Below, piece after piece: positions 1 to 64,000 of a stretch of 64,000 bases of DNA. Origin of the DNA: Holophagaceae bacterium (lineage in GTDB: Bacteria > Acidobacteriota > Holophagae > Holophagales > Holophagaceae). Under the pieces are notes generated by a model. It saw only the letters and a list, made by a program, of their open reading frames with translations. It did no database searches and had not been told where the DNA came from. Numbering within the stretch: the first letter of the stretch is position 1; the number at the start of each line of letters is the position of its first letter. The translations under genes were made by a program, and so were the position numbers. The stretch lies in contig JAJTBS010000001.1 of NCBI GenBank assembly GCA_021286765.1, positions 186,001-250,000 on the forward strand, read 5' to 3'.

Positions 1-669
1 GCCGCTGCCGCTTCGATCCAGTACCAGGCCAGGCATGAGGCCCCGCCGCTCCTGCCGGACCGGCAGGCAGAACCGGCCGTTCCGCTCGACCACCATGGCC
101 TCGTTGAAGGCGTCCGGGGAGCTGCGCAGCAGCTTCTGGAGCTTGGCCTGCACGGACTGGAAGGCTTCCTGGCGCACTTTGTACAGGCTGGCCAGCGCCG
201 GAATGCGCAGGGGATCCAGCTGGCCATCGGCATTGAAGCTCCTCGCCAGACGCTCGGCGAGGGGCGCGGGATCCGGCAGCAGGGCGGCCGTCACCTGCAG
301 GCGGTCGATGCCCAGGTGCGTGCCGGGCGGTGCGGGGCGGGACTCGGGCCAGGCCAGGGAGGCGAGGCCCCGCAGCAGCAGGGACATGGCCTTCAGGCCA
401 TCCCGCAGCTGCCGCCAGTGCTCCGGAAGCAGCCAGCCCGCGGGATTCAGCAGTTCCTCCAGAGACTCGTCCATGGGGAAGGTGGGCAGGCGGTCCGGCG
501 AGGCCGCCCAGAGCTCCTGGAGTTCCAGCTGGTGGAGGCGGCGCAGGCCTGAAAGGCCGTCTCCTGGGCCCATGGCGCCGAGCGCCTTCCTTGCCAACGC
601 CGTCCGCGCGCCCGACTGGATCAGCCGGACCGCTTCGGGAAATTCAAGGGCTTCAAGCTCGGGATTCAT
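1..669 (-). CDS. mutS2: MutS2, N-terminal part (cut by window edge)
   Basis: Start of MutS2, a MutS-family ATPase with a C-terminal Smr nuclease that acts on recombination intermediates and, in Bacillus, on collided ribosomes. Only the first 223 residues are present, from an ATG at 669. The visible part is the helical N-terminal MutS core region; it ends in RNGRFCLPVRQERRG and then LDRSGSG, matching the MutS2 stretch where an R-x-G-R-(Y/F)-x-L-P-V strand precedes a D-x-S-x-(S/T)-G turn. The ATPase and Smr parts lie outside the window. The gene follows rpsU on the same strand but lies behind the rpsU terminator, so it probably has its own promoter. The call rests on this motif and the layout, not on the ATPase. 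Confidence 0.8.
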   Translation of the reverse strand, partial: MNPELEALEFPEAVRLIQSGARTALARKALGAMGPGDGLSGLRRLHQLELQELWAASPDRLPTFPMDESLEELLNPAGWLLPEHWRQLRDGLKAMSLLLRGLASLAWPESRPAPPGTHLGIDRLQVTAALLPDPAPLAERLARSFNADGQLDPLRIPALASLYKVRQEAFQSVQAKLQKLLRSSPDAFNEAMVVERNGRFCLPVRQERRGLMPGLVLDRSGSG

Positions 670-704
670 GGGGTGGGTCTTCCGTCCTCAGCCTTCAGTA
701 AATC

Positions 705-731
705 AAAAGGCCCGCTTGCGCGGGCCTTTTT
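705..731 (-). terminator. Rho-independent terminator after rpsU
   Basis: An 11-base-pair stem (705-715 with 720-730), rich in G+C at its top and A/T at its base, closes a TTGC loop. Read on the minus strand it ends in a run of T just downstream of the rpsU stop codon, so it should end the rpsU transcript before mutS2. Confidence 0.85.
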
Positions 732-756
732 CACTCGAGGCGAAGCTTCGAGCAGA

Positions 757-963
757 TCAACCGATCATGCGCCGTTCCTGCGAGAGGCGCTTCAGGGTCT
801 TCTTACGGGCGGCAAGCATCTTCCGCTTGCGCTTGGCGCTGGGCTTCTCGTAGTGCTGGCGCTTCTTCAGCTCGCTGAGGATGCCGGACTTCTCGCACTT
901 CCGCTTGAAGCGGCGAAGGGCGAACTCGAAGGTTTCGTCTTCTTTGACCTTGACCAAAGGCAT
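757..963 (-). CDS. rpsU: 30S ribosomal protein S21
   Basis: S21 of the small ribosomal subunit, a short, very basic protein that binds near the 3' end of 16S rRNA and helps in initiation. The 68-residue product starts [20 protein letters not shown], typical of S21, and its second half is almost all Lys/Arg-rich helix ([13 protein letters not shown]). The start at 963 is set by an exceptionally good Shine-Dalgarno sequence, AAAGGAGGTG, at 971-980 (minus strand) with a 7-base gap. It is a single-gene unit: divergent from the kinase gene at 1106 and closed by the terminator at 705-731. Confidence 0.97.
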
Positions 964-1027
964 GTGGATGCACCTCCTTTCCCGTGGATTTGGGCCGGGC
1001 TGCCGGGCAGCATCGGACCGAACGAGA

Positions 1028-1033
1028 AGTGTA
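1028..1033 (-). promoter_or_regulatory. rpsU: Candidate -10 element for rpsU
   Basis: TACACT on the minus strand, in a relatively A/T-rich patch between the divergent rpsU and kinase genes, about 65 bases before the rpsU start. A clear -35 box at the right distance is not visible, so this is tentative. Confidence 0.3.
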
Positions 1034-1105
1034 TCCCAACTTTCGGGTTATGGCGAGGTTGAATGCCTCCCGCTACCCTGGATGCTCCTTGTCGCCCGGA
1101 GCCCC

Positions 1106-3094
1106 ATGTCGAATCCCCTGCTGCTGATCGTGGACGGCGAGTCCCTCAGGACGCCGGAACTGGTCACGGCCATGGAGGGGGACGGCTGGGAGGTCCTCTG
1201 GATCCGGTCGACGGAAGCCCATGCCTTCCTGGACTTGGGCCGTGAGCCGGACCTGCTGGTGCTGGAAGGCTCGACTCCCGGCGGTGGCGGCTACGCCCTC
1301 GCCCAGCGGCTGCAGGAGCGGCGGCCCGGCCTGCCGGTGCTGGTGCTCTCGGAGACCGCGGCGCCGGGCTCCTTGCCCCAGGGGCAGGCGGTGGCAGTCC
1401 AGGCCTACCTGGAACGCACCCAGCCCGGAGATGCCCTTGCCCAGGCCCTGCGGAAATACCGGCCGGAGGACGCCAAGCTCAGCCGGGACGACATCTTCGG
1501 GGACCTGCTCCAAGACCTGGAGCGGGAGGCGGATCCGTCACCAGCCGATCCCTTCACCCTGTTCCAGGCGGCCCAGGTTCCGGCGCCACCGCCGCCTCCC
1601 CAGGCGCCCCTGAGCGCGGAGGACATCTTCGGCCGTGTCCTCCAGGAGGTCGAGGCTCTGTCCGTGTCCAGGCCGGAACGTGCGAACCTGCCCACGCCCA
1701 CCGTTACCGTGGCCCCGGTGCGGATGGCCGAACCAAGGACTCCGGCTCCGGTCGCCCAGGCCGAAGCCCTGGGCCCTTCGGACTTCACGCTGAGCGGCAT
1801 CTCCGGGGTGCACGATCCCTTCGACTGGGTGGTGGCGGAGGTGCCCCAGACGGGTGAGTCCCTCCCTTCGGCGATGGTGCGGCCGGAGGCTCCGGCGGCC
1901 CCCGCGGCCATCGAGGAATACGGGAACTACTTCCTGCTGGAGAAGATCGCCGTGGGCGGCATGGCGGAGCTCTTCAAGGCCCAGCAGCGGGGCGTCCAGG
2001 GCTTCCAGAAGATCGTGGCCATCAAGCGCATCCTGCCGCACTTCAGCGACAACGAGGATTTCGTCACGATGTTCATTGACGAGGCCAAGCTGGCGGCCCA
2101 GTTGACCCATCCGAACATCGTGCAGATCTTCGACCTGGGAAAGGCCGGCAGTTCCTACTACATCGCCATGGAGTATGTGAACGGCCGCGACTTGCGCACC
2201 CTGTTGCGGAAGGTGCGGGAGTACGGGATGCCCTTCCCGGAGCAGGTGGCGGCCTTCGTGGTGATGAAGGTGGCCGCGGCCCTGGACTACGCCCACCGCA
2301 AGCGGGGCTTCGATGACCGGGAACTGAAGCTGGTCCACCGGGACATCAGCCCCCAGAACGTCATCCTTTCCACCGAAGGCGCGGTGAAGCTGGTGGACTT
2401 CGGCATCGCCAAGGCCGCCAGCAAGGCCAGCCACACGGTGGCCGGCGCCCTCAAGGGGAAGCTGCTCTACATGAGCCCGGAGCAGGCCACGGGCCAGCCC
2501 CTGGACAACCGCTCAGACCTGTACTCGCTGGGCCTCGTGCTCTTCGAACTGCTCACTGGCGAGCGCTGCTTCCAGGCGGACTCCGAACTGGGTGTCCTCG
2601 AAAAGGTCCGCCTCGGCCGCATCTCGGATCTGGGGGCCCTGAACCCCAACGTGTCCCGGGAGATGGCGGCCATCGTCAGCCGGGCGCTGCAGAAGGGCGT
2701 GGATCACCGCTATCCCTCGGCCCGGTTCATGGAGCGCGACCTGCGGGAGTATCTCCAGCGCCAGGGGACGCCCATCACCGAACACGACGTGGCCGAGTAC
2801 ATGAATGCGCTGTTGAAGGGCTCCCGGGAGCACTTGGAGACCCTCGTCTCGGCCCGCTTCCCCACGCCGAGCAGCCTCACCAGCGGCACCCATCGCGTGC
2901 TGAGTGAGCGGACCAGCATGGAGACCGCCTCCCATCACCAGGGATCCATGTCCGGCCTGGAAACCTCGATGGAGGCTCCCCTGCCGGAGGCGCCCCGGAT
3001 CGCTCCCTCGGCCCGCCCCCGCTGGCTGCTGCCCGTGATCCTGGCCATGGCTGTGATCCTGGTCATCATGCTGGTCGTGGCCGGGTGGTCCTGA
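1106..3094 (+). CDS. Membrane-anchored Ser/Thr protein kinase with degenerate receiver domain
   Basis: A 662-residue eukaryotic-type Ser/Thr kinase. Residues 1-118 fold like a response-regulator receiver (LLLIVDGE, then DLLVLEGSTPG) but the phospho-acceptor Asp is Glu54 and the late Lys is missing. Residues about 120-270 are a Pro-rich linker carrying two similar short segments (DDIFGDLLQDLE and EDIFGRVLQEVE). The kinase domain spans about 273-540: glycine loop AVGGMAE, VAIK with Lys307, HRDISPQN near 410, DFGIAKA near 431, and SPEQATG. A single membrane helix (about 639-660) ends the protein, so the kinase faces the cytoplasm on a C-terminal anchor. I chose the ATG at 1106, which has GGAG at 1098-1101; an earlier in-frame start would run into the rpsU promoter region and lacks a ribosome site. 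Substrate unknown. Confidence 0.9.
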   Translation: MSNPLLLIVDGESLRTPELVTAMEGDGWEVLWIRSTEAHAFLDLGREPDLLVLEGSTPGGGGYALAQRLQERRPGLPVLVLSETAAPGSLPQGQAVAVQAYLERTQPGDALAQALRKYRPEDAKLSRDDIFGDLLQDLEREADPSPADPFTLFQAAQVPAPPPPPQAPLSAEDIFGRVLQEVEALSVSRPERANLPTPTVTVAPVRMAEPRTPAPVAQAEALGPSDFTLSGISGVHDPFDWVVAEVPQTGESLPSAMVRPEAPAAPAAIEEYGNYFLLEKIAVGGMAELFKAQQRGVQGFQKIVAIKRILPHFSDNEDFVTMFIDEAKLAAQLTHPNIVQIFDLGKAGSSYYIAMEYVNGRDLRTLLRKVREYGMPFPEQVAAFVVMKVAAALDYAHRKRGFDDRELKLVHRDISPQNVILSTEGAVKLVDFGIAKAASKASHTVAGALKGKLLYMSPEQATGQPLDNRSDLYSLGLVLFELLTGERCFQADSELGVLEKVRLGRISDLGALNPNVSREMAAIVSRALQKGVDHRYPSARFMERDLREYLQRQGTPITEHDVAEYMNALLKGSREHLETLVSARFPTPSSLTSGTHRVLSERTSMETASHHQGSMSGLETSMEAPLPEAPRIAPSARPRWLLPVILAMAVILVIMLVVAGWS

Positions 3095-3120
3095 AACGGT
3101 ATAAACTCGATTTTTACATT
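3091..3120 (+). promoter_or_regulatory. Candidate promoter for the 76-residue protein
   Basis: CTGAAA at 3091-3096 and TACATT at 3115-3120 are 18 bases apart, in a locally A/T-rich stretch that begins at the kinase stop codon. A second -10-like box, TATAAA, lies at 3100-3105. Either could start a transcript for the gene at 3147. Confidence 0.3.
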
Positions 3121-3146
3121 CTGTTTTTCCACTCCGGGAGCACCCC

Positions 3147-3377
3147 ATGGATCTGAGCCAGGACCAGAAAGCCTTCTACGAGACCACTCGGGAGCGCTGC
3201 CGCTCCGAGGTCTCACAGATCAACAACACCATCGCTTCGGAAGTCCAGCGCGTGAAGGACCTGCTCACGAGCCTCAGCAACCGCAAGACCGCAGTGCTGC
3301 AGATGTATGGAGCCGCCTGCGAAGTCCTGGGCGAGGAGAACGACCTCGCGGAAGAGTCCATCGAGATCGAGTTCTAA
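3147..3377 (+). CDS. Small helical protein of unknown function
   Basis: A 76-residue acidic protein with no family I recognise. It is highly charged, has no membrane segment or signal peptide and contains one Cys. The middle (QINNTIASEVQRVKDLLTSL) has a hydrophobic heptad pattern, so it is probably a helical hairpin or short coiled coil; the tail is very acidic (EENDLAEESIEIEF). GGGAG at 3136-3140 supports the ATG at 3147. It follows the kinase gene by 52 bases and may be its partner or independent; position alone cannot tell. Confidence 0.7.
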   Translation: MDLSQDQKAFYETTRERCRSEVSQINNTIASEVQRVKDLLTSLSNRKTAVLQMYGAACEVLGEENDLAEESIEIEF

Positions 3378-3392
3378 CGAACGGCTGACCCG

Positions 3393-3634
3393 CTAATCCA
3401 CCCGCATCAGGGGGGCTGCGCACTTCTGGCAGTTGCTCTGGTGCGGGGGATTCTTTTTTCCGCAGTGGCTGCAGATCTGCGTCCGGGCCTGCTTGCGCCG
3501 CCAGATGCGCAGATACAGGATGCCGAGGACCACGACGAGCAGGATGCCCTTCTGCCAGGGCTGGAGATAGAAGCCCGTGGGGCTCTCCACCTTGGGCTTG
3601 GCTGGCTGGTCTTCGAGGCTGAGGGTGGACTGGT

Positions 3635-3638
<4 letters not shown>
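3393..3638 (-). CDS. Membrane-anchored zinc-ribbon protein
   Basis: An 81-residue protein with one membrane helix (about residues 31-45, GILLVVVLGILYL) followed by a C-terminal zinc ribbon with Cys pairs C56/C59 and C70/C73 (CSHCG and CQKC). The ribbon probably binds one zinc on the cytoplasmic side. It is the last gene of the psd-scpB operon: its ATG overlaps the scpB stop as ATGA, so it is translationally coupled. The exact role is unknown; similar short anchored ribbons occur widely in bacteria. Confidence 0.8.
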
Positions 3639-4347
<709 letters not shown>

Positions 4348-4351
<4 letters not shown>

Positions 4352-5280
4352 CGGTACGCCCCCAGCCGCTGGCCCATCTTCACATCTCCCGTGGTGCGGG
4401 AGGCCACCCAGTCCGCGGCCCTGGGCCCGCCCACCAGCAGCACCACGGTGGAGCCGAACTCGAAGGTTCCGAGGTCCTCGCCGGGAGCGCAGGGCAGGTG
4501 GTTCACCTTCCAGCCGCCATCCTTGGGCAGGTTGCGCCCTTCGAGCCAGCGGGCATCGATGACCACGCCACCCACGTGCGTCGCGCCCACCAGGACCGCC
4601 GCGACCTCCAGGCCCTCGCAGGCGCCCGCCCCGAGGGCCGTCCAGCTGGCCCGGCGGTTGCGCTCGTACAGGCGCGGGATGTGGCCGGTGCTGGCATCGT
4701 TCACGGGCCAGAGCTCGCCCTCGACCCGGCTGACGGCGCTGACCCGGCCCTCCACTGGCACATGGATGCGGTGGTAGTCCTTGGGCGACAGATAGAGGGT
4801 CATGAAGTGCCCGCCTTCGAACCGGGCCGCCTCCGGATCGTGCTTGAGCAATTCGGTGATGCGGTACGGAAGGCCCTTGGCCTGGATGGCCAGGCCGGCT
4901 TCGATGCGGCCGCTGGCAATGATGCGGCCATCCACGGGGCTGTTCACGAATCCCTGGAGCGCCGCTTCCTGGGGCCGGAGGCCTGGCTTCAACCGCCGGG
5001 TGAAGAGGGCCTGGAGGCTGGCGTACTCCTCCAGGGGGAACTCCGCCTCGGCCAGGTTGATGCCGTAGTGGCCGGCGAAGCGCCCCAGCAGGGGGGCCCG
5101 CCATGCGGCGGGGAGGTTGCGGGTGGCCGCCCAGCCCACCACCTGGGAGCCCAGCTTCTTGGGGTAGAGGCCAAGGGCCCGAAGTGAAAAGGGCCCTGGC
5201 GTCCAGAGCAGCACATAGGCGGCCCAGAGCAGGGCGAGGATGAGCGCGAGGCGCGCGGGCGGGAGCCAGGGCAGATGCAT
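4348..5280 (-). CDS. psd: Phosphatidylserine decarboxylase
   Basis: Decarboxylates phosphatidylserine to phosphatidylethanolamine at the inner membrane. The 310-residue proenzyme cleaves itself at a Gly-Ser bond to make a pyruvoyl group; here the site is EFGSTVVLL with Ser277, a variant of the usual LGST. The conserved VDGRI and DYHRIHVPVEG (with the catalytic His) are present. One membrane helix lies at the N-terminus (LALILALLWAAYVLLW). The length fits the membrane-bound long form. The ATG at 5280 has a clear GGAGG just upstream; longer frames lack a site. First gene of the psd-scpB-zinc-ribbon operon, divergent from the binding-protein gene at 5354. Confidence 0.95.
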
Positions 5281-5353
5281 GCCTCCAGGATAACCGCCCA
5301 GGTTGTGGTAGCGTGGTGCCCACCCAATCCATCCATCCCCCCGGGAGGTGCCC

Positions 5354-6502
5354 ATGAACATGAGGATCCTGTCCTCGCTGCTGGCCTTCGGCCTCGCCCT
5401 GCAGGCCCAGACGCCCGTGAAGATCGGCGTCATCAATTGCGTCACGGGCACCCAGGCGCCCATCGGCGAATACATGAGCAACGGCTACAAGCTGGCCCTG
5501 GAAGACCTCCAGAAGAAGGGCATCAAGGTGGAGCTGGTGATCGAGGACGACACGGGCAAGCCCCAGGTCTCGATGTCGGCCATGGAGAAGCTGGTCACCC
5601 GCGACCGAGTGGTGGGCGTGGTGGGCCCCTACAGCTCCGCCTGCGCCAACGCTGTGTCCAAGCTGGCCGAGAAATACAAGGTGTCCCTGCTGGTGCCGGT
5701 GGCCTCCAAGGAGGACATCACCCGGCAGAACCAGAAATACGTCTACCGCCTCAGCGCCACCACCGAGGACTACGCCTCCATCCTCATCTCCATGGCCCAG
5801 AAGCTGGGCAAACCCAAGACCATGGCCATCCTGAACGAGAACACGGACTTCGGCACCTCCGGCGCGAAGTCCGCCAAGGCCTATGCCGCCCAGGTGGGCA
5901 TCCAGGTGGTGATGGAGGAGGCCTATGCCTCGGGCTCGCCCGATTACCGCTCGACCCTCGCCAAGATCAAGGGCGCGAAGCCGGATCTCGTCTTCATGGT
6001 GTCCTATGTGGCCGACGGCATCCTGCTCATGCGGCAGGCCCGGGAAGTGGGACTGACGCCTCAGGCCTTCCTGGGCGCCGGCGCGGGCTTTGCCTCTTCG
6101 GAGTTCGCCCGGGAGCAGGCCATCTCCAACAACGTGTTCTCCAGCACCCAGTGGACGACGGATGTGAACTGGCCCGGTGCCAAGGACTTTGGCAAGCGCT
6201 ACAAGGCCAAGTTCGGCAAGGACGAGGTGCCCTACCACGCCGCCAATGCCTACGCCTCCATGATGGTGATGGCCGAGAGCGCCGCGAAGGTGGGTGGGGA
6301 CCGCGAGAAGCTGCGCATCGCCCTGAATGACGGCAAGTGGAACGGCATCATGGGCGAGGTGCAGTTCGTGGACTACAACGGCTACACGAACCAGAACCGG
6401 CACCAGATGCTCGTGGAGCAGATCCAGAACGGCAAGCACGAAACCGTGTGGCCGCCGGAGTACGCTTCGAAAAAGCCGGTCTTCCCCTTCAAGTGGAAGT
6501 AA
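5354..6502 (+). CDS. Branched-chain amino-acid type ABC substrate-binding protein
   Basis: A periplasmic ligand-binding protein of the LivJ/receptor-ligand family, 382 residues. A signal peptide (MNMRILSSLLAFGLALQAQ) precedes the mature start TPVKIGVINCVTG; GPYSSACANAVSKLAEK and the GYTNQNRHQMLVEQ segment follow the usual two-lobe periplasmic-binding-protein order. The ATG at 5354 is placed by GGGAGG at 5343-5348; an ATG two codons later is also possible. No Liv-type permease or ATPase gene is nearby, so it is an orphan: it may serve a transporter elsewhere or act as a sensor. The ligand cannot be read from sequence. Confidence 0.9.
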   Translation: MNMRILSSLLAFGLALQAQTPVKIGVINCVTGTQAPIGEYMSNGYKLALEDLQKKGIKVELVIEDDTGKPQVSMSAMEKLVTRDRVVGVVGPYSSACANAVSKLAEKYKVSLLVPVASKEDITRQNQKYVYRLSATTEDYASILISMAQKLGKPKTMAILNENTDFGTSGAKSAKAYAAQVGIQVVMEEAYASGSPDYRSTLAKIKGAKPDLVFMVSYVADGILLMRQAREVGLTPQAFLGAGAGFASSEFAREQAISNNVFSSTQWTTDVNWPGAKDFGKRYKAKFGKDEVPYHAANAYASMMVMAESAAKVGGDREKLRIALNDGKWNGIMGEVQFVDYNGYTNQNRHQMLVEQIQNGKHETVWPPEYASKKPVFPFKWK

Positions 6503-6543
6503 CTGGCTACTGAGGGGCCGTGCCTCCTGTCATCGTGGATGAC

Positions 6544-7332
6544 ATGAGCATCCTGCCGATCATCACCGTCGTGGCCGCGGCCTTCACTGCCGGGGCGATC
6601 AACTCCATCGCGGGGGGCGGCACGCTGGTGTCGTTCCCCGCGCTGCTGGGCATCGGCCTCACGGGCCAGCAGGCCAACGTCACCAGCACCCTCGCGCTGT
6701 GGCCCGGCAGCATCGGCGGGTTCTGGGGTCACCGAGAGGACCTGGCCGGCATCCGGGCCTTCGCCCTGCGTCTGATGCCGCCTTCGCTCATCGGCGGGGC
6801 CCTGGGCGCCTGGCTCATGCTGATCACGCCGCAAAAGCTCTTCGACCAGCTGGTGCCCTGGCTCATCCTCACGGCCTCGGTGCTGCTGGCGGCCAACGAC
6901 CCCGTCAACAAGCTGCTGAAGAAGATCCACGGCCACGAGCGCACCGCGGGCTGGTGGATCGCCGCCATCTGCTTCCAGTTCGTCGTGGGCCTCTATGGCG
7001 GATTCTTTGGCGCGGGCATCGGCATCCTCATGCTGGCGGCCTTGAGCCTGCTGGGCCTCACAGACATCCACCAGATGAACGGCCTGAAAAACCTCCTGGC
7101 CCTCTGCATCAATGGCGTGGCCATCTTCGCCTTCCTGGCCATGGAGGCCCTGCGGCATCCCGGCAACGTGAAGTGGGCCCTCATGCTCCCCATGGCCGTG
7201 GCCGCGGGCCTGGGCGGCCTCTTTGGTTCCCACATGGCCCACCGCGTGGGCCGCGGGCCCGTCCGCATCGGCGTGATCTGCATCGGATTCATCCTGTCGG
7301 CCTGGTACTTCTACAAGACCTACGCCGCCTGA
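6544..7332 (+). CDS. TauE/SafE-family membrane permease
   Basis: A 262-residue membrane protein with about eight helices in two repeats. The first repeat has the family pattern in TAGAINSIAGGGTLVSFPAL and the second repeats it in GLYGGFFGAGIGILMLAALS. Members export sulfite, sulfoacetate or related organosulfur anions; the substrate here is unknown. The ATG at 6544 begins the first helix (MSILPIITVVAAAF); GTG codons at 6520 and 6535 are alternatives without a better ribosome site. It lies 41 bases after the orphan binding protein and 30 bases before the GMP reductase-like gene, so the three may share a transcript. Confidence 0.9.
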   Translation: MSILPIITVVAAAFTAGAINSIAGGGTLVSFPALLGIGLTGQQANVTSTLALWPGSIGGFWGHREDLAGIRAFALRLMPPSLIGGALGAWLMLITPQKLFDQLVPWLILTASVLLAANDPVNKLLKKIHGHERTAGWWIAAICFQFVVGLYGGFFGAGIGILMLAALSLLGLTDIHQMNGLKNLLALCINGVAIFAFLAMEALRHPGNVKWALMLPMAVAAGLGGLFGSHMAHRVGRGPVRIGVICIGFILSAWYFYKTYAA

Positions 7333-7362
7333 GGGCGTTCGATCCCTGCCTCTGGAGGATCC

Positions 7363-8376
7363 ATGTCCGAGACCGCCATCACCTTCGACGACGTCCTCCT
7401 GATCCCAGCCTACAACCACCATGAGTCCCGCCGCGTCGTGGACATCGGCATGACCGACAAGTCGGGCAAGCTCAAGCTGGGCCTGCCGATCCTGACGGCC
7501 AACATGGACACGGTGACCGAGGATGCCATGGCCAACTTCGTGGGCGAGCGGGGCGGCATCGGCGTGCTGCACCGCTTCGTCTCCGTCGAGGAGAACGTGG
7601 CGATGTTCAAGCGCTGCCGGTATCCCGCCTTCGTGTCGGTGGGGACCTCGGAGGCCGAGCTGGAGCGGATCGAGGCCCTGCGGGACGCGGGAGCTGACTA
7701 CCTCTGCGTGGACGTGGCCCACGGCCACGCCAAGTACGTGGGCAAGATGGTGAAGCGCATCCGCCAGATGGCCCCCAACGCCTGCATCATGGCCGGAAAC
7801 GTGGCCACCTACGCTGGGGCGGACTACCTGGCCTCCGTGCATGCCGACATCATCAAGGTGGGCATCGGGCCGGGCAGCGTCTGCACCACCCGCATCAAGA
7901 CCGGCTTCGGCGTGCCCCAGCTCAGCGCCATCCAGGAGTGCGCCCGGGCCGACCGTTCCATCGTGGCCGACGGCGGCATCCGGACGCCCGGCGACATCGT
8001 GAAGGCCCTGGCCTTCGGCGCGGACTTCGTGATGATCGGCGGCATGCTCGCCGGGACCCGCCCCACGCCCGGCGATCCCATCCTGGACGCCAAAGGCCAG
8101 CCCACACACAAGGTCTACCGGGGCATGGCCAGCAAAGAGGCCGCCGACGACCACCTGGGCGGGCTCACCGGCTGGAAGACCTCCGAGGGGGTGGCCACGA
8201 AGGTCCCCTACCGCGAGGACGAGGACGAGGTCCTGGCCGACATCGTCGGTGGGCTGCGCTCGGGCCTCACCTACGCCGGCGCGAGCACCATCCGGGAACT
8301 CCAGCGCAAGCTGAACTACGTGATGGTCTCCCCGGCCGGGCGAATCGAGAGCCTGCCCCACAAGACCCTGGGCTAA
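7363..8376 (+). CDS. guaC: GMP reductase-like enzyme of the IMPDH/GMPR family
   Basis: A 337-residue TIM-barrel enzyme. The catalytic loop is GIGPGSVCTTRIKTG with Cys174, followed by VADGGIRTPGDIV and FVMIGGMLAGT. It has no CBS insertion, which true IMP dehydrogenases usually carry, and its later part (YRGMASKEA, then EGVATKVPYR) follows GMP reductase. The expected reaction is NADPH-dependent conversion of GMP to IMP in purine salvage. A GGAGG lies before the ATG at 7363. A CBS-less IMP dehydrogenase cannot be excluded from sequence alone. Confidence 0.85.
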   Translation: MSETAITFDDVLLIPAYNHHESRRVVDIGMTDKSGKLKLGLPILTANMDTVTEDAMANFVGERGGIGVLHRFVSVEENVAMFKRCRYPAFVSVGTSEAELERIEALRDAGADYLCVDVAHGHAKYVGKMVKRIRQMAPNACIMAGNVATYAGADYLASVHADIIKVGIGPGSVCTTRIKTGFGVPQLSAIQECARADRSIVADGGIRTPGDIVKALAFGADFVMIGGMLAGTRPTPGDPILDAKGQPTHKVYRGMASKEAADDHLGGLTGWKTSEGVATKVPYREDEDEVLADIVGGLRSGLTYAGASTIRELQRKLNYVMVSPAGRIESLPHKTLG

Positions 8377-8474
8377 AGGGCCGATGGGCGGGGGACCCGT
8401 CTAGATCTTTCGGATCTGTTCCAATCCTGGACGAAGGCCTACCCTGGAGGCCGACCCCCATCCTTGGAGACGCC

Positions 8475-8948
8475 ATGCGACTGCTGCTTGCAGGATGTTT
8501 CGCCCTGGGCCTTGCCGCGGCGCCCCCTCCCGATCCCACGGAATGCGTGGCCTGCCACGACACCATCGACCTCGCCAAATTCAGGACGCGGACCCATGGG
8601 AAGCTGGGGTGCGTCACCTGCCACACGGCCATCACGACCCTGCCCCACGCCGAGAAGCTGCCGCCGCCCCAGTGTGTGCGTTGCCACGATCACGAGGGCC
8701 AGGACTACGCCAACAGCGTGCATGGGGTCGCCCGGAAGCAGGGTAAGGACCACGCCCCCTCCTGCATGACCTGTCATGGCCACGCCCATGACATCGTGCC
8801 CCGGAACAATCCCGCCTCCAAGGTGGCCTGGAAGAACATGGACGCCACCTGCGGGAAGTGCCATGACCAGGAGCATCTGAAGAAGCTGTCCACCCGCCTG
8901 CCCCATCGGGCCTCCCGGATGGACCTCAAAAAGATGCCCGGCAAATAG
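8475..8948 (+). CDS. Pentaheme c-type cytochrome
   Basis: A small exported cytochrome of 157 residues with five CxxCH heme sites: Cys24-His28, Cys46-His50, Cys67-His71, Cys97-His101 and Cys126-His130. Extra His residues (RTHGK, SVHGV, HGHAH) can supply second ligands. A short signal peptide (residues 1-16, ending LAAA) sends it to the periplasm; LAGC inside it resembles a lipobox, but the segment before it is too short for a confident lipoprotein call. It belongs to the cytochrome c3/c7-like multiheme group, probably an electron carrier between inner membrane and periplasmic or outer-membrane partners. The chain stops 27 residues after the fifth heme. Start at 8475 follows CTTGGAGA. Confidence 0.9.
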   Translation: MRLLLAGCFALGLAAAPPPDPTECVACHDTIDLAKFRTRTHGKLGCVTCHTAITTLPHAEKLPPPQCVRCHDHEGQDYANSVHGVARKQGKDHAPSCMTCHGHAHDIVPRNNPASKVAWKNMDATCGKCHDQEHLKKLSTRLPHRASRMDLKKMPGK

Positions 8949-8969
8949 CGTCAGGTCTCCAAGGCTAAT

Positions 8970-8995
8970 TGATCGATTGATCTGGAATGATCGAT
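8970..8995. repeat. Direct repeats and GATC cluster upstream of the 120-residue zinc protein
   Basis: TGATCGAT occurs at 8970-8977 and again at 8988-8995, 18 bases apart, and four GATC tetramers (8971, 8979, 8989, 8993) fall within 26 bases. The stretch lies just upstream of the candidate promoter at 9005-9032 and is markedly A/T-rich for this genome, so it could be an operator. Confidence 0.5.
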
Positions 8996-9004
8996 CTGAA
9001 AGGC

Positions 9005-9032
9005 TTGTTTTCTTGAGTGCCATGCGTAAAAT
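9005..9032 (+). promoter_or_regulatory. Candidate promoter for the 120-residue zinc protein
   Basis: TTGTTT at 9005-9010 and TAAAAT at 9027-9032 are 16 bases apart, a plausible sigma-70 pair, about 30 bases before the start codon at 9068. Confidence 0.45.
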
Positions 9033-9067
9033 AGCGGCAATAAGTGAGAAATGCTGCGGAGAATTTC

Positions 9068-9430
9068 ATGGTGGTCAAGAACCTGAATGGCCATTCCATC
9101 CCGGCCTGCAAGTGCGGCAGCTGGCTGAACCACTGGCGGAGCTATGGAAAGCCTAGCGAGGACTTCTCTCGCAGGCAGTCCTGCTCTGTCGTGATGTGCA
9201 GCCATCCCATCGAAGAGGGGGGACTGGTTCAGAAGGAGGTCCTGGAGGGCATGAGGGCCTTTGGGATGGTGGGTGATGCCTCCTGGTACATCCTGCCCCT
9301 CTGCCGCGAATGCAACCGGAAGCGGGGTGCGACCTTGACGGTGGAGAGCGGGTGCGGATTGGCCTCGGCCAGGGTGGAAGAGACCTGCGGCCTGAGTGAC
9401 CTGGGAGAGGCGGCCACCCGGAGCGCCTAG
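9068..9430 (+). CDS. Small Cys-rich, HNH-like putative zinc-binding protein
   Basis: A 120-residue soluble protein with eight Cys (14, 16, 39, 44, 79, 82, 96, 107). The order CKCGSWLNHW, CSVVMC, GGLVQKEV, WYILPLCRECN and ARVEETCG resembles a widespread uncharacterised family in which a CxxxxC pair, a G-x-H-V strand and a WYI-x-PLC-xx-CN segment form a small HNH-like zinc fold. I recognise this pattern from memory, without an alignment. Here the His of the G-x-H-V strand appears as Leu53, so nuclease activity is doubtful. GGAGA at 9057-9061 supports the ATG at 9068 over one eight codons earlier. The function of the family is not known to me. Confidence 0.7.
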   Translation: MVVKNLNGHSIPACKCGSWLNHWRSYGKPSEDFSRRQSCSVVMCSHPIEEGGLVQKEVLEGMRAFGMVGDASWYILPLCRECNRKRGATLTVESGCGLASARVEETCGLSDLGEAATRSA

Positions 9431-9559
9431 CCCCCGATTTGCTAGCCAAAAACGGAATAATGCGGGTTTTTACCTTTTGGCCTTCAGGTGTCGATTGGTG
9501 TGGGCAGATCTCTACTGTTATCCTCCCCTCAACAACCACCATCCGAATCCGGAGGAGAC

Positions 9560-9745
9560 ATGCCGCCCGGAAATGCGCGCACCAAGCTGCCTGTGAAGGT
9601 CATCGAGAAGACCACCGCTGAAGCCTGCATCGCCATTGCCCAGAAGGTCCAGCACGCCCTGGAACTGGCAGGGGATGCGGCGGGATCCGAGGCCGCCCGG
9701 CGGGTGGCCCGGGTCATCGAGGAGGAACTGCTCCGGGTTGGTTGA
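9560..9745 (+). CDS. Small protein of unknown function (61 residues)
   Basis: The start is set by a strong GGAGGAG at 9551-9557 directly before ATG 9560. The 61-residue product begins MPPGNARTKLPVKVIEKTTA and continues as a predicted amphipathic helix rich in Ala and Glu ending EEELLRV. It has no Cys, membrane segment or signal peptide. No family recognised. It stands alone between the Cys-rich protein and the 38-residue membrane peptide; third codon positions are mostly G/C like its neighbours, which supports real coding. Confidence 0.6.
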   Translation: MPPGNARTKLPVKVIEKTTAEACIAIAQKVQHALELAGDAAGSEAARRVARVIEEELLRVG

Positions 9746-9767
9746 GCCGAGGTCCGGAGCTTCTGCG

Positions 9768-9790
9768 CCGCCCCTGGAATGTCGGGGCGG
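9768..9790. other. Hairpin downstream of the 61-residue gene
   Basis: CCGCCCC (9768-9774) pairs with GGGGCGG (9784-9790) across a 9-base loop, 22 bases after the stop codon. There is no T run, so it may be a weak terminator or an RNA-stabilising hairpin. Confidence 0.35.
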
Positions 9791-9876
9791 TAAATGAATG
9801 GCTTCCTGAAGCCCCAAGTGAAGTATTGTGGTGTCCAACAATTGCCAAAAACCACATTCCTTTCTTGGGGGGCCCC

Positions 9877-9993
9877 ATGGCCACGCAAGAGTCCGACAAG
9901 AGCCGGTTCCTGATCTGGATCTACCTGGGTGGGGTGGTTGTCGTCTCCTACCTGCTGCTGAAGGTGATCATGTGGATGGACGGGGTGAAGTAG
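9877..9993 (+). CDS. 38-residue single-span membrane peptide
   Basis: A very small protein, MATQESDKSRFLIWIYLGG at its start, with one predicted membrane helix (about residues 11-32) flanked by charged ends. Small single-span proteins of this size are often subunits or regulators of membrane complexes, but nothing here names a partner. The G-rich stretch before the ATG at 9877 provides a possible ribosome site; it is partly self-complementary with the CCCC next to the start. An inverted repeat ATTGT-8 bases-ACAAT lies at 9825-9842 upstream. Confidence 0.5.
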   Translation: MATQESDKSRFLIWIYLGGVVVVSYLLLKVIMWMDGVK

Positions 9994-10132
9994 CTCCTCC
10001 TGCTGCCCACCGCCCATCTGCCGCGCGTATGCCCGCCTCCGGATCCGGGGGCCAACCGCCTGTCGGCCCGTTTCCCCTCACGACGACGGAAGCTGGTAAC
10101 CAGCCACTTCGCTCCCCCACTCCCTGCGGCCC

Positions 10133-10160
10133 CATGAAAGAAGCCGCCTTGCGGCGGCTT
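10133..10160 (-). terminator. Terminator after tRNA-Ser(GGA)
   Basis: AAGCCGCC (10141-10148) and GGCGGCTT (10153-10160) form an 8-base-pair stem with a TTGC loop. On the minus strand it lies a few bases beyond the tRNA 3' end and runs into a T-rich stretch. Confidence 0.8.
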
Positions 10161-10165
10161 CGATC

Positions 10166-10256
10166 TGGCGGAGAGTGGGGGATTCGAACCCCCGGTAAGC
10201 TTTTGACCTACACACACTTTCCAGGCGTGCTCCTTAAACCACTCGGACAACTCTCC
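10166..10256 (-). tRNA. tRNA-Ser (anticodon GGA)
   Basis: Minus-strand cloverleaf: acceptor GGAGAGT (10250-10256) pairs with ACTCTCC, the anticodon loop is CTGGAAA (anticodon GGA, reading UCC/UCU), a long variable arm typical of class II serine tRNAs follows, and the T arm contains GGTTCGAATCC. Discriminator G and CCA are encoded (10166-10169). Convergent with the small-protein genes and closed by the hairpin at 10133-10160. Confidence 0.97.
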
Positions 10257-10290
10257 CTGGCTTCCACAGAAATGCGGAAGTGACAAGGTT

Positions 10291-10324
10291 ATCACGGCCC
10301 CTGGCTGTGGCCAAGGGCCGTGAT
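10291..10324 (-). terminator. Weak terminator-like hairpin after pepD
   Basis: ATCACGGCCC (10291-10300) pairs perfectly with GGGCCGTGAT (10315-10324) around a 14-base loop, 8 bases beyond the pepD stop. No clear T run follows on the minus strand. Confidence 0.5.
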
Positions 10325-10332
10325 CGGAAGGG

Positions 10333-11781
10333 CTACACGGTCTCCAGGACGGCCACCAGCAGCTTCCAGAAGTTGCCCACGGATGGCACGCTCACATGCT
10401 CGTCGGGGGTGTGGACGTCCCACATGCTGGGGCCGAAGGAAACCATCTCCATGCCGGCGTATTTCTCGCCGATGAGACCGCATTCCAGGCCAGCGTGGAT
10501 GGCCATGATCTCGAGGGGCTTGCCGAAGACGGCTTGGTTGGCATCGTTGACGATGCGGACCAGAGAGGCTTCGGGCTCGGGTTTCCAGCCGGGGTAGCCG
10601 CCGGAAGTCTGGGAGTCGAACCCGGCCAGGGCGCAGGTGGCGGCGATGCGGTCGGACAGGGCCGCCTTGGAGGCGTCGATGGAACTGCGGGTGAGCAGGT
10701 TCACTTCCACCACATCCTCGCGGGTCTCGATGACGCCGAGGTTGGTGGAGGTCTGGACCAGCCCCTTGATGTCGGGGCTCATGGCCTCGACGCCGTGGGG
10801 CAGGGCCAGCAGCAGCTGGATGAGGGCATCGGCGTCCGTGCCGGACATGGGCTGGGCGGCCTCACCCGCCTCCAGGGCCAGGTGCAGACCCGGATCGAAG
10901 GCGCCCAGGGCCGCCCGCCAGTGGGCCTCGTGGAGGGCCAGAGCCTCGCGGAAGGCCTGTTCCCGGGAGGGGTCCATGAAGATCATGGCCGAGGCCTCGC
11001 GGGGGATGGCGTTGCGCTTGTTGCCGCCCTTGATGGAGGCGAGCGAGAGCCCGAACTCGGGCTTCAGGAAGCCCAGGACCTGAGCGAGCAGGCGGATGGC
11101 GTTGCCGCGGCCCGCGTTGATGTCGATGCCGGAGTGTCCGCCCTTGAGGCCGAACACTTTCAGGCGGTAGGCCCGGCTCCCGGCGGGAGGGGCCACGCGG
11201 GTCAGCTTCCGGGAGGCGATGGTGTCGACGCCGCCGGCGCAGCCGATGGTCAAGTAGCCCTCCTCCTCACTGTCGAGGTTGAGGAGGAACTTGGCCTTGA
11301 GCTTCGCGGGCTGCAGGCCGTTCGCGCCGGTGAGGCCGGTCTCCTCGTCGATGGTGATCAGGACCTCGATGGGGCCATGGGCGATGTCCTGGCTGGCCAG
11401 CACCGCCAGGGCGGCGGCCACGCCGATGCCGTTATCGGCACCCAGGGTGGTGCCCTTGGCGCGGAGCAGGTCGCCGTCCTTCCAGACCTGGATGGGGTCC
11501 TTGAGGAAGTCGTGGCCGGTGCCCTCATTCTGCTCACAGACCATGTCGACGTGGGCCTGCAGGCAGACGGTGGGGCGGCCTTCCTTGCCGGCGGTGGCCC
11601 GCTTGCGGATGATCACGTTGCCGACCTCGTCGCGCTCCACCTCGCAGCCCAGGGCCTTCGCCTGGTCAGCCACCCATGCGGCCGCCTCGGCCTCGTTCTT
11701 GGAGCCGCGGGGGATCTTCGACAGCGCGAGGAAGTACGACCAGATGGTCTGCGGTTCGAGGGATTCGAGCAGGGCATTCAC
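10333..11781 (-). CDS. pepD: Xaa-His dipeptidase (aminoacyl-histidine dipeptidase)
   Basis: A cytoplasmic zinc peptidase of the M20 family, 482 residues, expected to split dipeptides such as carnosine-type Xaa-His. Metal ligands and catalytic residues are all in place: CLQAHVDMV (His77, Asp79), LGADNGIG (Asp116) and IDEETGLTG (Glu146/Glu147), then LLNLDSEEEG and GLKGGHSGIDI for the lid domain, and CGLIGEKY near the C-terminus. Length agrees with E. coli PepD. It is transcribed alone, divergent from the hybrid histidine kinase across a long intergenic region with a CRP-type palindrome. Role: peptide use as carbon and nitrogen source, which fits a fermentative or amino-acid-using lifestyle. Confidence 0.95.
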   Translation of the reverse strand: MNALLESLEPQTIWSYFLALSKIPRGSKNEAEAAAWVADQAKALGCEVERDEVGNVIIRKRATAGKEGRPTVCLQAHVDMVCEQNEGTGHDFLKDPIQVWKDGDLLRAKGTTLGADNGIGVAAALAVLASQDIAHGPIEVLITIDEETGLTGANGLQPAKLKAKFLLNLDSEEEGYLTIGCAGGVDTIASRKLTRVAPPAGSRAYRLKVFGLKGGHSGIDINAGRGNAIRLLAQVLGFLKPEFGLSLASIKGGNKRNAIPREASAMIFMDPSREQAFREALALHEAHWRAALGAFDPGLHLALEAGEAAQPMSGTDADALIQLLLALPHGVEAMSPDIKGLVQTSTNLGVIETREDVVEVNLLTRSSIDASKAALSDRIAATCALAGFDSQTSGGYPGWKPEPEASLVRIVNDANQAVFGKPLEIMAIHAGLECGLIGEKYAGMEMVSFGPSMWDVHTPDEHVSVPSVGNFWKLLVAVLETV

Positions 11782-11859
11782 AGGGCCTCCCAGGGATCAC
11801 CGGCCCGCCGGTTCATCGGGGCCAGGGGTCCAGGGTACCGGGGGGGCGCGGACGCAGGC

Positions 11860-11873
11860 GTGACGTGCATCAC
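11860..11873. promoter_or_regulatory. CRP/FNR-type palindrome
   Basis: GTGACGTGCATCAC: GTGA and TCAC half-sites spaced by six bases, the core of a CRP-family operator. It lies about 85 bases upstream of the pepD start and about 30 bases upstream of the candidate kinase promoter, so it could act on either gene. Confidence 0.45.
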
Positions 11874-11896
11874 GATGAGAGGCCTTCCGGCGTGGA

Positions 11897-11924
11897 TTAA
11901 CCTGCATGGATCTCAGCCGATAGT
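11897..11924 (+). promoter_or_regulatory. Candidate promoter for the hybrid kinase
   Basis: TTAACC at 11897-11902 and GATAGT at 11919-11924, 16 bases apart. Matches to sigma-70 boxes are moderate; it is the only reasonable pair seen in this intergenic region on the plus strand. Confidence 0.3.
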
Positions 11925-12204
11925 CTCAAGGGGCCGATGCTGTCCAGGCAGCGTGAAGTCCACCCAACTGGCCGTCTCACCCCAGGATTCCCGTGCGACG
12001 CTCCTTTCCATCCTGTTGGCGGTTCCTCGCGGGGGGCCCTTGCCGGCACCCGGCGCCTCTTGGTTCCGGAGCGCGGCCTCGGGAGGTCCCGCCGCAGCCG
12101 AAGGAACCCAGCGCCTTCCGATCCACCGGAGGCGTCCAAGAACCTCCCCACCGGAATGAGGCCCGCACAGGCGCGGAATCAGGGTCTGAGGCCTGGGGGC
12201 CGCG

Positions 12205-14310
12205 ATGATGGATCTGCTGGAGCGCCTGCAGCGTTGGCTGGGTCCGGGTTCGGGATCGACGATCGAACAGCGCCTCTTCCGGGGGCTCACCTTGATCGGC
12301 GGGCTGCTGTCCATCCTGGTGGTGGTCCCCCTGAACTTCCCCCAGAGCCTGCCGGGGTTCGTGAACGGGGCGGTCCTCCTTTTCGGGGCACTCTGCCTGG
12401 GCCTCTTCGGGGCGACCTTCCGCGGGCATTACGGGATGAAGCTCCTCTTCTTCCTCCACCTAGCGACCCTCGACCTCATCTGGTTCGGCAACGGGGGCTC
12501 CCAGGGGAGCATCGGCATGTTCCTGATCACCGCGGCCATGTACCTGGTGATCTTCTTCAAGGGCCGGACGCGCTGGTTCATGCTCGGGCTCTACCTCGCC
12601 AACGGTCTGGCCCTCCTCTGGGTGGAGCGTCTGCGCCCGAGCCTGGTCTGGCCCTTCGAGCATGCTGGGGGCCGGTTCATCGACCTGGTCACGGGCTTCA
12701 TATTGTCCAGCGTGGTCTGCGTGATCATCCTCTGGGCGGTGCTGAAGGAGTACCACGGCGAGCGCGAGCGCCTTCGAGAGGCGCTCGAGGCCCAGGAGGC
12801 AAGCGAGGCGCGGTTCCGCTCCCTGGTCGTGAACGCCCCCATTCCCATCGCGATTTCGAACGCCCAGGGCGGTGTGACCTATGTGAACCGGCGCTTCGAG
12901 GACGTGCTTGGCTACACGCTCGAGGACCTGCCCGACCTGGAGACCTGGTGGATCAAGGCCTACCCCAATCCCGAGGTGCGAAAGCGGGTCGCAGCCCAGT
13001 GGGAAGCAGCCATGGTCCAGGCCTCGGCCCGGGGCATCCCGGTGCCCCCCGCCGAATTCCCCGTGACCCGCAAGGATGGCGGACTGGTCCACCTGGAGAT
13101 CCAGGCGGCCCTGGTGGGGGAGCACCTGCTCGTCATGTTCACGGATGTCTCCGAACGCCGCAGGAGCGAGGAAGCCCTGCGCCAGACGCAGAAGCTGGAA
13201 AGCCTCGGCGTGCTGGCGGGGGGCATCGCCCACGATTTCAACAACCTGCTGAGCGCCATGCTCGGCAACCTGAACCTGGCCCAGATGAAGCTGCCCATCG
13301 GGGGCGCTTCGGGTCCCTTCCTCGAGAACATGGAAGGCACCATCCGCAAGGCGGCGGAACTCACACGCCAGATGCTGGCCTACTCCGGCCGGGGGCGCTT
13401 CGTGGTGGAACCCGTGGACCTCAACCGGCTGGTGGCGGAGATCACGCACCTGCTGGCGGTGTCCATTTCCAAGCGGGTCCGGCTGGAATACGATCTGGTG
13501 CCCGGACTTCCAGCCATTGAGGCGGACTCGGCCCAGTTGCAGCAAGTGGTGATGAACCTGGTCACCAACGCCTCCGAGGCCATCGGCGAGACTGAGGGCG
13601 TCATCCGGATTGCGACGGGGCTCAGCCACTTCGGGGAGCGGGAGATCGAGACGGTCCTGCCCGGCCAGGGACTGGAGCCGGGCCCGTACGTCAGCCTGCG
13701 GGTCACCGACACGGGATGCGGCATGGAGCCCGAGGTCCGGGCCCGCATTTTCGATCCGTTCTTCAGCACCAAGGGCTCCGGCCGGGGGCTCGGCCTCTCG
13801 GCCATGCTGGGCATCGTCCGGGGGCACCGGGCCGGCATCGAGATTCATTCCGACGCCGGCCTCGGCAGCTCCTTCCTGATCCACTTCCGGGCCAGCCAGG
13901 CCAAGGTCGCCGACTCCGGCAGGATCGAGGCCGGGGCCCACAAGGACCGCTTCCAAGGCAAGGTGCTCCTGGTGGATGACGAAGCCGATCTGCGGTTCAG
14001 CTTCGGGAGCATGCTGCAGCACCTCGGTTTCCAGGTGGTGGCCGCCCGGGATGGGCTGGAGGCCCTAGAGCGATTCCAGAAGGGGGAGTACACCCTGGTC
14101 TTCATGGACCTGACCATGCCTCGGATGGATGGCAAGGAGGCCTTTCTGCAGATGAAAGCCCGCGACTCCGAGGTGAGGGTGATCCTGGCCAGCGGCTACA
14201 GCGAAGGAGAGGCCATCGAAACCCTGCACGGACTGCGCCCCGCCGGCTTCATCCAGAAGCCCTTCAGCCTGCAGGCCCTGACCCGCGCCGTGGAGCGGGC
14301 GTTGGGGTAG
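12205..14310 (+). CDS. Hybrid sensor histidine kinase with receiver domain
   Basis: A 701-residue membrane sensor. Residues about 25-195 contain six or so hydrophobic helices, followed by a helical linker and a PAS domain (about 205-315; FRSLVVNAPIPIAISNAQGG). The kinase core has phospho-acceptor His343 in GGIAHDFNNLLSAM, an N box in VMNLVTNASEAIGE, and G boxes in VTDTGCGMEP and SGRGLGLSAM. A C-terminal receiver (about 585-701) carries LLVDDEAD, acceptor Asp635 in LVFMDLTMPRMDG, and QKPFS. It can thus autophosphorylate and pass phosphate within the chain; a downstream target is not adjacent. Two ATGs in a row occur at 12205/12208. Its transcript converges on tRNA-Ser(CGA) and shares the bidirectional terminator there. 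Confidence 0.93.
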   Translation: MMDLLERLQRWLGPGSGSTIEQRLFRGLTLIGGLLSILVVVPLNFPQSLPGFVNGAVLLFGALCLGLFGATFRGHYGMKLLFFLHLATLDLIWFGNGGSQGSIGMFLITAAMYLVIFFKGRTRWFMLGLYLANGLALLWVERLRPSLVWPFEHAGGRFIDLVTGFILSSVVCVIILWAVLKEYHGERERLREALEAQEASEARFRSLVVNAPIPIAISNAQGGVTYVNRRFEDVLGYTLEDLPDLETWWIKAYPNPEVRKRVAAQWEAAMVQASARGIPVPPAEFPVTRKDGGLVHLEIQAALVGEHLLVMFTDVSERRRSEEALRQTQKLESLGVLAGGIAHDFNNLLSAMLGNLNLAQMKLPIGGASGPFLENMEGTIRKAAELTRQMLAYSGRGRFVVEPVDLNRLVAEITHLLAVSISKRVRLEYDLVPGLPAIEADSAQLQQVVMNLVTNASEAIGETEGVIRIATGLSHFGEREIETVLPGQGLEPGPYVSLRVTDTGCGMEPEVRARIFDPFFSTKGSGRGLGLSAMLGIVRGHRAGIEIHSDAGLGSSFLIHFRASQAKVADSGRIEAGAHKDRFQGKVLLVDDEADLRFSFGSMLQHLGFQVVAARDGLEALERFQKGEYTLVFMDLTMPRMDGKEAFLQMKARDSEVRVILASGYSEGEAIETLHGLRPAGFIQKPFSLQALTRAVERALG

Positions 14311-14382
14311 CCCCGAAGGCGAGATCCTGTTCCCGAAGCGCCGCCATCCGGTAATGTCGAATCCCGTCCTACCTTCTCCGCC

Positions 14383-14410
14383 AAAACGGGCCCCATGTGG
14401 GGCCCATTTT
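14383..14410. terminator. Bidirectional terminator between the kinase and tRNA-Ser(CGA)
   Basis: GGGCCCC (14388-14394) pairs with GGGGCCC (14399-14405) around ATGT, extended past one mismatch by AAAA/TTTT. It has A/T runs on both sides, so it can serve the hybrid kinase (plus strand) and the tRNA (minus strand); its right arm ends at the encoded CCA of the tRNA. Confidence 0.85.
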
Positions 14411-14499
14411 GGCGGAGAGAGAGGGATTCGAACCCCCGAACAGGTTTCCCCGTCTCCGCATTTCGAGTGCGGTGCCATCAACCACTCGGCCATCTCTCC
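14410..14499 (-). tRNA. tRNA-Ser (anticodon CGA)
   Basis: Minus-strand class II tRNA: acceptor GGAGAGA (14493-14499) pairs with TCTCTCC, anticodon stem-loop CCGCACTCGAAATGCGG gives anticodon CGA (reads UCG), a long variable arm follows, and the T loop is GGTTCGAATCC. Discriminator G and CCA are encoded at 14410-14413. Confidence 0.97.
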
Positions 14500-14552
14500 G
14501 GAGCGATCATTCTAGCAAACCGCCCGGTAGAATCCAGCCTTCGGAGGCTTCG

Positions 14553-15620
14553 ATGGGTTGGATGGGACGGACATTCCTCGGGGTGGCGGTCGTCACGGTG
14601 GTCCAGGCCCAGGAGGTTGACCTGAGCCTGACCGATTCGGCCGCGGATCGCCTCGCGGCGCTGGCGCTCAAGTGCGTGCGGCAGGAATATCCCAACAAGC
14701 TGGATCACGTGATGAACGAGGCCGGGGAGGTGAAGGGCCCGAAGGCCTTGCACCCGGCGTTCTACGGCTGCTTCGACTGGCATTCGTCGGTGCATGGGCA
14801 CTGGATGCTCGTGAAGCTGCTGCGGGAACACCCGCGCATGGCCCGCGCTGCCGAGATCCGCGCGGTGCTTGACGAAAATCTGAGCCCTGGACGGATCGCC
14901 ATGGAGGTGGCCTACCTGGGCGGGGACAACCGGCGCAGCTTCGAGCGCACCTACGGATGGGCCTGGCTCCTGAAGCTTTCAGCGGAGCTGCGGAGCTGGG
15001 ATGACGCCTCGGCCCGGCGCTGGGCCGAGGCACTCCAGCCCCTGGCTGATGAGCTGGCCGCACGATTCATGGCCTTCCTGCCGAAGCAGACCTACCCCAT
15101 CCGCACCGGCGTCCACCCAAACACGGCCTTCAGCCTGGACCTGGCGCTGGACTACGCGCGGACCACCCGGGATACCCGCTTCGAGGCCCTGATCCGCGCC
15201 CGTGCCCGGGACTGGTTCGGCCTGGACCGGCGCGGACCCCTGGCCTGGGAACCGGGCGGCGAGGACTTCCTGTCCCCTTGTCTCGAGGAGGCGGCCCTCA
15301 TGTCGAGGCTGATGCCGGCCACCGCCTTCCGGCGCTGGCTGGATGGCTTCCTGCCCGGCCTGCCCGGCGGCCTCGTGCCAGCGGTGGTCTCCGACCGAAC
15401 CGATCCCAAGATCGTGCACCTCGATGGGCTGAACCTCAGCCGGGCCCGGGCCCTCCGCCGGATCGCCGCGGCGCTGGGGCCCTCGGATGGCCGGTCCGCC
15501 AGATTCATCCGGCTCGCGGACCGCCACGCGCGGGCCTCGCTGCCCCACCTCGCCTCCGGCAGCTACGAGGGGGAACACTGGCTGGCCACCTTCGCCGTGC
15601 GCATGCTGGCGGAGCGGTAA
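14553..15620 (+). CDS. Exported DUF2891-family protein
   Basis: A 355-residue protein with a signal peptide (MGWMGRTFLGVAVVTVVQAQ), so probably periplasmic. The body matches DUF2891: HPAFYGCFDWHSSVHGHWML near the start, SFERTYGWAWLLKLS in the middle and a late SYEGEHWLATFA segment. The fold is expected to be an alpha/alpha barrel like those of glycan-active enzymes, but no activity is established to my knowledge. TCGGAGG at 14541-14547 fixes the ATG at 14553. It is divergent from tRNA-Ser(CGA), only 53 bases away. Confidence 0.88.
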   Translation: MGWMGRTFLGVAVVTVVQAQEVDLSLTDSAADRLAALALKCVRQEYPNKLDHVMNEAGEVKGPKALHPAFYGCFDWHSSVHGHWMLVKLLREHPRMARAAEIRAVLDENLSPGRIAMEVAYLGGDNRRSFERTYGWAWLLKLSAELRSWDDASARRWAEALQPLADELAARFMAFLPKQTYPIRTGVHPNTAFSLDLALDYARTTRDTRFEALIRARARDWFGLDRRGPLAWEPGGEDFLSPCLEEAALMSRLMPATAFRRWLDGFLPGLPGGLVPAVVSDRTDPKIVHLDGLNLSRARALRRIAAALGPSDGRSARFIRLADRHARASLPHLASGSYEGEHWLATFAVRMLAER

Positions 15621-15635
15621 GGGCGCGGGAGGCCC

Positions 15636-17456
15636 CTACGCTCCGGCCAGAGGCATGCTGTCGGGCCCGGTGGCCTGGACCAGGTGGGCGAAGTAGGCCC
15701 GGTCCTCGGTCAGGATGTGCCCCTTCACCAGGTCCAAGGCGAGGAAGCTGATCAGTCGACCGAAGTCCAGCTGGCCCGCCTTCACCTCTGATTGCAGCTT
15801 CCAGGCCTTGGAAAGGAGCGAGGCGTGGATGCCGGCGTGTTCAGGCAGATCGGGGTACCTGGCCTGGCGCAGCAGGGCCTCCTCATCGTGGAAGTGCTGG
15901 GCCGTGTGGGCAAGCAGGGTCTCCAGCCGGAGCGCCACTTCAGTCAGCGGGCGGTTCTCCGTGAGGGTCGCCATGAGGGTGCTGGCCAGGCGGAACAACC
16001 GCTGATGCTGGGCATCGACCAGGGCGTGGCCGCTGGCATAGGTGTCTTCCCAGATGACTTCCAGGAGGGAGCGCTCGGAGGAGGGCTCGACTTCGGGGCC
16101 CTCGGGCGCGGGTGCTGCGATGACGCGGTTCCGACCTTCGGCCTTCGCCCGGTAGAGCGCCTGATCAGTCCGCTCGATCCACTCCTCCAGCCCTTCTCCC
16201 AGGGCGTACTCCGACACGCCCAGGCTCATGGTCACGCGGCCCACGCCCGGGAACTCGATGGCCTCGATGGCCGCGCGGAGCTTCTCCGCCAAGCCCAGGG
16301 CCCCCTCCAGACGGGTGGCCGGGGTCATCACCAGGAATTCCTCACCCCCCCAGCGGACCAGCGAATCCGAGGCCCGCAGGTGCATGCGCACGGTCTGGGC
16401 CGTGCCGGCCAACACGGCGTCGCCAGCCCCGTGACCATAGGTGTCGTTCACGCGCTTGAAGTGATCCAGGTCGAACATGAGCAGGGAGAGGGGGTCCCGC
16501 CGGCGGTGGGCCAGGGCGATCTCGGGCATCACCGCCTCCTCGAAGCGGCGGCGATTCCAGGCGCCGGTCAGCCGGTCCGTGGAGGCAGCCTGTTCAAGCT
16601 GATCCAGGGCGCGCTGCAGGCTCTGGTTGGCCAATTCGGACGATTGGCGGGCCACGCTCAGCTCCCGCAGCCGTTCCGACAGCTCGGCGTTCCGCTGGGT
16701 CACCAGGGCTTCCAGGGTGGAGGCCTGGCTTGCCACGACGGCGAGCTGGGCGCGCTGGGCGGCTTCAGTGTCCTTGCGGAGCTCCATCATGCGGCTGAGC
16801 ATGGCCCAGCCCAGGGCCATGGCGAGGACGACCAGGGCAAGCTGGAGGATGGCCAGCGACAGGATCGTGCCCAGCCAGCCAGCCGACAGGGCCCACAAGG
16901 TGGCGCAGCAGACCAGGAGGGCGAGGGTGGCCGCCACGAGGGCGCTGGCAATGCGGAGACCCTCATGCCGGGCGCGCAGCCCCGCCGTGAGGGTCAGCAG
17001 GGCCAGCAGGGGAGCCAGCAGGCCCAGCACGATTTCGGAGAGCCGATGGAACGGGGCCCAGGGCACCAGTGCCGCCAGGGCGATGATCAGGGTGGCCAGG
17101 GCCGTGAAGCGCCGGATGTGGGCCAGGCGGCGGGCCCCGGGCGAGGTCGACAGAAGCCCGGCCGTCACCCGTTCCCAGATGGCGAGGGAGAGGCCTCCGA
17201 GGATCAGGGAGGCAGGATGGATCCAGGGCGTCAGGCGGGTCGGGAGCAGGGGGGTCGCAAGGCCGCTGTAGGCGATCCAGGCGGCCGCAGCCACCAGGCC
17301 GAACATTCCCGCCTGGCTGAGCACCCGGTCGCGCAGGGGACGGTAGGCCAGGATCGACAGCAGTGCCAGGGCCACAAGGATGCCTGCCAGGAAGGCCTGG
17401 AGGGCCAGGGACAGCTGGGAGGGTACGGCCGGAGCGCCGGATGGGAGGGTCAGCAT
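15636..17456 (-). CDS. Membrane diguanylate cyclase with C-terminal hemerythrin domain
   Basis: A 606-residue protein. The N-terminal third has about seven membrane helices (a 7TM-type sensor region), then a coiled coil rich in Ala and Gln (about 230-290), then a GGDEF domain whose active site is RWGGEEF (about residues 369-374), with FDLDHFKRVNDTYGHGAGD before it; it should make cyclic di-GMP. From about residue 468 a bacteriohemerythrin domain follows with the di-iron ligand pattern GHALVDAQHQ, HTAQHFHDEE, HAGIH and VKGHILTED. Hemerythrin binds O2 at a di-iron site, so cyclase output may track oxygen or redox state. The gene starts 10 bases after tadA on the same strand and is probably cotranscribed. 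Confidence 0.93.
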   Translation of the reverse strand: MLTLPSGAPAVPSQLSLALQAFLAGILVALALLSILAYRPLRDRVLSQAGMFGLVAAAAWIAYSGLATPLLPTRLTPWIHPASLILGGLSLAIWERVTAGLLSTSPGARRLAHIRRFTALATLIIALAALVPWAPFHRLSEIVLGLLAPLLALLTLTAGLRARHEGLRIASALVAATLALLVCCATLWALSAGWLGTILSLAILQLALVVLAMALGWAMLSRMMELRKDTEAAQRAQLAVVASQASTLEALVTQRNAELSERLRELSVARQSSELANQSLQRALDQLEQAASTDRLTGAWNRRRFEEAVMPEIALAHRRRDPLSLLMFDLDHFKRVNDTYGHGAGDAVLAGTAQTVRMHLRASDSLVRWGGEEFLVMTPATRLEGALGLAEKLRAAIEAIEFPGVGRVTMSLGVSEYALGEGLEEWIERTDQALYRAKAEGRNRVIAAPAPEGPEVEPSSERSLLEVIWEDTYASGHALVDAQHQRLFRLASTLMATLTENRPLTEVALRLETLLAHTAQHFHDEEALLRQARYPDLPEHAGIHASLLSKAWKLQSEVKAGQLDFGRLISFLALDLVKGHILTEDRAYFAHLVQATGPDSMPLAGA

Positions 17457-17466
17457 GGCAACGCTC

Positions 17467-17919
17467 TCATCGGCGCCGTTTGAAGAAAGCTTGGATCTGG
17501 GCCCGGCATTCCGGTTCGAGGAGCCCCCCTTCCAGGGAGAAGCGGTGGTTCAGGGCGGCCTGATCCAGCGTCTCCAGCCAACGGCTGACGCCCACCTTGG
17601 GATCGCTGGCGCCGAACACCACGCGGCCCACCCGGGCGTGGATGAGGGCGCCGAAGCACATGAGGCAGGGTTCCAGCGTCACGTAGAGCGTGGCCCCCGT
17701 CATGCGGTAGTTCTTGGTCCAGGCCCCGGCGCTGCGCAGCGCCAGCACCTCGGCGTGGGCCGTGGGGTCGTTCAGCTTCACCGGGTGGTTGTGGCCACGG
17801 CCCAGCAGGCAGCCTTCGGACACGATGACCGCGCCGACCGGGACTTCATCCAGGCTGTCCGCCTTCTCGGCCTCCTCAAGGGCCAGCTTCATGAAGTAGA
17901 TGTCATCGCCAGACCACAT
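17467..17919 (-). CDS. tadA: tRNA-specific adenosine deaminase
   Basis: Converts adenosine 34 to inosine in tRNA-Arg(ACG), allowing wobble decoding. The 150-residue protein has the zinc cytidine-deaminase fold: TAHAEVLAL with His55 and Glu57, and TLEPCLMCFGA with Cys85 and Cys88 as zinc ligands. GHNHPVKLNDP and VGRVVFGASDPKVG are characteristic of TadA over other deaminases. Start ATG at 17919. It heads a two-gene unit with the GGDEF-hemerythrin gene and is divergent from carA. Confidence 0.94.
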   Translation of the reverse strand: MWSGDDIYFMKLALEEAEKADSLDEVPVGAVIVSEGCLLGRGHNHPVKLNDPTAHAEVLALRSAGAWTKNYRMTGATLYVTLEPCLMCFGALIHARVGRVVFGASDPKVGVSRWLETLDQAALNHRFSLEGGLLEPECRAQIQAFFKRRR

Positions 17920-18114
17920 AGACCCTTAGTGTGTCGTAAACCGCCGGGGCTGCGGATGGGGCGAACCCTGTATTCAAGGCGCGCGCTGTCTTGGTTTCGT
18001 TTCCGACTGGCCACCCCACCAGGGTCGAAGTCCATCGAGTATGTCGAAAACAAAGGAGCAGTATGGCCGATTTCCCCTTGAAGAAAAAGGCTGATCCTGG
18101 GATTTCCGGGTCGC

Positions 18115-18188
18115 TACACTCACTTTGGTCCTGCATGGACCGAGTCATTCTCACGACCCCGCGGCGGCCCGGCCTCCGCGGGGTTTTT
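18115..18188 (+). promoter_or_regulatory. carA: carA leader: -10 box, 5' hairpin and intrinsic terminator (candidate attenuator)
   Basis: TACACT at 18115-18120 is a likely -10 box; the -35 (CTGATC, 18091-18096) is weak. The transcript would begin near 18127 with a small hairpin (GGTCC 18127-18131 with GGACC 18137-18141). It then meets a 9-base-pair G+C stem (18156-18164 with 18176-18184) followed by five T's, a textbook intrinsic terminator, only 22 bases before the carA start. A terminator between promoter and gene suggests transcription attenuation. The hairpin could instead only close an unseen upstream RNA. Confidence 0.6.
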
Positions 18189-18210
18189 GCAGAGCACGGG
18201 CGGAGGGCAC

Positions 18211-19293
18211 ATGCGCGCGCACCTGATCCTGAAGGACGGAACCATCTTCCGGGGGCGGGCGCCGTTGGGCTTTGGCGGCGGTGGTGAGGCGGTGTTCACC
18301 ACAGCCATGGCCGGCTACCAGGAGATCCTCACGGATCCCAGCTTCGCCGGGCAGATGGTCTGCATGACTTTTCCCGAGCAGGGCATCTACGGCATCCACG
18401 CCGACCTCAACGAGGGCACGCGGCCCTGGGCCACGGGCCTGCTCTGCAGGCGCCTCAGCTTCGCGCCGGACCACCACCGCAGCGAGGGTGACCTTGCGGG
18501 CTGGCTCAAACGCCACCACATCCCCGTGATGTCCGACCTGGACACCCGCGCGCTCACCCAGCACCTGCGCGACCAGGGCTCGCAGCCCTCACTCATCTGG
18601 ACCGAGGTGGACGGCAGCCTCGACGCCGGCGTGGCCAAAGCCAAGGCCCTGCCCGACATGACCGGCCAGGCGCTCTGCGGCGCCGTGAGCTGCAGGGACC
18701 GCTACGAACTGAACCCCGGCGGGGCCTTCCGCGTGGCGGTGCTCGATGGCGGCATCAAGCTGAGCATTCTGAACCAGCTGGTGGGCGCGGGCCTGCACCT
18801 GGAGGTGTTCCCCTGGGACACGCCCGCCACGGAGCTCACGGACAAGCGCTTCCACGGCCTCTTCCTCAGCAACGGCCCCGGCGATCCCGCCGCGCTGCCC
18901 GGCATGCAGAAGGAGGTGGAGGCCTGCATTGGCCAGCTGCCCATCTTCGGCATCTGCCTGGGCCACCAGCTGCTGGGCCAGGCCTTCGGCGGCCGCACCT
19001 TCAAGCTGAAGTTCGGTCACCGTGGCGCCAACCAGCCCGTGCACGACCTCACGACCGGCCGCATCGAGATCACCGCGCAGAACCATGGCTTCGCGGTGGA
19101 TGAAGGCAGCCTGCCGTCTGAAATCGAAGTCACCCACAAGCATCTGAGTGATGGAACAGTGGAGGGCCTGCGACACACCAAGCTTCCCATCTTCTCCCTG
19201 CAGCATCACCCCGAGGCAAGCCCTGGACCCCACGATGCGCATCCCGCCTTCCACCGCTTCGTGGCCATGATGCAGGAGGTCCACCATGCCTAA
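18211..19293 (+). CDS. carA: Carbamoyl-phosphate synthase, small (glutaminase) subunit
   Basis: Splits glutamine and passes ammonia to CarB for carbamoyl phosphate, the first step of pyrimidine and arginine synthesis. The 360-residue chain has the N-terminal CarA domain ([19 protein letters not shown]) and a C-terminal class I amidotransferase with nucleophile Cys in [16 protein letters not shown] and the His-Glu pair in [23 protein letters not shown] before ATG 18211 fixes the start. It overlaps carB by 8 bases, so the subunits are translationally coupled. Regulation is probably through the terminator-like leader. Confidence 0.97.
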
Positions 19294-22200
19294 GCGCACG
19301 GATCTGACGAGTGTGCTGGTCCTGGGCTCCGGCCCCATCCAGATCGGCCAGGCCTGCGAATTCGACTACTCGGGCACCCAGGCGCTGAAGGCCCTGCGGG
19401 AAGAGGGCATCCGCACCATCCTGCTGAACTCGAACCCGGCCTCGATCATGACGGACGCCGGCCGCGCCGATGCCACCTACATCGAACCCCTGACGCTGGG
19501 CGTGCTGGCGAAGGTCATCGAGGCGGAGAAGCCCGACGCCATCCTGCCCACCGTGGGCGGCCAGACGGCCCTGAACCTCGCCATGGAGGCCTTCGAGACG
19601 GGCCTTCTGGAGCGCAGCGGGGTGAAGCTCATCGGCGCCCAACCCGAGGCCATCAAACGCGGCGAGGACCGCCAGCTCTTCAAGGCCCTCATGGACGACC
19701 TGGGCCTGGAGACCTGCCGCGGCGGATTCGCGCACAACATGGCCGAGGCGCGGGACCTGCTCAAGCTCACGGGTTTTCCCGCCATCATCCGGCCCAGCTT
19801 CACCCTGGGCGGCAGTGGCGGCGGCATCGCCTACAACGTGGACGAATTCGAAACCATCGTGGCCCGCGGCCTCGACCTGAGCCCCACCAAGCAGGTGCTC
19901 ATCGAGGAGAGCATCCTCGGCTGGAAAGAGTTCGAGCTTGAAGTGGTGCGCGACCTGGACGACAACGTCGAGGTGATCTGCTCCATCGAGAACTTCGATC
20001 CCATGGGCGTGCACACCGGCGACAGCATCACCGTGGCCCCGGCCCTGACGCTGACCGACCCCGAGTACCAGAAGATGCGCGACGCCGCACTGGCGGTCAT
20101 CCGCGCCGTGGGCGTGGAGACCGGCGGCTCCAACATCCAGTTCGCCCTGGAGCCCGAGACCAGCCGCATCATCGTCATCGAGATGAACCCCCGTGTGAGC
20201 CGCAGCTCCGCGCTGGCGTCCAAGGCCACGGGCTTCCCCATCGCCTGGGTGGCCACCAAGCTGGCCCTGGGCTATCGCCTGTGGGAGCTGCCCAACGCCA
20301 TCACCCGAATGACCAAGGCAGCCTTCGAGCCGGTGCTGGACTACATCGTGGTGAAGATCCCGCGCTTCACCTTCGAGAAGTTCCCCCAGGCCGACAAGGT
20401 GCTGGGCACGCAGATGAAGAGCGTGGGCGAGGTCATGAGCATCGGACGCAGCTTCCAGGAGGCCCTGCAGAAGGCGGTGCGCTCGCTGGAAGAAGGCCAC
20501 AAGGGCATTTCGGGGGCGCTGGAAGGCAAGCTCGACCTGGGCCGCCTCAAGGAGCACCTCATCATTCCCGGCTCCCAGCGCATCTTCTGGCTCTACCACG
20601 CCCTCAAGGCGGGCCACAGCGTCGAGGAGCTGCACCGGCTCACCAAGATCACGCCCTGGTTCTTGCGCGAGATCGAGGAGATCGTCGTGCTGGAAGGCCG
20701 CCTGCGCAGCTTCCCGGTGGATCGCCTGCCGGAGGAACTGCTGGAGAAGGCCAAGCGCGCGGGCTTCGCCGACAACCAGATCGCCGTGTTCTGCTCCGGC
20801 ACCGAAGCGGAGGTCGCCGCGCGGCGCGAGGCCCTGGGCCTGCGCCCGGCCTACAAGCGGGTGGATACCTGTGCGGGCGAGTTCAAGGCGGAGACGCCCT
20901 ACCTCTACGGGACCTGGGAAGAAACGAGCGAAGCCGAGCCCACGGACCGGCCCAAGGCCATCGTGCTGGGCAGCGGCCCCAACCGCATCGGGCAGGGCGT
21001 CGAGTTCGACTGCTGCTGCGTGCAGGCGGTGGAGGCCATCCGCGCCAGCGGGGTCGAGGCCATCCTCATCAACTGCAACCCCGAGACGGTGAGCACCGAC
21101 TTCGACACCAGCGACCGCCTCTACTTCGAGCCCCTCACCTACGAGCACGTGAAGGCCGTGGTGGAGCGCGAAGGGAAGGGCGGCAAGCTGCTGGGCGTCT
21201 TCGCCCAGTTCGGTGGGCAGACGCCCCTGAAGCTGGCGGAGCCCCTGCATAAGGCCGGCGTGACGCTGCTGGGGACGCCCCTCAACACCATCCTGGATGC
21301 CGAAGACCGCGAGCGCTTCGGCCAGGCCCTCACGCGCCTGAACATCCCCGCGCCGCAGTGGGGCATGGCCACCAGCTACGAGCAGGCCAAGGAGGTCGCG
21401 CAGCGCCTCAGCTACCCCGTGATGGTGCGCCCCAGCTTCGTACTGGGCGGCCGGGCCATGGCCGTGGTCTTCGATGACGCGGGCCTCGAGAAGTACATGC
21501 GCGAGGCCGTGGCCGTGAGCAACGACCAGCCGGTGCTGCTGGACCGCTTCCTCGACGGCGCCCAGGAACTCGACATCGATGTGGTGTGCGATGGCGAGGA
21601 GGTCGCCATCGCCGGCTTGCTGGCTCACATCGAGGAGGCGGGCATCCACAGCGGGGACAGCTACGCGGTGATCCCCGCCCTCGGCGTGCCGGAGGCGATC
21701 CTCGAGACGGTGAAGGGCTACGCCCGCAAGCTGGCGCTGGATCTGGGCGTGCGCGGCCTCATGAACCTGCAGTTCGCCGTGAAGGACGGCATCGCCTACT
21801 GCCTGGAGGCCAATCCGCGCGCCAGCCGCACGGTGCCCTTCGTGAGCAAGGCCACGGGCGTGGACTGGGCCGGTGTCGCGGCCCGCATCGGCCTTGGCCA
21901 GAGCCTGAAGCAGCAGGGCATCACCGATGGTGTGCCGCGCCTGGTCTCGATGAAGGGCGTCGTATTTCCCTTCGCCAAGTTCCCGGGCGTCGATCCGGTG
22001 CTGGGCCCCGAGATGAAGAGCACGGGTGAGGTCATGGGCATCGGCGAGACCTTCGGCGAGGCCTACGCGAAGTCGCTGCTGGCCGCCGGCATCCCGCTGC
22101 CCCTGTCGGGCACGGTCTTCCTCACGGTGAACGACGCGGACAAGGCGCGCCTGCCAGAGCTGGCCCACAAGCTGGTGGCCCTGGGCTTCGGCCTCTGCGC

Positions 22201-22495
22201 CACCGAGGGCACCGCCCGCGCGCTGGAGGCCGTGGGCCTGAAGGTCCGCAAGATCTTCAAGGTCAACGAAGGCCGCCCCAACGCGGTGGACTTGCTCAAG
22301 AACGGCGAGGTCCAGTGGGTCATCAACACGCCCCTGGGCCGGGATGCCTTCTTCGATGAAAGCGCCATCCGCCGCGAGGCCTTGCGTCTGAAAATTCCAT
22401 GCCTCACCAACCTCAGCGCGGCTCTGGCCGCCTGCGAAGCCGTGGAGACCCTGCGCGGCGACATGCAGGTGCGGGCCCTGCAGTCCCTGGGGTGA
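19286..22495 (+). CDS. carB: Carbamoyl-phosphate synthase, large subunit
   Basis: Makes carbamoyl phosphate from bicarbonate, ATP and the ammonia released by CarA. The 1069-residue chain is full length and shows the internal duplication: two ATP-grasp halves, the first beginning [19 protein letters not shown] and the second [19 protein letters not shown], each with an ATP-binding RPSFVLGG or RPSFTLGG loop. The C-terminal MGS-like domain (about the last 130 residues; [14 protein letters not shown]) is the site of allosteric control by UMP or ornithine in relatives. Start ATG 19286 lies inside carA. A possible -10 (TAAAAT, 22544-22549) for the next gene follows the stop. Confidence 0.98.
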
Positions 22496-22588
22496 AATCG
22501 CCAAAGAAAATATAGATATCCACTAATTTTTACCGGGTGGTCGTAAAATACCCGTCATGGGTTCGTCTGACCCTCACCCGCGTGTTCT

Positions 22589-25500
22589 GTGGATTCACCT
22601 GCCTCTGCCCCTGCGGCTGCCATCGCGCGGCCCCTCAGGTCCCCGTGGCCCTGGGTGGGGCTCTGCCTGACGTTGCTCATGACCACTGGCGTGTGGTTGG
22701 CGGTCCGCAAAGTGGAGCGTTCCCGCCTGCAGTCCCTCAAGCAGTCCCAGGCCTCCGCCCTGGCCCACCTGGTTGAGGGGCGGATGGTCGATCTGGAGCA
22801 GGCTTTGCGGGGGGCCTCGGGCTACCTTGGACGTGGGCCACTCCCCACCCGATCCGAGTGGCGGGCTTATGTGGAGCGCCTGGACCTGCCGATGGCCTAC
22901 CCGGGCGTGCAGGGCTTCAGTTTTGTCGAATGGATCCCCCGCCCGGACCTGCCTGACCACCTCCGGCGAGTCCGTCGGGAGGGATTTCCAGACTACGCCG
23001 TGGTTCCCGGTGGCTCGGCGGGGCCCCTGGCCGAAGGGGCCAGCACCATCCTGTACCTGGAACCCATGAACGCGGAGAATCAGCATGCCTTCGGGAAGGA
23101 CATGCTGGAGGATGCCACCCGCCGGCAGGCCATGTTGCAGGCTCGGGACACGGGGCTGGTGGTGACCAGCGGCCCCCTGGTCCTCTACCAGGATGCCCGC
23201 GGCAAGGCCCAGCCCGGCGTCGTCCTGTACGGTCCGGTCTTCCGAGAGGGCCAGCCGGTGACCACGGTGGCGGAACGGCGTGCAGCGCTCCGGGGGTGGG
23301 CCACCATCCCTCTGCGCATGGATGATTTCATCCGTTCGATCCTGACCCAATCCCAACCGCAAGCTGAACTGAAGCTATTTGACAGTGGGGAAGGGGCTGG
23401 AAACCAGCTCTATGGTTCCGACCCTTCACACCCTGACGCGGGAATGGCCACCCGGTGGACGCTCAACGTCCCTGGGCGCACCTGGGTGGCGCGGATCGAG
23501 CCCAGCCCTGACTTCCACCGGCATGTGGGCCATCCGCGTCACTGGCAGTTCCTGCTGGCAGGCCTGATCATCAGCCTGCTGGTCTTCACCCTCCTGATCT
23601 TCCAGACAGGCGCCGAAGCCCGTGCCAAGCTGCTGGCGCGGCTTCGAAGTGAGGAGCTCCTTGCCTCCGAGGCTCAATTCCGCGCCCTGTTCGAGCGGGC
23701 CCCCTTCGGCATGGCCATCGTCGATTCGGCCACGGGCAGATTCCTGTCCGTGAATGGCCAACTGGGCCACATCCTCGGCTACCCGCCCGAGGAAATCCTG
23801 GCTCGGGATTTCCAGAGCTTCACGCATCCAGACCACCTGGCCTCGGACCTGGCCTCCGTGCGGGACCTGGCTTCAGGCGCGGTGCCGGTCATCCACAAGG
23901 AGAAGCGCTACCTTCACCGGGACGGTCATGACGTCTGGGCCCGCCTGAGCATGGTCAAGCTCCCGGTTCTCCCGGGTGAGCCCGCGAGACACCTGTCCAT
24001 CGCGGAGGATATCAATGACCTGCGCCAATCCACGCGGGCCCTCCAGGACAGCGAACAGAAGTTCCGGACCCTGTTTGACCTGTCCCCTGATCCCATCACG
24101 CTGTCTCGCCTTTCAGACGGGGAAGTGCTCCTGGTGAATCAGGCCTGGTGTGACCTCACTGGCTTCCGACCGGAAGAGGTGATGGGCCGGAGGGCCAATG
24201 ACCTGGGCGCCTGGTCTCGGCATGAGGCCCGCAGCGCCTTGATGGAGGAATTGCGAGAAGGCAGCCAGGTAGCGCCTCGGGAGGGGGTCTTCCAGTGCCG
24301 GGACGGCAGCCTGTGCCAGCTGCTTGTCACGGCCAGGGTGGTCCATCTGGAGGGGGAGGCCTACGCCTTGATCGTGGCCAAGGACGTGACGAGCCGCGCC
24401 AAGGCCCTTCAGGACCTCAAGGACAGCGAGGCGCGCTGGCAGTTCGCCCTGGAGGGGGCTGGCGACGGTGTCTGGGATTGGACGGAGGGAGCCGAGTCCC
24501 TCTTCGTGAGCGCCCGCTACAAGGAGATGCTTGGCTATGGCGCGGCCGAAAATCCCTCCTTCACCTTCACAAGCTGGGTCGAGATGATCCACCCCGAGGA
24601 CCGGGACCGGGTGATGGGGCACGTGGAGGACTATCTCCAGGGCCGATCCGGCCTCTACCAGGCCGAGTACCGGGTACGCTGCAAGAATGGGGACTTCATC
24701 TGGGTGCTGGCGCGGGGCATGGCAAGTGCCCGGAATGCGGACGGCCGACCCACGCGGATGATCGGCACCCACTCGGACATCACCCAGCGAAAGCTGACCG
24801 AGGAGGCTCTGCGGGCCCGCGAGGCCGACCTCGCCTTGGCGCAGGAGCTCGGCGACTTCGGGAGCTGGCGTGTGGTCTTTGACGGTGAAGGAGAAGCCTG
24901 GTCCGTCTCGGACGGATTGCGCCGGCTCTATGGCTATGGTCCCGGTCATCCCATCACCATGCAGACGGGCTTTGAGGTCATGCACCCAGAGGACCGTGCC
25001 TTCGTGCAGGCGGCCTGGGAAGCGGCCATGGCTGGGACGGGTCCCTGTCACTGGGAACACCGGACCGTCATTGGGGACGATATTCGCTGGCTGTCCGTGC
25101 GGGTGCTCTTCCGGTTCAACGAGGAAGGCCGCCTGAAGGAAGCCACCGGCATTGTCCAGGACATCACCCGAAAGAGGGTCGCCGAGGAGGCCCTGCGGCT
25201 CAGCGAGGCCCGACTTCGCATCCTGGGTGACCAACTGCCGGACAGCTTCCTGTACCAGTTCTCGTCAAGGCCAGGGGAAGCACCCCGTTTCATCTACCTG
25301 AGTGCCGGGGTGGAACCGCTATGCGGACTGAAGGCCGAAGAAGTGGTGCGGGATCCGGCCTTGCTATTCAGCCAAGTTGATCCAGCCATGCTGCCGACCT
25401 ACCTTGAGGCCGAGGCGATCAGCGGACGGGACCTCACCCCCTTTGCCATGGACCTCCGCCTGCGGCACATGGATGGACGGTGGCGCTGGTTCCGCGTGCG

Positions 25501-26698
25501 CTCGAAGCCTCGGCCTCAGCCGGATGGCTCGATGCTGTGGGAGGGGATTTCCACCGACATTACGGAAACCCATGAAGCCCGTCTCCTCCTGGAGGAGAGT
25601 GAGGCCCGCTTCCGGACGGTCAGCGAGGAAAGCCCGGTGGCGCTCTTCCTCCATCGGGGGGGGCGGTTCCTCTACCTCAATCAGGCGGCCCTCAAGCTTC
25701 TGAAGGCCGGATCAGAGTCCGACCTGATTGGACAACCTGTCCTGGAGCGTGTCCACCCCGAGGACCGCGAGCAGGTCCTGGACCGCATCCGGATGGCGTA
25801 CGAGAAGAACGGAGAAGCCCCCCTGCTCGAAGAGCGGCTCGTCGCCCTCGATGGGAGCATCGTGAACGTGGAGGTCCAGGGTCGCGTGGTGACCTATGAC
25901 GGCGGCGCGGCCCTGCTGGTCTTCGCTCAGGACGTCACGGCACGGAAGCAGGCGGAGGTGGCGGAGCTCAGGGCCCAGAAGGCTGAAAGTCTGGTCCTGA
26001 TGGCGGGCAGCATCGCCCATGACTTCAACAACATCTTCCAGGGGGTGCTGGGCTTCATCGAGGTCGCCAAGATGAGGGCCGCGCAGAACCCGGAAATCCG
26101 CCAGATGCTCGGCAAGGCCGAGGGCTCGCTGCGCAAGGCCATTGGTCTCTCCTGGAAAATGCTAGATTTCTCGGGTCGGGCCCTGGTGAAGCCCGAGCGG
26201 CTGGACCTGGAAGCCTGGCTGCCCGCCTTCGCGGCGACCCTACAATTGGACCTTCCAGGCACCTTGGCCCTGGATGTGGCCTGCGAGCCCACCCCGTTCA
26301 TCCTGGGCGACCGGGCCCGCCTTGAGGAAGTCCTGCAGGCCCTGGTGGCCAATGCCCAGGAGGCGGCCGAACCCTTGGCGGGGCGGGTCCACCTGCGGCT
26401 CTGCACTGATTTTGGAGCCGACCAGTCTGACCCAGCCTCGCCCGGCATCTGGCCCCTGGCGCGGCCAGCGGTACCCGCCACCGTATGCCTGGAGGTCGCG
26501 GACGAGGGGCCCGGGGTTCCGGCCATGAACCTGGAGCGGATCTGCGATCCCTTCTTCACCACGCGAGAGCTGGGGCGGGGCCTGGGCCTGGCTTCGGTGA
26601 TGGGCATCCTCCAGGCTCACCACGCCGGCCTGCACATCCTCAACGGAGCGCAGGGCGGCCTGGTTGTCCGTATGCACTTCCCGCCGGGCGGGGCATGA
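22589..26698 (+). CDS. CHASE-domain sensor histidine kinase with six PAS domains
   Basis: A 1369-residue membrane sensor. A first helix (about 20-40) and a second (about 325-345) flank a periplasmic CHASE domain (LPMAYPGVQGFSFVEWIPRP; later VTSGPLVLYQDARG). Six cytoplasmic PAS units follow in series, each opened by an SEA/SEQ-type linker (for example SEAQFRALFERAPFGMAI and SEARFRTVSEESPVALFL); the third and fourth resemble PAS_3. The kinase core has His1144 in AGSIAHDFNNIFQGVLG and G boxes VADEGPGVPAMN and LGRGLGLASVM. There is no receiver, so a separate regulator is needed. The GTG at 22589 is the only start that keeps the first helix, but its ribosome site is poor. It follows carB by 93 bases. 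Confidence 0.9.
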   Translation: MDSPASAPAAAIARPLRSPWPWVGLCLTLLMTTGVWLAVRKVERSRLQSLKQSQASALAHLVEGRMVDLEQALRGASGYLGRGPLPTRSEWRAYVERLDLPMAYPGVQGFSFVEWIPRPDLPDHLRRVRREGFPDYAVVPGGSAGPLAEGASTILYLEPMNAENQHAFGKDMLEDATRRQAMLQARDTGLVVTSGPLVLYQDARGKAQPGVVLYGPVFREGQPVTTVAERRAALRGWATIPLRMDDFIRSILTQSQPQAELKLFDSGEGAGNQLYGSDPSHPDAGMATRWTLNVPGRTWVARIEPSPDFHRHVGHPRHWQFLLAGLIISLLVFTLLIFQTGAEARAKLLARLRSEELLASEAQFRALFERAPFGMAIVDSATGRFLSVNGQLGHILGYPPEEILARDFQSFTHPDHLASDLASVRDLASGAVPVIHKEKRYLHRDGHDVWARLSMVKLPVLPGEPARHLSIAEDINDLRQSTRALQDSEQKFRTLFDLSPDPITLSRLSDGEVLLVNQAWCDLTGFRPEEVMGRRANDLGAWSRHEARSALMEELREGSQVAPREGVFQCRDGSLCQLLVTARVVHLEGEAYALIVAKDVTSRAKALQDLKDSEARWQFALEGAGDGVWDWTEGAESLFVSARYKEMLGYGAAENPSFTFTSWVEMIHPEDRDRVMGHVEDYLQGRSGLYQAEYRVRCKNGDFIWVLARGMASARNADGRPTRMIGTHSDITQRKLTEEALRAREADLALAQELGDFGSWRVVFDGEGEAWSVSDGLRRLYGYGPGHPITMQTGFEVMHPEDRAFVQAAWEAAMAGTGPCHWEHRTVIGDDIRWLSVRVLFRFNEEGRLKEATGIVQDITRKRVAEEALRLSEARLRILGDQLPDSFLYQFSSRPGEAPRFIYLSAGVEPLCGLKAEEVVRDPALLFSQVDPAMLPTYLEAEAISGRDLTPFAMDLRLRHMDGRWRWFRVRSKPRPQPDGSMLWEGISTDITETHEARLLLEESEARFRTVSEESPVALFLHRGGRFLYLNQAALKLLKAGSESDLIGQPVLERVHPEDREQVLDRIRMAYEKNGEAPLLEERLVALDGSIVNVEVQGRVVTYDGGAALLVFAQDVTARKQAEVAELRAQKAESLVLMAGSIAHDFNNIFQGVLGFIEVAKMRAAQNPEIRQMLGKAEGSLRKAIGLSWKMLDFSGRALVKPERLDLEAWLPAFAATLQLDLPGTLALDVACEPTPFILGDRARLEEVLQALVANAQEAAEPLAGRVHLRLCTDFGADQSDPASPGIWPLARPAVPATVCLEVADEGPGVPAMNLERICDPFFTTRELGRGLGLASVMGILQAHHAGLHILNGAQGGLVVRMHFPPGGA

Positions 26699-26743
26699 TT
26701 GTCACAGCAGGTGGGCCCTGGACATCCCACACGCGGAGTGACC

Positions 26744-27151
26744 ATGGCCCAGAACATTCAGCAGACGATCACCGCCTTCCTTGAGGCTGGTCCCTTCGCC
26801 GTGGTAGGCGCCAGCGTCGACCGTGCCAAGTACGGCAACAAGGTGCTGCGCTGCTACCAGCAGCATGGGCGGGAGGTCTTCCCCATCAACGCCCGCGCCG
26901 AGGAGGTGGAGGGCCTGAAGGCCTATCCCTCGCTGGCGGCCCTGCCCGTACCCGTGAAGGCGATCTCGGTCATCACGCCGTCCGCCATCACGGAGCAGGT
27001 GGTCCGCGACGCCGCCGCGGCTGGCGTAACGCACATCTGGATGCAGCCCGGCGCTGAGAGCGAGGAGGCCATCCGCTCGGCGGAGGCATCAGGCATGGCC
27101 GTGATCGCGGGTGGACCCTGCCTGCTGGTGGTGCTGGGCTACCACGAGTGA
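26744..27151 (+). CDS. CoA-binding domain protein (YccU type)
   Basis: A single Rossmann-fold CoA-binding domain, 135 residues, as in YccU and the N-terminal part of succinyl-CoA and acyl-CoA synthetases. It begins AEAGPFAVVGAS-like (EAGPFAVVGASVDRAKYGNK), has FPINARAEEVEG and KAISVITPSA in the middle, and ends GMAVIAGGPCLLVVLGYHE. Stand-alone members bind CoA or acyl-CoA; the biological role is open. GCGGAGTG precedes ATG 26744. It lies just after the CHASE kinase and closes with a long hairpin that includes its last codons. Confidence 0.85.
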   Translation: MAQNIQQTITAFLEAGPFAVVGASVDRAKYGNKVLRCYQQHGREVFPINARAEEVEGLKAYPSLAALPVPVKAISVITPSAITEQVVRDAAAAGVTHIWMQPGAESEEAIRSAEASGMAVIAGGPCLLVVLGYHE

Positions 27152-27178
27152 GGCCGCTTTCGCGGCCTCACTCGTGGT
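27141..27178. terminator. Long perfect hairpin ending the CoA-binding gene
   Basis: A perfect 17-base-pair stem (27141-27157 with 27162-27178) with a TTTC loop begins inside the last codons of the CoA-binding gene, spanning its stop. It can act for that gene and for the convergent gene(s) ending at 27196/27239. A modest T/C-rich stretch follows on the plus strand. Confidence 0.75.
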
Positions 27179-27195
27179 CTCTTCTGGGGGGCGTC

Positions 27196-27387
27196 TTACG
27201 CCAGGCCCAGGCTGCGCCGCACTTCCAGCCGGTGCTCCTCATGCGCCTGCACCACCTTCGGGACCTCGTTCCGCCACAGCCTGGAAAAATCGGCGAAGGA
27301 GATGATCGGCTTCGCTTCTTCGCCAGGGATCGAGCGTTCGGTTGAGTCCTGCGAGCACGTCTCGCGGGAAGTAGGCTTGGCGGTCAT
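27196..27387 (-). CDS. Out-of-frame 3' extension or small overlapping gene (63 residues)
   Basis: A minus-strand frame overlapping the 3' end of the zeta-like kinase by 149 bases in the +1 frame. Its second half (KPIISFADFSRLWRNEVPKV, then HEEHRLEVRRSLGLA) uses almost only G/C-ending codons like neighbouring genes, while the kinase frame over the same bases uses CGA, AGA, GGT and GCA, rare here. There is no Shine-Dalgarno before its ATG at 27387. The best reading is that it is the real C-terminus of the kinase, separated by a one-base indel near 27315-27330 (mutation or sequence error); an independent overlapping gene is less likely. Confidence 0.5.
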   Translation of the reverse strand: MTAKPTSRETCSQDSTERSIPGEEAKPIISFADFSRLWRNEVPKVVQAHEEHRLEVRRSLGLA

Positions 27388-28210
27388 GGTTGGGATTCCT
27401 CAGAAGAGAAAGGTAAGCGGTTTGCAGCAGGTAGGCAACCACGGAATCCGCGGGCTTCGGCCTCGCCCGCACGCTGGCGAGGGCATCCTGGCCCTCGGTC
27501 ATGCGGCCCGGGCCTTCTTCATCCACTCGGACGTGGTAGAGCTGCAGGCTGCGGCCCACCCGCGGCGCCAGGCCCAGGAAGGTGAAGGGAGCCCAGGCGT
27601 GGGCGCGGGCCATGCGGTCCAGGGGCACGTAGCGGCCCTCGCGCTCGGAGCGGGCCAGCATGGCCCGGAGCGACCCCTCGGGGTCGCGATCGGTGTAGGC
27701 CAGGTGGACCTCGCTGCAGCCGGCGCGCCGGATGCGGCCCAGCAGGAAGGCCACGCCCTCGGGCTCGGTGTGGGGCGCATCGAAGACGGCCCCGAAGGCG
27801 GGGCCCAGCGCCAGGGCTCCCGTGGTCTTCCCCGTGGCCTGGCCGCCCATGAAGATGATCACCGGCTCCCGGCGGGCCAGGGCCAGGGCCCGGTCGCGCA
27901 GGCGCTTGCCCAAGGCGTTGAGGTGTACTGAGGCACGCCCGGCCGGGTCCTCCAGGGCCTCGTAGCCTTGGGTGGGGTTGTGCCGCAGGCTGGGAAGCAG
28001 GGTCGCCAGCACGTCGCCGTTCACCAGCTGGCCCTCCAGGGTCCCCGGGAAGGCGGCGTAGTCGTCCAGGGCGCGGTCCGCGTGGCGGGCCAGATGCGCG
28101 GCCTCCTGTTCCAGGGCCTCGCGCAGCCCTTGGCGCTCGGCCTCGCCCAGCTCCCAGTAGGAGCGGCGCTCATGCCAGGCCACCTGCTGCCAGCTTGTCT
28201 CGGGAACCAT
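27239..28210 (-). CDS. Zeta-toxin-like P-loop kinase (probable 3' frameshift)
   Basis: A 323-residue P-loop protein. Walker A is GGQATGKT (residues 122-129, Lys128) after IIFM; the later AYTDRDPEGSLRAMLARSER and GRYVPLDRMARAH resemble the substrate/Arg region of zeta-toxin kinases, which phosphorylate UDP-sugars or other small molecules. The 120-residue N-terminal helical part is not one I recognise. No antitoxin gene is adjacent, so a toxin role is unsupported; it may be a metabolite kinase. Codon use deteriorates over the last 30 or so residues, where another frame takes over. The ATG at 28210 has no good ribosome site; the true start may be a GTG a few codons later. Confidence 0.7.
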   Translation of the reverse strand: MVPETSWQQVAWHERRSYWELGEAERQGLREALEQEAAHLARHADRALDDYAAFPGTLEGQLVNGDVLATLLPSLRHNPTQGYEALEDPAGRASVHLNALGKRLRDRALALARREPVIIFMGGQATGKTTGALALGPAFGAVFDAPHTEPEGVAFLLGRIRRAGCSEVHLAYTDRDPEGSLRAMLARSEREGRYVPLDRMARAHAWAPFTFLGLAPRVGRSLQLYHVRVDEEGPGRMTEGQDALASVRARPKPADSVVAYLLQTAYLSLLRNPNHDRQAYFPRDVLAGLNRTLDPWRRSEADHLLRRFFQAVAERGPEGGAGA

Positions 28211-28241
28211 CGGGACACAGTACTCGATTTATGCTGAAGGC

Positions 28242-29144
28242 ATGCTGACCGTGCCGCGCGTCCTCCTCTTCCCCGGCCAGGGCACCGAGGCCGTGGGCAT
28301 GTGCGCCGGCTGGGACACCCAGCCCCTCTGGGTGGACGCCCTCGCCGCCGCCGAAGCGCACACGGGCTACCCCCTGCGGCGGCTCATGGCGGAGGGGCCC
28401 CTGGAGGCCCTGCGGTTCCAGCGCCATGCCCCCTGCGCGGTGCTGGCTCATTCCGTGGGCCTGTTCCGGGCCTGGCGACAGGCGGGCCTGCCCCTGCCCA
28501 AGGCGGCGACAGGCCACAGCATGGGCTTCTACTCGGCGCTGGTGGCGGCGGAGGTCATCCCGCTTGAGGCCGCCCTGGACCTGCTGGACACGGTGGAGGG
28601 GCTGAGCGAGGCGGCCTTCGCCGGGCGCCCCATGGGCATGGCCTTCATCATCGGCGTCCCGGAGATGGACGTGCGCCAGGCCCTCCTGGGCCATCCCGGC
28701 CTGGCCCTGTCGAACCGCAACGGTCAGGCCCAGTTCACCGTCTCGGGCCCGGTGGACGCCCTGGAATCCCTGGTGGCGACCCTGCAGCCCTCGGCCTTCA
28801 AAGTGGGCCTGCTGCCGGTGAAGCACCCGCTGCATGGCCCGCACATGGCGACCCTGCTTCCGGCCATCGCCCGGCGCATGGCGGCCGTGGTGCCTTCGGA
28901 CCCAGCTTTTCCGCTCCTCTCCCACTTCGATGGGCGGCTGCTCGGGACGGGTGGGGAGGCCTGGGACGATGGACTGGCTTCGGTGGCGCTGCCCGTGGAC
29001 TGGCTGGCCGTGGTGGCGCGCCTGGAGGCCCTGGGCCACCCCCTCGCGGAATGCGGGCATGGGAGCCAACTGGCCGGGCTCACCCGCTGGGCCAACCGCA
29101 GCCTCCAGGTGGGGAGCCTCCAGCGCCCGCCCCAGCAGGCCTGA
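28242..29144 (+). CDS. FabD-like acyltransferase (malonyl/acyl-CoA:ACP transacylase family)
   Basis: A 300-residue acyltransferase. It has the oxyanion Gln in LLFPGQGTEA, the nucleophile in ATGHSMGFYSAL, NRNGQAQFTVSG as in FabD, and a catalytic His in VKHPLHGPHM. Members transfer malonyl or other acyl groups from CoA to a carrier protein. It is not among fatty-acid genes: it lies 31 bases from the divergent zeta-like kinase and upstream of an HD-GYP gene, so it is probably a second copy with a special substrate rather than housekeeping FabD. TGAAGG precedes ATG 28242. Confidence 0.85.
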   Translation: MLTVPRVLLFPGQGTEAVGMCAGWDTQPLWVDALAAAEAHTGYPLRRLMAEGPLEALRFQRHAPCAVLAHSVGLFRAWRQAGLPLPKAATGHSMGFYSALVAAEVIPLEAALDLLDTVEGLSEAAFAGRPMGMAFIIGVPEMDVRQALLGHPGLALSNRNGQAQFTVSGPVDALESLVATLQPSAFKVGLLPVKHPLHGPHMATLLPAIARRMAAVVPSDPAFPLLSHFDGRLLGTGGEAWDDGLASVALPVDWLAVVARLEALGHPLAECGHGSQLAGLTRWANRSLQVGSLQRPPQQA

Positions 29145-29263
29145 TTCCTTTGAGGATGCCTCGGTAAAAGACGCTCCCGGGATTGCCTGATTCGCTGGAT
29201 CGTCCCCCCAGGGCTCTGCCATGATTGGGGTTCCCGCCCACCCCGACCAGGATTCCCATTCCC

Positions 29264-31078
29264 ATGGCCATGCCCACCTTGATTCTCGGAGAGGCCCTCG
29301 CCAACCGGTGTTCCCAGGTCCTCTACCGGTGCCTGGAGGAAGTGGGCAGCACCAAGGGGGCGCTCTACCTGCGGTCGCCCGAGCAGGGTTCCTTCGAGGT
29401 GGTGAGCTTCTACGGCTGGCCCCGGGGCACCCGCCCGCCCGTTTCCATTCCCGAGGGGCACCCGCTGCTGGTGCACACGCAGCGTGTGCGCCGGGCTTTT
29501 GTCGTGAATGATGCCTCCGAGTCCCCGGAACTGGCGGCGTTCGGCCAGGGGGGCGAGTGGCCCCGGTACCTCATCACGCCCGTCTACCTCGCGGGGGACT
29601 GGGTCGGGCTGCTGATTCAGCGCGACCGCATCAAGGGCGGCACCTTCGATGTGGAACGGGACGAGCCCCCGACGCTTGGCATCTGTGGAGACCTGGTGCA
29701 GGCCCTGCGGGAATTCCGCCTCTATGGCACCACCCCCCGGCCAGACCAGGTGCCGCTTTCGGTGCATGTGCCCGATCCTCCCGCGGCGCCAGCCGCAGGC
29801 CCGGCGCCGGTACCGGAAGGCCTGCCCACGGCCTCCGCCATCATCGACGAAGTGGCCCCCGTGGCCGAGCGGCTGCTGCCGCCCGTGGTCGCCCCTGCGT
29901 CGCCCGTGCGTGCCCCAGGCGTCTTCGTGGCTGCCAGTGGCCCCCCGGCCCAGGAGCGCATGTACGGGTTCGCTGGCGGGCAGGATGGCTATGCGGCCCT
30001 GCCCTGGGAGGCCGACCGCACGCTCAGTGGCTGGGTGGCGCCGCCGCCGCCCAATCCTGAGCGCAAGCGTGGGATGGTGCCGCCGGAGCAGAGGGCCTTC
30101 TTCTGGGAGATCGCCGGCCTGCTCAGCCAGATCCTCTCGGCTTCGGCCGTGGCGCTCTGGATCGAGGACCCCGAGGAGATCCGCCCGATCCTCGCCTACA
30201 GCACGCTGCCCCTGTCTCCGGACCTGCAGCAGCAGATCCTCGCCCACGCGACCTTCCACCTCCCGGCGGTGCGGGAGCAGGACCTGCGCCTCATCACCCG
30301 CGTGGACATGGTCGAATCCCCGCAGATCGACGGGGCCTTCGCCACCTACATGCCGCTGCTGCTGAACGAGACGCTGCAGGGCCACGATCTGCTGCTGGTC
30401 TTCCGCCAAGAGGACCACTCCTTCTCCATCGCCGAGATCGAGGCCATCCAGAAGCTGGGCCGCATCCTGGGCCTCCACATGCAGGAGGCGCGCCTCCACG
30501 AGCGCTACCACCATGCCTTCCTCTCCGTGAGCCACCGGATCCTGCAGTCCAGCGAAAGCCGGATGCCGACCCTGCGGCCCCACAGCCTGGCCACGGCGCG
30601 CCTGGCCCGGGACCTGGCCCTGAAGCTCGAACTCACCACCGAGGAGGTGGAGGCGGTCAGCATCGGCGCGATCCTCCACGACGTGGGCCTGCTGATGCTG
30701 GATCCGCAGATGCTCGCCAAGCCCGAACTGAACGGCGAGGAGCTGAAGAAGATCCGGAGCCATCCGGAGCTGGCGGCGGTCTTCCTGAAGGACCTGCGCT
30801 TCCCCTTCGATGTGGTGAAGATGATCCGCCACCACCACGAGCGCTGGGACGGCCTCGGCTATCCCGAGGGCTTGCGCGAGACCAGCATTCCCATCGGCAG
30901 CCGCATTATCGGCCTGATCGAAGCCTACGAGGTGATGACCAGTGGCAAGGGCTACCGGCGTCCCAAGGGTCACCGGCAGGTGCTGGAGGAACTGGACAAC
31001 GAGGCCGGCGCCCAGTTCGATCCCAAGGTGGTGGCAGCCTTCCGTGAGCTTCTGACGCGGAAGGGGGACCGGGGGTAG
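29264..31078 (+). CDS. GAF and HD-GYP domain protein (putative c-di-GMP phosphodiesterase)
   Basis: A 604-residue soluble protein. An N-terminal GAF-like domain (about 1-150) and a Pro/Ala-rich linker lead to a second GAF-like region (about 275-410) and a C-terminal HD-GYP domain. HD-GYP features: GAILHDVGLLML (His472-Asp473), IRSHPELAA, MIRHHHERWDGLGYPEGL with the GYP near residue 531, and IGSRIIGLIEAYEVMTS. These predict hydrolysis of cyclic di-GMP to GMP, opposing the GGDEF-hemerythrin enzyme. The ATG at 29264 has AGGA 12 bases upstream; an ATG two codons later is possible. It is followed within 26 bases by the pseudopilin gene. Confidence 0.9.
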   Translation: MAMPTLILGEALANRCSQVLYRCLEEVGSTKGALYLRSPEQGSFEVVSFYGWPRGTRPPVSIPEGHPLLVHTQRVRRAFVVNDASESPELAAFGQGGEWPRYLITPVYLAGDWVGLLIQRDRIKGGTFDVERDEPPTLGICGDLVQALREFRLYGTTPRPDQVPLSVHVPDPPAAPAAGPAPVPEGLPTASAIIDEVAPVAERLLPPVVAPASPVRAPGVFVAASGPPAQERMYGFAGGQDGYAALPWEADRTLSGWVAPPPPNPERKRGMVPPEQRAFFWEIAGLLSQILSASAVALWIEDPEEIRPILAYSTLPLSPDLQQQILAHATFHLPAVREQDLRLITRVDMVESPQIDGAFATYMPLLLNETLQGHDLLLVFRQEDHSFSIAEIEAIQKLGRILGLHMQEARLHERYHHAFLSVSHRILQSSESRMPTLRPHSLATARLARDLALKLELTTEEVEAVSIGAILHDVGLLMLDPQMLAKPELNGEELKKIRSHPELAAVFLKDLRFPFDVVKMIRHHHERWDGLGYPEGLRETSIPIGSRIIGLIEAYEVMTSGKGYRRPKGHRQVLEELDNEAGAQFDPKVVAAFRELLTRKGDRG

Positions 31079-31104
31079 TACCCTTGTCCCCAGGAGTGCC
31101 AGCC

Positions 31105-31629
31105 ATGACCCCCTTCCGATCCCAGCGCGGCTTCACCATGGCCCTGGCGCTGGCGCTGGCAGTGGTGATGGGGATCCTGCTGATGAAGGCGGGCCCCCTG
31201 GTCAGCGCCGAGGTCCAACGCGAGAATGAGGCGGAGCTCATCTTCCGGGGCGAGGCCATCGCCAATGCCTTCAAGCTCTACGCGACCAAGGCCGGCCGCT
31301 ATCCGATGGATCTTGATGAGGTCATGAAGGTGCGTCCCCGCATCCTCCGCCAGAAGTACAAGGACCCCATGACGCCAAGCGGAGAGTGGGAATACATCAC
31401 CCAGGTGCGGCCAGGGGCTTCGGGGAACACGGACGGGCTGCCCATCGTGGGGGTCCGCAGCAAGAGCACCTTGAACAGCATCCGCATGTACCAGAACAAG
31501 ACCCTGGTGCGGGAATGGCAGTTCACGGCGGAGCAGAACCTGCTGGGCATCACCGACGAGATCAGCAAGTCCCGGGGCCTGCCCAAGGCCGGCAATGCCG
31601 CCGAGAAGCCTGCGGCACCCAAGGAATGA
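31105..31629 (+). CDS. Type II secretion/type IV pilus-like pseudopilin lacking Glu5
   Basis: A 174-residue prepilin-like protein. RSQRG|FTMALALALAV is a prepilin peptidase site (after Gly9) followed by a 20-residue hydrophobic helix, and the GEAIANAFKLYATKAGRYPM region matches the pseudopilin head. Position +5 of the mature helix is Leu, not the usual Glu; this occurs in tip-type minor pseudopilins such as GspK. CAGGAGTG precedes ATG 31105. The stop overlaps the next gene's start as ATGA. No other pilus or secretion gene is in the window. Confidence 0.8.
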   Translation: MTPFRSQRGFTMALALALAVVMGILLMKAGPLVSAEVQRENEAELIFRGEAIANAFKLYATKAGRYPMDLDEVMKVRPRILRQKYKDPMTPSGEWEYITQVRPGASGNTDGLPIVGVRSKSTLNSIRMYQNKTLVREWQFTAEQNLLGITDEISKSRGLPKAGNAAEKPAAPKE

Positions 31630-32771
31630 ACGTGGATCTGAGGCCCCTGGCAGCTTTCCTCGCCGCGGCCCTGGCCCTGGGCGCCCAGGATTTCCAGAGC
31701 TGGGCCCGGCAGCTGGAGGCTCGCGGCGTGCGGGTATCCGCCGGGATCTGGGATGCCGGAACGGGCAAGGCCCTGGAGCGGCACCAGGATGGCCTGGCCC
31801 TGGTGCCCGCCAGCGCCACCAAGGTGGTCTCGACCTACGCGCTGCTCAAGACCCTGAAGCCGGACTTCACCCTGGAGACGGAAGTGTGGGGGGATCTGCA
31901 GGATGGCGTGGTGCGGGGGGACCTCACCTTCAAGGGGGATGGCGATCCCCTGCTCACCAGCGAACGCATCTGGCTGCTGGTCCAGTCCCTCCGGAAGCTG
32001 GGCCTGCAGCGGGTCACCGGCGGCATCCGCCTGGATCAGAGCGCTTTCGACGCCCAGCGGGAACCGCAGGGCTGGGAGAACACCACGGCGGACACCCTGC
32101 CGCCGGTCCTGGCGTTGTCCGTGAACTTCAATCGCGACGAGGCGCACAAGCTGGTGCCGGATCCCGAGCGCCAGTCCCGCGAGGTCATCCAGCGCATCCT
32201 CCAGGAGGCCGGCATCGCCGTGGAGGGCCGCGGCGGGGCGCCTGAACTGCCCCCGCGCAAGCTGCTGGGCTGGACCTCCCCGCCGCTGCGGGCCATGGTG
32301 CAGGACATCAACAAGTGGTCGAACAACTTCATGATCGAGATGCTCGTGCGGAAGTACGGCGCAGGCTCCTGGCCCCGGGGCGTGAAGCGGATCCAGGCCT
32401 TCTATCACACGGCCTTCGACCTGGGGCCGGAGGCCATCCAGATCACCGACGGCTCGGGCCTGAGCAAGGAGAACCGCCTGTCCGCCCGGACCCTGGCCAT
32501 CATCCTGCGGGGCGCCTACCACGACTTCGAGGTGGGGCCCGAGTTCGTCTCCTCGCTGAAGGTCATCGGAGGCGAGCCCTGGAAGCTGAAGAAGAAGGAC
32601 GCGAACCTCACGCGGCGCATCCGTGTGAAGACCGGCCACCTGGACCGCGTCGTCAGCCTCGCCGGCTACCTCCAGACCCTGGATGGGCAGGTCCGGGTCT
32701 TTGCCATCCTCCTCAATGGCCCCTGTGGCGACGACGATGTGTGGGATCAGGTCTCCCGATGGGCAAACTAA
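31626..32771 (+). CDS. dacB: D-alanyl-D-alanine carboxypeptidase/endopeptidase (PBP4 type)
   Basis: A periplasmic class C penicillin-binding protein that trims or cuts peptidoglycan cross-links. The three active-site motifs are present: SATK (Ser63-Lys66), SNN (Ser232) and KTG (Lys335). A signal peptide (MNVDLRPLAAFLAAALALGA) precedes the mature chain. At 381 residues it is shorter than E. coli DacB (about 480), because the insertion between SxxK and SxN is reduced. It is coupled to the pseudopilin gene by a 4-base overlap, suggesting wall opening for an envelope-spanning machine; this link is inference. Confidence 0.92.
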   Translation: MNVDLRPLAAFLAAALALGAQDFQSWARQLEARGVRVSAGIWDAGTGKALERHQDGLALVPASATKVVSTYALLKTLKPDFTLETEVWGDLQDGVVRGDLTFKGDGDPLLTSERIWLLVQSLRKLGLQRVTGGIRLDQSAFDAQREPQGWENTTADTLPPVLALSVNFNRDEAHKLVPDPERQSREVIQRILQEAGIAVEGRGGAPELPPRKLLGWTSPPLRAMVQDINKWSNNFMIEMLVRKYGAGSWPRGVKRIQAFYHTAFDLGPEAIQITDGSGLSKENRLSARTLAIILRGAYHDFEVGPEFVSSLKVIGGEPWKLKKKDANLTRRIRVKTGHLDRVVSLAGYLQTLDGQVRVFAILLNGPCGDDDVWDQVSRWAN

Positions 32772-32830
32772 GTGAGTACCCATTGTTGATCCAGAGGTTC
32801 TGCGGGACGATGAGGCGGTAAGGAGTTTCC

Positions 32831-33202
32831 ATGGCCCGCATCGCCATCGTGGATGACAGCCGGCTGGTCCGGGCCTTCGCGGCCGGGGCCCTGCGGGCCA
32901 TGGGCCACGAGACGGTGGAGGTGGAGCCCACCTCCCTCTTCGAGGTCCTGAAGGTGCTCCGGGAAACTCCGATGGATCTGCTCGTGGCGGACTTCCTCAT
33001 GCCCGAATGTCCCGGTGAGAGCTTGGTCCGGGCCTGCCGCGAGGACATGATCCTGCGGGACCTGCCGATCCTGGTCGTGTCTGCCCATCGCGACGACATC
33101 AGCCTGCAGCGCATGCAGCAGATGGGCATCTCGGGGTTCCTGCTGAAGCCCGTGGACGCGCCGACCCTGGTGGCCAAGGTGGCCGAGGCGCTCGGGGACT
33201 GA
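32831..33202 (+). CDS. Single-domain response regulator receiver
   Basis: A 123-residue stand-alone receiver with complete chemistry: IVDDS (Asp8/Asp9), acceptor Asp54 in LVADFLMPECPGE, Ser84 in LVVSAH and Lys106 in FLLKPVD. It has no output domain, so it works by protein contact (as CheY or Spo0F do) or as a phosphate relay. TAAGGAG lies before ATG 32831. No kinase is adjacent; the CHASE kinase at 22589-26698, which has no receiver of its own, is a possible partner by elimination only. Confidence 0.92.
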   Translation: MARIAIVDDSRLVRAFAAGALRAMGHETVEVEPTSLFEVLKVLRETPMDLLVADFLMPECPGESLVRACREDMILRDLPILVVSAHRDDISLQRMQQMGISGFLLKPVDAPTLVAKVAEALGD

Positions 33203-33223
33203 GCGATCCGGAAGGCTGGTGGC

Positions 33224-34117
33224 ATGGGCATGAAGCAGACGCCGGACCCGCGGGGCCTTGCGGCCCTGATCTTCGGGGCCTCCCTCCTTGGCTTCGCGGC
33301 CATGCTGGTGCGCTGGGCCGCGCCGGCCGGGCCTCTGGCCGTGGGCTTCTACCGCATGGCCATCGCGCTGCCCTTCGTGGCCTGGCTGGCCCGGGGCACC
33401 GGCCGGCCCGTCACCGGGCGGGCGCGGCTCTGGGCCGTGGCCGCGGGCGTCTGCTTTGTGCTGGACCTCTGGATGTGGCACTCGGCCCTCCACCTCACCA
33501 GCGCCGCCAACGCCACCCTGCTGGTGACCCTGGCCCCCATCTGGGTGGCCGTGGTTTCCGTGTTGTGGATGGGCGCCCGGCTGCGCAAGCGCTTCTGGCT
33601 CGGGGTGCTGCTGGCCCTGGCGGGAGCGCTGGTCCTGGGCTTGGCCAAGGGGGCCCGCTGGGGCACGGGGCTGGGCGAGCTGCTGGGGGCGCTGGCCTCC
33701 CTGGCCTATGGGGCCTTCACCTTGGCCCTGGGCCGGGCCCGCCGCGAACTCAGCGCCCCCGAGGCCCTGTTCTGGGTGGTCCTCTGCTGCACCGTGCTCT
33801 TCGGCGCCCTGGGCTGGGCCCAGGGGGAGACCTTCTGGGGCTACCCCGCGCGGTCCTGGTGGGCGCTGATCGGCCTGGGCACGCTGGTGCAGGTGGTGGC
33901 CTGGTGGTTCATCACCTGGGGGCTGGGCCATGTGCCGACCAACCTGGGCGCCATGGGGCTGATGACCCAGCCCGTGGCCACCATCATCCTGGGCTGGGTG
34001 CTCCTGGCGGAATCCGTGAAGCCCCTCCAGGGCCTCGGCGCCCTGCTGGTGCTGGCGGGCATCGCCCTGTGCGCCTTCGCGCCGCCGGCGCCCGTGAAGG
34101 ACATCACTCCGGCGTGA
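33224..34117 (+). CDS. EamA-family (DMT) transporter
   Basis: A 297-residue inner-membrane protein with ten predicted helices in two EamA repeats: AALIFGASLLGFAAMLVRWA opens the first, and GTGLGELLGALASLAYGAF the second. Drug/metabolite exporters of this family carry amino acids, drugs or nucleosides; the substrate is unknown. Start ATG 33224 follows GGAAGG; ATG 33230 is equally possible. Its end overlaps the convergent ABC ATPase gene by 14 bases. A second, different EamA protein is at 50479. Confidence 0.9.
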   Translation: MGMKQTPDPRGLAALIFGASLLGFAAMLVRWAAPAGPLAVGFYRMAIALPFVAWLARGTGRPVTGRARLWAVAAGVCFVLDLWMWHSALHLTSAANATLLVTLAPIWVAVVSVLWMGARLRKRFWLGVLLALAGALVLGLAKGARWGTGLGELLGALASLAYGAFTLALGRARRELSAPEALFWVVLCCTVLFGALGWAQGETFWGYPARSWWALIGLGTLVQVVAWWFITWGLGHVPTNLGAMGLMTQPVATIILGWVLLAESVKPLQGLGALLVLAGIALCAFAPPAPVKDITPA

Positions 34118-35402
34118 GAACGCCCTGTTCCTCACGGTAGGCGAAGAGTTCACCGAAGCGGCCCCACGCCACGATGGTCTCGAAGGTGGCTTCGGGATCC
34201 TCCATGGGCAGGCGGGTGGAGATCTCCTGGAGCAGCGCCTCCTTGGAGAGTTCACCCTCCTCCAGGTGCAGCATCTCCTGGACCACGCGGAAGAGGCGCA
34301 GCTCCAGGAGCTGCGCCCGCCAGAGATCCTTGCGGTCATCCATGTTGGCGTTCACGAAGCGCTTGCCCAGGGCCGTGAGCAGCACGCCGCGCTTGGGGGT
34401 GTCCACCAGGTCCAGCATCTCGGCGGCCTTCACGGTGGTGAGCACCCGCTCGAAGGGCACCTGCGTGTGGGAGGCCACATGGAACAGGTCGCTGGTGCCG
34501 CCCTGGGTCTCGACGAACTCCAGGAGACCGAGGATGTCGGCGCTCTGCACCATGGGAAGGGGCTCCACCTGATCCTCCTGGGAGGCGCTGAGCACCGGGG
34601 CGGTGACCTGCACATCCGGCAGCTCAGCGCTGGTGATGATGTCGTGCAGGTGGTCCACCAGCTTCATGAACTCGGGAGAACGGCTGTCCCGAGGGCGGGG
34701 CAGGGACACCTCCACGATGGTGCGCAGGGTGCCCGGGCTGCCGGAGAGCACGGCCACCCGGTCGGCCATGAGCAGGGCCTCGCGGATGGACTGGCTGACC
34801 ATGACGATGGCCGAGGGGTTGCGCTCCTTGTCCGCCCAGATGTCCATGATCTCCGCGCGCAGCGCTTCGGCCGTCAGGGCGTCCACCTGGCTGAAGGGCT
34901 CATCCATGACGAGGATCTCAGGATCCACCGCCAGGGCCCGGGCCACGCCCACGCGCTGCTTGGTTCCCCGGGAGAGCTCGCGGGGGAAGGCCTCCTCGAA
35001 CCCTTCGAGGCCGACCTTGCGGATGGCCTGGTGGGCCCGCTCCCGCACCTCCCCCTCGGGGAGGTCCCGGGCCCGCAACACCACGCGCACGTTCTCTTCG
35101 ACCGTCATCCAGGGGTAGAGGGCGAAGCTCTGGAACACCATGGCCACGCCCTGGTTGAGCCCATCGAGCTTCTCGCCGTGGTGGCGCACCTCGCCCTGGG
35201 TGGGCGGCATGAGGCCCGCGAGCAGGCGCAGCAGGGTGGATTTCCCGCAGCCGTTGGGGCCGATGAGGCAGAGGATCTCCTCGGGCCTCACGTCCAGGCG
35301 GATGTCCTCCAGCACGCGCTGCACCTTGCCCTTGGCGCCGGGAAAGCGCATCTGGATGCCGCGGAGTTCACAGATGGGGGAGGAGGTGCGGGCCTGCGGC
35401 AT
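34104..35402 (-). CDS. ABC transporter ATPase of the NitT/TauT group with C-terminal AAA-associated domain
   Basis: A 432-residue ATPase. Residues 1-250 are the nucleotide-binding domain: Walker A GPNGCGKST (48-56), Q-loop Gln91, Walker B ILVMDEP with Asp167-Glu168. The signature is LSRGT (143-147) instead of LSGGQ, and the switch His of the H-loop is Gln204 (MVSQSIREAL). Residues about 300-432 form the AAA-associated C-terminal domain seen in nitrate/sulfonate-type ATPases (LDLVDTPKRGVLLTALGKRF). GAGG before the ATG at 35402 favours that start. It begins 8 bases after the fused permease gene, so the two form one unit. No binding protein is next to them. Confidence 0.9.
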   Translation of the reverse strand: MPQARTSSPICELRGIQMRFPGAKGKVQRVLEDIRLDVRPEEILCLIGPNGCGKSTLLRLLAGLMPPTQGEVRHHGEKLDGLNQGVAMVFQSFALYPWMTVEENVRVVLRARDLPEGEVRERAHQAIRKVGLEGFEEAFPRELSRGTKQRVGVARALAVDPEILVMDEPFSQVDALTAEALRAEIMDIWADKERNPSAIVMVSQSIREALLMADRVAVLSGSPGTLRTIVEVSLPRPRDSRSPEFMKLVDHLHDIITSAELPDVQVTAPVLSASQEDQVEPLPMVQSADILGLLEFVETQGGTSDLFHVASHTQVPFERVLTTVKAAEMLDLVDTPKRGVLLTALGKRFVNANMDDRKDLWRAQLLELRLFRVVQEMLHLEEGELSKEALLQEISTRLPMEDPEATFETIVAWGRFGELFAYREEQGVLTPE

Positions 35403-35409
35403 GTCCACC

Positions 35410-37158
35410 TCAGCGGTTGAGCGCATAGCGGGTCTCGGCCAGGCGGTAGAGCGGCACCCAGACGAGGCGGTTGAAGAGGACGACCAGGGCGGCCATGAGC
35501 AGGGCGCTGGCGGCCAGGTGGGGCATGGAGCCCTGCTCGGTGGCCAGCACCACTTCGGCGCCCAGGCCGAAGGTGCGCAGGGTCTGCTGCTTGGCGGTGA
35601 CGATCTCGGTGACGATGCTGGCATTCCAGGCGCCGCCCGTGGCCGTGACCCAGCCCGTGACCAGGAAGGGGAAGACGGCTGGGAAGTAGAGGGTCCAGCA
35701 GCGCTTCCAGAGGGAGAGGCGGTAGGCTGTGGCGGCCTCGCGCAGGTCGCTGGGGATGGCCTGGGCACCGGCGATGATGTTGAAGAGCAGGTACCACTGC
35801 GTGGACAGCACCATGAGCAGCACGCAGCTCACGCCAAGGCCGATGCCCACGGACTGAAACACCAGGATAAGGGTGGCGAAGATCAGGGAGGAGGGGAACG
35901 AGGCGGCCACCTGCACGATGGACTGGAGCCGCCGGGACCACTTCGGGGACATGCCGATCCACAGCCCCACCGGCAGGGTCCACAGGGTGGCCAGGAAGGT
36001 GGAGAGCAGCACCCGGGACAGGGAGGCGCCGCCCGCCTTCAGCAGCTGCAGCCATTTGGCGCCGCTGACCTCCGCCAGCAACCGCACGACGGAAAGACCG
36101 CCCACGGCCAGCAGCACCAGGACGCCCACCATGGCCGATGTGGCCAGCAGGGGACCCAGGCGGCCGGGCCGCTGGATCTCCTCGTGGGCCTTCCGGATGA
36201 GGGCGGGGCGGGGGGTCCGGCGGTGAAGGCGCTGGTTGCGGCGCTTCTCCAGCCACTTCAGCAGGCGGGAGCGGCGGAAGAGGCGCAGCAACCAGTTGTC
36301 GGCGGGTTCCACCTCGGTGCCCTCGTCCACCTGGAACCGCTGGGACCAGGCCACCACGGGCCGCCAGACCAGCTGGTCCAGCGCGATGACCAGGGCGAGC
36401 ATGGTGAGGATGGCGTAGACCTGGGCGCGGGTGTTGCCCTGCTCCACGGCGGTGTTCATGTAGGAGCCGAGGCCCGGGAGCTGGAAGTTCTTGTTGCCGG
36501 CGCGGAAGGCCTCCGCGGACATGAGGAAGAACCAGCTGTTGGCCACGCTCACCATGGAGTTCCACACCAGGCCCGGCGTGGCGAAGGGCACCTCGACCCA
36601 GCGCAGCTTCTGTAGCCAGGTGAAGCCGTAGAGGCTGGAGGTCTCCTCCAGCTCCTTGGGCAGCGTCTTGAGGGACTGGTAGAAGCTGAAGGCCATGTTC
36701 CAGGCCTGGCAGGTGACGATGAGCAGCACCGCCGACAACTCCAGCCCGATGTTGCTGTGGGGGAAGAGCGTGAGCATGAGCAGCAGCACGGGGGGCAGGA
36801 AGGCCAGCAGGGGCACGCTCTGGAGGATGTCGAGGATGGGCACCAGGATCCGCTCGGCCACGGGATCCTTCGCCGCCCAGTAGGCCACCACCAGCGTGAA
36901 GGCCAGGGACACGGCATAGGCGGCGATGGCGCGGATGAGGGAGAGCAGCAGGTACTTGGGCAGGGCCCAGGCGCCGAGGGCGATCTCCACGGTGGGCCGC
37001 TGGACCGCCGTCCACTCCTTGCCCACCAGCCAGAGTGCCGCCAGCGTGCCCGCGAGGGCCGCCAGCACCAGGAGGTCGATCCAGCGACGGTGCCGGATGG
37101 GCGCCGTCAGCAGGTTCATCGCCTGGCCCCAGACAGTGTCGAGGAAGCGGTGGATCAT
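35410..37158 (-). CDS. ABC transporter permease, fused double-domain type
   Basis: A 582-residue inner-membrane protein with two BPD_transp_1 permease modules joined in one chain. Each has an EAA-type loop: the first ELEETSSLYGFTWLQKLRWV, the second SDLREAATAYRLSLWKRCWT, followed by FPAVFPFLVTGWVTATGGAW. With about twelve helices, one copy can supply the whole membrane part for the ATPase encoded next. The module type is that of nitrate, sulfonate, taurine and bicarbonate importers. No substrate-binding gene or substrate enzyme is nearby. It is divergent from the Ser/Thr kinase at 37454 across 295 bases. Confidence 0.9.
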   Translation of the reverse strand: MIHRFLDTVWGQAMNLLTAPIRHRRWIDLLVLAALAGTLAALWLVGKEWTAVQRPTVEIALGAWALPKYLLLSLIRAIAAYAVSLAFTLVVAYWAAKDPVAERILVPILDILQSVPLLAFLPPVLLLMLTLFPHSNIGLELSAVLLIVTCQAWNMAFSFYQSLKTLPKELEETSSLYGFTWLQKLRWVEVPFATPGLVWNSMVSVANSWFFLMSAEAFRAGNKNFQLPGLGSYMNTAVEQGNTRAQVYAILTMLALVIALDQLVWRPVVAWSQRFQVDEGTEVEPADNWLLRLFRRSRLLKWLEKRRNQRLHRRTPRPALIRKAHEEIQRPGRLGPLLATSAMVGVLVLLAVGGLSVVRLLAEVSGAKWLQLLKAGGASLSRVLLSTFLATLWTLPVGLWIGMSPKWSRRLQSIVQVAASFPSSLIFATLILVFQSVGIGLGVSCVLLMVLSTQWYLLFNIIAGAQAIPSDLREAATAYRLSLWKRCWTLYFPAVFPFLVTGWVTATGGAWNASIVTEIVTAKQQTLRTFGLGAEVVLATEQGSMPHLAASALLMAALVVLFNRLVWVPLYRLAETRYALNR

Positions 37159-37453
37159 GGCCGTTCCGTTCGGTGTGAGGCGGCGCGGGAAATGGCGCCG
37201 CGTTCCCGTTCAGGGTGCGGAATCAGGGGAGCCGGAAGAGCGGAGGGCAGCCGCCTCAGCGGGCGGCGCGCCTCGACGGAGGTTCGGAAAGGTCGGCATG
37301 TCGTCCCATCGAACCTCCTTTCCGGCGCCAGGGCCAAAGCCAGAATGCCCCTCGCCTCCGCCCCGGTCAACCCAAGCGTACCTTCTCGAAAGGACCCGAT
37401 GCCGTCACCATGGACCAGTCACACAGGAGTCACATCCGTGGGGATTGGCTGGC

Positions 37454-40400
37454 ATGTCGACGGCTGGTGAGCGGGCGCTGGCCCTGGCGGTGGCCTGCGG
37501 GCTGCTGGAGCCCCAGGAGGCCCGGAACACGACCCTGGACGCCCTCGTGGCCGCCGGCCGCCTGAGCGAGGAGGAACATCAGCGGTTGCTCCAGGACCTG
37601 GCGGACTTGGAAGAAGTGGAAGCCAGCCACTGGTCCGTGGCGGTCACCACCCAGACCCCCAAGCCGCCCCCCGGGGGTCCTCTGGAGACCAGCTCGTGGG
37701 GCCCCTCGACCGGGCCCGGCATTCCTCCGAGGCGCTTTCGCAGGGGCGATGTCTTCCAGGTCCGGGCCCTGGCCCGCTGGGCCCGCTTCGAGAACCTCGA
37801 GCTGCTCGGCGAAGGAGGCATGGGGCGCATCTTCCGGGCCACGGATCCCTCCCTGCACCGCGTGGTGGCCCTGAAGCTGCTGCGCCGGGAGGACCCTGAC
37901 CTGCTCCAGCGCTTCCTTCAGGAGGCCCAGCTCCAGGCCCGGGTCGATCATCCCAATGTGTGCCGGGTGTACGAGGTGGGCGAATGGCGCGGTCAGCCCT
38001 ACATCGCCATGCAGTTCCTCAATGGGCAGACCCTCCAGAAGGCCGCGCCCGCCCTGTCCCAGGAGGCCCTGCTCCGCTACATGGTGGATGTTTGCGAGGG
38101 CGTCCACGCCGCGCACCGGGTGGGGCTCGTCCACCGTGACCTGAAGCCCGCCAACCTGATGATCGACCACCTGGAGGACGGCGCCACCCGGGCCTGCGTG
38201 CTGGATTTCGGACTGGCCCGCGGCACCGAGGGCCGCGGGCTCACCGAAACGGGCCGCATCATCGGCACGGTGGCCTTCATGTCCCCAGAGCAGGCCCGCG
38301 GCGATGCGGCCCAGCTGGACCGCCGCTCGGATGTCTACTCGCTGGGCGCCACGCTCCAGGCCCTGCTGACGGGCTCCCCGCCCTTTCCCGGGGAGGGGCT
38401 CGAGTGCATGTCCCACATCGTGAAGGATGACCCGGTCCCACTCCGGCGCCGGCTGCCCATGCTCTCGGCCGATCTGGAGACCGTGGTGCTCACCTGCCTC
38501 CAGAAGGACCCGCGCCGCCGGTACGCCACGGCCCGGGCCCTGGGGGAGGATCTGCAGCGCATCCTGGATGGCGAGTCCATCGAGGCCCGGGCGGCCACGC
38601 GGCTGGAGAAGGCGGTCCACTGGGCCCGGAAGCACACTGTGCTGGTCGCGGCCACGGCCGCCGTGGTCCTGTCCGTGGCCGTCTTCGGCGGCTTCGCGGT
38701 GCGGGAGCGTCTGCGGGCCCGGGCCCAGGCCGCGCATGCCCAGCGCTTCGCCCAGGCGGCCGAGCGCATCGAGGCCCTGGTCCGGTACCTGAAGCTGTCA
38801 CCGGCCCACGACCTGCGGCCCGAGCTGCGGGACCTCGAGGGCCGGGTGGCGCGACTGGCCTTGGACGTGCAGGCCGGGAGCACGATCGCCGAGGCGCCGG
38901 GCGAGTACGCCATCGGCCGGGCGCGCCTGGCCCTGGGCCAGCCGGAGCGGGCCCAGGCACACCTGGAGCGGGCGCGGAGCCTGGGCTTCGACACCCCGGA
39001 GCTGCGCTCTGCCCTGGGCCGGGCCCTGCTGGAGCTGCACCAGAAGGCCCTGGATGAGGCCTGGCGCATCGGGCCAGAAGAGGCACGGAAGGAGGCGCTG
39101 GGCCGGCTGCAGGCCGGTGCCACCGCGCGCATCGAGCCGCTGCTGAGGTCCGGGGCCACGGCCTCCCTCATCCCCCTGGCCTACCTGGAAGGGCAGGGGG
39201 CCTGGGTGGCCGGGCGCTGGGAGGAGGCCATCGCCAAGGCCAAGGCGGCCCGGGCCCAGGCGCCCTGGTTCTACGAGGCCCGCCTGCTGGAGGCCCAGGC
39301 CCTGCTGTCCTGGGGCCTGCCGAAGAGCGGTCCCGAACGGGAGGGGATTCTGGAGGAGGCCCATCGGAGCGCCCAGGCCGCCGTGGCGGCCGCGCCCTGC
39401 GATGTGCTGGCTCTGGATCTTGCAGGCCGCATCGGCGTGCTGCGCTTCGGCATGTATGTGGTGGATCCCGTCCAGGCCGGGGCCATCCACGCGGGCGTGG
39501 AACGCGTGGTGGCGGCCCTCCGGACCCTGGAACCCGGAGGATCCCGCGCGGTGATCCTGGAGGCCGCCCTGCTCACGGCGGAAGCCGTCAACGCACAGGT
39601 GGCCGGGCGCCCCGGTTCAGCACCCCTGAGACGGGCTCTGGCCTTGTTGGCCCCCCTGCTGGAGGCCCCCGATCCACCCTTGGATGCGCTCGAAGGCGCC
39701 ATGCAGGCCGAATGCCATGCCAGCAAATTCCCAGACATGGGAGATCCGATCCCCTGGTTGGACCGGGCCCTGGCCCATGGCCGGCAGGCCTTCGCCCTGA
39801 AGCCGGGCCACTTGCGGTTGACGGACGAATTGACGCGCGTCTCCATTTGGCGTCTGGGCCATGGCACCCAGCGAGGTGAGGCCCCATGGAAGGTGTTCGA
39901 GGCTGCCCTGGCGGTGGTGCTCCGCTCCCTGGACCGCGAGCCGGAAGCGAAGTCCACGAGGGAGCTGCTTGGATACCTGTGGGGTGAACGGGCCGAATAC
40001 GAACGCACCCATGACCTGGATCCCCGACCCTCCCTGGAGCAGTCCATGCGGAGTTTTGAGGCCCTGCTCAAGCAGGGGCCGAGCTTCCGGTCCCACTACG
40101 GGATCGCCAACGCCGCCTTGATGCAGGGGCAGTGGGAAACAGCCCACCACCTGCCGGGTGCGGCGGCCTCGCTGGAACGGGCCGACCAAGCCTACCGCCA
40201 GGCGAGGTTGCTGGCGCCATTCCATTCCATTCTCGCGGCCAGTCTTGTCGAGGTCGCCCTTTGGAAGGGAATGGCGGCAGGGCCCGGGACCGCTGAGGGG
40301 GATCGAGCCCTGGAAGGAGGCGAGGCCCAATTTCAAGAGGACGTGAAGCACTTCACCCAGATGCCCACCTTATGGCTGCGTGGGGCCCAGCTGGCGAAGG

Positions 40401-40522
40401 CGCGCGGTCAGACCAAGGATGCGAAGGCCCGCATTCAGCGGGCCTTCGCTCTGGATCCTCATAATCCAGAAATCCATCGTCTGTTCAAGGCCATTCAGGC
40501 GGGGAACCACCTTCAGGGATAG
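37454..40522 (+). CDS. Ser/Thr protein kinase with transmembrane helix and long repeat-rich sensor region
   Basis: A 1022-residue kinase. After a short helical N-terminal segment and a Pro-rich stretch, the kinase domain (about 112-380) has LLGEGGMGRI, VALKLL, HRDLKPANLMI near 227, DFGLARG near 250 and SPEQARG. A membrane helix (about 394-416, VLVAATAAVVLSVAVFGGFA) leads to about 600 residues outside the kinase, rich in Ala, Leu and Arg with TPR-like 34-residue periodicity (for example ARLALGQPERAQAHLERARS; LRGAQLAKARGQTKDAKARI at the end). Such repeats bind proteins. ATG 37454 is chosen because the upstream sequence is non-coding; the ribosome site is weak. Its stop overlaps the convergent 131-residue gene by 10 bases. 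Confidence 0.88.
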   Translation: MSTAGERALALAVACGLLEPQEARNTTLDALVAAGRLSEEEHQRLLQDLADLEEVEASHWSVAVTTQTPKPPPGGPLETSSWGPSTGPGIPPRRFRRGDVFQVRALARWARFENLELLGEGGMGRIFRATDPSLHRVVALKLLRREDPDLLQRFLQEAQLQARVDHPNVCRVYEVGEWRGQPYIAMQFLNGQTLQKAAPALSQEALLRYMVDVCEGVHAAHRVGLVHRDLKPANLMIDHLEDGATRACVLDFGLARGTEGRGLTETGRIIGTVAFMSPEQARGDAAQLDRRSDVYSLGATLQALLTGSPPFPGEGLECMSHIVKDDPVPLRRRLPMLSADLETVVLTCLQKDPRRRYATARALGEDLQRILDGESIEARAATRLEKAVHWARKHTVLVAATAAVVLSVAVFGGFAVRERLRARAQAAHAQRFAQAAERIEALVRYLKLSPAHDLRPELRDLEGRVARLALDVQAGSTIAEAPGEYAIGRARLALGQPERAQAHLERARSLGFDTPELRSALGRALLELHQKALDEAWRIGPEEARKEALGRLQAGATARIEPLLRSGATASLIPLAYLEGQGAWVAGRWEEAIAKAKAARAQAPWFYEARLLEAQALLSWGLPKSGPEREGILEEAHRSAQAAVAAAPCDVLALDLAGRIGVLRFGMYVVDPVQAGAIHAGVERVVAALRTLEPGGSRAVILEAALLTAEAVNAQVAGRPGSAPLRRALALLAPLLEAPDPPLDALEGAMQAECHASKFPDMGDPIPWLDRALAHGRQAFALKPGHLRLTDELTRVSIWRLGHGTQRGEAPWKVFEAALAVVLRSLDREPEAKSTRELLGYLWGERAEYERTHDLDPRPSLEQSMRSFEALLKQGPSFRSHYGIANAALMQGQWETAHHLPGAAASLERADQAYRQARLLAPFHSILAASLVEVALWKGMAAGPGTAEGDRALEGGEAQFQEDVKHFTQMPTLWLRGAQLAKARGQTKDAKARIQRAFALDPHNPEIHRLFKAIQAGNHLQG

Positions 40523-40908
40523 CCACTCGGCAGGCAGCTGGGATCCTTGCAGATCATCACAGGCAAACCGTTGGCATCGGCCCGGGGGTCCGTCCGGACG
40601 CTGCCACCCCGGCGGGGCTTCTGGGGCTCGGTGCCCCAGGCCAGCTTCAGGAACTTCTTGTTGAGAGGCAGCTCGTCCTTGTCCTTGGGGAACCAGGCTT
40701 CGGCGCGGGTGCCGAAGCGGGCGATGGCCTGGTCGCGGGTGATGGTCTTGCCCTTGCCGTCGTAGAAGGCGCCGAGGATGTCCACGGCGGCCTGCTCGTC
40801 GAAGAAGAGCGAGGTCGTGCGGCAGGGATCGACGTCGATCTCCAGGGGGATCGGACTTCCTTCCACGCTGTAGATCAGGCGGATCTTCAGCAGCTTGGGG
40901 CGTGGCAT
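40513..40908 (-). CDS. Unknown 131-residue protein downstream of MoxR
   Basis: A soluble protein with no family I recognise. It opens with a strand-rich region (KLLKIRLIYSVEGSPIPLEI, then DVDPCRTTSLFFDEQAAVDI), has a basic turn GKGKTITRDQAIARFGTRAE and ends with two Cys in VMICKDPSCLPSG. No signal peptide or membrane segment. GGAGGC just before the ATG at 40908 makes the start clear. It follows the MoxR gene by 55 bases on the same strand, in the place where a DUF58 or von Willebrand protein is usually found, so it may be a client of that ATPase; this is inference. Confidence 0.75.
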   Translation of the reverse strand: MPRPKLLKIRLIYSVEGSPIPLEIDVDPCRTTSLFFDEQAAVDILGAFYDGKGKTITRDQAIARFGTRAEAWFPKDKDELPLNKKFLKLAWGTEPQKPRRGGSVRTDPRADANGLPVMICKDPSCLPSGYP

Positions 40909-40963
40909 GAGGTGCCTCCAATGAGGAGAGGGTGGTGGGGGTGGTGTTGCGTCGCCCAGGTTG

Positions 40964-41917
<954 letters not shown>

Positions 41918-42015
41918 GGGGTGTCCGGGGAATGCTCCCATCTTGACTGGAAAGCCGCTCCATCGGAATGCATCGGTTGACCTTCGGTAAGCGCACCATG
42001 ACCCACGGTAGGGAC

Positions 42016-42043
42016 TTACGCCCAACTCAGCGGATGCTAGGCT
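42016..42043 (+). promoter_or_regulatory. Candidate promoter for the beta-oxidation genes
   Basis: TTACGC at 42016-42021 and TAGGCT at 42038-42043, 16 bases apart, with TG two bases before the -10 (extended -10 form). It lies about 40 bases upstream of the thiolase start. Confidence 0.4.
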
Positions 42044-42082
42044 CCTCGGAAACCCCGACATTGCTTTCCCATTGGAGGACCC

Positions 42083-43231
42083 ATGCGATCCGCAGTCATC
42101 GTCGAAGCCAAGCGCACGCCCATCGGCCGGGGCGTCAAGGGCAGCTACGCCGCCACCCGTCCCGAGCAGCTGGGCGCCGTGGTGATCGAGGCCATCAAGC
42201 CCCTGCTGAAGGACTGGTCGGGCCTGGAGGACGTGCTGGTGGGCTGTGCCATGCCCGAGGGCGAGCAGGGCATGAACATGGCCCGCCTCGTGAGCTTCCG
42301 CGCCGGCCTGCCCATCACCGCCGGCGCCGCCACCATCAACCGCTTCTGCGGCAGCAGCCAGGAGACCATGCTCATGGCCGCCCGGGCCATCGTGGCCAAC
42401 CAGGGCGACCTCTTCCTCGCGGGCGGGGTGGAGAGCATGTCCAAGGTGCCCATGATGGGCTTCAACCCCAGCGTGGATCCCTTCATCGCCGAGACGTTCC
42501 CCGCTGCTTACTGCTCCATGGGCATCACGGCGGAAAACCTGGCCAAGGAATACAAGCTCACCCGCAAGGATTGCGACGAGTTCGCCTTCACCAGCCACCA
42601 GCGGGCCGCCGCGGCCTGGAAGGCCGGGAAGTTCGAGAAGGAGGTGGTGCGCTTCGAGGCGAAGGGCCTGGATGGCAGGCCTGTCACGCTCCAGCAGGAC
42701 GAGTGCGTTCGTGCCGACACCACCCTCGAGAAGCTGGGCGAGCTGAAGCCCGCCTTCCTGGTGGACGGCGTGACCACCGCCGGCAACAGCTCGCCCATCA
42801 CCGATGGCGCCGCCTTCCTCCTTGTGATGGAAGAGGGCCTGGCCAAGTCCCTGGGCCTGAAAGCCCGGGCCCGCATCCTGGGCGGCGCCGTGGCCGGCGT
42901 GGAGCCGGACCGCATGGGCATCGGCCCCGTGCCTGCCGTGAAGAAGGTGCTGGACCGCTGCGGCCTGAAGCTGGACCAGATCGATGCCCTGGAGCTCAAC
43001 GAGGCCTTTGCCGCCCAGAGCCTGGCCGTGATCCGCGAAGGCGGCTACGACATGGCCAAGGTGAACGCCTGGGGTGGCGCCATCGCCGTGGGGCATCCGC
43101 TGGGCGCCAGCGGCGCGCGCATCCTCACGACCCTCCTGAACCGCCTTGAGACGGACGGTGGCAAGTACGGCATCGCCACCATGTGCATTGGCGGTGGCCA
43201 GGGCATCGCCTCCATCATCGAAAAGCTCTGA
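42083..43231 (+). CDS. fadA: Acetyl-CoA acyltransferase (thiolase)
   Basis: Cleaves 3-ketoacyl-CoA with CoA in the last step of fatty-acid beta-oxidation (or condenses acetyl-CoA). The 382-residue chain has Cys89 in NRFCGSSQE, His338 in VGHPLGASGAR and Cys368 in CIGGGQG, the complete thiolase triad. It begins MRSAVIVEAKRTPIGRGVKG. TTGGAGGACC precedes ATG 42083. It is followed by the multifunctional hydratase/dehydrogenase gene after 32 bases, the usual fadA-fadB pairing here in reverse order. The direction of flux in this organism cannot be told from sequence. Confidence 0.95.
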   Translation: MRSAVIVEAKRTPIGRGVKGSYAATRPEQLGAVVIEAIKPLLKDWSGLEDVLVGCAMPEGEQGMNMARLVSFRAGLPITAGAATINRFCGSSQETMLMAARAIVANQGDLFLAGGVESMSKVPMMGFNPSVDPFIAETFPAAYCSMGITAENLAKEYKLTRKDCDEFAFTSHQRAAAAWKAGKFEKEVVRFEAKGLDGRPVTLQQDECVRADTTLEKLGELKPAFLVDGVTTAGNSSPITDGAAFLLVMEEGLAKSLGLKARARILGGAVAGVEPDRMGIGPVPAVKKVLDRCGLKLDQIDALELNEAFAAQSLAVIREGGYDMAKVNAWGGAIAVGHPLGASGARILTTLLNRLETDGGKYGIATMCIGGGQGIASIIEKL

Positions 43232-43263
43232 TCCAACCAACGACATCGACGAGGAGGTTGGAC

Positions 43264-45627
43264 ATGAACATCAAGAAGATCGGCGTGCTCGGGTCGGGCG
43301 TGATGGGCTCGGGGATCGCGGCGCATGTGGCGTCGGCAGGCTGCCAGGTGGAGCTGCTGGACATCGTCATCGACGAGGCGGCGCCGGACAAGCTGGCCGA
43401 GGGTGCCCTGGCGGCGCTGGCGAAATCCAAGCCGGCCCTGGCCATGCACGCCGCCTACCTGAAGAAGATCCGCCCCGGCAACCTGCGGGACCACCTGGAC
43501 CGCCTGGCGGACTGCGACTGGGTGGTGGAGGTGGTCAAGGAGGACCTGGCCATCAAGCGCGAGCTGTACGGCCGCCTGGAGGCGCACCTGAAGCCCGGCG
43601 CCTGGATCAGCTCCAACACCTCGGGCATCCCCCTGCGCCTTCTGGTGGAGGGGCGCACGGACGCCTTCCGGCAGCACTTCGTCATCACCCACTTCTTCAA
43701 CCCCGTGCGCTACCTGCGCCTGCTGGAGTTCGTGAAGGGCCCGGAGGTCGATGAGGCCGAGGCCCAGGCCTTCCGCACCTGGCTGGAGGAGGGGCTGGGC
43801 AAGGAGGTGGTGCCCGCCTACGACAGCCCCACCTTCATCGGCAACCGCATCGGCATCCACGGCATCATGGCCACCCTGCACCTGGCGCTGGCGGAGAAGA
43901 TCCCCTTCGAGGTTCTGGACCTGGTGCTGGGCGATGCCGCCGCCCGCGCCAAGAGCGCTGCCTTCCGCACGGCGGATCTCGCAGGTGTGGACATCCTGGC
44001 CGCCACGGCCAAGAACGTCTACGACCTGTGCCCCGACGACGAAGTACGCGACACCTTCAAGTTCCCCGAGTTCCTCCAGTGGATGCTCGACAACAAGCTC
44101 TACGGCAACAAGGTGAAGCAGGGCTTCTTCAAGAAGGGACCCAAGGACGCCAAGGGCAAGAAGACCTTCCTGGCCATCGATCCCGTCACGCGGGAGTACA
44201 TCCCGCAGGTGAAGAAGGACTGGCCGATCCTGAAGGAGCTGAAGGGCATCGACGACCCGGCGGAGAAGGTGAAGACCCTGCTCACCAGCGACACGGAGGC
44301 CGGGCGCCTGGCCTGGCGCTGCATCGCGCCCAACCTCACCTATGCCGTGAACCGCCTGGGCGAGGTGACGGATGGGCCGCTGAACGTGGATCGCGCCATC
44401 AAGAACGGCTTCGCCTTCGAGGTGGGGCCCTTCGAGCTGTGGGACATTCTCGGCGTCGAGCGGGTCGCGGCCCGCATGAAGTTCGAGGAGCAGCCCATCG
44501 CCCCGCTGGTGGAGCAGATGCTCGCCAAAGGCATCCCCGGCTTCTACCGCTGGGAGCATGGCGTCCCCGTGTCTCAGCTGAACCCCAAGACCCTGGCCTA
44601 CGACCCGATCCTCGAAGATCGCCGCGTGATCGTCCTCAAGCGTGAGGAGGGCAGGGCCAAGGTGGTGGCCGAGAACGGCAGCTGCCAGCTGCTGGACATC
44701 GGCGATGATGTGGCCTGCCTCAGCTTCCGCAGCAAGATGAACGCGCTCGACGACGGCATCATCGGTCTCATGGAAGACACCGTGCAGAAGCACGTGCCCG
44801 GCCGCTTCAAGGGCCTGGTGGTGGGCAACCAGGGGCAGCACTTCAGCGCCGGGGCCAACCTGGTCATGGTGCTGAATGCCGCCAAGGACAAACAGTTCGA
44901 CCTCATCGAGGAAGTGGCCCGCCGCCTGCAATACGCGGCGCGCATGCTCACTTACGCGCCGTTCCCCACCGTGGGCGCTCCCTTCAACCTGGCCCTGGGC
45001 GGCGGCTGCGAGATCACCATGGCCTGCCAGCGGGTGGTGGGCCACGCCGAGCTCTACATCGGCCTGGTGGAAGTGGGTGTGGGCGTCATCCCCGCCGGCG
45101 GCGGCTGCCTCCAGATGCTGCTGCGCATGGAAGACGCCATGGCCGCCAAGGGGGAGTTGGGGCCCATGCCGAAGGTGAAGGCCAGCTTCCAGGGCATTGG
45201 CACGGCCACGGTCCACACCAGCTTCGACGAGGCCCAGCGCAACGGCTACCTGCGCCGCACGGATCGCCGCGTCATGAACAAGGCCTTCCTGCTGCACGAA
45301 GCCAAGCAGGAGGTGCTGAAGATGGCCGCGGACTTCCAGCCCCTCAAGGAGCGCACCCTGCGCCTGCCGGGCCGGGGTGGCAGCGAGGCGCTGAAGATGG
45401 CCGTGCGCGACTTCCAGCTGCAGGGCCTGGCCAGCGAGCACGATGGCATCATCATGGGCGAGCTGGCCAATATCCTCTGCGGCGGCGATGTCAGCCTGGT
45501 CCAGGAGGTCAGCGAGGAACGGATCCTCGAGCTGGAGCGCCAGGCCTTCGCCCGGCTTTGCAGCTACGAGAAGACCCAGGCCCGCATGGACGCCATCCTC
45601 AAGACGGGGCGGCCGCTGAGAAACTAG
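43264..45627 (+). CDS. fadN: 3-hydroxyacyl-CoA dehydrogenase/enoyl-CoA hydratase fusion (FadN/FadB type)
   Basis: A bifunctional beta-oxidation enzyme of 787 residues. The NAD-binding dehydrogenase comes first: KIGVLGSGVMGSGIAAHVA, then ISSNTSGIPL and HFFNPVRYLRLLEFV. Two C-terminal 3HCDH segments follow (NRIGIHGIMATLHLA; DGPLNVDRAIKNGFAFEVGP), and the crotonase domain comes last (about residues 450-650; QGQHFSAGANL and FNLALGGGCEITMACQR). This order, dehydrogenase before hydratase, is that of Bacillus FadN and not of E. coli FadB. GAGGAGG precedes ATG 43264. Cotranscribed with the thiolase. Confidence 0.93.
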   Translation: MNIKKIGVLGSGVMGSGIAAHVASAGCQVELLDIVIDEAAPDKLAEGALAALAKSKPALAMHAAYLKKIRPGNLRDHLDRLADCDWVVEVVKEDLAIKRELYGRLEAHLKPGAWISSNTSGIPLRLLVEGRTDAFRQHFVITHFFNPVRYLRLLEFVKGPEVDEAEAQAFRTWLEEGLGKEVVPAYDSPTFIGNRIGIHGIMATLHLALAEKIPFEVLDLVLGDAAARAKSAAFRTADLAGVDILAATAKNVYDLCPDDEVRDTFKFPEFLQWMLDNKLYGNKVKQGFFKKGPKDAKGKKTFLAIDPVTREYIPQVKKDWPILKELKGIDDPAEKVKTLLTSDTEAGRLAWRCIAPNLTYAVNRLGEVTDGPLNVDRAIKNGFAFEVGPFELWDILGVERVAARMKFEEQPIAPLVEQMLAKGIPGFYRWEHGVPVSQLNPKTLAYDPILEDRRVIVLKREEGRAKVVAENGSCQLLDIGDDVACLSFRSKMNALDDGIIGLMEDTVQKHVPGRFKGLVVGNQGQHFSAGANLVMVLNAAKDKQFDLIEEVARRLQYAARMLTYAPFPTVGAPFNLALGGGCEITMACQRVVGHAELYIGLVEVGVGVIPAGGGCLQMLLRMEDAMAAKGELGPMPKVKASFQGIGTATVHTSFDEAQRNGYLRRTDRRVMNKAFLLHEAKQEVLKMAADFQPLKERTLRLPGRGGSEALKMAVRDFQLQGLASEHDGIIMGELANILCGGDVSLVQEVSEERILELERQAFARLCSYEKTQARMDAILKTGRPLRN

Positions 45628-45637
45628 GGATTCCTGC

Positions 45638-46471
45638 ATGGCGCAACCCCACCGATCACGCTCCGGGCCGCTCCCGGGGCGTGATTTTTTCTGCGAATTC
45701 CTGGCCTTCGGGCTGAAGGAGGCCCGGGCCTGCGTCTTCGCGGGCGGCTTCTTCCTCATCCTCCTGGCCAGCCACCACCTCCAGGTGCCGGGGCTGGCCA
45801 GGTACGACCTGATCCTGCTCCTCAGCCTCGGCCTCCAGGCCGTCCTGGTGGCCACGCGCGTGGAGACCTGGGACGAGGTCAAGACGCTGTCCCTCTTCCA
45901 TGGCTTCGGCCTCCTGCTGGAGCTCTTCAAGACCCACCCGTCGATCCGGTCCTGGAGCTATCCCGAACCGGGGCGCTTCATGGTGCAGGGGGTTCCGCTG
46001 TATTCGGGGTTCATGTATGCCGCCGTGGCCAGCTACATGACCCAGGCCTGGCGCCTCTTCGACCTCCGCATCCTCCGCTACCCGGACCACCGGCTCAGCG
46101 CGGGGCTCGCCGCAGCCATCTACCTCAACTTCTTCACGCACCATTTCGGTCCAGACCTGCGCTGGCCGCTCAGCCTCACGGTGCTCTGGGTCTTCAGGCA
46201 CACCTGGGTTGGATTCACCGTCCTGCCTGGGGGGCCCCGCCGCCGCATGCCGCTGGCCCTCTCCTTCCTGCTGATCGGGTTCTTCATCTGGGTGGCCGAG
46301 AACGCGGCCACCTGGGGCGGGGCCTGGGCCTACCCGGATCAGCGGCTGGGCTGGCGCCCCGTGGGCCTGGGGAAAGTCCACAGCTGGAGCCTGCTGGTGA
46401 TCCTGAGCTTCGTCTGCGTGGCGGATCTCAAGCACCTGAAGGAGCGGCTCCGGGCGCATCCAATGCCCTGA
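45638..46471 (+). CDS. DUF817 membrane protein
   Basis: A 277-residue integral membrane protein with about seven helices. FLAFGLKEARACVFAGGFFL, then ELFKTHPSIRSWSYPEPGRF and VPLYSGFMYAAVASYMTQAW, match the DUF817 family, whose members are often annotated only as membrane proteins. The conserved polar residues in the second motif suggest a bound ligand, but no function is known to me. It starts 10 bases after the FadN gene, so it may be cotranscribed, and is closed by the terminator at 46517-46545. Confidence 0.88.
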   Translation: MAQPHRSRSGPLPGRDFFCEFLAFGLKEARACVFAGGFFLILLASHHLQVPGLARYDLILLLSLGLQAVLVATRVETWDEVKTLSLFHGFGLLLELFKTHPSIRSWSYPEPGRFMVQGVPLYSGFMYAAVASYMTQAWRLFDLRILRYPDHRLSAGLAAAIYLNFFTHHFGPDLRWPLSLTVLWVFRHTWVGFTVLPGGPRRRMPLALSFLLIGFFIWVAENAATWGGAWAYPDQRLGWRPVGLGKVHSWSLLVILSFVCVADLKHLKERLRAHPMP

Positions 46472-46516
46472 ACAAGTCCGGCTCCTCGCTGGCATCCCTA
46501 TGAGAATTTGTGACTT

Positions 46517-46545
46517 AAGCCGCCTTTTCCCGGGTGGCTTTTTTT
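46517..46545 (+). terminator. Terminator after the DUF817 gene
   Basis: AAGCCGCC (46517-46524) pairs with GGTGGCTT (46533-46540, one G-T wobble) across an 8-base loop, followed by five more T's. It ends the thiolase-FadN-DUF817 transcript. Confidence 0.8.
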
Positions 46546-46619
46546 CGGTGTTGCCAGCCTGTGGCAAGCTCGGAACACTTGGGGCGGTCCACATCGGAAC
46601 CAGACAATCAGGAGGCACT

Positions 46620-48659
46620 GTGAGCGGGAATTCCCAGTCAACTCCACGCGTAGCGGCCATCGTGGGCCCCTACCTCTCCGGAAAGACCTCCTTGATGGAG
46701 AGTCTTCTCTTCGTGGCAGGCGCCCTGCCGCGCAAGGGCTCCGTCAAGGAGGGGAACACCGTGGGCGATGCCTCCATGGAAGCCAAGGCCCGCCAGATGT
46801 CCGTGGAGGCCAGCCTCGCGGCCTGCACCTACCAGGGCGAGGCCTGGACCCTCATCGACTGCCCCGGCTCCGTGGAGTTCAGTCAGGAGTCGGCCCATGC
46901 CCTCATGGCCGCCGACATCGCCGTGGTGGTCTGCGATCCCGATCCCAACCGCGCCCTCATGGTGGCGCCCACCCTGAAGTTCCTCGATGATCACAAGGTG
47001 CCCCACGCCATCTTCATCAACAAGATGGAGGCGCCGGGCAGCGCCGGCAAGCTGAAGGAGGTGCTCAACGCCCTGCAGGTGGTGTCCGAGCGGCCCCTGG
47101 TGCTGGTGGAGGTGCCCATCCGCGAGGGCGACCAGATCACCGGCTACGTGGACCTCATCAGCGAGCATGCCTACAAGTACGAGGCTGGCAAGGATGCCGA
47201 TCTGGTGCAGCTGCCCGATTCCGTCCTGCCCGAGGAGCAGGAGGCCCGTCAGCTCCTGCTGGAGAAGCTGGCCGACTTCGATGACCACCTGATGGAAGAG
47301 CTGCTCAGCGACATGGTGCCGCCCCAGGAGGAGGTCTCCGAGGATCTGGCCAAGGATGTGCGCGAGGACCTGCTGGTGCCGGTCTATTTCGGTTCCGCCG
47401 ACAAGGACACGGGTGTCCGGCGCCTCTTCCAGGCCCTCTGCGACGAAGCCCCCCGTGTGGAGGCCACCGCCGCCCGCCTGGGCATTCCCGAGGGCAAGGA
47501 CACCCTGGTGCAGGTGTTCAAGACCGTCCACGCCCAGCACGTGGGCAAGCTGAGCATCTCCCGCGTGTGGCGCGGCGAGGTGGCCGATGGCAGCTCCCTG
47601 GCGGGCAACCGCGTGAGCGGCATCAACAAGCTCTTCGGGGCCCAGCAGATCAAGCAGCAGAAGGCCACCGCGGGCGAGGTGGTGGCCCTGGGCCGCATGG
47701 ATGAGGTGCACACCAGCGAGGGGCTCACCCCCACCGCCAAGGTCGAGCTGGCCTGGCCCGAGCCCCTCCAACCCATGCTGGCGTTGAGTCTGCACACCAC
47801 CAAGAGCGGCGATGACGTGAAGCTCTCTCTCGCGCTGCAGCGGCTCTGCGAGGAGGACGCCTCCCTGAAGGTGGAGCAGAACGCCGAGACCCAGGAGCGC
47901 ATCCTCTGGGGCCAGGGTGAGGTGCACCTCAAGTGCGCGCTCGACCGCCTGAAGAGCCGCTTCGGCCTCGACGTGCAGCACCACCCGCCCATGGTCCCCT
48001 ACCGCGAGACCTTTACGAAGGCGGCGAGGGCCCATGGCCGACACAAGCACCAGACCGGCGGCCATGGCCAGTTCGGCGATGTCTGGCTGGAAGTGAAACC
48101 GAGGCAGCGCGGGGAAGGCTTCGAATTCGAGGAGAAGATCGTGGGCGGTGTGGTGCCCAAGAACTTCTTCGGCGCCGTGGAACACGGCATTGTGGATTGG
48201 ATGAAGCGCGGTCCCCTGGGCTTCCCCGTCGTGGATATCTACGTGGCCCTGGTGGATGGCAGCTACCACACGGTGGACAGCTCCGACATGGCCTTCAAGA
48301 CCGCCGCCCGCATCGGCATGAACGAGGCCGCGCCGGTCTGCAACCCGGTGCTGCTGGAGCCCATCTGCGAGGTGCACATCGCGGTTCCCAGCGAGTTCAC
48401 CCCCAAGGCCCAGCGCCTGGTCACTGGAAGGCGCGGAGGCCAGGTCCTCGGCTTCGATGCCCGGCCCGGCTGGAATGGCTGGGACATCGTGTCGGCCTAC
48501 ATCCCCCAGGCCGAGATGGGCGACGTGGTGGTGGAACTCCGCAGCCTCACCATGGGCGTCGGCTCCTTCACCTGGGCCTTCCACCACCTGCAGGAGCTGG
48601 TGGGCCGCGACGCCGACAAGGTGGTCGAGGCACGGAAGCAGAGCAAGACACCGGCCTGA
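46620..48659 (+). CDS. Elongation factor G-like GTPase with altered G4 motif
   Basis: A 679-residue relative of EF-G with the EF-G domain order (GTPase, beta-barrel, domains III-V). G1 is GPYLSGKTS (residues 16-24) and G3 is DCPG (from Asp80), but G4 reads NKME (134-137) where nearly all translational GTPases have NKxD. PMVPYRETFTKAARAHGRHK, then GGVVPKNFFGAVEHG and PICEVHIAVPSEF, are typical domain IV/V segments. GGAGGC at 46611-46616 sets the GTG start at 46620. It stands alone between terminators, not in a ribosomal operon, so it is a paralogue of EF-G; which substrate or factor it serves is unknown. Confidence 0.9.
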   Translation: MSGNSQSTPRVAAIVGPYLSGKTSLMESLLFVAGALPRKGSVKEGNTVGDASMEAKARQMSVEASLAACTYQGEAWTLIDCPGSVEFSQESAHALMAADIAVVVCDPDPNRALMVAPTLKFLDDHKVPHAIFINKMEAPGSAGKLKEVLNALQVVSERPLVLVEVPIREGDQITGYVDLISEHAYKYEAGKDADLVQLPDSVLPEEQEARQLLLEKLADFDDHLMEELLSDMVPPQEEVSEDLAKDVREDLLVPVYFGSADKDTGVRRLFQALCDEAPRVEATAARLGIPEGKDTLVQVFKTVHAQHVGKLSISRVWRGEVADGSSLAGNRVSGINKLFGAQQIKQQKATAGEVVALGRMDEVHTSEGLTPTAKVELAWPEPLQPMLALSLHTTKSGDDVKLSLALQRLCEEDASLKVEQNAETQERILWGQGEVHLKCALDRLKSRFGLDVQHHPPMVPYRETFTKAARAHGRHKHQTGGHGQFGDVWLEVKPRQRGEGFEFEEKIVGGVVPKNFFGAVEHGIVDWMKRGPLGFPVVDIYVALVDGSYHTVDSSDMAFKTAARIGMNEAAPVCNPVLLEPICEVHIAVPSEFTPKAQRLVTGRRGGQVLGFDARPGWNGWDIVSAYIPQAEMGDVVVELRSLTMGVGSFTWAFHHLQELVGRDADKVVEARKQSKTPA

Positions 48660-48704
48660 GTCTGTCCGGGATTCCCCTCGCGGCCCATGCGCCGCAAGGA
48701 TCCA

Positions 48705-48735
48705 GTGGCGCACTGCGCGCATCCCCAGGCACCCC
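48705..48735. repeat. Dispersed C-rich intergenic repeat, copy 1
   Basis: GCGCACTGCGCGCATCCCC then AGGCACCCCC, directly before the terminator of the EF-G-like gene. The string GCGCGCA followed by C runs recurs before the secDF terminator at 58705 and after it at 58784, each next to a hairpin. Confidence 0.4.
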
Positions 48736-48736
48736 C

Positions 48737-48771
48737 GAAGAAGCCCGGCTTTGCCGGGCTTCTTCTTTTTT
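48737..48771 (+). terminator. Strong terminator after the EF-G-like gene
   Basis: A 13-base-pair stem (48737-48749 with 48753-48765) with a TTT loop and a run of six T's follows the stop codon by about 80 bases. Confidence 0.9.
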
Positions 48772-48893
48772 GTCCCATCACCAGCCGACACGGCTTTGGC
48801 CGGACGGGCCGGAGATAGGAAAGGCCATTCTTCCCACTCAATGAGACAATCTTTCTCCGGATTCCCGCAGGGAATCCAGGGCAGGAGCATCGC

Positions 48894-50372
48894 TTGGCAC
48901 AGAAGGGCGTCCAGATCATCACCGTCGAACCCGGCAGCTTGGCCGAGGAGGCGGGGATCCGCCCCGGCGATACCCTGCTGAAGATCCATGGCGAGGCGGT
49001 GCTGGACCAGCTGAGCTACCAGTACCTCATCACCCGGGAGGATGAGGCGGAGCTGGTGTTGCAGCATCCGGATGGCAGTGCCTTCACGGCCTTCGTGGAG
49101 AACGGTGGCGAGGGCATCGGCGTGGACCTGGCCCAGGATGAGGTGAAGGTCTGCAGGCAGAACTGCGTGTTCTGCTTCGTGCACCAGATGCCCAAGGGCT
49201 TCCGCAAATCGCTCTACCTGAAGGACGAAGACATCCGCCTCTCGTTCCTCTACGGCCACTTCACGACCTTGTCGAGCAGCGATGACGCGGAGCTGGACCG
49301 CATCGTCCGCGAGCGCCTGAGCCCCATCCATGTCTCGGTCCATGCCACGGACCCCGTGGCCCGGGTGAAGGTGGTGGGCAACCCCAGGGAGGGGGACATC
49401 CTGCGCAAGATCGACCGTCTGCTGGCGGGCGGCATCGATGTTCACACCCAGGCGGTGGTGGCGCCGGGCCTCAACGATGGCGCCATCTGGCGGCAGACCC
49501 TGGAGGACCTCTGGACCCGGCGCAGGGAAGGGCGGGGCAGCGTGCTGAGCCTGTCCTGTGTGCCCGTGGGCCTCACGGCCCACCGCGAGAACCTGCCCAG
49601 CGTGCAGGATGTGGATCCCGCCTTCGCCCGGGACTGGGTGGCGCACTGGACCCCGGAAGTCCGGAAGTACGCCAAGGCCAACGATGGCGAGCCCTGGCTG
49701 CTACTGGCGGATGAGTGGTTCACGCGGGCTGGCCTTGAGGTGCCGGGGCGGGCCTTCTACTCCCGCTCCTGGGCCCAGCTGGAGAACGGCGTGGGACTGG
49801 TGCGGCGCTTCCTGGAGCACAGCCGCCGCTTCATCAAGAGCCCGAAGGCCCAAGGTTTCGCAGGCCGCCGGGTGCTGCTGCTCACGGGCGCGAGCTTCGC
49901 GCCGACCCTCAGCCGTGTGGCGGCGGAACTGAATCGCGCCGTGGGCAGCCACCTTCGCGTGGTGGCCGCGAAGAACTTCAGTTTTGGTGAAACGGTCACG
50001 GTGGCAGGCCTCCTCTGCGGTGAGGATCTGAAGTATGCCGCTCACGCGGACCGGGAGGCCAAGGGCGGCAAGGCTGGTTGGGTGGACGCCGTGGTGGTGC
50101 CATCTTCAAGCCTGCGCACCGTCACGGGTCCCACGGACCAGTACACGCTGCGGGGCTCCGTGGTGAGGGAAGAAGGCACTTTCCTCGATGACCTGACCCT
50201 GCCGCAGTTGGCGGCGGACCTAGGCGTGCCCACGGTGCCCAGCGGCGCCAACCTGTCACACCTGCTGGACCACCTGGAAGCGGCCGACCGGGGCGCCTTC
50301 CGGGGTGGCTCCCTCCAGTCCGCCTTCCACACGGCGGGTCTGAACCTGCCCCAGGGCGCCTACAACCCCTGA
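48894..50372 (+). CDS. Radical-SAM-type DUF512 iron-sulfur protein
   Basis: A 492-residue protein. Residues 1-60 form a PDZ-like domain (ITVEPGSLAEEAGIRPGD). A radical-SAM core follows with the cluster motif CRQNCVFC (Cys87, Cys91, Cys94) in the CxxxCxxC spacing, then the conserved DEDIRLSFLYGHFTTLS. The C-terminal half is the DUF512 domain. The family is widespread in anaerobes and Cyanobacteria without an agreed reaction. The start is a TTG at 48894, placed by GCAGGAGC at 48881-48888; no ATG or GTG in frame keeps the PDZ strand. It is a single-gene unit. Confidence 0.9.
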   Translation: MAQKGVQIITVEPGSLAEEAGIRPGDTLLKIHGEAVLDQLSYQYLITREDEAELVLQHPDGSAFTAFVENGGEGIGVDLAQDEVKVCRQNCVFCFVHQMPKGFRKSLYLKDEDIRLSFLYGHFTTLSSSDDAELDRIVRERLSPIHVSVHATDPVARVKVVGNPREGDILRKIDRLLAGGIDVHTQAVVAPGLNDGAIWRQTLEDLWTRRREGRGSVLSLSCVPVGLTAHRENLPSVQDVDPAFARDWVAHWTPEVRKYAKANDGEPWLLLADEWFTRAGLEVPGRAFYSRSWAQLENGVGLVRRFLEHSRRFIKSPKAQGFAGRRVLLLTGASFAPTLSRVAAELNRAVGSHLRVVAAKNFSFGETVTVAGLLCGEDLKYAAHADREAKGGKAGWVDAVVVPSSSLRTVTGPTDQYTLRGSVVREEGTFLDDLTLPQLAADLGVPTVPSGANLSHLLDHLEAADRGAFRGGSLQSAFHTAGLNLPQGAYNP

Positions 50373-50478
50373 TTGGTGTGGAACCATGGGGCTGGGAATC
50401 GGTCATTCGATAGGATCTGCGACATCTGCGGTTTCCCTTTCCTGAATCTTTTCCAGCCTCGTATCGGATGATGGGGGC

Positions 50479-51366
50479 ATGACGACCTCCACACCCGCCC
50501 CATCCCGCCGCCGCATGGCGGCCCGGGCGCAGCTGGCGGGTTCGGCCCTGTGCTTCGGGCTCATGGCCATCCTGGCCCGGAAGCTGACCATGCCGGACAT
50601 GGGCTTCACGGCTGGACACCTGGCGGTGCTCCGCTTCGTGGTGGGGGCCCTGTTCAGCCTGGCTGCCTTCGGCCTGATCCCAGGCCTCTACCGCCCCAGC
50701 AATCACCGCCTGCTGGTGATGCGGGGGCTCTCGGGCGGCGCGGTGGTGGTGCTCTACTTCTATGCCCTGGCCCGCATCCCGGCCGGGGAGGCGGGCATTC
50801 TGTACAACGTGTACCCCGTGGTCGCCGTGGCCATGTCCCTGGTGATCTTCCAGGAGCGTCCCACCATCCACCTGTGGCTGGCCATCCTGGCCGCGTCCCT
50901 GGGCGTGGGCATGGTGCTGAGCCAGGGGCACCTGGGGTTGGGTTTCGGCCGGGGTCAGGTGGCGGCCCTCGCTGCGGCGGTCTTCGCGGCCACCAGCGCC
51001 AACGCCATCCGAGCCGTTCGGCACACGGACAATGCCGCCACGATCTTCTTCTTCTTCTGCATCGCAGGACTGCCCGTGGTGCTGCCCTTCGCCCTCACGC
51101 CCTGGCCTGGCGGCGCCGGCCCCTGGGCCCTGGCCGTCCTCATGAGCCTGCTGGCCTATGCGGGCCAGCTGCTGATGTCGGAGGCCTATGGCACCCTGTC
51201 CGTGCCGGAGGCCGCCATCTGGCTCCAGCTGCTGCCCATCGTCCAGTACCTGCTTGCCGTGCCCCTGCTGGGCGAGCGGATCACCTTCCCCGGCCTGGCA
51301 GGGGTGCTCATCACGGTGGCCGGCGTGACCTACGGCACGGTGCTCGGACATCGGCGCCGGGCATGA
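50479..51366 (+). CDS. EamA-family (DMT) transporter
   Basis: A 295-residue membrane protein with ten predicted helices and two EamA repeats: AQLAGSALCFGLMAILARKL opens the first and AALAAAVFAATSANAIRAVR the second. LQLLPIVQYLLAVPLLGERI is the family-typical last pair. Substrate unknown. It lies 106 bases after the DUF512 gene and is closed by a bidirectional terminator shared with the exbD gene. Distinct in sequence from the paralogue at 33224. Confidence 0.9.
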   Translation: MTTSTPAPSRRRMAARAQLAGSALCFGLMAILARKLTMPDMGFTAGHLAVLRFVVGALFSLAAFGLIPGLYRPSNHRLLVMRGLSGGAVVVLYFYALARIPAGEAGILYNVYPVVAVAMSLVIFQERPTIHLWLAILAASLGVGMVLSQGHLGLGFGRGQVAALAAAVFAATSANAIRAVRHTDNAATIFFFFCIAGLPVVLPFALTPWPGGAGPWALAVLMSLLAYAGQLLMSEAYGTLSVPEAAIWLQLLPIVQYLLAVPLLGERITFPGLAGVLITVAGVTYGTVLGHRRRA

Positions 51367-51391
51367 AAAAGGGCCCCGAACGGGGCCCTTT
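51365..51391. terminator. Bidirectional terminator between the DMT exporter and exbD
   Basis: AAAGGGCCCC (51368-51377) pairs with GGGGCCCTTT (51382-51391) around GAAC, with A's on the left and T's on the right. It lies just after the DMT stop and can also end the tonB operon on the minus strand. Confidence 0.85.
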
Positions 51392-51409
51392 CAGGTCTGG
51401 CGGAAGCCC

Positions 51410-51910
51410 CTAGCTCACGGGAGCCGTGGCTGAAGCGGGACGCTTCTTCAGGGAGACGGCGACCTTCACATCGCCGCCGTCCTGGCCTAGGAACTTGTCC
51501 TGCTGTTCCAGGGACTTCTGCTTGGCGGTGTTGGAGGCGACGCGGATCGTGTCGAGCACGTCCACCATGGCCTGGAACCGCACATCCTCGTCCACCTTCA
51601 GGAAGACCTTCCGGTAGTTGAGGGGCTGGAGCATCACCGCCTCGGGGAGCCGGTCCTTCAGGCCCTGCATGTCGATCTTGTCCTGCTGCAGGGTCATGGT
51701 CCCATCCTGGTCCACCTGGATCAGGATGTTGTTGGGATCGGGAGGGGTCACTTTCTGCTGGACAACGACCTGGGGCACGACCACCTTGGTGGCCTTGTCG
51801 AGGCCGGGCACCATCACGATGAAGACGATGAGGAGCACCAGCACGATGTCGATCAACGGAGTGACGTTGATATCCGACTTCTGTTTTCCTTTAGCGCCAC
51901 CGGCATCCAT
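51410..51910 (-). CDS. exbD: ExbD/TolR biopolymer transport protein (second copy)
   Basis: A 166-residue proton-channel partner of ExbB, with one N-terminal membrane helix (IDIVLVLLIVFIVMVPGL) carrying the conserved Asp and the start KSDINVTPLID of the family, followed by a periplasmic domain. It transmits proton-motive force to TonB. Its start overlaps the stop of the other ExbD by one base (TAATG). It is the last gene of the tonB operon. Having two different ExbD proteins suggests a mixed complex or two receptors. Confidence 0.92.
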   Translation of the reverse strand: MDAGGAKGKQKSDINVTPLIDIVLVLLIVFIVMVPGLDKATKVVVPQVVVQQKVTPPDPNNILIQVDQDGTMTLQQDKIDMQGLKDRLPEAVMLQPLNYRKVFLKVDEDVRFQAMVDVLDTIRVASNTAKQKSLEQQDKFLGQDGGDVKVAVSLKKRPASATAPVS

Positions 51911-52410
51911 TATTTGCCTCCTGCGGGCTTCTCTTCGGCCTTGTCTTCGCTGGTCACGATGGACGCCTCATCGGCGCCACCCTTCCGGCAGACCTGGAAC
52001 AGCTCGTTGACGTACTTGAAGGGGAGGTCGGCGTCAGCCTTCACGAACACGACTTTCTGGCTCAGCTGGGAGACATTGCGGTTGATGTAGTCTTCGAGCT
52101 TCTGCTTCTGGGCGTCGTTGTTGATGAAGAAAGTCTCGTCCTTGGCATCCTTGTCGTCGATGAGGATGGCGCCGGGGCCGATGACTTCCCACTTGTCGTT
52201 GCGCTTGGACGTGAGCATCAGAGTGAGGTACTTCTCGTCCTTGTTCTTCTCTGCCTTCGGACTGTGCTTGGCGAGCGGCAGCTTGACGCTGCTGTTCACG
52301 GCGGGCGTGATCACGATGAAGATGATCAGCAGCACCAGCACGATGTCCACGAGCGGGGTGACGTTGATGTCGGACTTGACGCCACCCGCCTTACCACCAC
52401 CTGCATCCAT
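51910..52410 (-). CDS. exbD: ExbD/TolR biopolymer transport protein (first copy)
   Basis: A 166-residue ExbD homologue with the same layout as the next gene: KSDINVTPLVDIVLVLLIIF at the start with the channel Asp, then a periplasmic domain rich in Lys and Asp. Its C-terminus is acidic and Lys-rich. ATG 52410 follows AAGGAG. A hairpin (52432-52451) separates it from exbB. The pair of ExbDs share their helix but differ in the periplasmic part. Confidence 0.92.
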   Translation of the reverse strand: MDAGGGKAGGVKSDINVTPLVDIVLVLLIIFIVITPAVNSSVKLPLAKHSPKAEKNKDEKYLTLMLTSKRNDKWEVIGPGAILIDDKDAKDETFFINNDAQKQKLEDYINRNVSQLSQKVVFVKADADLPFKYVNELFQVCRKGGADEASIVTSEDKAEEKPAGGK

Positions 52411-52431
52411 GGTGTGTTCTCCTTGAACGGC

Positions 52432-52451
52432 CCGGGGGCTTGCGCCCCCGG
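52432..52451 (-). other. Hairpin between exbB and exbD
   Basis: CCGGGGGC (52432-52439) pairs with GCCCCCGG (52444-52451) around a TTGC loop. It has no T run and sits just before the Shine-Dalgarno of exbD. It could trim or stabilise the upstream mRNA or lower transcription of the exbD genes relative to exbB. Confidence 0.45.
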
Positions 52452-52470
52452 ACGGGGATGGATGGTCTGA

Positions 52471-53199
52471 TTAGCCCTGGCTCTCGCGACGGATGAACTC
52501 GTCGATCATCTGGGAAGCGGCGTTGTTGATGTTGGTGACGACCACATCCTGCTTGTTGGTCAGCAGGTTGTAGATCCACACGGCGGGGATGGCGACGATC
52601 AGGCCGAGCGCGGTGGTGGCCAGGGCCTCACCGATGGAGCCGGCCAGCGCGTTGATGTCGCCAGCGCCCTTGGTCTTCAGGTCAGAGAAGACCTTGATGA
52701 TGCCGATGACGGTGCCCAGCAGGCCGATGAAGGGGGCCAGGGCGCCGATGGTGGCCAGGCCGCTCATGCCCTTCTTGAGGAGCTCGACGACCTCGGCGGT
52801 GCCGCGGGAGATGGCGCGCTCCACGGGCTGGATGGCGTCATGATTGGGGTTCATGGTCTTCAGCTGCTTCTCGTACTGGAAGATGTCCAGGCCGTGCTTC
52901 AGCACGAGGGCGACGTGGCTCTTGTTGTGGGTGGTGGCGGCGCGCTTGGCGGCCTCGAAGTCACCGCGGCGCAGGGTGTCCATGAAGAGCTTGAGGAACT
53001 TGTCGGAAGCGGCGTTGCTCTGGGCGTAGGTGACGAAGCGCTCGACGGTCACGTAGATCTGGTACCCGAGGAGGATGAAGAGGATGATGATGATCCCCTT
53101 GTTCGCGGGGGAGGCCGCCTTGAAGAGCTCCATGGGGGAGAAGCTGTCGTGGCCGCCTTCGGCGAGGGCGAGCAGGAGGGGGGAGGAAAGCAGGTTCAT
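52471..53199 (-). CDS. exbB: ExbB/TolQ/MotA-family proton channel protein
   Basis: The 242-residue channel subunit of the TonB energy system. Three membrane helices: GIIIILFILLGYQIYVTVER near 35-55, and two in the C-terminal half (SGLATIGALAPFIGLLGTVI and ALATTALGLIVAIPAVWIYN) that form the MotA/TolQ signature. It assembles with ExbD to use the proton gradient. ATG 53199; it follows tonB by 49 bases. The order tonB-exbB-exbD-exbD is common for outer-membrane receptor energising in Gram-negative cells. Confidence 0.95.
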   Translation of the reverse strand: MNLLSSPLLLALAEGGHDSFSPMELFKAASPANKGIIIILFILLGYQIYVTVERFVTYAQSNAASDKFLKLFMDTLRRGDFEAAKRAATTHNKSHVALVLKHGLDIFQYEKQLKTMNPNHDAIQPVERAISRGTAEVVELLKKGMSGLATIGALAPFIGLLGTVIGIIKVFSDLKTKGAGDINALAGSIGEALATTALGLIVAIPAVWIYNLLTNKQDVVVTNINNAASQMIDEFIRRESQG

Positions 53200-53248
53200 G
53201 AGGTTTCCTTATGGGAGAAAAGGTGGATGACAGGGTTAGGGGTGGCGG

Positions 53249-54049
53249 CTAACGGAGGCGGTAGGGCATCGTCAGCTTGAAGCGGGCGTACTGGGCCTGC
53301 CCGTTCAGCATGGCGGGCTCGAACTTCCACATCATGGCGTAGGCCTCGGCGGAAGGACGGAGCTGGGGAGGGCCCTCTTTGGCCGTGGCCGAGGTGGGGA
53401 CGCCGTCGGGACCGACGACGATCTCCACGACCACCGTGCCCTGGATCTTCGCGATCTTGGCGAGGGGGGGGTAGGGGGGCGCGGGGGGCTGGTACTTGAT
53501 CTTGATCTGGCTGAAGTCGAAGTCGACGACCCTGCCCTGACCACCGACCACGCCACCGACCACACCGCCGACCACGCCGCCGATCACGCCACCGGGGACG
53601 CCGCCGGGAACGCCGCCGGGGACGCCGCCCAGGGAGTGGTCCTGCTTGGGCAGCTCCTTGGGAGCCTGCTCAGGCACCACCTCCTGGCGGGGGTCGATGG
53701 GCGTCTGGTCCGCCTTGGACGTGACCGCTGCCATGGGCGGCGGTGGCGGCGGCGGCGGGGGGGGAGGAGGAGGAGGAGGAGGCGGCGGCGCGTCGTCGGC
53801 CTTCTCCGTGAGGTCGAGACCCACAGACTTGATCACCTTCTTGCCGGCGTCCGTCTGCTTGGCCAGCTGGAAGCCTACGAAAGCGAAGAGCCCGTACATG
53901 AGTACGGTGGCGGGGATCGTCACCTTGGGGTTGCCCCGCTTGATGGCGTCGTTCCCGGCGGACAGGGAGGACCGGTAGACGGCATCCTCCAGCGTCTCCA
54001 CAGGAGCGGCCGACTTGGCGGGAATGGGTTTCTGGGGATCTTTGCTCAT
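53249..54049 (-). CDS. tonB: TonB energy transducer with polyproline and GGV repeats
   Basis: The 266-residue periplasm-spanning protein that passes energy from ExbBD to outer-membrane receptors. Membrane helix about 45-62; a run of 18 Pro (residues 88-105); a 30-residue Gly-Val repeat (about 141-170: GGVPGGVPGGVPGGVIGGVV, then further GGV units) and a C-terminal TonB domain (about 185-266) with YPPLAKIAKIQGTVVVEIVV and a late YARFKLTMPYRL strand. The proline rod is usual for TonB; the Gly-Val repeat is not. First gene of the operon, divergent from tgt. Confidence 0.93.
   Translation of the reverse strand: MSKDPQKPIPAKSAAPVETLEDAVYRSSLSAGNDAIKRGNPKVTIPATVLMYGLFAFVGFQLAKQTDAGKKVIKSVGLDLTEKADDAPPPPPPPPPPPPPPPPPPMAAVTSKADQTPIDPRQEVVPEQAPKELPKQDHSLGGVPGGVPGGVPGGVIGGVVGGVVGGVVGGQGRVVDFDFSQIKIKYQPPAPPYPPLAKIAKIQGTVVVEIVVGPDGVPTSATAKEGPPQLRPSAEAYAMMWKFEPAMLNGQAQYARFKLTMPYRLR
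53540..53631. repeat. 12-base coding repeat in tonB
   Basis: About seven imperfect tandem units of 12 bases, each coding for G-G-V-V or G-G-V-P. Unit sequences differ by single substitutions mainly at the second Val/Pro codon. Such tracts can gain or lose units by slippage without breaking the frame. Confidence 0.8.
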
Positions 54050-54157
54050 GCGGCTCCCTTGAAAGATCCAGGGGGGAAAAAACAGCTAGCCGAAACGGCG
54101 GGAACACCGGATCGGCCACAACAACGAGGATAAAGAACTGGGGCAAGCCCAGCGGCT

Positions 54158-54186
54158 AAGATGGCAAAGGGATGGCGGTTGGTCAA
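54158..54186 (-). promoter_or_regulatory. tonB: Candidate promoter for the tonB operon
   Basis: On the minus strand TTGACC (54181-54186), 17 bases, then CATCTT (54158-54163). The -35 matches well and the -10 poorly. It lies about 110 bases upstream of the tonB start. Confidence 0.35.
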
Positions 54187-54257
54187 GTCTTGAAACTGAA
54201 CGCAATCCCTCATGGATAGGGCATTCCACTGTTTTTTCATGAACACCGCAACATCCT

Positions 54258-54286
54258 TTGAGTCGGGAAAAGGGTGGAATTGTTAA
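54258..54286 (+). promoter_or_regulatory. tgt: Candidate promoter for tgt-yajC-secDF
   Basis: TTGAGT (54258-54263), 17 bases, then TGTTAA (54281-54286) in an A/T-rich patch. It would start transcription about 25 bases before the tgt ATG. Confidence 0.4.
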
Positions 54287-54314
54287 TTTTTGTTAAGAAA
54301 GTCAGGTCGCCGTC

Positions 54315-55463
54315 ATGTCAGAAATCACAAGTCCTGAATTCACATTCAGGAACGAAACCGGAAACCTTGCCGCCGCGGCCCGGGCGGGACGCTTCAGGAC
54401 CGGGCACGGCGAGGTCCTGACCCCGGCCTTCATGCCCGTGGGCACCCAGGGCACGGTGAAGGGCATCACGCCGGTCCAGCTGCGGGAGATCGGCCCCCAG
54501 GTCATCCTCGGCAACACCTATCACCTGGGCCTGAGGCCCGGGGACGGGCTCATCGCCAGGCTGGGCGGGCTGCATCGCCTCATGGGCTGGGAAGGCCCCA
54601 TCCTCACGGATTCAGGGGGGTTCCAGGTGTTCTCGCTGGCCTCCCTCCGGAAGATGACCGAGGAGGGGGTCACCTTCCAGAGCCACGTGGACGGCAGCCC
54701 CCAGTTCCTGTCGCCGGAGCGCAGCCTGGAGATCCAGCGGAACCTGGGCTCGGACATCTGCATGGCCCTGGACGAGTGTCCCCCGGGGCGCCTGGAGCGG
54801 TCCAAGCTCGAGATCAGCATGGCCCGCACCACCCGCTGGCTGGCCCGCAGCCGGGCCGTGGCGCTGCAGCCCCACCAGGGGCTCTTCGCCATCAACCAGG
54901 GCGGCACCCATCTGGACCTGCGGCGCCGGCACCTGGAGGAGGCCCTGGAACTGGACGCCAAGACGCCCTTCCAGGGCTTCGCCGTGGGCGGGCTCAGCGT
55001 CGGCGAGCCCAAGGCGGAGATGAATGCCGTGCTGGCGGAGTTCGTGAAGGAACTGCCGGCCGACCGTCCCCGCTACCTCATGGGGGTTGGCACACCCGAA
55101 GATTTGATCTTCGGCATCGAGCACGGGGTGGACCTCTTCGACTGCGTCCTCCCCAGCCGGGAGGCCCGCCACGGCCGCATCCTCACCAGCCGGGGGCGGC
55201 TCAACCTCAAGAACGCCAGGCACCGGGAGGCCGACCTCCCCCTCGACCCCGACTGTCCCTGCTACACCTGCCGGACCTTCTCCCGGGCCTACCTGCACCA
55301 CCTGCTGCGCTGCGGGGAGTTGCTGGGCTTCACGCTGAACACGATCCACAACCTGAGCTACACTGTGGGACTCACCCGCGCCGCGCGGCAGGCCCTGCTG
55401 GAGAACCGGTTTCCGGCCTTCGCCCAGTCCACGCGCGCCGGATGGTTGACCGAGGAGCCCTGA
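54315..55463 (+). CDS. tgt: Queuine/preQ1 tRNA-ribosyltransferase
   Basis: Swaps guanine 34 of GUN-anticodon tRNAs for preQ1 in queuosine synthesis. The 382-residue chain has Asp99 in TDSGGFQVFSL, the nucleophile Asp276 in LFDCVLPSREARHG, and a zinc site in CPCYTCRTFSRAYLHHL. GVDLFDCVLP and GGLSVGEPK are characteristic. Translation may couple to the next gene, since yajC starts right after its stop. The tgt-yajC-secDF order is a classic bacterial arrangement. Confidence 0.97.
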   Translation: MSEITSPEFTFRNETGNLAAAARAGRFRTGHGEVLTPAFMPVGTQGTVKGITPVQLREIGPQVILGNTYHLGLRPGDGLIARLGGLHRLMGWEGPILTDSGGFQVFSLASLRKMTEEGVTFQSHVDGSPQFLSPERSLEIQRNLGSDICMALDECPPGRLERSKLEISMARTTRWLARSRAVALQPHQGLFAINQGGTHLDLRRRHLEEALELDAKTPFQGFAVGGLSVGEPKAEMNAVLAEFVKELPADRPRYLMGVGTPEDLIFGIEHGVDLFDCVLPSREARHGRILTSRGRLNLKNARHREADLPLDPDCPCYTCRTFSRAYLHHLLRCGELLGFTLNTIHNLSYTVGLTRAARQALLENRFPAFAQSTRAGWLTEEP

Positions 55464-55778
55464 ATGACCTTCGCCCTGTTGCAACAAGCCGCCGCCGGCA
55501 GTGCCCCCGGCTGGACCCAGTTCGTGTTCATCGGTGGCATGGCCCTGATGTTCTACTTCCTGCTCATCCGGCCCCAGAGCAAGGCCCGCAAGGAGCAGGA
55601 AGCACGCTTGGCCAAGCTGAAGGCCGGCGACGAAGTGGTGCTCAGCTCCGGCCTCTACGCCACCATCGACCGCGTCGAGGACAAAGACCTCTACGTCAAG
55701 CTCGGCAATACCGTGGTGAAGGCGCGTCGCACGGCCGTCGCCACCCTGGCCTCCGAAGCGGAACCCAAGCAGAACTGA
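55464..55778 (+). CDS. yajC: Preprotein translocase subunit YajC
   Basis: A 104-residue Sec accessory with one membrane helix (MALMFYFLLIRPQSKARKEQ is the diagnostic segment) and a short cytoplasmic SH3-like domain (LKAGDEVVLSSGLYATIDRV). It joins the SecDF-YajC complex that helps protein export with the proton gradient. Its ATG directly follows the tgt stop codon. A hairpin (55794-55831) lies between it and secDF. Confidence 0.95.
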   Translation: MTFALLQQAAAGSAPGWTQFVFIGGMALMFYFLLIRPQSKARKEQEARLAKLKAGDEVVLSSGLYATIDRVEDKDLYVKLGNTVVKARRTAVATLASEAEPKQN

Positions 55779-55793
55779 TCTCCCCTGACCTTC

Positions 55794-55831
55794 CGGGTCG
55801 GTGCCAATGCTCGACGATTGGGGCCGACCCG
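55794..55831 (+). other. Hairpin between yajC and secDF
   Basis: GGGTCGG (55796-55802) pairs with CCGACCC (55824-55830), extended past two mismatches by CCAAT with ATTGG. No T run follows; the SecDF ribosome site is a few bases downstream, so the structure may tune SecDF translation or processing. Confidence 0.45.
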
Positions 55832-55851
55832 CTTCCTGTAAGGAGCGCCCC

Positions 55852-58698
55852 GTGACCAAACGGAGCCTCTGGCGCCTCGTCATCGTCCTCGCCGTGCTGT
55901 TCGGCTGCGGATACTTCTTCACACCCCTCTCCAAGGTGAAGCTCGGCCTCGACCTTCGCGGCGGCGTGCACTTCGAGCTGGAGGTCCAGGGCCAGGAAGC
56001 CCTGGCCGCGGATCTCCGCGACAGCAAGGACCGCATGGTCTCCCGCCTTCGGGAGAAGGGCCTGCCCGGCGCCATGGTGCGCGTGGACGGTCCCGCCCTG
56101 CGGGTGGAGGGCGTGGGGGCCGATCAGAAGGCCACCGTGGAGAAGGTCGCCAAGGACTACTTCTCCGGCTACAGCGTCACCGCCGAAGGGGATGCCTTCC
56201 GCCTCACGCAGAAGGACACCTACCAGAAGCAGCTGAAGGACGACGCCAACAAGCGCGCCCTGGAGGTCATCGAGAAGCGCATTCGCGACATCGACCCCGC
56301 TAACGTGCTTGAGCCCGAGATCACCGCCAGCGGCGCCGAGGGCAACCGCATCGTGGTCGAGATTCCTGGCATCGAGGAAGGCGATCGCGAGCGCATCAAG
56401 AAGCTCCTGGCCACTCCCGGCCGCCTGGAACAGCGTCTGCTGGCCAAGGCCCCGCAGATCTACTTCACCAGCAAGGACGAGGCCCTGGCCTTCTTCAAGG
56501 GCGCCATTCCGCAGGAATTCGAGCTGCTGCCCGAGATCGAAAGCGAGCGCCAGGCCCGCCGCGCGGGCCAGCCCGTGGTCAAGGCCAAGCCCGGCGAGGA
56601 GAAGATCAGCCGCTGGGTCCTGCTTGAAAGCCGCGTGGCCGTGGACGGTGCCGACATCATCGACTCGCATCGCGCCTCCAACTCCCAGACCGAGGCCAAC
56701 GAGGTCAACTTCACCCTGAACAAGAAGGGCGACGATGACTTCGCCCGCCTGACCGGCACGGCCTCCGAGGAGAACCGCCTCATCGCCATCGTGCTGGACC
56801 GCAAGATCGTCACCGAGCTGAGCGCCAAGGAGAAGATCATCGGCGGCGCCGTGCGCATCAGCGGCAGCTTCTCCGCCCAGGAGGCCGACGACCTCGCCAG
56901 CCAGCTGCGCAGCGGCGCCCTCCGCGCCCCCATGAAGTTCCTGGAAGAAGGCGTGGTGGGCCCCGGCCTCGGCAAGGATTCCATCCGGGCGGGCGTCACC
57001 TCGGCCCTGGTGGGCTTCATCACCATCATCGGCTTCATGGTGTACTTCTACCGCTGGTCCGGCATGAACGCGATCATCGCCCTCACGGTGAACGTGGTCG
57101 TGATGATGGGCCTGCTGGGCTCCTTCCGCGCCACCCTGACCCTGCCGGGCATCGCGGGCTTCGTGCTCACCCTCGGCATGGCGGTGGACGCCAACATCCT
57201 AATCTTCGAGCGCATCAAGGAGGAACTGGGCCTCGGGAAGAGCGTGCCCGGCGCCATTGACGCGGGCTTCGACCGCGTGTTCTGGACCATCGTGGACAGC
57301 CACGTGACCCAGCTCTTCGCGGCGCTGCTGCTCTTCATCTTCGGCACGGGCCCCGTGAAGGGCTTCGCCGTGACCCTCACCGTGGGCGTCGTGGCCTCGC
57401 TGTTCACCAGCATCTACATCAGCCGCTTCATCTACGACTGGATTCTTGAGCAGCACCCGGGGACGAAGACCCTGTCCATCGGCGTCCACACCATGTTCAA
57501 GGGTTCCGCTTTCGATTTCATGAAGTACAAGGGCGCGGCGCTGGCCATCAGCTGGGGCATCATCGGCATCTGCTTCCTGTTCGTGCAGCCCTGGAACCTC
57601 ACCCACAACAAGCGCATCCACCTCGGCATGCAGTTCGTGGGCGGCAATGACATGACCGTCCGCTTCCGCGGCGCCATGGAGCCCGAAACCATCCGGGCCG
57701 CCCTGGCCAAGAATGGTTTCCTCGAAGCCACCGTGGTGCCCTACGAGAACTCGGATCCCTCTGTCCGCGATTTCGCCGTCAAGGTCAAGGCGAAGAAGGA
57801 CGGGGACCAGAAGGACAGCACCATCCAGGCCAATGCCCTGCGTGGCATCTTCAAGCAGCTGGACCCCGAGGCCGCCGGCAGTCCGCTGCCCGCCCTCAAC
57901 CTGGAAGGCTCCAAGACCCTGGCGGATTCCCTGGCCAAGGCCAACCCGCTGCATGTGGCCCTCGATGAGACGACCCTCACGGCCACCTACGCGCCCCTGG
58001 CCGAGAAGATCATCGCCGGCCGTGACCGGCTGACCTCGGGCCTGTACCACGCCTTCAGCGAACTGCCCCAGGACATTCCGCAGGCCGTGAAGGATACGGT
58101 GCAGTCCACGTACCGCCTTGGCGCCGTGGGCATCCGCAAGAATGAGAGCTTCTCCCCGAGCATCTCCGGGGAGTGGACGAGCAAGACCCTCACGGCGGTC
58201 GGATTGGCCATGCTGGCGATCCTGGTCTACGTGATCTTCCGGTTCACCGCGAGCTTCGCCGTGGGCGGCATCGTGGCCCTGATCCACGACATGCTCATGG
58301 CCCTGGGCCTCTTCGCGGCCTTCGGCTACGAGTTCAACGTGCCCGTGGTGGCGAGCTTCCTCACCCTCATGGGCTACTCCATGGCCGATACCATCGTGGT
58401 CTTTGACCGCATCCGCGAGAACAGCCACCGGCCGGAGTACCGGCGGACGAGCATCACCAAGCTGGTGAACGACTCCATCAACCAGACCCTGGGCCGGACG
58501 ATCCTCACCTCGCTGTCGGTGCTCTTCGTCAGCGTCTGCCTCTGGCTCTTCGGCGGCCCGGCCCTCAAGGACCTGGCCTTCCCGCTGGTCATCGGCGTCA
58601 TCACCGGCACCTACTCCTCCATCTACATCGCCGCCCCCGTGGTGGTGTACTGGGATCAGTGGTTCGGCGGCAAGGACAAGCTCAAGCAGCATGCCTGA
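55852..58698 (+). CDS. secDF: SecD-SecF fusion protein translocase subunit
   Basis: A 948-residue inner-membrane protein joining SecD and SecF, which use the proton gradient to draw exported proteins through SecYEG. SecD part: first helix, KLGLDLRGGVHFELEV, the large periplasmic P1 region, then VDANILIFERIKEEL. SecF part (from about residue 590): GMQFVGGNDMTVRF, KSFSPSISGEW-type P4 segment, then YSMADTIVVFDRIRENS. About twelve helices in total. The GTG at 55852 is placed by AAGGAGC at 55840-55846. A strong terminator follows the stop. The fusion is normal in some phyla and not specific. Confidence 0.95.
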   Translation: MTKRSLWRLVIVLAVLFGCGYFFTPLSKVKLGLDLRGGVHFELEVQGQEALAADLRDSKDRMVSRLREKGLPGAMVRVDGPALRVEGVGADQKATVEKVAKDYFSGYSVTAEGDAFRLTQKDTYQKQLKDDANKRALEVIEKRIRDIDPANVLEPEITASGAEGNRIVVEIPGIEEGDRERIKKLLATPGRLEQRLLAKAPQIYFTSKDEALAFFKGAIPQEFELLPEIESERQARRAGQPVVKAKPGEEKISRWVLLESRVAVDGADIIDSHRASNSQTEANEVNFTLNKKGDDDFARLTGTASEENRLIAIVLDRKIVTELSAKEKIIGGAVRISGSFSAQEADDLASQLRSGALRAPMKFLEEGVVGPGLGKDSIRAGVTSALVGFITIIGFMVYFYRWSGMNAIIALTVNVVVMMGLLGSFRATLTLPGIAGFVLTLGMAVDANILIFERIKEELGLGKSVPGAIDAGFDRVFWTIVDSHVTQLFAALLLFIFGTGPVKGFAVTLTVGVVASLFTSIYISRFIYDWILEQHPGTKTLSIGVHTMFKGSAFDFMKYKGAALAISWGIIGICFLFVQPWNLTHNKRIHLGMQFVGGNDMTVRFRGAMEPETIRAALAKNGFLEATVVPYENSDPSVRDFAVKVKAKKDGDQKDSTIQANALRGIFKQLDPEAAGSPLPALNLEGSKTLADSLAKANPLHVALDETTLTATYAPLAEKIIAGRDRLTSGLYHAFSELPQDIPQAVKDTVQSTYRLGAVGIRKNESFSPSISGEWTSKTLTAVGLAMLAILVYVIFRFTASFAVGGIVALIHDMLMALGLFAAFGYEFNVPVVASFLTLMGYSMADTIVVFDRIRENSHRPEYRRTSITKLVNDSINQTLGRTILTSLSVLFVSVCLWLFGGPALKDLAFPLVIGVITGTYSSIYIAAPVVVYWDQWFGGKDKLKQHA

Positions 58699-58704
58699 TG
58701 TCGT

Positions 58705-58742
58705 TTGGGGGTTCCGCGCTGCGCGCACACCCCCAAGCCCCC
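58705..58742. repeat. Dispersed C-rich intergenic repeat, copy 2
   Basis: GGGGGTTCCGCGCTGCGCGC then ACACCCCCAAGCCCCC; the G run and C runs can pair. It lies immediately before the secDF terminator, as the copy at 48705 lies before the EF-G-like terminator. Confidence 0.5.
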
Positions 58743-58743
58743 A

Positions 58744-58777
58744 AGAGAAAGCCCGGCTGAGCCGGGCTTTCTCTTTT
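58744..58777 (+). terminator. Terminator after secDF
   Basis: A 14-base-pair stem (58744-58757 with 58761-58774) with a TGA loop and then T's, about 45 bases after the secDF stop codon. Confidence 0.9.
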
Positions 58778-58783
58778 CCTTAT

Positions 58784-58840
58784 CCGGGGGTTCCACGCCC
58801 CGCTTTGCTGCGCGAACACCCCCGGGACCCCCACAAAGAA
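58784..58840. repeat. Dispersed C-rich intergenic repeat, copy 3
   Basis: GGGGGTTCCACGCC and, further on, CTGCGCGAACACCCCCGGG with ACCCCCAC. The GGGGGTTCC and TGCGCG...ACACCCCC parts match copy 2. It lies between the secDF terminator and the convergent arnD gene. Confidence 0.5.
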
Positions 58841-58860
58841 GCAGTTCGGGGGCTCGAAGG

Positions 58861-59751
58861 CTAGCCTTCCCAGCTCACCCAGCCGGCCCGACCCGGGATC
58901 TCGCGCCGGGTGATTTCCTTGGCGGGCGGGTGGGCCGCCAGCAGCTCGGGCAGCCAGTCCGCGTGGGTGCGGGCCACGACGCCCCGCTCGTTGAGACCCG
59001 CCAGGAAGGCATCGAAGGTCTCGAACAGCGCGCCGCCCTCGACCTCGGTATGCAGGGCATAGACGTTGAGCGCATCCTCCCGCACCAGGTCCCAGACCTC
59101 GCGGTTTACCTGCTCGGGTGAGCGGCCATCGAGGCCCAGCAGCTCATCAAGGGTGGGCAGGGTGGTGGGGATCTGGAGGGTCTTCTGGACCTGTCCCTTG
59201 ACGATGGGGTAGAAGGGCGCGAACCCGCGGCAATCGCCCGCGTAGGCCAGTCCGTAGGCCTCCTGCAGCTCCAGGGTGGTGTCGTTGCAGCGCCAGGCGG
59301 GGCTCACGGCGCCCAGGGGCTTCTCGCCGAAGATCGAGCCGAAGGCCTCGTGGGCGCTGGCGTACCAGTCGGAGAGCCAGGTCCGGGACTTCCGGTCCAG
59401 CAGGTCGTGGTACTGCACATGGTCCCAGGCGTGGATGCCCACCTCGTGCCCCGCGGTCTGGGCGGCCCGCATCTCGACAGCGGCCCGCTTGCTGATGATG
59501 GGCGCCGGGAGCAGCACACCGTACATCATGGTCTTGAAACCGTAGAGCTTGGTGGCGTTGGTGCGCCGCATCTTGGCTAGGAAGCCTTTGCGGAAGATGC
59601 GGCGGATGGCCTTGCCGCTGTTGTCAGGGCCGAAGCTGAAGTAGAAGCTGGCCCGCATCCGGTGCTTGTCCAGCAGGCGCAGCAAGGTCGGAATGCCCGT
59701 GATCGAGCCTTCCAGGGTGTCGACGTCCACGCGGAGGGAGATGGCCTTCAT
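58861..59751 (-). CDS. arnD: ArnD-type polysaccharide deacetylase
   Basis: A 296-residue deacetylase closest to ArnD, which removes the formyl group from 4-deoxy-4-formamido-L-arabinose on undecaprenyl phosphate during lipid A modification. SLRVDVDTLEGSITGIPTLL, FSFGPDNSGKAIRR, GHEVGIHAWDHVQYHD and YAGDCRGFAPFYPI follow ArnD, and ALHTEVEGG near the end matches the metal and catalytic His/Glu region. The other arn genes are absent, so the substrate may be different. AAGGAGC precedes the ATG at 59751. It follows the Kef gene by 76 bases on the same strand. Confidence 0.88.
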   Translation of the reverse strand: MKAISLRVDVDTLEGSITGIPTLLRLLDKHRMRASFYFSFGPDNSGKAIRRIFRKGFLAKMRRTNATKLYGFKTMMYGVLLPAPIISKRAAVEMRAAQTAGHEVGIHAWDHVQYHDLLDRKSRTWLSDWYASAHEAFGSIFGEKPLGAVSPAWRCNDTTLELQEAYGLAYAGDCRGFAPFYPIVKGQVQKTLQIPTTLPTLDELLGLDGRSPEQVNREVWDLVREDALNVYALHTEVEGGALFETFDAFLAGLNERGVVARTHADWLPELLAAHPPAKEITRREIPGRAGWVSWEG

Positions 59752-59827
59752 GGGGCTCCTTGCTGATTCCATTGCACCCGCGATCGCCGTGGCCAGCAAG
59801 CCGCAGGCCTCCTACCGTCGTTACTGG

Positions 59828-61537
59828 TCAACCCAGGCGCAGCGCCCGGAGGCGCCGCCAGAGGAGGGTCCCGCCCCCCGCCAGGGCAGCCAAGGCCAGT
59901 GCGGGGACGATGCCCGGAGGCAGCAGCGGCTGCAGGAGGGCGGCCATGGGGAGGGCCACCATGGCCCCCAGGGCCGCCTCCAGGCAGAGCCGCGTGGCCT
60001 CCTCCACGCCTTCGGTGGCATCGCCGGAGGCGTGAATGGCCCGGGTGGCGAGGCTGCGGGCGATGCGGCGCACCTGGCCCAGGAGGCCCGCCGACAGGCG
60101 CAGGATGAGGCCAAGGATGCCGGTCCAGACCAGCAGCGCCGCGAGGCGGTGGGGCAGGCCCCGGGCCTGGAGGGCCGGGATGGCGGTGCGCTGGATGAGG
60201 GCGCCCAGGGCGGCCAGCAGGGTGATGGTCAGGCCGTCGAGGAGGAGGAGGACGAAGGGACGGCGGAGGTGGCTCCAATCCGCCTTCCGCAGGGGCATGG
60301 CCCGCAGATGGCCCATGGCCACCCGGTGATGGGTGAGGAAATGGCGCAGGGGCCGGGGCAGCCGCTGCTCGATGTGGTCCGCCAGGCTCTCCGAGTGGCG
60401 GATGAACAGAGGGGTGGTGAGGGTGGTCCAGGCGCAGGTGGCCACCAGCACCGGGAAGAGGGCGGGGCCCACCGCCCCAAGCTGCTGGCCCAGGGCGGCG
60501 ATGATGAAGCTGAACTCCCCGATCTGTGCGAGGCTGGCTCCAGTGCGCAGCGAGAGGCGGAGGCTATTGCCGCCCAGCAGACCGCCCAGGGAGGCCGAGG
60601 CGAACTTGCCCACCAGCACCAAAAGGCCGAAAGCCAGCAGCGCCTTCCAGTTGGGAGGCAGCTGGGCGGGGTCGATCAACATGCCGATGGACACGAAGAA
60701 GACGGCCACGAACATGTCCCGAACGGGCTGGAGGAGGTGCTCCACCTTCCGTTCCCGACCGGATTCCGCGACCACCATCCCGGCCAGGAAGGCCCCCAGC
60801 GCCACGGAGTAGCCCGCCTTGGCCGCCAGCAGGGAGAAGGTGAAGCAGAGCCCCACGGCGGTGACCAGCAGGGTCTCATCATTGCCCTGGTCGGCCACCC
60901 AGCGCACGAAACGGGGCAGAAACCAGCGGCCGAGGACCAGCACCACGGCCAGGAAGCCCGCGAGGCGCGCCAGGGTCAGCAGCAGGGCGGGCAGGCTCAG
61001 CCCGGAGCCTGATGCCACGGCTGTGAGGAGGGTGAGCATGATGATGGCGAGCAGGTCCTCCACGATGAGGGCGGAGAGCACCAGCTCCGCCAGAGGGCCC
61101 TTGATGCCCAGGTTCGCGAAGACCCGGGCGATGATCATGGTGGAGCTGATGGCGAGGGCGCTGCCGGCGAAGATGCTCTCGATGGCGCCCCACCCGAGGA
61201 GGCGGCCCATCAGGTAGCCGGCCCAGGTCATGAAGCTCGCCTGGATGATGGCCACCAGGGCGGCGGAGGGGCCCGCCCGCAGGAGCTTCCTCAGGCTGAA
61301 TTCAAGGCCGATGGAGAACATCAGGAGGATGACCCCCAGCTCGGACAGCGTGTGGACGTTGCCCTGGTCGGCCACCAGCGGCACCGGCACGTGGGGACCG
61401 ATGATGAGGCCCGCCAGCAGGTACCCCACCACGACCGGCAGCCGCAGCCGCTGGCACGCCACGGTGGTGACCGCAGCCACGCCCAGGACCAAGGCGAGGT
61501 CCACCAGGATCGAGGGGGATGCGGGACTGGCGGTCAC
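59828..61537 (-). CDS. Kef/CPA2-type cation:proton antiporter
   Basis: A 569-residue membrane protein of the CPA2 group (Kef, RosB). LPVVVGYLLAGLIIGPHVPV opens the antiporter core; ELGVILLMFSIGLEFSLRKL, SSTMIIARVFANLG and ALIVEDLLAIIMLTLL follow, and ASLAQIGEFSFIIAALGQQL is diagnostic. The core has about twelve helices and the C-terminus has about four more in place of a TrkA-N regulatory domain. It probably exchanges K+ or Na+ for H+. The GTG at 61537 has GGAGG upstream; longer frames would run through an intergenic region. Confidence 0.9.
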   Translation of the reverse strand: MTASPASPSILVDLALVLGVAAVTTVACQRLRLPVVVGYLLAGLIIGPHVPVPLVADQGNVHTLSELGVILLMFSIGLEFSLRKLLRAGPSAALVAIIQASFMTWAGYLMGRLLGWGAIESIFAGSALAISSTMIIARVFANLGIKGPLAELVLSALIVEDLLAIIMLTLLTAVASGSGLSLPALLLTLARLAGFLAVVLVLGRWFLPRFVRWVADQGNDETLLVTAVGLCFTFSLLAAKAGYSVALGAFLAGMVVAESGRERKVEHLLQPVRDMFVAVFFVSIGMLIDPAQLPPNWKALLAFGLLVLVGKFASASLGGLLGGNSLRLSLRTGASLAQIGEFSFIIAALGQQLGAVGPALFPVLVATCAWTTLTTPLFIRHSESLADHIEQRLPRPLRHFLTHHRVAMGHLRAMPLRKADWSHLRRPFVLLLLDGLTITLLAALGALIQRTAIPALQARGLPHRLAALLVWTGILGLILRLSAGLLGQVRRIARSLATRAIHASGDATEGVEEATRLCLEAALGAMVALPMAALLQPLLPPGIVPALALAALAGGGTLLWRRLRALRLG

Positions 61538-61689
61538 GGGCCGGAACCTCCGGGGATGGCCGCGGGGCCATCCTCCAGCTTGCCATGGGCCATTCGGGGG
61601 CGCTGGTCTCAATCGAGATGGAGTCTCTAAAAATGCAGTCCCTGCTTGGCGATTCCTTTCTTTCGTGGGCGGGAAAAAGCCCTTCCGTC

Positions 61690-61738
61690 CCCCGTTATCT
61701 GAATTATGATCATCGCCGTCCACCCCGTTATCTGAATT
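61690..61738. repeat. Perfect 16-base direct repeats upstream of the AOR operon
   Basis: CCCCGTTATCTGAATT occurs at 61690-61705 and 61723-61738, identical, with starts 33 bases apart (about three helical turns). They lie 42 to 90 bases before the ferredoxin start, in an A/T-richer stretch of the intergenic region, and TATGAT follows the first. This is the form of a binding site for a regulator that contacts two same-face sites. Confidence 0.7.
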
Positions 61739-61779
61739 CCGAACAACGCCCCGGTCACCCATCCCCAGGAGGTTCCACC

Positions 61780-62256
61780 ATGCAGAAGTCCCTCCACATC
61801 GATCCCAACAAGTGCACGGGCTGTCTGCAGTGCGAAATGGCCTGCTCCTGGGAGAACTACCGGAGCTTCACCACCGCGAAGTCGCGCATCAAAGTGTTCA
61901 GCTTCCACGAGGCGGGCCGCTTCGTGCCCTACACCTGCACCCAGTGCGACGAGGCCTGGTGCATGATCGCCTGCCCGGTGGACGCCATCCGGCTCGATCC
62001 CGCCACCGGCGCGAAGATCGTGCTGGAGCCCACCTGCGTCGGCTGCAAGGTGTGCACCATCGCCTGCCCCTTCGGCACCATCAACTACGTGGCCCAGACG
62101 GGCAAGGTGCAGAAGTGCGACCTCTGCGACGGCGCGCCAGCCTGCGCCAAGGCCTGCCCCACGGCGGCCATCACCTATGTGGACTCCGATTGGACGGGCC
62201 TCGACAAGATGCGCCAGTGGGCGGGCAAGACCGACACCAACCAAGCGACGGCGTGA
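61780..62256 (+). CDS. Four-cluster ferredoxin-like electron-transfer subunit of AOR
   Basis: A 158-residue ferredoxin-type protein with four Cys-rich groups: CTGCLQCEMAC, CTQCDEAWCMIACP, CVGCKVCTIACP and CDLCDGAPACAKACP, which should bind up to four 4Fe-4S clusters. It has no signal peptide, so it is cytoplasmic. The ATG at 61780 follows AGGAGG. It lies 12 bases before the oxidoreductase gene and most likely accepts electrons from it. Similar ferredoxins go with AOR in anaerobes. Confidence 0.93.
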   Translation: MQKSLHIDPNKCTGCLQCEMACSWENYRSFTTAKSRIKVFSFHEAGRFVPYTCTQCDEAWCMIACPVDAIRLDPATGAKIVLEPTCVGCKVCTIACPFGTINYVAQTGKVQKCDLCDGAPACAKACPTAAITYVDSDWTGLDKMRQWAGKTDTNQATA

Positions 62257-62268
62257 GGAGAGACTGCC

Positions 62269-64000
62269 ATGGCATGGACCAAGAACGTTCTCCGCGTGAA
62301 CCTTGAAACCGGCTCCTGCACCACGGAGCCCCTGAACATGACCTGGGCCCACGACTACCTGGGCCAGCGGGGCCTCGCCACCAAATACCTGGTGTCCGAG
62401 ATCGATCCCAAGGTCGAGCCGCTTTCCCCCAAGAACAAGCTGATCTTCGTGACGGGCCCCCTCACGGGCACCATGGCCGCCACGGGTGGCCGCTACTCCG
62501 TGGTGACCAAGGGGCCGCTCACCGGCGCCATCGCCTGCTCCAACTCTGGCGGCTACTTCGGCGCGGAGCTGAAGTTCGCGGGTTGGGACATGGTGATCTT
62601 CGAGGGGACCTCGCCGAAGCCTGTCTACCTGCTGATCACGGACGGGAAGGCCGAGCTGGTGGATGCCTCCCACCTGTGGGGCAGGACCGTCTGGGAGACC
62701 GAGGAGGCCATCAAGAAACAGCACCAGGATCCCCAGATCCGCGTGGCCGCCATCGGCCGGGCCGGCGAGAATGGCGTGCTCTACGCCGCCATCGTGAACG
62801 ACCTGCACCGGGCCGCCGGGCGTTCTGGCGTGGGCGCGGTCATGGGTTCGAAGAACCTCAAGGCCGTGGCCGTGCGGGGCACCCGCACGGACGCCTACCA
62901 GGTCGCGGATCCCGACGCCTTCTTCACGGCTGTCGATGCGGGCAAGAAGGTGCTGGCCGGCAACGGGGTGACGGGCCAGGGTCTTCCCACCTACGGCACC
63001 CAGGTGCTGATGAACGTCATCAACGAGCTGGGGGCGCTGCCCACCCGCAACCACCGTGACGTGCAATTCGAGGGGGCCATGGCCATCGGGGGCGAGGCCA
63101 TGCACGAGAAGCGGCCCACGGACGGCAAGGCCAACCTGGTCACCAATGGCGCCTGCTTCGGCTGCACCATCGCCTGCGGCCGTATCTCCCGCATGGATCC
63201 CGGCCACTTCAGCGTCAAGGACAAGCCCCAGTACCACGGCGCCTCCGGCGGCGTGGAGTACGAGGCGGCTTGGGCCCTGGGTGCCGCCAACGGCGTCTCC
63301 GACCTGGAAGCGCTCACCTACGCCAACTTCCTCTGCAATGAGGACGGCTTTGATCCCATCTCTTTCGGCGCCACGGTCGGCGCGGCCATGGAGCTCTACG
63401 ACCTGGGCATCCTCACCAAGGAGATCGTCGGGTTCGAGATCCCCTTCGGCTCCACCGAGGGCATGGTCAAGCTGGCCGAACTGACCGCCAAAGGCGAGGG
63501 CTTCGGCAGGGAGATCGGTCAGGGCTCCAAGCGCCTCTGCGCCAAGTACGGGAAACCCGAGCTCTCCATGACCGTCAAAGGCCAGGAGTTCCCGGCCTAC
63601 GATGGTCGCGGCCTCCAGGGCATGGGCCTGGCCTACGCCACCAGCAACCGCGGCGCCTGCCACTTGCGGGGCTACATGGTGTCACCCGAAGTGCTGGGTA
63701 TCCCCGTGAAGATGGAGCCCCAGGCCACCGAGGGGAAACCCGCCATGCTGAAGGCTTTCCAGGATCTCACCGCCGTGGTGGATTCCAGCGGCCTCTGCCT
63801 CTTCACCACCTTCGCCTGGGGCCTGCAGGACATCCAGCCCCAGCTCCAGGCCGCCTGCGAGGGGGACTGGTCCGAGGAGCGCCTGCTCCTCATCGGCGAA
63901 CGCATCTGGAACATGGAGCGGGAGTTCAACCTCGCGGCCGGCCTCACGGGCAAGGATGACAACCTGCCGCCGCGCTTGCTGAAGGAAGCTGCCCAGACCG
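62269..64000 (+). CDS. aor: Aldehyde ferredoxin oxidoreductase (cut by window edge)
   Basis: A tungsten-pterin enzyme that oxidises aldehydes to acids (or reduces acids) with ferredoxin. Only the first 577 residues are present; the C-terminus is past the right edge. VNLETGSCTTEPLN at the start, then GGRYSVVTKGPLTGAIACSN with the pterin-binding glycine-rich strand, CFGCTIACGR (three cluster Cys; the fourth, in SSGLCLFTTF, is also in view) and NRGACHLRGYMV are family features. No nearby tungstate transporter or cofactor genes are seen. ATG 62269 follows GAGGAG. Coupled with the ferredoxin; control may be through the direct repeats upstream. Confidence 0.94.
   Translation, partial: MAWTKNVLRVNLETGSCTTEPLNMTWAHDYLGQRGLATKYLVSEIDPKVEPLSPKNKLIFVTGPLTGTMAATGGRYSVVTKGPLTGAIACSNSGGYFGAELKFAGWDMVIFEGTSPKPVYLLITDGKAELVDASHLWGRTVWETEEAIKKQHQDPQIRVAAIGRAGENGVLYAAIVNDLHRAAGRSGVGAVMGSKNLKAVAVRGTRTDAYQVADPDAFFTAVDAGKKVLAGNGVTGQGLPTYGTQVLMNVINELGALPTRNHRDVQFEGAMAIGGEAMHEKRPTDGKANLVTNGACFGCTIACGRISRMDPGHFSVKDKPQYHGASGGVEYEAAWALGAANGVSDLEALTYANFLCNEDGFDPISFGATVGAAMELYDLGILTKEIVGFEIPFGSTEGMVKLAELTAKGEGFGREIGQGSKRLCAKYGKPELSMTVKGQEFPAYDGRGLQGMGLAYATSNRGACHLRGYMVSPEVLGIPVKMEPQATEGKPAMLKAFQDLTAVVDSSGLCLFTTFAWGLQDIQPQLQAACEGDWSEERLLLIGERIWNMEREFNLAAGLTGKDDNLPPRLLKEAAQT

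Follow-up and report, generated by a model that had tools for sequence, protein, structure and literature searches.

A conserved promoter element before the aldehyde:ferredoxin oxidoreductase operon of Geothrix, and a probable partial duplicate of it in one genome

Two identical 16-base direct repeats stand before the ferredoxin-type gene that opens an aldehyde:ferredoxin oxidoreductase (aor) operon in the 64-kb stretch of DNA analysed here (the window). The reading that we favour, with some reservation, is that the upstream repeat (copy 1) is part of the aor promoter and contains the box of a dedicated regulator, and that the downstream one (copy 2) is a recent partial tandem duplicate that has since decayed. 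The single conserved element to which copy 1 belongs is a genuine promoter, specific to aor and of an ordinary kind; as a pair, the repeats are probably no conserved site for a regulator.

The repeat pair and the conserved block

The repeats (CCCCGTTATCTGAATT, on the + strand) are flanked by an oppositely oriented Na/H antiporter gene on one side and by a 4Fe-4S ferredoxin gene on the other; the ferredoxin ATG at 61780 follows the end of copy 2 after 41 bases. Their coordinates (Table 1), the 33 bp between their starts and their identity at 16/16 positions confirm the pair as the first-pass annotation had described it. No longer exact repeat at a distance of up to 100 bp exists anywhere in the window, and simulated windows matched in dinucleotide content hold 0.017 such 16-mers on average. 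No third copy was found in the 3.15-Mb genome (8 contigs) with the 15-mer core at up to 2 mismatches. The host is a species of the soil bacterium Geothrix (Acidobacteriota), the best-matching named genomes being those of Geothrix.

Table 1. Features in and around the aor promoter (window coordinates; signed positions are relative to the predicted transcription start)
Feature	Coordinates	Strand	Basis or remark
Distal conserved element GAGATGGAGTCTC, imperfect palindrome GAGAC-N3-GTCTC	61615..61627	.	90 nt upstream of TATGATC
AAAAAG A-tract, -43 to -38	61674..61679	+	Column information 1.2-2.0 bits in 27 promoters; fixed distance from TATGATC
Repeat copy 1, CCCCGTTATCTGAATT	61690..61705	+	Includes the conserved box CGTTATCYG (61693-61701); same place in relatives
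Conserved promoter block CGTTATCTGAATTATGATCATCGC, -24 to -1	61693..61716	+	Single per genome, only before ferredoxin-aor, 28/47 Geothrix genomes
TATGAT, predicted -10 hexamer	61705..61710	+	Invariant in 27/27 promoters; position predicted from consensus
Repeat copy 2, CCCCGTTATCTGAATT, at about +7 to +22 in the predicted transcript	61723..61738	+	Absent from the 46 other Geothrix genomes, and from the aligned leaders
Putative decayed continuation of the duplicate, CCGAACAACGCC vs ATGATCATCGCC	61739..61750	+	8/12 identical at offset 33
AGGAGG ribosome-binding site	61767..61772	+	Sequence; conserved in alignment
aorA-like small subunit, 4Fe-4S ferredoxin-type protein, 158 aa	61780..62256	+	Pfam Fer4 families
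aorB-like aldehyde:ferredoxin oxidoreductase large subunit, 616 aa	62269..64000	+	Pfam AFOR_N, AFOR_C

Forty-seven Geothrix genomes were searched, and the ferredoxin 5' regions of 27 of them were aligned without gaps, anchored on TATGATC. A gapless block is common to all 27 promoters, composed of AAAAAG at -43 to -38, 13 unconserved bases (-37 to -25) and CGTTATCCGATYTATGATCATCGC at -24 to -1, in which TATGATC never varies; conservation of the block is strong, and copy 1 forms its left half. When the block was searched as a 22-mer with up to 3 mismatches (two matches at contig ends being verified by reading the ferredoxin start), it matched only aor loci in the 47 genomes, that is, no regulon beyond aor was found, and stray matches to the form AAAAAG-N13-CGTTATC were no more numerous than those to a reversed control. 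Nor did the other genera of Holophagaceae, as far as their upstream sequence was complete, contain the block. Being retained across Geothrix before aor, and absent elsewhere in those genomes, the element fits a dedicated control site. The control site proposed earlier before aor is supported for copy 1, as part of this aor-only element, and is not supported for the pair, of which the relatives have a single copy. At a more distant Holophagaceae locus, two copies of TATGATC lie 49 and 115 nt upstream of the ferredoxin ATG, and the GTTATCC box is missing.

Promoter type and the predicted regulator box

Within the block, TATGAT is the best candidate for a -10 box, as it is invariant and only one base away from TATAAT. 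Such a TANNNT hexamer, conserved at a fixed place in 27 promoters, is what a sigma-70-type promoter would have, and, with a start about 7 nt after the -10 box as the consensus has it, transcription is expected to begin near 61717. The A-tract near -40 is UP-element-like, its position being that of the proximal UP element of sigma-70 promoters. Unlike a sigma-70 promoter, however, the aor promoter has no -35 hexamer (nothing like TTGACA was found 16-18 nt upstream, and columns -37 to -25 are unconserved in the 27 promoters) and its conserved block extends to -1; a sigma-70 consensus promoter scan and a terminator scan gave no match. Activator-dependent promoters often lack a -35 box, so its absence is compatible with the sigma-70 class, in the sense of a promoter that works like its members and not of a firm membership. 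Copy 1 would be part of the operon's own sigma-70-type promoter, with TATGAT as the -10 box, no consensus -35 box and an A-tract at -43.

A conserved non-core box between the -35 and -10 positions also recalls sigma-70 promoters with an operator overlapping the spacer. In the aor promoter, the conserved box CGTTATCCGAT at -24 to -14 is probably bound by a dedicated regulator that would control only the ferredoxin-aor operon, and the GTTATCC box is probably the site of that regulator. An operator of the MerR type, with a dyad in a spacer of 19-20 bp, is not apparent: there is no -35 box, and inspection of the alignment gave no dyad in CGTTATCCGATY. In two relatives (loci L119 of G016 and L020 of G026), the CGTTATCCG box is turned into its exact reverse complement, CGGATAACG, some 65 nt upstream of the ferredoxin ATG, in the same place but shifted by one base, and TATGATC is unchanged. 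Such an inversion beside an unchanged hexamer fits a separate protein-binding box next to the -10 hexamer, and it is hard to reconcile with CGTTATCCG being the -10 element of a sigma factor, and easier with a regulator box.

Farther upstream, the distal palindrome is a possible second regulator site. In most Geothrix aor promoters (L004-L029), about 107-119 nt separate it from TATGATC, vs 90 nt in the window; of 26 Geothrix upstream regions, 22 have a palindrome score of 8-10 of 10 (a score of 9 is reached by 9/3000 random regions), and GAGAYNGAGWCTC has a single match in the window's genome. The palindrome is missing in a group with an upstream gene that ends close by. Two genomes from another genus of the family (L031, L032) have a GATAC-N3-GTCTC form 27 nt before CATACT. 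Separately, in L026-L029, a conserved TGCCACTGCATTTGCA lies on the downstream side of the distal palindrome, at a distance of about 40-60 nt; it looks like a sigma-54 promoter but lacks the GG at -24.

Origin of copy 2 and alternative readings

The pair is present in 1 of the 47 Geothrix genomes, the window's own, so that a direct-repeat operator with both copies and their spacing is not a feature of the genus. The closest aor (L004/G018, with a 96% identical enzyme) has one element only, without copy 2. TATGATC and the ATG are 75 nt apart in the window vs 45-63 nt (mostly 49-52) elsewhere, the leader of the window exceeding the usual length by about 24 bases, and copy 2 follows shortly after the predicted start. 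Past the 16-mer, self-comparison at offset 33 still matches at 8/12 positions (binomial P ~0.004), ending after CGCC, and the counterpart of TATGAT on the side of copy 2 is TCCGAA, that is, a destroyed -10 box. The restriction of copy 2 to one lineage, the longer leader, the similarity beyond the 16-mer and the destroyed -10 box together make a partial duplicate the best explanation of the pair. Copy 2 would have arisen from a partial tandem duplication of the promoter, of about 28-33 bp, into the leader and within the window's lineage; the -10 half of the duplicated promoter would have decayed since then, and the 33-bp spacing would follow from the duplicated length instead of being an evolved operator geometry.

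The first-pass annotation had read the pair as the site of a dimer or oligomer binding on one face through the two repeats, a reading not supported by relatives with one copy only, nor by a copy 2 that is placed downstream of the predicted -10 box in a lengthened leader and looks like a decayed duplicate. The absence of both repeats upstream of aor in relatives, named there as what would speak against it, is true for copy 2 in the 46 other Geothrix genomes and untrue for copy 1. As for the aldehyde, tungsten or redox signal that had been suggested, none is indicated by the evidence.

Could the duplicated box nonetheless be functional? If the pair worked as a two-site operator, the regulator that binds box 1 would occupy box 2 as well, a short way past the start, leading to cooperative repression or to a roadblock. 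Box 1 is conserved, 33 bp is close to three helical turns and would place both boxes on the same face, and both 16-mers are perfect although the adjoining part of the duplicate has decayed: the first 16 bases of the duplicate are unchanged and 4/12 of the next ones are changed (P 0.024 if changes are random, a post hoc value). The spared 16 bases are the only sign, and a weak one, that the second box may be kept for function. Nevertheless, that P value is only 0.024 and post hoc, and a pair present in 1/47 Geothrix genomes makes such an operator unlikely. At the other extreme, the second 16-mer could be a meaningless coincidence, by chance or from the assembly, as its presence in one genome only would allow; against the expected 0.017 per window, a similarity that does not stop at the 16-mer and a leader lengthened by roughly what one would expect, this is hardly credible. 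Taken alone, the 16 bases of copy 2 may have a chance or templated origin.

Other alternatives concern the block itself. An ECF-type sigma factor might recognise GAAAAA as -35 and CGTTAT as -10, which would make the 16-mer a -10 region and give a second one in copy 2. The spacing between the conserved G(A)AAAAG and CGTTATC is fixed, and GGAA...CGTT resembles ECF consensus sequences of other bacteria; however, the start-to-start spacing of 19-20 is slightly short of the usual 21-23, TATGAT is the most conserved hexamer, and it is the CGTTATCC box that is inverted in G016 and G026 while TATGATC is invariant, and we give an ECF promoter a low probability. Even further down in probability, and highly improbable in our view, is that the conserved TATGATCATCGC is not a -10 box but belongs to a leader peptide (ATG ATC ATC GCC...) or to an RNA element of the leader. 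Whereas, in the window, a short frame does start with ATGATCATCGC and run to the TGA in copy 2, its distance to the ferredoxin ATG varies among relatives and the frame is not kept, the substitutions are non-synonymous (AAC, GTG), no ribosome-binding site lies upstream, and no Rfam family is matched at gathering score.

The aor operon and its context

The genes after the repeats encode, in this order, a ferredoxin-type small subunit, the AOR large subunit (its gene continuing past the window to ~64119 in the genome), an FAD/NAD subunit and a ThiS/MoaD-like protein. With consecutive genes for the ferredoxin-type, W-binding large and FAD/NAD subunits, this is a three-subunit AOR operon of the A. 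aromaticum type. In Aromatoleum aromaticum EbN1, the tungsten AOR operon (AorABCDE) has its genes in the same order, with ferredoxin-type AorA, AorB and FAD/NAD AorC and, after them, a ThiS/MoaD-like gene (PMC6365974). Unlike this shared gene order, the promoter element of the window was not found before the fetched betaproteobacterial aor genes (at least 7 mismatches). No mention of a regulator or promoter is made in the text on the A. aromaticum aor operon (PMC6365974), no literature on Geothrix aor was found, and the literature examined gave no description of a regulator of three-subunit tungsten aldehyde oxidoreductases, nor a usable one of TunR/ModE-type control. A candidate Moco/Wco riboswitch controls genes for molybdenum and tungsten cofactor metabolism (PMC2408646); in 61300-62000, a region that includes the leader, its Rfam covariance model has no gathering-level match. 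The sub-threshold Rfam matches, only eukaryotic or archaeal, were taken as chance.

Among the neighbours tested (MFS transporter, PilZ, phosphoesterase, TMP synthase/shikimate kinase, SecD/F-like, polysaccharide deacetylase, Na/H antiporter and S9 peptidase, the SecD/F-like one assigned by sequence), no gene for a DNA-binding regulator adjoining aor was recognised; some neighbours had no family match. The long open frame of the antiporter (59828-61762, - strand) is open back to 61762, across the aor promoter. In the relative L033 the antiporter protein begins at MTATPSTPSILVDLA, and the true start of the window's antiporter is thus probably near 61540.

A bolder proposal goes beyond what we favour: AAAAAG-N13-CGTTATCCGATYTATGATCATCGC would be the target of a new one-operon aor regulator of Geothrix with an inversion-tolerant box, and the duplicated box of this strain would have been retained as an extra operator with an effect on the response. 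We hold this combination to be distinctly unlikely, and the repeat pair alone is no evidence for a new kind of control. The conserved, aor-exclusive block is nonetheless a precise bait for finding the regulator of the tungsten aldehyde oxidoreductase, and the duplicated box in this strain offers a natural experiment on operator gain.
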